The notes under the pieces: generated by a model | The model's database searches: none | Told to the model about the DNA's origin: nothing | What the model saw: the letters and a program-made list of their open reading frames with translations, nothing else | Shown: positions 1-22,156 of the stretch, piece after piece | Layout: every line of letters starts with the position of its first letter | Position numbering within the stretch: position 1 is the first letter of the stretch | Translations under genes and position numbers: made by a program | Source: a virus | DNA length: 22,156 bases | Virus record (IMG/VR): IMGVR_UViG_3300022752_000434 | Span: 1-22,156 of that record | Strand: one strand, 5' to 3'

Positions 1-1455
1 GAGGCTGGCAAGGAGCCGGCTTTCCTCCAGCGCGCGCCTGGCCTGCGCCGCGTGGTGACAGTTGGCACCGGCCCTATCCGTGGGCTATGGCAGTTAGGTT
101 CCTACGGCTATGTCGTGTCGGGAAACACGCTCTACCGCGTTGATACGAACTGGAACGTCACGACCATCGGGACGGTTGCCAACACTGGCCCGGTGTCGAT
201 GGCCGACAACGGCACGCAGATCTTCATCGCCGCTAACGGACCCAGCTACATCTACAACACTCTGACGACCGTCTTCCAACAGATCACCGACATCGACTTC
301 CCCGGCGCCGTGGCTGTTGCCTACCTTGACGGTTACTTCGTGTTCAACGAACCAAACAGCCAGAAGATCTGGATCACAAGCCTGCTGGAAGGCACACAGG
401 TTGATCCGCTTGACTTCGCCAGCGCCGAGGGTTCGCCCGACGGCCTCGTCTCGTTGATCGTTAGCAACCGCGAGGTCTGGTTGTTCGGCACCAACTCGAC
501 CGAGGTCTGGTACAACGCCGGCACGGCTGACTTCCCGCTCCAGCGCATCCAGGGTGCCTTCAACGAGGTAGGCTGCGTTGCGGCCTTTTCCGTCGCCAAG
601 ATGGACAACAGCGTCTTCTGGCTGGGCGCCGACGCCCGCGGCCGAGGCATCGTCTACCGCACCAATGGCTACCAAGCCGTTCGCATCTCGACCCACGCCG
701 TCGAGTGGCAAATCCAGCAGTACGGCAATCTGTCGGATGCGATTGCCTACACCTACCAGCAAGACGGCCACTCGTTTTATGTGCTGATCTTCCCGCAGGC
801 CGACACCACCTGGGTCTACGACATCGCCACCGGCGCATGGCACGAGCGTGCAGGCTGGAATAACGGCAGCTACACCCGCCACCGCAGCAACTGCCAGATG
901 GCGTTCAACAGCGAAGTCATCGTAGGCGATTACCAGAACGGCAAGCTCTATGCCTTTGACCTTGATGTCTACGCTGACGACGACGCGGTTCAGCGGTGGC
1001 TGCGATCCTGGCGCGCCCTGCCAACCGGCCAGAACAACCTAAAGCGCACGAGCCACTACAGCTTGCAACTGGACTGCGAAACGGGCGTAGGGCTTGACCA
1101 GCCGCCCAACGCAATCGACACCTATCTGTCGGAGGAGCTGGTTGGCGCGCTTCTCACCGAGTCTGGCGACCGCCTTCTGACCGAAAGCGGCGATGTGATT
1201 TACGCCACCTATTCGTCTCTGACCACCATGATACCAAGAGTTATGCTGCGGTGGTCGGACAATGGCGGCCACACTTGGTCAAACGAACACTGGAAGTCGA
1301 TGGGCCAGATCGGCCGCTTTGGCTTCCGCACCATCTGGCGGCGCCTTGGCATGACACTAGAGATCCGCGACCGTGTGTACGAGGTATCCGGCACGGATCC
1401 CGTGAAGATCGCTATCATGGGCGCCGAGCTAGCGCTTCGGCCGACCAATGCCTAG
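1..1455 (+). CDS. P22 gp10-like tail accessory (packaged-DNA stabilisation) protein, 5'-truncated
   Basis: The frame is open from base 1 with no stop, so the gene starts left of the window; the GTG codons at 52 and 55 lie inside it. About 484 residues are visible, against roughly 470 for P22 gp10. The visible part resembles the family: a PGLR segment followed by VGTGPIRGLW, then NREVWLFGTNSTEVWYN and a run of aromatic beta-propeller-like strands (TWVYDIATGAWHER). In P22 this protein binds under the portal after packaging and helps plug the DNA channel and form the tail hub. Its place ahead of tail fibre and ejection genes fits that job. The stop overlaps the next start by 8 bases. Assignment to the family rests on remembered motifs. 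The exact missing N-terminal length is not known. Confidence 0.8.
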   Translation, partial: EAGKEPAFLQRAPGLRRVVTVGTGPIRGLWQLGSYGYVVSGNTLYRVDTNWNVTTIGTVANTGPVSMADNGTQIFIAANGPSYIYNTLTTVFQQITDIDFPGAVAVAYLDGYFVFNEPNSQKIWITSLLEGTQVDPLDFASAEGSPDGLVSLIVSNREVWLFGTNSTEVWYNAGTADFPLQRIQGAFNEVGCVAAFSVAKMDNSVFWLGADARGRGIVYRTNGYQAVRISTHAVEWQIQQYGNLSDAIAYTYQQDGHSFYVLIFPQADTTWVYDIATGAWHERAGWNNGSYTRHRSNCQMAFNSEVIVGDYQNGKLYAFDLDVYADDDAVQRWLRSWRALPTGQNNLKRTSHYSLQLDCETGVGLDQPPNAIDTYLSEELVGALLTESGDRLLTESGDVIYATYSSLTTMIPRVMLRWSDNGGHTWSNEHWKSMGQIGRFGFRTIWRRLGMTLEIRDRVYEVSGTDPVKIAIMGAELALRPTNA

Positions 1456-2005
1456 CACCATTAACGTCACCAGCCTCCCCGCGCCCCGCGTATCCGTCAT
1501 TGACCCCAATACAGGCTTGATGACGCGCGAGTGGTATCGCTTCTTCTTTAACCTGTTCATCTTGACGGGCAGCGGATCTAACACCGAAACCCTTCAAGAT
1601 CTGCAAGTTGGCCCCCCGTCGGCTGACCCGTCTGTGTTTCTTACCGCGCTGCAAGACGCAGCCCTTAGCCCTCCCGGAAGCTACAGCGCCGATACCAATC
1701 TTGTGCTGTGGCAGGCCATTGACGGCCTTGCTGTTGCGCCACCGCCCGCCGACGAGGTGCCCGGCTGGAGCATCCCGCCGCGCGGCGTCACCGTGGGCGC
1801 GTCGCCCTTCACGTTCCAGAACACGACCGGCCGTTCGGTTGATCTGATCGTGACAGGCGGCACTGTGTCGGCCATTGCCTTCTCCCGAGACAACGTAACT
1901 TTCTATGGTGTTGGCTCGACCGCAGGGGTATTTTGGCTGTCGCCATACGACTATCTCCGTGTGACCTACACGGTCGCGCCCACAATCACCCTGGTGCCGA
2001 GGTAG
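1448..2005 (+). CDS. Conserved phage structural-region protein, function unknown
   Basis: A 185-residue protein that starts 8 bases inside the preceding tail gene and stops three bases before the tail fibre. The N-terminus carries SLPAPRVSVIDPNTGLMTRE followed by WYRFFFNLF, a segment I recognise from unassigned proteins in the tail region of podoviruses and siphoviruses. The C-terminal third (about 115-185) is beta-rich (TGRSVDLIVTGGTVSAIAFS), like a small jelly-roll or decoration domain. There is no signal peptide, membrane segment or catalytic motif. Position suggests a virion component or an adaptor between the gp10-like hub and the fibre, but this is inference from context only. Confidence 0.7.
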   Translation: MPSTINVTSLPAPRVSVIDPNTGLMTREWYRFFFNLFILTGSGSNTETLQDLQVGPPSADPSVFLTALQDAALSPPGSYSADTNLVLWQAIDGLAVAPPPADEVPGWSIPPRGVTVGASPFTFQNTTGRSVDLIVTGGTVSAIAFSRDNVTFYGVGSTAGVFWLSPYDYLRVTYTVAPTITLVPR

Positions 2006-2008
2006 CCC

Positions 2009-3127
2009 ATGCCCGTCGTTATCTCGCTTTTCGCAGGTGTTGGGGCGCAGTTCTTCGATAACAACGGCGACCCTTTGTCGGGCGGCCTTGTCTACACCTA
2101 CGCCGCTGGCACCACGACGCCACTGGCAACGTACACGTCGTCTGCTGGCACGGCCCCGCACACCAACCCAATCGTTCTCGACGCCGCTGGCCGCGTTAAT
2201 GAGATTTGGCTCGACAGCGCCAGCACGTACAAGTTTTTGCTCCAGACTTCTCTCGGTATCACCATTGCCACCTACGATAATGTGTACGGGGCTATTACCG
2301 TTAACTCCCCCACGTTTACGGGCAATGTCACCATTACTGGAGATCTGAGCGTTGGGGACGACGTAACTGTTGCTGGCGATCTGGCGGTAACAGGCGACAT
2401 AAGCGGCACTTGGAACGGCAACGTCATTTCCGTTGCCAAGGGCGGCACGGGGGCGTCTACCGCCGCGACTGCACGCACCAACCTCGGCGCCGCGGCGACC
2501 GGCGCTATCGGTTCGTCTGGTCTGACCATGAACACGGCGCGCCTGCTGGGCCGTTCGACGGCGGGCAGCGGCGCGGTAGAGGAGATTACGGTCGGTTCGG
2601 GGTTGTCCCTCTCTGCGGGCGAGCTGTCTGTGCCGCCTGCGTCGGTTGTTCAGCTCCGCGAGCAGCTTTTCACCTCCAGCAGCACTTGGACCGCGCCGGC
2701 TGGCGTCACTCGCGCCCAGATCATTGTGATTGGCGGCGGTGGCGGCGGCGCTGGCGCTAACACCACGGGCTGCGGTAATGACGGCGGCGCGGGCGGCGCA
2801 GGCGGGATGGGCGTCAACAACGTAGCCGTCACGCCAGGCACAACGTACACCGTTACCGTCGGCACCGGGGGCAGCGGTGGGGCCGCTAATGTCAACGGAT
2901 CTACCGGCGGCACAACGTCGTTTGGCGCGCTGATCTCCGCCACAGGCGGCGGGGGCGGTCTTACAAACGGCACCCAAGGATCAGCTGGCGCGGCTTCTGG
3001 CAGCGCCGCCGCGTACTTCTACACCTCAAACGGGCGAGGGGCTGGGGGTGCTGGCGGCTTAATCCCCAGTGGCAGCGGTTCCACGGGCGTCGCGGGCGCC
3101 GCTTATGTTCAGTGGGTGGGAGCTTAA
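2009..3127 (+). CDS. Tail fibre / adhesin with Gly-rich C-terminal domain
   Basis: A 372-residue fibre protein. Residues 1-95 form a head domain with a motif common in phage fibres (QFFDNNGDPLSGGLVYTYAAG, then PIVLDAAGRVNEIWL). Residues about 100-135 hold short repeats (TITGDLSV, TVAGDLAV, TGDISGTW) expected for a trimeric beta-helical shaft. Residues about 143-163 have the fibre-linker motif KGGTGASTAATARTNLGA. From about 215 the protein is a Gly-rich domain opening with STWTAPAGV and containing several runs of five or six glycines, ending in AAYVQWVGA. Gly-rich tips of this kind bind the host surface in other phages. The gene stops 3 bases before a poly-Pro protein. Receptor specificity cannot be read from the sequence. 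Confidence 0.85.
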   Translation: MPVVISLFAGVGAQFFDNNGDPLSGGLVYTYAAGTTTPLATYTSSAGTAPHTNPIVLDAAGRVNEIWLDSASTYKFLLQTSLGITIATYDNVYGAITVNSPTFTGNVTITGDLSVGDDVTVAGDLAVTGDISGTWNGNVISVAKGGTGASTAATARTNLGAAATGAIGSSGLTMNTARLLGRSTAGSGAVEEITVGSGLSLSAGELSVPPASVVQLREQLFTSSSTWTAPAGVTRAQIIVIGGGGGGAGANTTGCGNDGGAGGAGGMGVNNVAVTPGTTYTVTVGTGGSGGAANVNGSTGGTTSFGALISATGGGGGLTNGTQGSAGAASGSAAAYFYTSNGRGAGGAGGLIPSGSGSTGVAGAAYVQWVGA

Positions 3128-3130
3128 ATC

Positions 3131-3376
3131 ATGTACGCCCTTATCTCTCCTACCGAGAAAGTCGTCGATGTAACGGGCGCCGTTTTAGGCGACCGCGTAG
3201 CCGAGGTTGTTGTCACCGCGTTCTCGGTAGCCAGCCCTTTGTTTTGGGCTGAGTGCAGCAGCGACGTGGTGGCTGACCAGTTCTACTGGTTTAACGGCAG
3301 TTTCTTTCCTGTGCCGCCTCCGCCGCCGCCTCCGCCTGTTGTGCTGCCCGAAGGCGGCGGTCCGGCGGTTCTCTGA
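3131..3376 (+). CDS. Small poly-proline protein downstream of the tail fibre, function unknown
   Basis: An 81-residue protein with a beta-rich first half (MYALISPTEKVVDVTGAV...) and a hydrophobic/aromatic middle (FYWFNGSFFPV), followed by eight consecutive prolines and a short Pro/Gly tail. Its stop overlaps the next start as ATGA, and it follows the fibre gene with a 3-base gap, so it is translated with the tail cassette. Small proteins straight after a fibre gene are often fibre chaperones or tip subunits. I see no specific chaperone motif, so that role is only a possibility. The poly-Pro run would need elongation factor P for smooth translation. Confidence 0.65.
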   Translation: MYALISPTEKVVDVTGAVLGDRVAEVVVTAFSVASPLFWAECSSDVVADQFYWFNGSFFPVPPPPPPPPVVLPEGGGPAVL

Positions 3377-3642
3377 TGTTGGAGACGAAGCCCTTCACAC
3401 TTGGTAAGCTGACCGGGGCGATCTACGACTTCCCCAAGGCTGGCGACGTGCTGCCCATGCACACGCACAGCGAGACGGACGTACACATTAGCGTTGTGGC
3501 GGCGGGCTCTTTTTTGGCGCATGGAGCTGGCTGGCAGCGCGAAGTGAAGGCCGGCGACGTGCTAGATTGGCGCCCTCACGAGGCCCATGAGTTCATCGCC
3601 AACGAGGCCGGTTCTCGCCTCGTCAACATCGTGAAGGGGTAG
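3376..3642 (+). CDS. Small cupin-domain protein
   Basis: An 88-residue single-domain cupin. Cupin motif 1 is visible as GDVLPMHTHSETDVHISVVAAGSF at residues 23-46, with candidate metal ligands H29, H31, E33 and H37. Motif 2 is GDVLDWRPHEAHEF at 60-73, with H68 and H71. Cupins fold as small beta barrels and may bind metal and small ligands or act as dioxygenases or isomerases; the substrate here cannot be inferred. The start ATG overlaps the previous stop (ATGA), and the next gene begins 3 bases after the stop, so it is embedded in the virion gene operon. It may be a structural or ligand-binding accessory rather than an enzyme. Confidence 0.75.
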   Translation: MLETKPFTLGKLTGAIYDFPKAGDVLPMHTHSETDVHISVVAAGSFLAHGAGWQREVKAGDVLDWRPHEAHEFIANEAGSRLVNIVKG

Positions 3643-3645
3643 GAC

Positions 3646-3984
3646 ATGGCTGTCTCCGTTGTAGTTCTGATCCCGGCCAAGACCGTCGAGAACACGCAGA
3701 CGACGCAGTACACGGCGAACGGCGTGACGGCGATCATCGACAAGTTCACGGCGACCAACTACAGCGGCTCAGCGGCGACGATCAGCATCAACCTCGTCAC
3801 GGCCGCAGGCGCCCCCGGCAACAACAACCTAATCGTCCGCACCAAGACGCTCCAGGCAAACGAGACGTACACATTCCCCGAGATCGTGGGCCAAGTGCTG
3901 TCGCCTGGCGCCTTCATTTCCACTATCGCCGGCACGGCCGCCGCGCTTAACATCCGCGCCAGCGGGCGCGAGGTAACGCAGTAA
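3646..3984 (+). CDS. Small beta-rich phage protein, possible virion component
   Basis: A 112-residue protein without cysteine, rich in Thr, Asn, Ala and Val, with alternating polar/hydrophobic strands (FTATNYSGSAATISINLV, then NNLIVRTKTLQANETYTFPE). This is the pattern of a small all-beta sandwich, of the kind seen in head decoration and tail proteins. No catalytic motif, signal peptide or membrane segment is seen. It starts 3 bases after the cupin and its last base overlaps the next ATG. Position between tail and ejection genes supports a virion role, but the exact function is unknown. Confidence 0.65.
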   Translation: MAVSVVVLIPAKTVENTQTTQYTANGVTAIIDKFTATNYSGSAATISINLVTAAGAPGNNNLIVRTKTLQANETYTFPEIVGQVLSPGAFISTIAGTAAALNIRASGREVTQ

Positions 3985-4343
3985 TGCCGACGACGCTGGT
4001 GGACGACCGAAAGGCGGGGCTGGCCGTAGGCTATGCCGCGACTGATTGGTCTTCGCCGGTTGACTATGAGGCATACGAAGCCGCGCTGGAAGATTGGACG
4101 GTGAAGGCTATCGTTCGGGACGGCGAGCGCATTGGCGCCGCCTACTTTAAGGACGGAGAGGTCCACGTCTCCATCCTGCCGGAGTGGCGAAAAAAGTGGG
4201 CGACCAAAGGCGTGATCGCGCAACTTTTTGCGGATGAAGGCGCGTTTAGCCGTATCGCGCCGGGGCACGACTACATGTTTGATATCTTTCGGCGGTTAGG
4301 GTTTAACGTCTACGACGACGGTAGTGTCGGAAGGGCCGCATAA
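3984..4343 (+). CDS. GNAT-like small protein, possible counterpart of the T7 gp13 family
   Basis: A 119-residue protein with a degenerate acetyltransferase-like pattern. A central pair of strands (VKAIVRDGERIGAAYFKDGEVHVSI) is followed by LPEWRKKWATKGVIAQLF, resembling the strand-helix junction of GNAT folds, and by a late LGFNVY segment typical of GNAT C-termini. The usual Q/RxxGxG/A acetyl-CoA loop is not clear, so activity is doubtful. In T7-like phages an acetyltransferase-fold protein (gp13) lies just ahead of the internal core/ejection genes, and this gene holds the same place. It overlaps both neighbours by a single base. Fold assignment is inference from short motifs. Confidence 0.55.
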   Translation: MPTTLVDDRKAGLAVGYAATDWSSPVDYEAYEAALEDWTVKAIVRDGERIGAAYFKDGEVHVSILPEWRKKWATKGVIAQLFADEGAFSRIAPGHDYMFDIFRRLGFNVYDDGSVGRAA

Positions 4344-5131
4344 TGGGTATCGAAACCGCCATTCTTGGCTCTGCCGCTCTTGGCGCGGGCGCGGGTCTTC
4401 TCGGCTCCAGCCGCGCCGCAAGCACGCAAGCCAGCGCCGCTCGCGCCGCCGCCGACGCGCAGACCGCCGCCGCTAATCGCGCCGCCGACGTTCAGCGTGA
4501 GATGTTTGAGCGCCAGGTGGAGCTGCAAGAGCCGTTCCGCCAGGGTGGTCTTACGGCCCAAAATCGAATGATGGCCTTGCTGGGTCTGGCTGGCGAACCG
4601 ACGACCCCCGGCTACGGCCGCTACGCCCGCGACTTCAGCATGGCCGACTATGAGGCCGATCCCGGCTACGGCTTCCGCATGAGCGAGGGCATGAAGGCCC
4701 TGGAGCGGTCGGCGGCGGCCCGTGGCGGTCTGCTGTCGGGCTCCACCCTTAAGGGCGTCCAGCGGTTTGGGCAGGATCTGGCCTCGCAGGAGTACCAGAA
4801 CGCCTTCAACCGCTACCAAGTCAACCGCGCGAACCAGCTCAACCCGCTCCAGAGCCTCATGGGTGCTGGCCAAACCAGCACGAATGTCCTGACGAATGCC
4901 GCAGGCGACGTCGGCCGCGGCGTGGGCGGAACGTACATGGGCGCTGGTGCTGCTCAGGCCGCTGGGCTAGCGGGTGCCGGTCAGGCTCGCGCCTCGGGCT
5001 ACGTCGGCGCCACGAACGCCCTGACAGGCGCGCTGTCGCAGGCAGTGCCGAACTACATGATGTACCGCTACATGCAGCCCGGCGGCTTCGGCGGCGGCGG
5101 CGCAGCCAACGTCATGGAGGGGATCTTCTAA
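4343..5131 (+). CDS. DNA-ejection protein, P22 gp7-like (first of three)
   Basis: A 262-residue protein. The N-terminus has a Gly/Ala-rich hydrophobic stretch (AILGSAALGAGAGLLGS) followed by an Ala-rich helix to about residue 75. The central block DYEADPGYGFRMSEGMKALE, then SAAARGGLLSGSTLKGVQRF and QEYQNAFNRYQVNRANQLN (about 105-175), is a well-known signature of phage DNA-transfer proteins related to P22 gp7. The C-terminus is Gly/Ala rich. In P22 gp7, gp20 and gp16 are packed in the head and ejected to build a conduit across the cell envelope. Three large Ala-rich genes in a row here match that arrangement. It follows the previous gene with a 1-base overlap, and the next starts 1 base after its stop. 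Confidence 0.8.
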   Translation: MGIETAILGSAALGAGAGLLGSSRAASTQASAARAAADAQTAAANRAADVQREMFERQVELQEPFRQGGLTAQNRMMALLGLAGEPTTPGYGRYARDFSMADYEADPGYGFRMSEGMKALERSAAARGGLLSGSTLKGVQRFGQDLASQEYQNAFNRYQVNRANQLNPLQSLMGAGQTSTNVLTNAAGDVGRGVGGTYMGAGAAQAAGLAGAGQARASGYVGATNALTGALSQAVPNYMMYRYMQPGGFGGGGAANVMEGIF

Positions 5132-5132
5132 G

Positions 5133-6425
5133 ATGGTCGATAACACCATCGCCTTGCAGGTCCGCCCCTTCCAGATGCCCAATGTCGGGGAGATCTACGG
5201 GCAGGCCCAGAACATCCAGATGAACCGGATGCGGATGGCCGAGGCGCAGGAAACGGCGCAGGAGCGCAACGCGCTTCGCGGTCTGATGGCCTCCGGCGTT
5301 GATCTGAACACGCCGGAGGGTCTCAGCCAGCTTCGCCGCGTCGCGCCGATGCTGGCGCCGCAGTACGAACAGGCGGCATCTCAGCGGGCGTACCAGACGG
5401 CGCAGGTCGGGCGTCTCAGGGCGCAAACCGAAGCCGACGCGCTCAAGGTGGGCCGCGACCTATTCGCTGCCGCCACAACCCCGGAACAGTACGGCGCCGC
5501 TCGGGCCTATGTGGCCGAACGGTTTCCGCAGTACGCCAGCTCCATTCCCGCGCAGTTCTCAGTCGAGAACGCTCGCCGGATTGCGGAAGGCGCCGAAGGG
5601 CTGCTGCGGCGGGTTAGCGCCGCTGCGGAACGCGCGCCTGACGAGTTTACGCGCATGTTGAGCCAAGCTGGTATTGCACCGGGCAGCCCGGAAGCGCAGG
5701 CGCTGGCGCGAGGGTACTTGGAGCGCCGCGGCACGCCGCCGTCTACGGTCGTCAACATGCCGCAGATCGGCTCCATCCCGCCAGGGTACGAAGTTGTCCG
5801 CGACGAGCAAGGCCGCGTGACCAGTATGCAGGCGATCCCCGGAAGCCCGGCCGCCGCCGAGGAAGCGCGGCGTGCCGAGACTACCCGCGTCCGCACCGAA
5901 GGTACGCAGCAGACGAGCGGCACCGTTATCCGCTCCATCGACCGCGCGGAAGAAATCATGCGGACGTCGGCGCTTCCGACGACGGGATTTTTTGCTGAGA
6001 CGCTCGCCCAGCGCGGCGGGACGGGGGCGCGAGATCTTCGCGCGAACCTCGACACCATCCGCGCCAACATCGGCTTTGATCAGCTCAACCAGATGCGTCA
6101 GGCCAGCCCGACCGGCGGCGCGCTGGGCAGCGTCTCCAACCAGGAAATTAACTACTTGCAGGCGGTGCTGGGCAGCGTTGATCAATCGCAGAGTGCCGGC
6201 GAGTTGCAGCGTAATCTTCGTCATCTGCGCGAGGCATACGAGGAGATCGTTCACTTCGGCCTTGGCAACCGCCCGCCGGTTCAGATCCCCGGACCCGGAG
6301 GCCACGGCACCGCAGAGCCGCCGCGCGGTGGGCCTGCGTCGGCTACGCCTCGCGGCGGCGCACCCGCAGAACGCCCTGGCGAAATCCGAACGCCGAGTGG
6401 TCTTATCATCCGGCCGATCCAGTAG
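5133..6425 (+). CDS. DNA-ejection / internal virion protein (second of three)
   Basis: A 430-residue helical, Gln/Ala/Arg-rich protein. The N-terminus (about 15-110) is a long amphipathic helix region. Residues about 285-375 carry a block familiar from phage internal or ejection proteins: ARDLRANLDTIRANIGFDQL, then SPTGGALGSVSNQEINYLQA and VLGSVDQSQSAGELQRNL. The tail is Pro/Gly rich. No transglycosylase or other enzyme motif is seen. Its position as the middle gene of three matches P22 gp20, but sequence relationship to gp20 itself is not claimed. It starts 1 base after the previous stop and ends 9 bases before the next gene, which has a GGAG-type ribosome site overlapping its stop. Confidence 0.7.
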   Translation: MVDNTIALQVRPFQMPNVGEIYGQAQNIQMNRMRMAEAQETAQERNALRGLMASGVDLNTPEGLSQLRRVAPMLAPQYEQAASQRAYQTAQVGRLRAQTEADALKVGRDLFAAATTPEQYGAARAYVAERFPQYASSIPAQFSVENARRIAEGAEGLLRRVSAAAERAPDEFTRMLSQAGIAPGSPEAQALARGYLERRGTPPSTVVNMPQIGSIPPGYEVVRDEQGRVTSMQAIPGSPAAAEEARRAETTRVRTEGTQQTSGTVIRSIDRAEEIMRTSALPTTGFFAETLAQRGGTGARDLRANLDTIRANIGFDQLNQMRQASPTGGALGSVSNQEINYLQAVLGSVDQSQSAGELQRNLRHLREAYEEIVHFGLGNRPPVQIPGPGGHGTAEPPRGGPASATPRGGAPAERPGEIRTPSGLIIRPIQ

Positions 6426-6434
6426 GAGCGCGCC

Positions 6435-8174
6435 ATGCGGTACGAAGTCACGGCGCCTGACGGACGTCGGTTTGAAGTCGAGGCGCCGGAAGGCGTATCG
6501 CCGGACGTACTCACCCGCGAAGTAGAAGCGGCGTTCCGCTCTATGCCCAGCCCGCAACCGCAACAGCGCGCGGCGGCGCAGCCCATCGGCGTTGGCGAGC
6601 GGATGGCCTACGGCGCTGGCGACGTCGCCCGTGGCGTTGAGCAGCTTGCGGCCGAACGGATGCGCCCGCCGGAGCAGACGGCGATTGGCCGTATGCTTCT
6701 GCGGAACCCCAACATTCGGGCCGTCATGGAGGCGGGCGTTGCTGAAGTGCCCCTGCCGACCGCAGAAGGCGCCCGTGCTGCTGTACGCGCGCGGGAGGAG
6801 GAGTACCAGGCCCGCCGCGCCGCAAGTGGTGACACGGGCTTTGACCTTGCACGCATGGCGGGCGGTATCGTCCCCGCCGCCGTAGCCACCGCAGCTTTCC
6901 GCGCGCCCGTCACGCTGCCCGGCGCAGTCGGTCAGGGTGCGGCGCTGGGTGCGGCGCAGGGTGCGGCTATGCCTGCGTTGGGCGAACCGGAGACGCCGGA
7001 GCGCACCCGCGCGGCTTTGAGCGGCGCTTTGTTCGGCGGCATTGGTGGTGGGGTTGGTCAGGCCGTGGGCCGCGCCATCGCGCCGCGTGTGGATCCGAAC
7101 GTGCGGGCGCTGCGGGAAGCGGGCGTCGAGTTGACGCCTGGCCAAGCGTTTGGTGGTGCGCTGCGGTCGTCGGAAGAACGGCTGGCTGGCGCTCCGATCA
7201 TCGGCGGGGCTATTCAGCGCGCCCAGGAGCGCGGCGTTGAGTCATTCAGCACCGCCGTGGCGAACCGCGTGCTGGCTCCGCTCAACGCGCAAGTGCCCGC
7301 AGAGGTTAAGACCGGGCGGGATCTTGTGTCGCATGTGGCCACCACCGTCAGCGACGCCTACAAAAACCTTGCCAAGAACGTCACTCCGTTCGGTCTGGAT
7401 CGCCAGTTCGCCACCGACGTGACCAACGTCGCGCAGCGGTTCCTTACCCCCGACATGGAACAGGTTCTCGCGCGGTCGCTTCAGCGAGACGTTCTCAGCC
7501 GACTACAGCAGGGCGGCCGCATAGACGGCGACACCTACCTCAACATCGTGGAGTCGCTTGGTCGGAACGCCCGAGAGTACCTTGGGTCTTCGGTGGTGAA
7601 AGAACGTGAGCTGGGCCGCGCTTTTGCGGCTATGCGGGACTCGTTTGACGACCTGCTGTCTCGGACGAACCCGACGCTGACCGATCAAGTCTCGGCGGCG
7701 CGGCAGGCGTACCGCGGGCTTATCCCGCTGGACCGCGCGGCGCGTTCCGCTGAAGGCGGCGTCTTCACACCCGCGCAGTTTGCGGCGGCCGTCCGCGACG
7801 CGGACACCAGCGCCCGCGGCGCCGCCTTTGCCCGTGGCCAAGCCTACATGCAGGATCTGGCCGATGCAGGTGTGCTGGCGATGACGCCCTCGCCGGGGGC
7901 TGCTGGGCTGGCGGATAAGCTGGCCATGGGCGCCGCAGGCGGCGCCGCCGCTAGTGGGATGCTTCCATTGGAGCCGCTCATCGCTGCGGCCTTGGCCAGC
8001 GGCGCGGCCTATTCGCGGCCGTTTTCCAACGCGCTGGTGTCGGCGCTGACCGCCCAGCGCCCCGCCGTCATCCGTGAGTTCGGAGATCTTGTTGCGCGGT
8101 CTGGCGCGCCTGTCAGTGTTCCGTTGAACATGATGCAGTCGATGCCGCCTCCGCAGAACGCCATGGCTCGCTAA
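6435..8174 (+). CDS. DNA-ejection protein, large Ala/Gly-rich (third of three)
   Basis: A 579-residue protein. It begins with YEVTAPDGRRFEVEAPEGVS, a small beta unit seen at the N-terminus of many phage ejection proteins. Residues about 135-220 hold Gly/Ala-rich hydrophobic stretches (AALGAAQGAAMPAL, ALSGALFGGIGGGVGQAVG) that could insert into membranes. Residues about 218-275 contain REAGVELTPGQAFGGALRSS, followed by IIGGAIQRAQERGVESFSTA, a block recurring in phage ejection proteins. The remainder is mostly helical. Position equals P22 gp16, which is needed for DNA passage across the inner membrane; that role is inferred from context. The ribosome site is TAGGAG, overlapping the previous stop. 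Confidence 0.7.
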   Translation: MRYEVTAPDGRRFEVEAPEGVSPDVLTREVEAAFRSMPSPQPQQRAAAQPIGVGERMAYGAGDVARGVEQLAAERMRPPEQTAIGRMLLRNPNIRAVMEAGVAEVPLPTAEGARAAVRAREEEYQARRAASGDTGFDLARMAGGIVPAAVATAAFRAPVTLPGAVGQGAALGAAQGAAMPALGEPETPERTRAALSGALFGGIGGGVGQAVGRAIAPRVDPNVRALREAGVELTPGQAFGGALRSSEERLAGAPIIGGAIQRAQERGVESFSTAVANRVLAPLNAQVPAEVKTGRDLVSHVATTVSDAYKNLAKNVTPFGLDRQFATDVTNVAQRFLTPDMEQVLARSLQRDVLSRLQQGGRIDGDTYLNIVESLGRNAREYLGSSVVKERELGRAFAAMRDSFDDLLSRTNPTLTDQVSAARQAYRGLIPLDRAARSAEGGVFTPAQFAAAVRDADTSARGAAFARGQAYMQDLADAGVLAMTPSPGAAGLADKLAMGAAGGAAASGMLPLEPLIAAALASGAAYSRPFSNALVSALTAQRPAVIREFGDLVARSGAPVSVPLNMMQSMPPPQNAMAR

Positions 8175-8177
8175 GGG
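8173..8177 (+). promoter_or_regulatory. Ribosome binding site (AAGGG) deciding the start at 8187
   Basis: AAGGG lies 9 bases before ATG 8187 but directly against the alternative TTG at 8178, which it could not serve. The site overlaps the stop codon of the preceding ejection gene. Confidence 0.55.
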
Positions 8178-8186
8178 TTGCCACCG

Positions 8187-8417
8187 ATGACGCAAGACCT
8201 TTTGAACATTGTCATCGGCGTGGCCGGGGCGGCGATGGGCTGGATGCTAAAGGTCGTGTGGGACTCGATCCGCCTGCTACAAGACGACATGAAAGACCTG
8301 GAGCGGGCGCTGCATACGCAGTACGTCAGCAAGGACGACTACCGATCCGACATCCAGGAGATTAAGGAGATGGTGAAGGCCATCTTCGACCGTTTGGACC
8401 GCAAAGCAGACAAGTAG
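8187..8417 (+). CDS. Lysis-cassette TM/coiled-coil protein
   Basis: A 76-residue protein with one hydrophobic segment at about residues 5-24 (LLNIVIGVAGAAMGWMLKVV) followed by a charged amphipathic helix to the end (IRLLQDDMKDLERAL, YRSDIQEIKEMVKAIFDRLD), which looks like a coiled coil. An in-frame TTG at 8178 is possible, but the AAGGG site fits the ATG. It sits directly ahead of the holin candidate and endolysin. The single N-terminal membrane segment plus coiled coil resembles a short inner-membrane spanin or an XhlA-like lysis accessory. No partner outer-membrane spanin lipobox was found nearby. The exact role is therefore open; a lysis function is inferred from position and shape. Confidence 0.7.
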   Translation: MTQDLLNIVIGVAGAAMGWMLKVVWDSIRLLQDDMKDLERALHTQYVSKDDYRSDIQEIKEMVKAIFDRLDRKADK

Positions 8418-8426
8418 GAGAACGCT

Positions 8427-8594
8427 ATGGGTATGGACATCTGGCTGGGTCTGGCCCGGCACATTCTGACCGCGCTGGGCGGCGTCTTCGTCGCCCGCGG
8501 ATACATCGACGCCAGCTCGGCCGACGCCGTGGTTGGCGCGGCCATCACCCTTGGTGGCGTGGCGTGGTCTGTAGCCGACAAGAAGATGCGATGA
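8427..8594 (+). CDS. Holin candidate, Pam3-gp28-like, 55 aa
   Basis: A 55-residue gene that begins ATG-GGT-ATG-GAC after a GTAGGAG ribosome site (8416-8420) and ends TGA at 8592-8594. The sequence starts MGMDIWLGLARHILTALGGV and continues through a hydrophobic stretch to a basic end (VADKKMR). Two hydrophobic segments are seen, about residues 12-25 and 34-49, separated by a short polar turn (RGYIDASSAD), with a positively charged C-terminus. This is the layout of small two-segment holins, and the motif set matches the Pam3-gp28 putative holin family as I remember it. The stop codon overlaps the endolysin start as ATGA. It would form the inner-membrane lesion that releases the signal-less endolysin. 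Confidence 0.75.
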   Translation: MGMDIWLGLARHILTALGGVFVARGYIDASSADAVVGAAITLGGVAWSVADKKMR

Positions 8595-9202
8595 TCTCTG
8601 CGAAGCTGATGCAGGGTCTGAACTGGTCAGATCCTGCTGAGTGGGCAGGGGCGTTGAGTGGCCCCTGCCGCCGCTTTGAGATCAACACGTCGAAGCGGGT
8701 GGCGATGTTCCTCGCCAACACCGGCCATGAGACGGCTGGCGGGCGGCGCCTGCGCGAAAATCTTAACTACCGCCCCGAAGCCCTGGTGAAACAATGGCCC
8801 CGATATTTTTCGCCTGAGTACGCCGCCGAGGTGGGCCGCACCGACAAGCAGGCCGCCGACCAGAAGGCGATTGCCGAGGCGGCCTATAACGGGCGCATGG
8901 GGAACAAAAACCTAGGCGACGGTTGGCGCTTCATCGGCCGCGGTCTGATGCAGACCACGGGCCGGTATAACTACGAGCGCCTAGCCGAGATCGTAAACAT
9001 GCCGGTGGATGATCTGCCCGAGTGGCTGGAGACGCGCGAAGGCGCGGCCGAAAGCGCCGCGATCTTCTGGCACGCCAACAACTGCAACGACCTGGCTGAC
9101 GCAGACGCCGTTGACCGCTGCCGCCAGCGGATCAACGGCGGCCTCATCGGGATCGACGACGTGCGCGCCCGCTACGCTACTGCGCTCGGGCTTCTGACGT
9201 AG
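8591..9202 (+). CDS. Endolysin, glycoside hydrolase family 19 (chitinase-like lysozyme)
   Basis: A 203-residue muralytic enzyme expected to cut the glycan strand of peptidoglycan. GH19 signatures are clear: ANTGHETAGGRRLRENLNY at residues 42-60 supplies the two catalytic acids (E47 and E56), and AYNGRMGNKNLGDGWRFIGRG, followed by LMQTTGRYNYERL (99-131), is the substrate-cleft block. There is no signal peptide or separate wall-binding domain, so release depends on a holin. The start at 8591 was chosen over an upstream in-frame codon at 8564 because it overlaps the holin stop (ATGA), and the upstream residues would lie inside the holin gene. Its 3' end overlaps the convergent minus-strand gene by 26 bases. 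Confidence 0.93.
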   Translation: MISAKLMQGLNWSDPAEWAGALSGPCRRFEINTSKRVAMFLANTGHETAGGRRLRENLNYRPEALVKQWPRYFSPEYAAEVGRTDKQAADQKAIAEAAYNGRMGNKNLGDGWRFIGRGLMQTTGRYNYERLAEIVNMPVDDLPEWLETREGAAESAAIFWHANNCNDLADADAVDRCRQRINGGLIGIDDVRARYATALGLLT

Positions 9203-9380
9203 CTGCGTTCAAGATCTCGCGCCGCTCGCGGAGGTTCCGCAGAACGGTGAACCGCTGGTGCATACGGATCAGAAGGGTGGGGCGCCGCTCACCCTTCAGT
9301 TCGTCCTGGATCATCTTCTCCAGCTCGTCTTCGCGCAGGCTACCCAATCGGGCGTTTAGCGCCCGCCAGTTAAGGCTCAC
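9177..9380 (-). CDS. Small conserved phage protein, coiled-coil-like, function unknown
   Basis: A 67-residue, highly charged helical protein beginning SLNWRALNARLGSLREDELE, with a basic middle (GERRPTLLIRMHQRF). I recognise the pattern from unassigned small phage proteins but know no function. The GTG start at 9380 overlaps the helicase stop (GTGA), with an AAGGGAA ribosome site 7-9 bases upstream, so it is the last gene of the minus-strand cluster. The 3' end runs 26 bases into the endolysin gene on the other strand, leaving no room for a classical terminator between the convergent units. Confidence 0.7.
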   Translation of the reverse strand: MSLNWRALNARLGSLREDELEKMIQDELKGERRPTLLIRMHQRFTVLRNLRERREILNAATSEARAQ

Positions 9381-10726
9381 GTCGGTGTTCCCTTCAGTTC
9401 ATCCAAGGCAATGTCTGACACCGCCCGCTTGTCATACAGCGCGGCCCAGATACGCTCGTCAATAGTCTTGTTACTTAGTAACACGTAGACCCAGACCGGC
9501 TTGGTCTGGCCGCCGCGGTGCAGCCGCCCGACCGTCTGCTCGTACAGTTCCAGCGACCAGGGCAGCGAGACGAACACCATCTTGTTGCCGCCGTGCTGGA
9601 GGTTCAGCCCGTGCCCGGCCGACTTCGGGTGGATCAGCAGCAGCTCGATCTTGCCGGCGTTCCATCGGGCGATGGCGTCAGGGTGGTCGAGCGTCGCCGC
9701 GTTGGGGTAGCGGCGCAGCAGTTCGGCCAGCTCCTCGCGGTAGTTGTACACCACGATGGTGTTGTCCCGCTGGTTCTCGGTCAGGATGTCGTCCAGCAGG
9801 TCGAACTTGTGCGGCGAGAACCAGATCGCCTGCTGCTCTACCGCAAACTTACCGGCCGTTTCTTGCGCTAGGGTCCGGCTATTGTAAACGAACCCGCTGG
9901 CCATCTGTTGCAGCTTGGTCGTGACAGCCGCCGCCGACAGCGCCGTGATCTGCTGGCCGCTCAGTTCGACGAGGTAGTCCTTCTTCATCTTCTCGTAGGG
10001 CGCCCGGTCAGCCAAGTCGCAACGCATCTCGGTCGTGTGCAGCGGCGGCAGGCGGTCCTTGTACTCGCCAGGCTCCAGGACATAAGTGTCCGATCGGATG
10101 GCGTCCATCACGGCCCCAAGTGCGCCTTTGCGCGGCATCCATTCGCCGTACTCACGGTTGAGGCAGACGAAGTACTTCTGGAGAAAGGCGCCCTTCGACC
10201 GGCCCAGCAGCTTCTGGTCCACGATCTTGCATTGGCCGAAGACGTCCTCCAGGCCGTTTGACGTGAAGGATCCGGTCAGGCCCCAGCGCACGTTGAACGG
10301 CTCAATGTTCTTCTCCAGCGCCTTGAACCGCTTCCCCGACGGGTTCTTCAGCCGGGTCAGCTCGTCGAAGACAATGCCGTCAAAGCTGCTGAGATCCGGC
10401 GGCGCGGTCTGAAGGTTGTCGTAGTTGGTGACGACCACCTTGGCGTCCGACGCGAACGCCGCAGCCCGCTGGCGGGGCGTGCCGACGGCGACGGCCATCG
10501 ACAGCCCCGGCGCCCACTTCGGCCCCTCGACCGGCCAGACGTCGGTGCAGACGCGCTTCGGCGCCAGCACCAGCCACCGCCTGACGTGGCCGTCGGTCAC
10601 CATCGCCGCCATGGCCGTCAGGGTGATCGCCGTCTTGCCGGCTCCCACGGGCGCCAGGATCATCCCCCGGTCATGCGCGTAAAGGAAGTCGGCCGCATCA
10701 TCCTGGTAGGGGCGGAGCTTAACCAC
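9377..10726 (-). CDS. SNF2-like superfamily 2 helicase/ATPase
   Basis: A 449-residue helicase using the GTG at 10726, which has a GGAG site 7 bases upstream. The frame extends to 10777, but those extra residues are low-complexity (Ser/Gly/Ala) and lie deep inside the upstream gene. Motifs in order: Q-like motif LRPYQ (4-8), Walker A APVGAGKT (25-32), motif Ia LVLAPKRV, DExx box DELT at 121-124, motif III LTGSF, motif V KSAGHGLNL, motif VI QTVGRLHRGGQ near the C-terminus. Phage SNF2-type proteins of this size lack accessory domains and commonly neighbour VRR-NUC genes, as here; they are thought to act in replication or recombination of phage DNA. It overlaps both neighbours (8 bases and 4 bases). 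Confidence 0.9.
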   Translation of the reverse strand: MVKLRPYQDDAADFLYAHDRGMILAPVGAGKTAITLTAMAAMVTDGHVRRWLVLAPKRVCTDVWPVEGPKWAPGLSMAVAVGTPRQRAAAFASDAKVVVTNYDNLQTAPPDLSSFDGIVFDELTRLKNPSGKRFKALEKNIEPFNVRWGLTGSFTSNGLEDVFGQCKIVDQKLLGRSKGAFLQKYFVCLNREYGEWMPRKGALGAVMDAIRSDTYVLEPGEYKDRLPPLHTTEMRCDLADRAPYEKMKKDYLVELSGQQITALSAAAVTTKLQQMASGFVYNSRTLAQETAGKFAVEQQAIWFSPHKFDLLDDILTENQRDNTIVVYNYREELAELLRRYPNAATLDHPDAIARWNAGKIELLLIHPKSAGHGLNLQHGGNKMVFVSLPWSLELYEQTVGRLHRGGQTKPVWVYVLLSNKTIDERIWAALYDKRAVSDIALDELKGTPT

Positions 10727-11177
10727 ACTTCCGCTCCCACCGGATGCGCGCGACGCCGCCAGACCCGATGTCCTCACGCGGTCGGCTGGGCGCGGTCCAG
10801 CCCGCGCGCGGCGCCAGTTCCTGTACCGGCGTCCACCCGGCCCCGCGCAGGGACGCGCCCGTCTCGCCGTGCTGGGTGTACGTCACGCACTTCTCGTACC
10901 CCATAGCCGACGCGACCCGCACAATCGCGCCGTACAGCATCGAGTTGGCGTTCCTGGTGCCGTCCGTGCAGGTCCGCGTGACCTCCAAGGTCAGGCCGTC
11001 GTCCAACATGCGCGCCACCGGGCGGCTGGCCACACCCACGCCCACAAGGCGCATCTGGTCGTCGTACAGGCCCACGGAAAACTTATGCCCGATTGGCGGG
11101 CGGTTGTGCCGGTGGTGCGCCTTCACGAACTCCTGCGCGAGCTTGAGCGTCACAGGCCGTATCTTGAGCCCAGGCAT
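10719..11177 (-). CDS. XF1762-family phage protein, GNAT-like
   Basis: A 152-residue protein with the family pattern: LAQEFVKAHHRHNRPPIGHKF (about 13-33), GVGVASRPVAR, LEVTRTCTDGTRNANSMLYG (about 64-83), then VASAMGYEKCVTYTQHGETG and ASLRGAGW. The helix-strand order and the late GETGASLRGAGW segment resemble an acetyltransferase fold, but no substrate is established and I would not name an activity. The conserved HHRHN segment begins near residue 20, so the ATG at 11177 cannot be moved far downstream. As a result the gene overlaps the end of the upstream nuclease gene by 95 bases. The last 8 bases overlap the helicase start. Confidence 0.8.
   Translation of the reverse strand: MPGLKIRPVTLKLAQEFVKAHHRHNRPPIGHKFSVGLYDDQMRLVGVGVASRPVARMLDDGLTLEVTRTCTDGTRNANSMLYGAIVRVASAMGYEKCVTYTQHGETGASLRGAGWTPVQELAPRAGWTAPSRPREDIGSGGVARIRWERKCG
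10734..10737 (-). promoter_or_regulatory. Ribosome binding site (GGAG) deciding the helicase start
   Basis: GGAG on the minus strand, 7 bases before GTG 10726. It lies within the last codons of the upstream XF1762-family gene. It supports starting the helicase at MVKLRPYQ rather than 17 codons earlier. Confidence 0.5.
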
Positions 11178-11427
11178 CCACCTGCTCCTTCGTCCAGAGG
11201 CAGGCGTACCGCTGCCCCATGCGTTCCATCTCCTGCGCGAACAGCTTCTGGAGCGGCTCTAGCCGGCCGCTCTTCGTCTTCAGCTCGACGAACCAAGTCT
11301 GGCCGCTAGGCAGGCAGACGATCCGGTCGGCCACGCCGCGGTGGGTGACCGACCGAAACTTGTAGGCGACGCCGCCCAGCCGGGTGACATGCCAGACCAG
11401 ATGGCGTTCAATCTCGCTCTCGCGCAT
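11083..11427 (-). CDS. VRR-NUC domain nuclease
   Basis: A 114-residue nuclease of the virus-type replication-repair (VRR-NUC) PD-(D/E)XK family. Motifs: LGGVAYKFRSVTHRGVADRI (17-36) with catalytic D34, and FVELKTKSGRLEPLQ (46-60) with E48, K50 and Q60. It should cut DNA, probably structured intermediates, in phage replication or recombination. The start is set at the ATG at 11427 because conserved sequence begins with MRESEIERHL; the frame runs further upstream, but those residues look non-coding and lie in the divergent control region. Residues from about 84 onward are encoded in a second frame over the first 95 bases of the XF1762-family gene and are low-complexity (GAPPAQPPANRA). Confidence 0.88.
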   Translation of the reverse strand: MRESEIERHLVWHVTRLGGVAYKFRSVTHRGVADRIVCLPSGQTWFVELKTKSGRLEPLQKLFAQEMERMGQRYACLWTKEQVDAWAQDTACDAQARAGVREGAPPAQPPANRA

Positions 11428-11513
11428 GCCTGACGGATAGCACCACAGAACCTCTTGCGCAACAGGATGTGTTGTCGTATGGTGCGGGCAAGCGAGGTTC
11501 AGTAGAGGGCGAG
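11428..11513. promoter_or_regulatory. Divergent control region between the two replication-gene units
   Basis: This 86-base gap separates the minus-strand VRR-NUC gene from the plus-strand DUF2800 gene. On the plus strand TTGCGC (11455-11460) and TATGGT (11478-11483) stand 17 bases apart, a weak sigma-70-like pair that would start transcription about 25 bases before ATG 11514. A short inverted repeat, CAACA (11460-11464) and TGTTG (11470-11474), lies between the two boxes and could be an operator. I could not find an equally convincing promoter for the minus strand. All of this is pattern matching by eye. Confidence 0.4.
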
Positions 11514-12653
11514 ATGGCAGCACACTCCAACATCGTCGGCGGCTCGACCGCCAAGCGGGTCATCGCTTGCCCTGGGTCGGTCAAGCTGGTCCAGCAGATG
11601 CCGCCCCGCCCTTCCTCCCGCTACGCCGACGAGGGCACCCTCTGCCACACGATCATGGAGGCGGTGCTGACGCAGGACTGCCAGCCCGAGGAGTTTATCG
11701 GTCGTACACTCGGCAACGTCACCGTCACGCAGGAGCTAATTGAGACGAAGATCCGCCCGGCCATGGCGGCGCTGGGCGAGATCGACCCGAACTACGACAT
11801 GACCTACGAGTGCGAGGCCATCGTCGGTTTCGGTGACGCGCTTCCGGGCGTCTTCGGCTCGGCCGATCTGGTCGGCCGCATTGGCGACACGGCCATTGTG
11901 CTGGACTGGAAGTTTGGGGACGGCGTGGACGTCGCCGTTGAGGAGAACCCGCAGGCGATGTTTTACGCCGCCGCGGCGATGCGGACGCCGAAAGTCGCCT
12001 GGGCCTTCAAGGGCGCCACCAGCATTGAGTGCATCATCGTCCAGCCGACAGCGGCCGTGCCGGTGAAGTGCTGGCGTACGACGCCCGACCGCATCCGCGA
12101 CTTTGAACGGCAGTTGTTCGCCGCCGTGAAGGAGGCGCTGGGGCCGGATCCGTCCATGCAGACGGGCGACCATTGCCGCTGGTGCGCCGCCAAGCCGGTT
12201 TGCCCGCTGCTGACCGGCGCTGTGGACCGGGCGCTGAAGACCAGCCTCCAGAACATCGACGCCACCCGGCTGGGCAAGGTGCTGGAACACGCGCCCATGA
12301 TCGAGGAGTACCTTGCAAGCGCGCGGGCGCTGGCAGAACAGATGTTGGCGGAGGGTGTCCCCGTGCCCGGCTTCAAGCTGGTGCCGAAGCGCGCGATCCG
12401 CCAATGGGTGAACGACGACGAGGCAAAGGCGGCGCTGTCGCGCCTCGGCCTCGACGAAACGGAATTGACGGTGACGAAGCTGGTCAGCCCGGCGCAGGCC
12501 GAGAAGGCGCTGAAGAAGCGCAAGATCGAACTGCCGCGCGAACTGGCCGTCGCCGTCTCCTCAGGCACCACGCTGGCCCCGGAGAGCGATCCCCGGCCAG
12601 CGGCGTTGCAGATCGGCCGTCAGTTGGCGGCTGCTCTTGGTAAGATCGTCTAA
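11514..12653 (+). CDS. DUF2800 Cas4/RecB-like PD-(D/E)XK nuclease
   Basis: A 379-residue protein. The Cas4-like core is visible: C19 in RVIACPGS, H45 in GTLCHTIMEA, D118 in GSADLVGRI, and D131/K133 in AIVLDWKFGDG, the metal-binding pair of PD-(D/E)XK nucleases. C221, C224 and C230 in DHCRWCAAKPVCP could, with C19, hold an iron-sulfur cluster as in Cas4 and AddB. A C-terminal extension of about 140 residues is predicted helical. DUF2800 proteins are regular members of phage replication modules and probably act as exonucleases that make 3' single strands. The ATG at 11514 was preferred over 11469 because it has a GAGGG site and the family begins close to MAAHSNIVGGSTA. Confidence 0.88.
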   Translation: MAAHSNIVGGSTAKRVIACPGSVKLVQQMPPRPSSRYADEGTLCHTIMEAVLTQDCQPEEFIGRTLGNVTVTQELIETKIRPAMAALGEIDPNYDMTYECEAIVGFGDALPGVFGSADLVGRIGDTAIVLDWKFGDGVDVAVEENPQAMFYAAAAMRTPKVAWAFKGATSIECIIVQPTAAVPVKCWRTTPDRIRDFERQLFAAVKEALGPDPSMQTGDHCRWCAAKPVCPLLTGAVDRALKTSLQNIDATRLGKVLEHAPMIEEYLASARALAEQMLAEGVPVPGFKLVPKRAIRQWVNDDEAKAALSRLGLDETELTVTKLVSPAQAEKALKKRKIELPRELAVAVSSGTTLAPESDPRPAALQIGRQLAAALGKIV

Positions 12654-12671
12654 ACGCGAAAGGACAGTACA

Positions 12672-13322
12672 ATGAACGAAGTCACGAAGTTCGGTAACGC
12701 CAACCTGCCGTCCGTGCAGTCGCTCTCGCAGTCCCTGCGGGCGCTCAACACGGGCACGACGCTCGGCAACACCGTCATCCTCAAGATGGACAAGACCGGC
12801 CACTGGGTCTTCGGCGCCGACCAGACTGAGGTCGAGGCCGACAGCCTGTGGGCCATCAACCCGTTCAGCTTCACCCACGGCTACATCGCCTGGGGTGACG
12901 GCGAAGTGCTGGGAGAGAAGATGGTGTCGGTGCAGCAGCCGCTGCCCGAGCTGGAGCCGGCGCCGCCGCAGTCGAAGCGCGGCTGGGAGCCGCAGGTCGG
13001 CATGTCGCTGAAGTGCATCAACGGCGAAGACAAGGACATGGAAGCCCGCTTCTCGACGACCTCGATCGGCGGCAGGCGCGCCGTGCAGGTGCTGGCGCTC
13101 GCCATCGCCACGCAGGTGGAGAAGGACCAGTCCAAGCCGGTGCCGGTGGTGCGGCTGAAGAAGGAACACTACACCCACAAGAGCTACGGCCGTATCTACA
13201 CGCCGGTGTTCGAGGTGGTGGAGTGGGTCAGCCTCGACGGCCCTGACGCGGAGGTGGCCGAGGAGGCAGCCGCCGAGGAGCCGGCGCCGGAGGCGGGCCG
13301 CCGTCGTCGTCGCTCGGCCTGA
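12672..13322 (+). CDS. Phage protein in the ssDNA-binding (DUF2815) slot, SSB-like by context
   Basis: A 216-residue protein with an AAGGA site 7 bases before the ATG. The N-terminal half is beta-rich with many aromatics (HWVFGADQTEVEADSLWAIN, then FTHGYIAWGDGE). A second block (about 120-190) ends KSYGRIYTPVFEVVEWVSLDG. Residues 192-208 are acidic (AEVAEEAAAEEPAPEA) and the last seven are GRRRRRSA-like, strongly basic. In many phages DUF2800 is followed by the DUF2815 ssDNA-binding protein; I do not see DUF2815 motifs here, so an analogous SSB is inferred from position, aromatic beta content and the acidic tail. It could instead be another replication accessory. A terminator-like hairpin follows it. 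Confidence 0.6.
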   Translation: MNEVTKFGNANLPSVQSLSQSLRALNTGTTLGNTVILKMDKTGHWVFGADQTEVEADSLWAINPFSFTHGYIAWGDGEVLGEKMVSVQQPLPELEPAPPQSKRGWEPQVGMSLKCINGEDKDMEARFSTTSIGGRRAVQVLALAIATQVEKDQSKPVPVVRLKKEHYTHKSYGRIYTPVFEVVEWVSLDGPDAEVAEEAAAEEPAPEAGRRRRRSA

Positions 13323-13330
13323 GAAGGATC

Positions 13331-13360
13331 GGCCCCTGGCGCAAGCTGGGGGCCGTTTTA
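13331..13360 (+). terminator. Intrinsic terminator-like hairpin with GCAA tetraloop
   Basis: GGCCCC (13331-13336) can pair with GGGGCC (13349-13354). Inside, GC and GC flank a GCAA tetraloop (13341-13344), and GTTTTA follows the stem at once. This fits a short Rho-independent terminator or attenuator between the SSB-slot gene and the PAPS-reductase-like gene. The T tract is only four long, so termination may be partial. No new promoter is evident in the 13 bases that remain before the next ATG. Confidence 0.6.
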
Positions 13361-13361
13361 C

Positions 13362-13367
13362 GGAGGT
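13362..13367 (+). promoter_or_regulatory. Strong ribosome binding site (GGAGGT)
   Basis: GGAGGT, 6 bases before ATG 13374 and just after the terminator-like hairpin. It is the best Shine-Dalgarno match in the window and fixes the start of the PAPS-reductase-like gene. Confidence 0.7.
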
Positions 13368-13373
13368 GCAGTC

Positions 13374-14075
13374 ATGAAGCACGTCGTGGGCTTGAGCGGC
13401 GGTAAGGACTCTACGGCCTTGGCGCTACGGCTGGCCGAGATAGAACCGCGAGACTACGAGTACATCTGCAACGAGACGGGCAACGAACTGCCCGCGATGC
13501 AGGACCACTGGAAGAAGCTGGAAGACCTGCTGGGGAAGCCGATCCTTCGGGTCCGCTACACGAAGGATCTGGAGGGATCCATCCGCCAGATGAACATGCT
13601 GCCCAGCGTGTTCGCGCGGTGGTGTACCCGCGTGCTGAAGATCCAGCCGACCATCGCCTATATGGAGAAGCTGCCGCCCGGTTCCGTTCTGTACGTCGGC
13701 CTCCGCGCCGACGAGGAGGAGCGGAAGGGGCTGTTCGGCGAGGACATCACCATCCGCTTCCCCATGCGGGAGTGGGGCTGGAAAGAAGCCGACGTGTGGG
13801 CCTACCTCGACAAGCGCGGCGTCTGCATCCCGAAGCGGACGGACTGCGCTTGGTGCCCGTACCAGCGCCTCGGTGAGTGGCGCGACTTGTACGAGAACTA
13901 CCCCGACCTGTGGGCGCAGGGCGCCGCGCTGGAGAAGGAGATGGGTGCGACGTTCCGCAGCCCCGGCCGCGACACTTGGCCAGCAGACATGGAAGCCCTT
14001 GGCCGTGAGTTTGCCAGCGGCCGTAAGCTGCGCGCGTTCAAGCGAGGCGAAACCTGCCGCGTCTGCTCGCTATGA
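13374..14075 (+). CDS. PAPS-reductase/DndC-like adenine nucleotide alpha-hydrolase
   Basis: A 233-residue protein. The PP-loop SGGKDS at residues 8-13 binds the ATP/PAPS phosphates. FARWCTRVLKIQP (80-92) corresponds to the conserved Cys-Thr/Lys block of phage and DndC-type members. Cysteines C158 and C161 (DCAWCPYQ) and C228 and C231 (CRVCSL, at the extreme C-terminus) form a CxxC...CxxC set that could hold an iron-sulfur cluster or zinc. Classical PAPS reductases make sulfite; phage members inside replication operons have no settled substrate and may act on DNA or nucleotides as DndC does in phosphorothioation. No DndA/IscS-like desulfurase is visible here. Its stop overlaps the polymerase start (ATGA), so the two are translationally coupled. 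Confidence 0.87.
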   Translation: MKHVVGLSGGKDSTALALRLAEIEPRDYEYICNETGNELPAMQDHWKKLEDLLGKPILRVRYTKDLEGSIRQMNMLPSVFARWCTRVLKIQPTIAYMEKLPPGSVLYVGLRADEEERKGLFGEDITIRFPMREWGWKEADVWAYLDKRGVCIPKRTDCAWCPYQRLGEWRDLYENYPDLWAQGAALEKEMGATFRSPGRDTWPADMEALGREFASGRKLRAFKRGETCRVCSL

Positions 14076-16042
14076 TCCTATGGCTCGATTTCGAGACGCG
14101 CAGCCGCTGCGACCTGACGAGCGCGGGCGCGTACAACTACGCTCAGGATGCCAGCACCGAGGTGCTGTGCATGTCCTACGCCTTCGGTGACGAGGAGGTC
14201 ACGACTTGGCTACCCGGCCAGCCCTTCCCCGACCGGGTGGCGCACCATCGGGGCCAGATTAGGGCACATAATTCCGCGTTCGAAAGACTTATTTTCTGGT
14301 ACGTCCTGGCCCCCGACCAAGGCTTCCGCGAGCCCGCGCTGGAGCAGTTCTACTGCACCGCCGCCCAGGCCCGCGCCAACTGCGGCCCCGGCAGCCTGGA
14401 GGACGTGGGCCGCTTCGCTGGCGCGTCCATGAAGAAGGACCACCGCGGCGCCCAACTGATCCGCGCGCTGTCGATCCCCCGCCCCGACGGCACCTTCCGC
14501 GAGGACGCGGCGCTCCTGGCCGAGATGGTCAGCTACTGCGAAACCGATGTCCGTGCGATGCGCGCCGTCAGCAAGGCGATGCGCGACCTGTCCGACGAGG
14601 AGCTGCTGGACTACCACGTCAACGAGCGCATTAACGACCGGGGCGTCCTGGTGGACACGGCGCTCTGCCAGGCCGCCGTGCGCTACGCTGGCGAGGAACT
14701 GGTCGAGATCGAGCAGACCGTCCGCGAGGTGACGGGCGGCGCCATCACCAGCGTCCGCAGCCCCAAGATGCGGGCGTGGGTCGAACACCGGGTCGGGCCG
14801 CAGGCCCGCAAGCTGATGGTCGTCCACAAGGACGGCGAGGCCAAGGTATCCATCGACAAGAACGTCCGCGCGAACCTGCTGGTCCTGGCCGCCGAGAACC
14901 CGGAGGAGGTGCCGCCCGACGTGGCCAAGGTCATCCAATGCGCGGACGATCTCTGGGCCTCCAGCGTGGCGAAGTTCAACCGGCTGGCCGAATTGGCCGA
15001 CCCCGAGGACCAGCGGGTGCGCGGCGCCTTCGTCTTCGCTGGCGGGGCCGCGACCGGCCGCGCGTCCAGCTACGGCGCCCAGGTCCACAACTTCCCCCGC
15101 AAGTGCGCCGCCGCGCCGGATGACGTCCGCCAGGCTATGGTGCGGGGGCACCAGATCGTCCCGGCTTACGGCAAGCGGGTGACGGACGTGCTGAAGGGGA
15201 TGCTGCGCCCGGCGCTGCTGCCCGCCCCCGGCAAGGTTCTGATCGCCGCCGACTGGTCGGCCATCGAGGCGCGGGTGAACCCCTGGCTGTCGAAGACGAA
15301 CAGCGGCGCCGAGAAGCTGGGGATCTTCGAACGCGGCGAGGACGTCTACAAGGTCAACGCCGCCGCGACCTTCCGCACCACCGTCGAAAACGTGACGGAG
15401 GACCAGCGCCAAGTCGGCAAGGTGCAAGAACTTGCGTGTGGTTTCGCCGGGGGCGTCGGCGCCTTCGCCGCGATGGGCCGCATCTACGGCATCAACCTGC
15501 CCGAGAGCGAGGCCAAGAAGATGGTGGATGCGTGGCGCCGGGCGAACTCCTGGGCCGTCCCCTTCTGGCAGGGGCTGGAGGAAGCGTACACGCGGGCGAT
15601 GCGGAACCGCGGGCATGAATTCACCGCCGGGCGGATAACCTATTTGTTCGACGGCCAGCACCTTTGGTATGCTCTGCCTTCCGGCCGCGTCCTCCGTTAT
15701 CCCTTCGCGCGGCTTGAGCCCGAGGGCGTCACCTATGCGAAAGCCTCCTGGAAGCCCGCCGCGGACGCGAAAGAGTGGCCCCGCGCGCGGCTCTGGAAGG
15801 GGCTCGCGTGCGAGAACGTGACCCAGGCCACCGCGCATGATTTGCTACGCCATGCCCTGCGCCAGCTAGAGGCCGAGGGTCACGACGTCGTGCTGCACGT
15901 CCATGACGAGGTGGTGGTCGAGACGAACGACCCGGAGGCGGCGCAGGCCGCCATGCAGCGCATCATGTGTTCACCACCAGCCTGGGCGGCAGGGATACCG
16001 CTCAACATCGAGGCTGCGGTGATGACACGCTACGGTAAATAG
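14072..16042 (+). CDS. DNA polymerase I (family A) with 3'-5' exonuclease
   Basis: A 656-residue replicative polymerase. The proofreading domain is intact by motif: Exo I LDFETRS (D6, E8), Exo II RAHNSAFE (about residues 65-72), Exo III SYCETDVRAM (about 151-160). There is no 5'-3' nuclease domain. Polymerase motif A is IAADWSAIEARV with D394 and E399, motif B is R446-QVG-K450-VQELACGFAGG, and motif C is LHVHDEVVVE with H611, D612 and E613. At the site equivalent to E. coli Phe762 (four after the motif B lysine) there is Leu454. The ATG overlaps the previous stop by 4 bases. The enzyme probably copies the phage genome together with the downstream primase-helicase. Confidence 0.95.
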   Translation: MILWLDFETRSRCDLTSAGAYNYAQDASTEVLCMSYAFGDEEVTTWLPGQPFPDRVAHHRGQIRAHNSAFERLIFWYVLAPDQGFREPALEQFYCTAAQARANCGPGSLEDVGRFAGASMKKDHRGAQLIRALSIPRPDGTFREDAALLAEMVSYCETDVRAMRAVSKAMRDLSDEELLDYHVNERINDRGVLVDTALCQAAVRYAGEELVEIEQTVREVTGGAITSVRSPKMRAWVEHRVGPQARKLMVVHKDGEAKVSIDKNVRANLLVLAAENPEEVPPDVAKVIQCADDLWASSVAKFNRLAELADPEDQRVRGAFVFAGGAATGRASSYGAQVHNFPRKCAAAPDDVRQAMVRGHQIVPAYGKRVTDVLKGMLRPALLPAPGKVLIAADWSAIEARVNPWLSKTNSGAEKLGIFERGEDVYKVNAAATFRTTVENVTEDQRQVGKVQELACGFAGGVGAFAAMGRIYGINLPESEAKKMVDAWRRANSWAVPFWQGLEEAYTRAMRNRGHEFTAGRITYLFDGQHLWYALPSGRVLRYPFARLEPEGVTYAKASWKPAADAKEWPRARLWKGLACENVTQATAHDLLRHALRQLEAEGHDVVLHVHDEVVVETNDPEAAQAAMQRIMCSPPAWAAGIPLNIEAAVMTRYGK

Positions 16043-16043
16043 G

Positions 16044-16047
16044 GGAG
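16044..16047 (+). promoter_or_regulatory. Ribosome binding site (GGAG) deciding the primase-helicase start
   Basis: GGAG, 6 bases before ATG 16054 and only 3 before the in-frame GTG at 16051. This favours the ATG. Confidence 0.5.
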
Positions 16048-16053
16048 AGAGTG

Positions 16054-18363
16054 ATGGACTTCGTAGAGTTCCTGCAAGGGCTCGCGCCCAAGGGTGAGAC
16101 GCTGCTGGTGGTGCGGCAGAAGGCGGTCATGCGGGATGGCCAGCAGGCGCTGCACGCCGACGGCACGCCGAAGTACACCTGGCCTGCCTTCATGCCGTCC
16201 AAGCGGCGGAACGACGGCGCGTGGTATGGCAACACCGGCTCCTTCATCATCGACCGCTTCAAGGACGGCCAGCCGTCCGCATCCGCCGGCAACTGCGAAT
16301 ACGTGCTGGTGATGATGCTGGACGACGTGGGCACCAAGGCGAAGACGCCGCCCCTGCCGCCGACATGGATCATGCAGTCGAGCGAGGACTCGTTCCAGTG
16401 GGGCTACGCCTTCGCGGAGCAGCCGACCAAGGGCGAGTTCACCGCGGCCATGACGGCCATCGCAGAGGCCGGCTACACAGACCCTGGTGCGGTCAACGCC
16501 GTCCGCAACTTCCGACTGCCTGGGTCGGTCAACGTCAAGCCTGGCCGCGACGGCTTCAAGGCGCGGTTGGTCGAGTTCCACCCCAAACGCGAATTCACCC
16601 TGCCGCAGATCTGCGAGGCGCTGGGCGTCACGCCAGCGCCCGCTGACACGGCCTCCCAGAGCGTCTTCCGCCTGCGTGACACGGGCAAGGACGCGGTGCT
16701 GGAGTGGCTGAACGAGCAGGGCCTCGTCCTGTCAGCGCCCAACCAAGAGGGCTGGCTGGGCGTCGTCTGCCCGAACGCGGCCGAACACACGACCGGCCAG
16801 AACGAGGCCCGCTACAATCCGATCAACCGCGCCTTCTGCTGCTATCACGGCCACTGCGAGCATCTGGACAGCAAGGCGTTCTTGCAGTGGGTCTGCGACC
16901 AGGGCGGCCCGCGCGCTAACCACGGCCTGCGGGACGAACTGCTGGCGGAGCAGATGGCCCGCACCCTCGACAAGCTGACGCCGACGGAGAACTTCCCCGA
17001 CCGCGCCGCCGAGATCATCGCAGAGGTGGACCGCAAGGAGCTGGGTCGGGTCGAGAAGGCGGGCTGGTACGAGCGGTTCGCTTACGTCCTCTCGGATGAC
17101 TGCTATTTCGACTTGGAGGACCGGCGGGAGATCAGCCGGAACGCCTTCAACGCGCTGTTCCGCCACATCCCTTGCCGGTCCATCCACAGCGGCAAGAAGA
17201 TCGAGGCGTCCACCTGCTACGACGAGAACCGCCAAGCGATGGGCGCCCGCGTCCTGGTGGGCGTGACCTACGCCGCTGGCGAGAGCGTGCTGGTGTCGCG
17301 CAACGCTGAGGTCTACGGCAACCGCTGGGTCAACGCCCGTCCCGACGTGTCGAAGTCGCCTGGCGGCGACGTGACGCGCTGGCTCGACCATTGCCGCCGG
17401 CTAGTGCCGGATCCGCGCGACCTTGATCACATCTGGGACGTGATGGCGTTCAAGGTCCAGAACCCGCGCGTGAAGGTGAACCACGCGATCCTCCACGGCG
17501 GCCACGGCGGCAGCGGCAAGGATACGATGTGGGCGCCCTTCATGTGGGCGGTCTGCGGCCCGACGCTGGTGAACCGTGGCCTCATCGACGGCGACACAAT
17601 CAACAGCCAGTGGGGCTACGCGCTGGAGAGCGAGGTTATCCTTCTGAACGAACTGAAGGAACCGGAGGCGCGGGAGCGTCGGGCGCTGGCGAACCGGCTG
17701 AAGCCGATCATCGCCGCCCCGCCGGAATACCTGGTGGTGAACCGCAAGGGCCTGCACCCTTACGACACGCTGAACCGGGCGTTCGTCCTGGCGTTCTCCA
17801 ACGACATGATCCCGCTCACGCTGTCGAGCGATGACCGGCGCTGGTTTGTGATCTGGTCCACGGCGACCCGCATGGATCCGAAGGAAGCGTTGGAGATGTG
17901 GCGCTGGTACAAGGACGAAGGCGGCTTCGCGGCCATCGCCCGCTGGCTCTACGCCCGCGACGTGTCGGCGTTCAATCCTGGCGCGGCGCCGCCCATGACG
18001 GACGTCAAGGCGTCGCTGGTCGAGCATAGTATGAGCATGGCTGAAAGCGTGATCGTCGAGTTGGTGCGGAGCCGCCAAGGTGAGTTCGCCCGCGGCGTGA
18101 TCGGTGGGCCGTTTCAGGCGGTCTGTGATCGTCTCCAGGCGCTGATGCCGTCGGGTGCGAAGGTGCCGCCCGCGGCGCTGCTGCACGCGATCCAAGAAGC
18201 CGGCTGGGTCGATATGGGCCGGCTCTACTCGACGGATTACCTGACGAAGAAGCATGTCTTCGCTGCGCCGGAGATGGCGTCGTCCTATACGAAAAGCGAC
18301 CTTCGGCGCATGATCGAGCAGGGCTCTGCGCCGAAGGTCGTGGAGCTGAAAGCCGTCAAGTGA
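16054..18363 (+). CDS. Primase-helicase: PrimPol-like domain, zinc finger and DUF5906 (SF3-like) ATPase
   Basis: A 769-residue protein. The N-terminal primase-polymerase-like domain shows MMLDDVGTK (about 87-94, candidate metal-binding D90/D91), QSSEDSFQWGYAF and RNFRLPGSVNVKP (151-163). A zinc-binding segment follows, starting at C239 (CPNAAEH, then FCCYHGHCEHL). The C-terminal DUF5906 ATPase has Walker A GGHGGSGKDT with K489, an acidic strand LLNELKEPEA, NRLKPIIAAPPEYLVVNRKG, and a sensor-like LAFSNDMIP before DRRWFVIW. These proteins prime and unwind phage DNA and usually accompany a family A polymerase and DUF2800, as here. A GTG three bases upstream is possible. Confidence 0.88.
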   Translation: MDFVEFLQGLAPKGETLLVVRQKAVMRDGQQALHADGTPKYTWPAFMPSKRRNDGAWYGNTGSFIIDRFKDGQPSASAGNCEYVLVMMLDDVGTKAKTPPLPPTWIMQSSEDSFQWGYAFAEQPTKGEFTAAMTAIAEAGYTDPGAVNAVRNFRLPGSVNVKPGRDGFKARLVEFHPKREFTLPQICEALGVTPAPADTASQSVFRLRDTGKDAVLEWLNEQGLVLSAPNQEGWLGVVCPNAAEHTTGQNEARYNPINRAFCCYHGHCEHLDSKAFLQWVCDQGGPRANHGLRDELLAEQMARTLDKLTPTENFPDRAAEIIAEVDRKELGRVEKAGWYERFAYVLSDDCYFDLEDRREISRNAFNALFRHIPCRSIHSGKKIEASTCYDENRQAMGARVLVGVTYAAGESVLVSRNAEVYGNRWVNARPDVSKSPGGDVTRWLDHCRRLVPDPRDLDHIWDVMAFKVQNPRVKVNHAILHGGHGGSGKDTMWAPFMWAVCGPTLVNRGLIDGDTINSQWGYALESEVILLNELKEPEARERRALANRLKPIIAAPPEYLVVNRKGLHPYDTLNRAFVLAFSNDMIPLTLSSDDRRWFVIWSTATRMDPKEALEMWRWYKDEGGFAAIARWLYARDVSAFNPGAAPPMTDVKASLVEHSMSMAESVIVELVRSRQGEFARGVIGGPFQAVCDRLQALMPSGAKVPPAALLHAIQEAGWVDMGRLYSTDYLTKKHVFAAPEMASSYTKSDLRRMIEQGSAPKVVELKAVK

Positions 18364-18473
18364 GAATTATGTGGACAACTCGAAAACAGGAGATGTAAAT
18401 TAAATCAACGGTTTGGAGTGTCTTTTTTGAGGCTATCCAATGACGTTGCGGTTACGGAGAGGGCCTAAGTGTC
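18364..18473 (+). promoter_or_regulatory. AT-rich intergenic region with sigma-70-like promoter and DnaA-box-like site
   Basis: This 110-base gap is AT-richer than its surroundings. TGGACA (18372-18377) and TAAATT (18396-18401) are 18 bases apart, matching the sigma-70 boxes at 5 of 6 and 4 of 6 positions; transcription would begin about 65 bases before ATG 18474. TGTGGACAA (18370-18378) differs from a DnaA-box complement at one base, but it is single and overlaps the -35 box. A T run (18423-18428) has only a weak hairpin before it, so I do not call a terminator. A GGAGAGGG ribosome site lies at 18456-18463. Confidence 0.45.
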
Positions 18474-19457
18474 ATGCCGATCCCTCTCCCGCCGGACGAA
18501 ACGCTTGCCGCCGTCCATGAGTCCGTCAGGTTGTTTGGCCTGTCAGGGACCGCGCGTCGGTTCAACATACCTGAAAGCACCGTCCGGCATCGTTACCTAG
18601 CCGCCGTCCGCAAGCTGTCGTTGCCGGACGTCATAGCCCGCGCGGCGCCGTCTCTTGGCGAGGCGGCGAGCGAGATGGAGACGGTGTGGGGCGTCGAAAA
18701 CGGCATCTTTGTCGCCTTTGGGGACTGCCATTGGACGAACTCCTCGCAGCCGCGCAGCGTTGCCCATGAGGCCCTGTTGCGGGCCATCCCTCGCATCAAG
18801 CCCGACTTCTTACTCTGCACAGGCGACGCGCTCGACTTAGGCGAGATAAGCCGCCATGACCCGGTGGGATGGACGCCGGCGGGCCGCGTGAAGGACACGC
18901 TGGCGGCGGGTCGGATGCACTTCGGAGAATTGGCGGACGCAGCGCCGAAGGCCAAGAAGTTCTGGTGCATCGGCAACCATGACGAGCGATACGACAACTA
19001 TCTAGCCAAGAACGCCGCCGCCTTTGAGGGCGAGGAAGGCATGAGCCTGGCCGACAAGTTTCCTGACTGGCGCATGGCCTGGCGGTTCAACTTCGGCGCG
19101 TTCTTCACTTTGCACCGTTGGCACAATGGCGAACACGCGGCCTACAACAACACCCTGAAATCGTCCTCCAGCATGGTGACGGGCGACACGCACAAGCTCC
19201 GCGTCACGGCGCGGGAGAACTTGAGGGGCCGCGAGTACGGCGTTGAGGCGGGCATGTTGGCAGATCCGAATTGGCCCTGCTTCAACTACCTGCGCGGTAA
19301 GCCAACCGCCTGGACGCAAGGCTGGGTAGTGCTGAACGTCCGCAATGGGCGGCTCCTCCAGCCGGAGACGTGCGAGGTGCTGGACGGAATAGCGTACTTC
19401 CGCGGCGAGGCCCTGGCGGGCAAGCCGCGAGTGCGAGTGCAGGCAGGGAAGGGGTAG
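18474..19457 (+). CDS. HTH-metallophosphoesterase
   Basis: A 327-residue protein with two parts. Residues about 8-45 look like a helix-turn-helix of the homeodomain/psq type (ESVRLFGLSGTARRFNIPES, then TVRHRYLAAV). Residues 75-325 form a calcineurin-like metallophosphoesterase: GDCH (83-86), GDALD (117-121), GNHDE (167-171), and GDTH (237-240), each supplying expected metal ligands; a further LHRWHN segment (213-218) supplies His. The substrate could be DNA ends, cyclic nucleotides or phosphomonoesters. Fusion to an HTH suggests action at specific DNA. It has its own promoter candidate and precedes a small gene by 3 bases. Confidence 0.85.
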   Translation: MPIPLPPDETLAAVHESVRLFGLSGTARRFNIPESTVRHRYLAAVRKLSLPDVIARAAPSLGEAASEMETVWGVENGIFVAFGDCHWTNSSQPRSVAHEALLRAIPRIKPDFLLCTGDALDLGEISRHDPVGWTPAGRVKDTLAAGRMHFGELADAAPKAKKFWCIGNHDERYDNYLAKNAAAFEGEEGMSLADKFPDWRMAWRFNFGAFFTLHRWHNGEHAAYNNTLKSSSSMVTGDTHKLRVTARENLRGREYGVEAGMLADPNWPCFNYLRGKPTAWTQGWVVLNVRNGRLLQPETCEVLDGIAYFRGEALAGKPRVRVQAGKG

Positions 19458-19460
19458 CCG

Positions 19461-19685
19461 ATGGGCCGGAACACCAAGGGGCCGATGGCCCTATCGCCGC
19501 TGGTCGCGCTGGCGGAGCAAGTGAACTCTGAGAACGTGCAGCACGCGGTTCTGATCCTGCGAGCTGGCGACGGGACGCGGGAGATCTGGCCGCTGAACAG
19601 CAGCGACCCCGACATTCTGGCGGGCCTAATGGCGTGGGCGATCACGACCATCACCACAGACCCGCCAGAAGACGAGGAAAATTAA
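19461..19685 (+). CDS. Small hypothetical protein
   Basis: A 74-residue protein, start ATG 3 bases after the metallophosphoesterase stop, with a GGGAAGGGG ribosome site inside the end of that gene. It has a strand-rich centre (HAVLILRAGDGTREIWPL), a hydrophobic helix (ILAGLMAWAITTITT) and an acidic tail (DPPEDEEN). The helix is short and may be buried rather than membrane-spanning. I do not recognise the family. Its stop codon TAA shares the sequence TTAA with the stop of the convergent minus-strand gene. Confidence 0.6.
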   Translation: MGRNTKGPMALSPLVALAEQVNSENVQHAVLILRAGDGTREIWPLNSSDPDILAGLMAWAITTITTDPPEDEEN

Positions 19686-20293
19686 GCCGCGCTGGCGGCG
19701 ATCTGCAACAGGACGTCCCGGAACTCCGGCGGCGTTGCGTTGCGGATCGCCGTTTTATGCTTGCCGCCCACCATCGCCAACATCCCGATGCGGCGGGCCT
19801 TCTCGTAGCCGTAGCGTGCCAGGGCAACCGGGTGGATGCGCTGGCCGCAAGATCCCCACCGAAGATCTGGCCGGTCGGTCTTGCAGACGTAGAGCCATGT
19901 CGCCTTGCGGGAGGCGTGGCCGTAGTGGCCCTGCTCGACGCAGCAGGTCCAGCCGCCCTGGTCGTCGGCCTGCACCCAACCACCGGAGCGCGGCGGCTTG
20001 GTCAGACCGAAGGCGGCCCATGCGTGGCTGTCGGCGGGATGCTCCAGCACGCCGCCCCACTGGCGCACGGAGGCCAGCGCCGCCGCGAAACAGCCGCCGT
20101 CGTCGCCCATCTTGAACTGGTGCGGCTTGCGCGTGGAACCGTGCCAGAAGCGCCCCCACCGCTGGCAGGGTGGGTGCGCCACGACAGGCCAGGGGCCGGC
20201 GTAGGTGCGGGCGTCCCGCGCCTCGTCCCAAGGGTCAACGTGCGGCAGGCCGACATAGGCGCCGGCAGGCTCGACGTAGAGGGCGGCGATCAT
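19682..20293 (-). CDS. HPPC-motif phage protein, possibly related to cytosine DNA methyltransferases
   Basis: A 203-residue protein of a family I recognise from phages and alphaproteobacterial prophages, usually unassigned. It opens MIAALYVEPAGAYVGLPHVD, then PWDEARDARTYAG and VVAHPPCQRWGRFWHG (HPPCQ at about 37-41), a loop like the PPCQ catalytic motif of C5-cytosine methyltransferases. Later blocks are GDDGGCFAAALASVRQWGGV, LEHPADSHAW and GHASRKATWLYVC. The Phe-x-Gly-x-Gly SAM motif I of those enzymes is not visible, and the length is about half of a normal C5 enzyme, so methylation is only a hypothesis. The start at 20293 was chosen because it overlaps the upstream stop as ATGA; the frame extends to 20356. 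Confidence 0.75.
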   Translation of the reverse strand: MIAALYVEPAGAYVGLPHVDPWDEARDARTYAGPWPVVAHPPCQRWGRFWHGSTRKPHQFKMGDDGGCFAAALASVRQWGGVLEHPADSHAWAAFGLTKPPRSGGWVQADDQGGWTCCVEQGHYGHASRKATWLYVCKTDRPDLRWGSCGQRIHPVALARYGYEKARRIGMLAMVGGKHKTAIRNATPPEFRDVLLQIAASAA

Positions 20294-20484
20294 AGGCGGC
20301 GGCCCAGCGTCGCGTTGGCCTGGATCCGGACGTCGCGGTTGCACCAAGTCCAACACGCGCCGTCCTCATCCTGGAAGCAGACCCACATCAGATCAGCCTC
20401 CGGGCCGTAGTCGATCACCAGATGCGCCCACGCCTTCCCTTTAGGCGTGAGCAGCGGCAGGGGTGGGTTGAGCTGCGTCAGCAT
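20290..20484 (-). CDS. Small conserved phage protein, function unknown
   Basis: A 64-residue protein with the pattern LTPKGKAWAHLVIDYGPEAD, then LMWVCFQDEDGACWTWCNRD and VRIQAN, which I recognise from many phage early regions without any assigned function. Eight of its residues are Trp or Cys, and the fold is probably a small beta barrel. The ATG at 20484 joins the HNH stop as TGATG. An alternative TTG at 20493 has an AGGAG site only 4 bases away. Downstream it overlaps the HPPC-motif gene (ATGA). Confidence 0.75.
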   Translation of the reverse strand: MLTQLNPPLPLLTPKGKAWAHLVIDYGPEADLMWVCFQDEDGACWTWCNRDVRIQANATLGRRL

Positions 20485-20969
20485 CAGCGCCAATTTTCTC
20501 CTCGCGCTATTCGACTAACTTGCGTTTGGGATAGCCCAAACTGTCGGCCCAACGCAGCGCCACCGTAAAAACGTCGGCCGTTAGCAGACAGGAACGCCGA
20601 ACGGATAGCTTGCGCTTGTTCTGGCGTCGCTTTGGCTGAAGGATTGGAGTCTTTTGGCAAACTAACGCGGCGATTTTTTGCGCCCATGTCTTTAATATTG
20701 TCGGCTTGCGTACCTAGAAAAAGATGTTCGGGGTTAACGCAAGAGGGATTATCGCAGCGATGGCAAACACACATTCCGGCGGGTATGACGCCGCACTCTC
20801 CTTGGTATACGACGCGGTGAGCCAGCGCCGTTCTACTTTTTCGCCCGGCGCCAACGACGCCGTAGCCAAAACGGGTCGTATAGCCTTCGAACAACCAACA
20901 GCCGCTATTTGGTTCGGGTATGCTTCGCGCCAGAACTCTCGCCGAAAGCCGTTTCGCACCATCCTGCAT
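20484..20969 (-). CDS. HNH homing-type endonuclease with C-terminal HTH
   Basis: A 161-residue free-standing endonuclease. The HNH core runs AHRVVYQ (50-56), then CHRCDNPSCVNPEHLFLGTQ (69-88) with H51, H70, N79, H82 and zinc-type cysteines C69, C72 and C77, then ADNIKDM. Residues about 115-161 (ATPEQAQAIRSAFLS, then FYGGAALGRQFGLSQTQVSR) look like a helix-turn-helix for DNA recognition. The ATG at 20969 has a GGAGG site 7 bases upstream and was preferred over 21014. DNA here is visibly poorer in G+C than neighbouring genes, which is common for homing endonucleases gained by transfer. It is not inside another gene, so it is probably a mobile intergenic element cutting a relative's genome. Confidence 0.88.
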   Translation of the reverse strand: MQDGAKRLSARVLARSIPEPNSGCWLFEGYTTRFGYGVVGAGRKSRTALAHRVVYQGECGVIPAGMCVCHRCDNPSCVNPEHLFLGTQADNIKDMGAKNRRVSLPKDSNPSAKATPEQAQAIRSAFLSANGRRFYGGAALGRQFGLSQTQVSRIARGENWR

Positions 20970-20976
20970 TAGCTGT

Positions 20977-20981
20977 CCTCC
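20977..20981 (-). promoter_or_regulatory. Ribosome binding site (GGAGG) deciding the HNH start
   Basis: GGAGG on the minus strand, 7 bases before ATG 20969. The longer frame beginning at 21014 would overlap the upstream gene and encode non-conserved residues. Confidence 0.55.
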
Positions 20982-21000
20982 AAAGCAGCGCGCAAAGGTA

Positions 21001-21339
21001 TTAGTCCCCGCCACGGTATTCCAGCCCGGTGACAGCGGCGGTTTCGATGACAGCGGTGGCCTCCTGCGCCCGCCGCCGGCGGATCTCGTGGTCGGCGGCA
21101 GCCTTAACGGCGTCCTCTAAGCGGTTCAGCGCCGCCATCACGAAATCGCTGGCGTCGTCGGTCTTGGCTGTTATGGAGACGTCGCCGCAATCCATGAGGC
21201 CTCGGAGCGTCTTCAGCAGATCAACGCTGGTGGATAACAGTTGCGCCAAGCTATCGCGCAACCATTCGGCGTCTTCCGCCGGCATTACTTCGAAAACGCC
21301 TTCCATTTGCTGCGACGGCATGGGCTTGTCACCTTCCAT
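21001..21339 (-). CDS. Small helical phage protein, function unknown
   Basis: A 112-residue, mostly helical protein (EDAEWLRDSLAQLLSTSVDL, then AALNRLEDAVKAAADHEIRR). The ATG at 21339 has a GGAGG site 9 bases upstream. The frame reaches 21462, but that extension lies inside the upstream gene and is low quality. It overlaps the upstream gene's 3' end by 11 bases. No domain is recognised; a coiled-coil or dimeric helical fold is likely. It sits in a row of small minus-strand genes typical of phage early or accessory regions. Confidence 0.6.
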   Translation of the reverse strand: MEGDKPMPSQQMEGVFEVMPAEDAEWLRDSLAQLLSTSVDLLKTLRGLMDCGDVSITAKTDDASDFVMAALNRLEDAVKAAADHEIRRRRAQEATAVIETAAVTGLEYRGGD

Positions 21340-21628
21340 GGTTCGAAACCTCCGGGCCTTTGGGCATCGCGGCCCAGTAAAGCCATAACTTGATTTGCAT
21401 GGGGAAAGGGGCGTGGACGACGTCCACGCCATCGCGGGTGCCGGGGCGCACCAGCACGCCATCCGACACCAGCACCTGACGGTTCTCGGGCATCGTCTCG
21501 ATGGGGTTCCAGACGAGGTAGTACTCCCGCGCGGTTATGATGCGGCGCAGCCGCTCAATTTCAGCAGCCGCCTCATCATCAAGGGCAGTTGTGCCAGGGG
21601 CGCGCAACCGTTCCACGATATCGCTCAT
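21329..21628 (-). CDS. Small phage protein with DUF551-like C-terminus
   Basis: A 99-residue protein starting MSDIVERLRAPGTTALDDEA, a common opening in phage early proteins, with a short helix IERLRRIITAREYY. The C-terminal half (about 40-95) shows WNPIETMPENRQVLVSDGVL and WLYWAAMPKGP, resembling the DUF551 pattern of paired Trp/Pro blocks. Function of that family is unknown. The ATG at 21628 overlaps the upstream stop (ATGA). The 3' end overlaps the next gene by 11 bases. Confidence 0.7.
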   Translation of the reverse strand: MSDIVERLRAPGTTALDDEAAAEIERLRRIITAREYYLVWNPIETMPENRQVLVSDGVLVRPGTRDGVDVVHAPFPMQIKLWLYWAAMPKGPEVSNHGR

Positions 21629-21807
21629 GTCTTCAAGATCTCCATCGCCGATCGCACCAGCGTCTCAGCCAGGCGCAGCGCCTGCATGGGCGTCAGCTCG
21701 GCCACGCGGTCGTCCTTACTATCAACGCCGTGCAGGACGAGCTGCACCCGCTCGGGGTGGGCGTAGGCGAAGGCTTCGCGCACAGGCCCTAGCACGCGGT
21801 CGCTCAT
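21625..21807 (-). CDS. Small phage protein, function unknown
   Basis: A 60-residue protein (MSDRVLGPVREAFAYAHPER, then LTPMQALRLAETLVRSAMEI), mostly helical with a short strand VQLVLHGV. I know no function. Both ends are joined to neighbours by ATGA overlaps, which supports the start and places it firmly in the operon. Confidence 0.6.
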   Translation of the reverse strand: MSDRVLGPVREAFAYAHPERVQLVLHGVDSKDDRVAELTPMQALRLAETLVRSAMEILKT

Positions 21808-22064
21808 GGCTTGGCCTCCCGGTAGATGTCCAGAAAGGACTGATGGACCAGCCCGCCGCAGGCGAGGCGCACCATGACGGTCGGCTCCCCGATGGCCTCG
21901 ACGATGTCGCGCTCAATCTGGTGCAGGCGGTTGGCGATGGCTTCGATCACGTCGGGGTCGTCGCCCGCGTCGCCATCGCGGCGGTCGAGCAGCGCCGCCA
22001 CCCTCTCGGCCACGTCGAACGCGGCGCTAATGGCCCGGTCGGCCTTCTCTGTCGTGTAGTGCAT
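21804..22064 (-). CDS. Small helical phage protein, function unknown
   Basis: An 86-residue protein starting MHYTTEKADRAISAAFDVAE, with acidic helices (DPDVIEAIANRLHQIERDIV) and a C-terminal segment MVRLACGGLVHQSFLDIYRE. A GGAGGGG-type site precedes the ATG. No known domain is recognised. The stop overlaps the next ATG by 4 bases. It is the first complete gene of the minus-strand unit within the window. Confidence 0.6.
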   Translation of the reverse strand: MHYTTEKADRAISAAFDVAERVAALLDRRDGDAGDDPDVIEAIANRLHQIERDIVEAIGEPTVMVRLACGGLVHQSFLDIYREAKP

Positions 22065-22088
22065 CTGTCGTCCCCTCCCTCGTCGGCG

Positions 22089-22156
22089 TCACGCGCTGGC
22101 GATCTCGCGCACCAGCCGAGCGCCGGCGGGCGTCGCGGTCAGTTCGACCAAGCGGC
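22089..22156 (-). CDS. C-terminal end of a further minus-strand gene (truncated by window edge)
   Basis: An open frame enters from the right edge and stops at TGA 22089-22091. The 21 visible residues end LTATPAGARLVREIASA. The L-T-x-x-G-x-x-L pattern is seen at the end of winged-helix regulators such as MarR types, but 21 residues are too few to name it. Twenty-four bases separate it from the next ATG, so it probably belongs to the same operon. Confidence 0.4.
   Translation of the reverse strand, partial: RLVELTATPAGARLVREIASA

Follow-up and report, generated by a model that had tools for sequence, protein, structure and literature searches.

We detected an orphan homologue of SspD, a protein of the SspABCD phosphorothioation systems, next to the gene of a family A DNA polymerase (polA) in a viral DNA stretch of 22,156 nucleotides (IMG/VR record IMGVR_UViG_3300022752_000434, hereafter the window). 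We propose, with a probability of about 0.6, that this gene is exchangeable DNA-modification cargo beside polA with an anti-restriction role, and that its product would transfer sulfur together with a cysteine desulfurase of the host. The reading is based on the homology of the protein, its conserved cysteines, its orphan status, its position at polA, its accessory distribution in related phages and its exchange with modification genes.

The gene and its position at the polymerase gene

The gene lies on the plus strand with the following neighbours and signals:

11469-12653, +: DUF2800 / PD-(D/E)XK exonuclease (Pfam, PHROG)
12672-13322, +: gene before the slot, annotated as nucleotidyltransferase (phrog_9528, E 3e-17; no Pfam match)
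13362-13368, +: Shine-Dalgarno match GGAGGTG, 7 nt, located 5 nt 5' of the ATG
13374-14075, +: orphan SspD-like PP-loop sulfurtransferase gene, 233 aa (ORF call, Pfam/PHROG, PADLOC, alignment, profile comparison)
14072-14075, +: ATGA, 4-bp overlap of the sulfurtransferase stop and the polA start
14072-16042, +: family A DNA polymerase, polA (PF00476, E 9e-21; phrog_17, E 2e-89)
16051-18363, +: primase/helicase, DUF5906 (Pfam, PHROG)

The window also encodes an SNF2/DEAD-type helicase (PF00176, PF00271) at 9377-10777 on the minus strand, opposite to the replication genes, and an HNH_3 homing-type endonuclease at 20484-21014, likewise on the minus strand.

The protein encoded by the ORF at 13374-14075 matches Pfam PAPS_reduct (E 4e-9) and PHROG 424 (E 4.5e-42). 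SspD-like proteins of nearly constant length and 67-97% identity are encoded at 61 IMG/VR loci, two of which are part-gene ends of one contig, and the dN/dS of the gene against its relatives is 0.02-0.16 (NG86), the ratios being rough with dS near saturation. The ORF is thus not a chance one, and it is under strong purifying selection. The sequence-only reading had assigned to this gene the best ribosome site in the window and an overlap with the polymerase start, and both observations were confirmed: the GGAGGTG match is the longest among the 18 gene starts compared, the polA start has no Shine-Dalgarno match, and the 4-bp overlap of stop and ATG supports coupling to polA.

Most relatives have the same overlap, whichever of the two genes comes first. 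Among the context loci, which were selected by protein rather than by neighbourhood and include near-identical contigs (49 different proteins), polA flanks the gene in 56 of 60 full-length loci, with the gene before polA in 22 and after it in 34. The two genes overlap by 4 bp in 48 loci and by 13 bp in five (by the start call made here), and an inserted gene or a gap is found in three. The members located away from the family A polymerase are L027, L030, L031 and L045; in the last of these (5995-10472), going by a reading of the sequence only, the SspD-like gene overlaps an SF2-type helicase-like ORF, with a DPPY methylase-like ORF 2.7 kb downstream and polA not adjacent. Gene order at polA has switched at least twice, counting well-supported branches, and probably four to five times, the simplest reconstructions being four switches on the gene tree and five on the polA tree. 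The two trees disagree in places, and this disagreement, together with the order switches, indicates a mobile gene that comes back to one and the same neighbourhood.

Relationship to SspD and orphan status

Judged by profile matches, the phage protein has its nearest characterised relative in SspD, a component of the SspABCD phosphorothioation systems. Among curated models, PADLOC SspD (PDLC02782) matches best (E 2.3e-46, 157 bits), while the PADLOC DndC match has an E value of 5e-5 and the DndC model TIGR03183 scores 17.3 bits, missing its curated cut-off of 290 bits. Profile-profile comparison of the phage family gave E 3e-51 for SspD, E 4e-11 for DndC and a probability of 27% for CysH. On the SspD model, operon-type SspDs score 299-401 bits, the phage family and its phage and prophage kin 117-172 bits, and other phage PP-loop proteins, together with three from the polA slots described below, 39-94 bits. 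The initial label of a PAPS-reductase/DndC-like protein therefore holds for the PP-loop/PAPS-reductase family but not for DndC: the profile comparison that had been suggested as a check does match DndC, but SspD far better, and DndC lacks the C-terminal CxxC. On these grounds (profile E value, PADLOC match and TIGR03183 score) we rejected DndC as the nearest family.

The motifs that relate the protein to SspD, and one that sets it apart, are located as follows:

13395-13412, +: PP-loop SGGKDS, residues 8-13 (alignment of 42 proteins)
13617-13643, +: RWCTRVLKI motif, residues 82-90, including C84 (R82, C84, T85 and K89 without exception in SspD and the phage proteins; motif also in DndC)
13845-13856, +: first CxxC, C158/C161 (invariant in phage proteins and SspD; also in DndC)
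13950-13985, +: TFRSPGRDTWPA block, residues 193-204, signature of the phage family, TFRS..RDTWPA (alignment)
14055-14066, +: C-terminal CxxC, C228/C231, in the tail TCRVCSL (similar tail in SspD, none in DndC)

The residue alignment comprised 42 phage, prophage and SspD proteins, with L084 left out owing to a miscalled ORF frame. Its invariant positions include S8, G9, G10, D12 and S13 (K11 is present in at least 90%), R82, C84, T85 and K89, G109, R111, D113, E114 and R117, C158 and C161, W202, and C228 and C231. Five invariant cysteines are hence common to the phage proteins and SspD; the pairs C158/C161 and C228/C231 are where the sequence-only reading had placed them, and C84 is a further one that it had not mentioned. 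Among 29 aligned relatives, C32 is invariant as well as these five. The GLRADE motif is also common to the phage protein and SspD-type proteins, and a CxxC tail like TCRVCSL ends 10 of the 11 SspDs inspected (GCLICSL, SCLICML). DndC has the equivalents of C84, C158 and C161 without the C-terminal pair. Within the TFRSPGRDTWPA block, R195, R199, D200, W202 and P203 are present in all phage and prophage members shown, whereas only W202 is matched in SspD, the other positions being gapped or occupied by different residues; TFRS..RDTWPA is found in the phage clade alone.

An alignment-based scan of bacterial genomes found 80 loci with two kinds of relative; a first, single-sequence scan for chromosomal relatives in genomes had found none. 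The first kind (L064-L074) is 45-57% identical to the phage protein and was taken for prophage or phage fragments from its small, dense genes. The second kind, 33-41% identical, resides in chromosomes. In L143, which was scanned gene by gene, SspB, SspC, SspD and SspF/G-like proteins are encoded in a row, and the other chromosomal loci used have the same gene-size layout; L088 was confirmed to encode a desulfurase of the SspA/DndA type, and the identification of SspD was confirmed for L094, L100 and L086. A search for loci related to the Dunaliella virus SI2 protein confirmed none. A more distant SspD-like protein is encoded between the terminase and portal genes of L367 (Oscillospiraceae phage NatCom_21982).

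In the maximum-likelihood tree, the phage and prophage proteins form one clade (100/99), which lies outside the SspD clade and beside it, joined at a node of moderate support (86/68); the tree has several long outgroup branches and contains no BrxP, for which the reference-sequence search returned nothing. AlphaFold models reached a mean pLDDT of 85 and 90, with low confidence for the C-terminal tail including its CxxC. The solved structures matched were CysH (1sur, 6vpu) and thiolases such as TtuA, NcsA and LarE, and with TM scores of about 0.4-0.55 these matches indicate the superfamily only.

Model searches of the window and of 21 phage records that carry the gene (22-48 kb, possibly fragments) found no Aminotran_5 desulfurase, SspB or SspC; the 22nd record searched, L158, has no SspD-like gene, and the control genome G002 was positive for all three. 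This agrees with the early impression that no other Dnd component is visible, as far as cysteine desulfurase, SspB and SspC in these records are concerned. Because sspA, sspB and sspC are not encoded alongside, we refer to the protein as SspD-like and do not file it as SspD.

Accessory distribution and exchange slots

The SspD-like gene was present in six of the first 80 loci of a polA-seeded sample, and 51 of the 74 loci without a copy have ample sequence on both sides. On this count we rejected the reading that the polymerase module always includes the gene, which is instead accessory and present in only about 6% of related phages.

The content of the two slots flanking polA, the second of which lies between polA and the DUF5906 primase/helicase in sister phages, was counted over 140 de-duplicated polA-seeded loci (127 slots before and 137 after polA; sense ORFs of at least 90 aa). 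The slots hold 46 sense ORFs, namely 8 SspD-like, 3 other PP-loop, 8 DNA methyltransferase, 3 Mom, 1 DpdA, 13 HNH and 10 other ORFs. At the neighbouring exo-12672 junction, which is of the same tight kind and served for comparison, an insert was found in 2 of 117 cases, both HNH. Slot families were assigned by Pfam/PHROG (C5 methylase PF00145, phrog_757 methyltransferase, N6_N4_Mtase PF01555, Mom PF25680, DpdA PF23859, PAPS_reduct PF01507 and HNH), except for the L177 methyltransferase, which was called on its DPPY motif only, with no Pfam/PHROG match. The counts are based on slot representatives, so that modification genes elsewhere are undercounted. On the opposite strand there are 13 methyltransferase or Mom genes upstream of the exonuclease, and a second modification site is therefore kept in these phages. 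The SspD-like gene occurs together with a methyltransferase in L001, L002, L008, L014 and L026, and with a second PP-loop enzyme in L020 and L046-L048. In the latter loci (L020, 2921-3769; L046-L048), a distant second PP-loop protein (SGGRTS) is encoded directly 3' of the SspD-like gene, which places two sulfurtransferase-type enzymes in tandem. The slots in L144-L347 also exchange DruA and the phrog_3704 'ferredoxin', and in L305 (4387-4998) a DruA-domain protein, a Druantia component, stands alone in the slot before polA.

The SspD-like gene thus shares one site with known modification genes and is exchanged for them there, as expected of DNA-modification cargo; as a swappable gene, it probably serves against restriction and not in sulfate metabolism. 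A role in modifying DNA against host restriction had already been raised from the sequence, and the methyltransferases, Mom and DpdA in the slots of sister phages make it probable. HNH ORFs account for 13 of the 46 in the slots, so that genes could also have inserted next to polA because the site is permissive and was spread by homing nucleases.

Proposed function, alternatives and known systems

We hypothesize that a host cysteine desulfurase (of the IscS/SufS class, or a resident SspA) would pass persulfide sulfur to the cysteines of the phage protein, of which C84 and the pairs C158/C161 and C228/C231 are putative persulfide or Fe-S ligands. The PP-loop would split ATP to activate the acceptor, sulfur would be placed on phage DNA or on a DNA precursor during synthesis by the polymerase, and the sulfur-modified genome may then escape restriction. 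As phosphorothioate is what SspD systems produce, it would also be the likeliest product here, with a thiolated base or nucleotide as the alternative. In its most economical form, the proposal would be a minimal, replication-coupled system in which a single SspD-like enzyme, acting with the polymerase of the phage and a desulfurase of the host, thiolates or phosphorothioates the phage's own DNA in the absence of SspB, SspC, DndD and DndE; we regard this form as doubtful. For SspD, pyrophosphatase activity and binding to the desulfurase SspA have been described (PMC7188994), and SspA is thought to hand sulfur to SspD, with SspB and SspC handling the DNA (PMC7188994, PMC12707154). In Vibrio cyclitrophicus, phosphorothioation needs SspA despite a chromosomal iscS, and DndA is no substitute (PMC7188994). 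The main objection is therefore that a lone SspD relative working on IscS is not a given, since IscS cannot replace SspA in V. cyclitrophicus; IscS does, however, serve Dnd systems (PMC10853773).

An orphan SspD-like protein without partners could also be an anti-defence decoy, mimicking SspD to bind host SspA or SspB/SspC and thereby blocking or hijacking phosphorothioation or SspE/SspFGH sensing. The retention of the SspD C-terminal tail, with the linker replaced by the phage-specific TFRS..RDTWPA block, would be consistent with this, but all catalytic-type residues are kept under strong purifying selection, which a decoy would not need, and the slot is exchanged with modification enzymes, so that we consider a decoy unlikely. 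Thiolation of a target other than DNA (tRNA or a free nucleotide), as performed by TtuA and NcsA of the same fold, might aid translation or replication. The predicted fold matches TtuA, NcsA and LarE, several of which carry [4Fe-4S] clusters, and the coupling to polA would also suit a nucleotide substrate; yet SspD, as the nearest characterised relative, functions in the phosphorothioation of DNA, and the slot company consists of DNA modification genes, which leaves such a target improbable. That the gene is an auxiliary metabolic gene for a true assimilatory PAPS/APS reductase (CysH), boosting sulfate reduction and cysteine supply of the host, would agree with its Pfam/PHROG annotation as PAPS reductase, with a predicted CysH fold (TM about 0.5) and with the common reading of viral 'cysH' (PMC9301287), but it appears very unlikely given the lack of the CysH PP-loop and catalytic tail, the low profile probability, the failure of E. 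coli CysH to match the SspD model and a slot company of DNA-modification rather than metabolic genes.

Phage PAPS-reductase-like genes are known, and their role has been said to merit more study (PMC11437467). Viral 'cysH' has been described as a globally conserved auxiliary metabolic gene, used to argue for viral sulfur cycling, and was ranked as the most frequent among sediment genes 'not involved in DNA modification' (PMC9301287). For the SspD-like phage clade, on the other hand, sequence and slot company point to DNA modification and not to sulfur metabolism, and a phage counterpart to bacterial phosphorothioation defence would follow. In the open-licence literature we found no paper that links genes of this type to a polA-flanking slot for exchangeable modification genes, and none that shows a phage enzyme to produce phosphorothioate in virion DNA. 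Whether an SspD-type protein can work in the absence of SspB and SspC could be tested simply with the SspD-like phage gene.

Among known systems, CysH resembles the phage protein in fold and differs in having no SGGKDS, C84, C158 or C161, with SFGIQA at the PP-loop (E. coli) and the tail motif ECGLH. BrxP of type 4 BREX (PDLC02510) shares the PAPS_reduct domain at a partial-model E value of 1e-9, but its 779-position model has extra domains (PMC12839542) that the phage protein lacks; BrxP was rejected as an assignment, as it calls for a PAPS domain in a large protein and a BREX locus, whereas the 233-aa protein stands alone, and no BrxC/SspC-type ATPase was found in the window. DndC (TIGR03183) has the PP-loop, the RWCT motif and one CxxC in common with it, but is about 506-589 aa long in the sequences used and has no C-terminal CxxC. 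PptA (PDB 21fy chain C; 270 aa vs 233 aa) is the sole PDB chain matched by sequence at E < 0.001 (E 2e-4), and our search found no publication on it. The SspD-type hits in Sinorhizobium phiLM21-like prophages are likewise orphan proteins matching the PADLOC SspD model, but with much weaker E values (about 1e-11 to 1e-15) and an affiliation that was left open (PMC12429752). SspD itself (PDLC02782) is longer (about 260-290 aa), is encoded with SspA, SspB and SspC partners that the phages lack, and falls in a separate clade from the phage protein, which has its own TFRS..RDTWPA block and a short linker; the two nevertheless share SGGKDS, RWCT..LK, GLRADE, the five cysteines with the C-terminal CxxC, and about 35-40% identity over residues 1-190.
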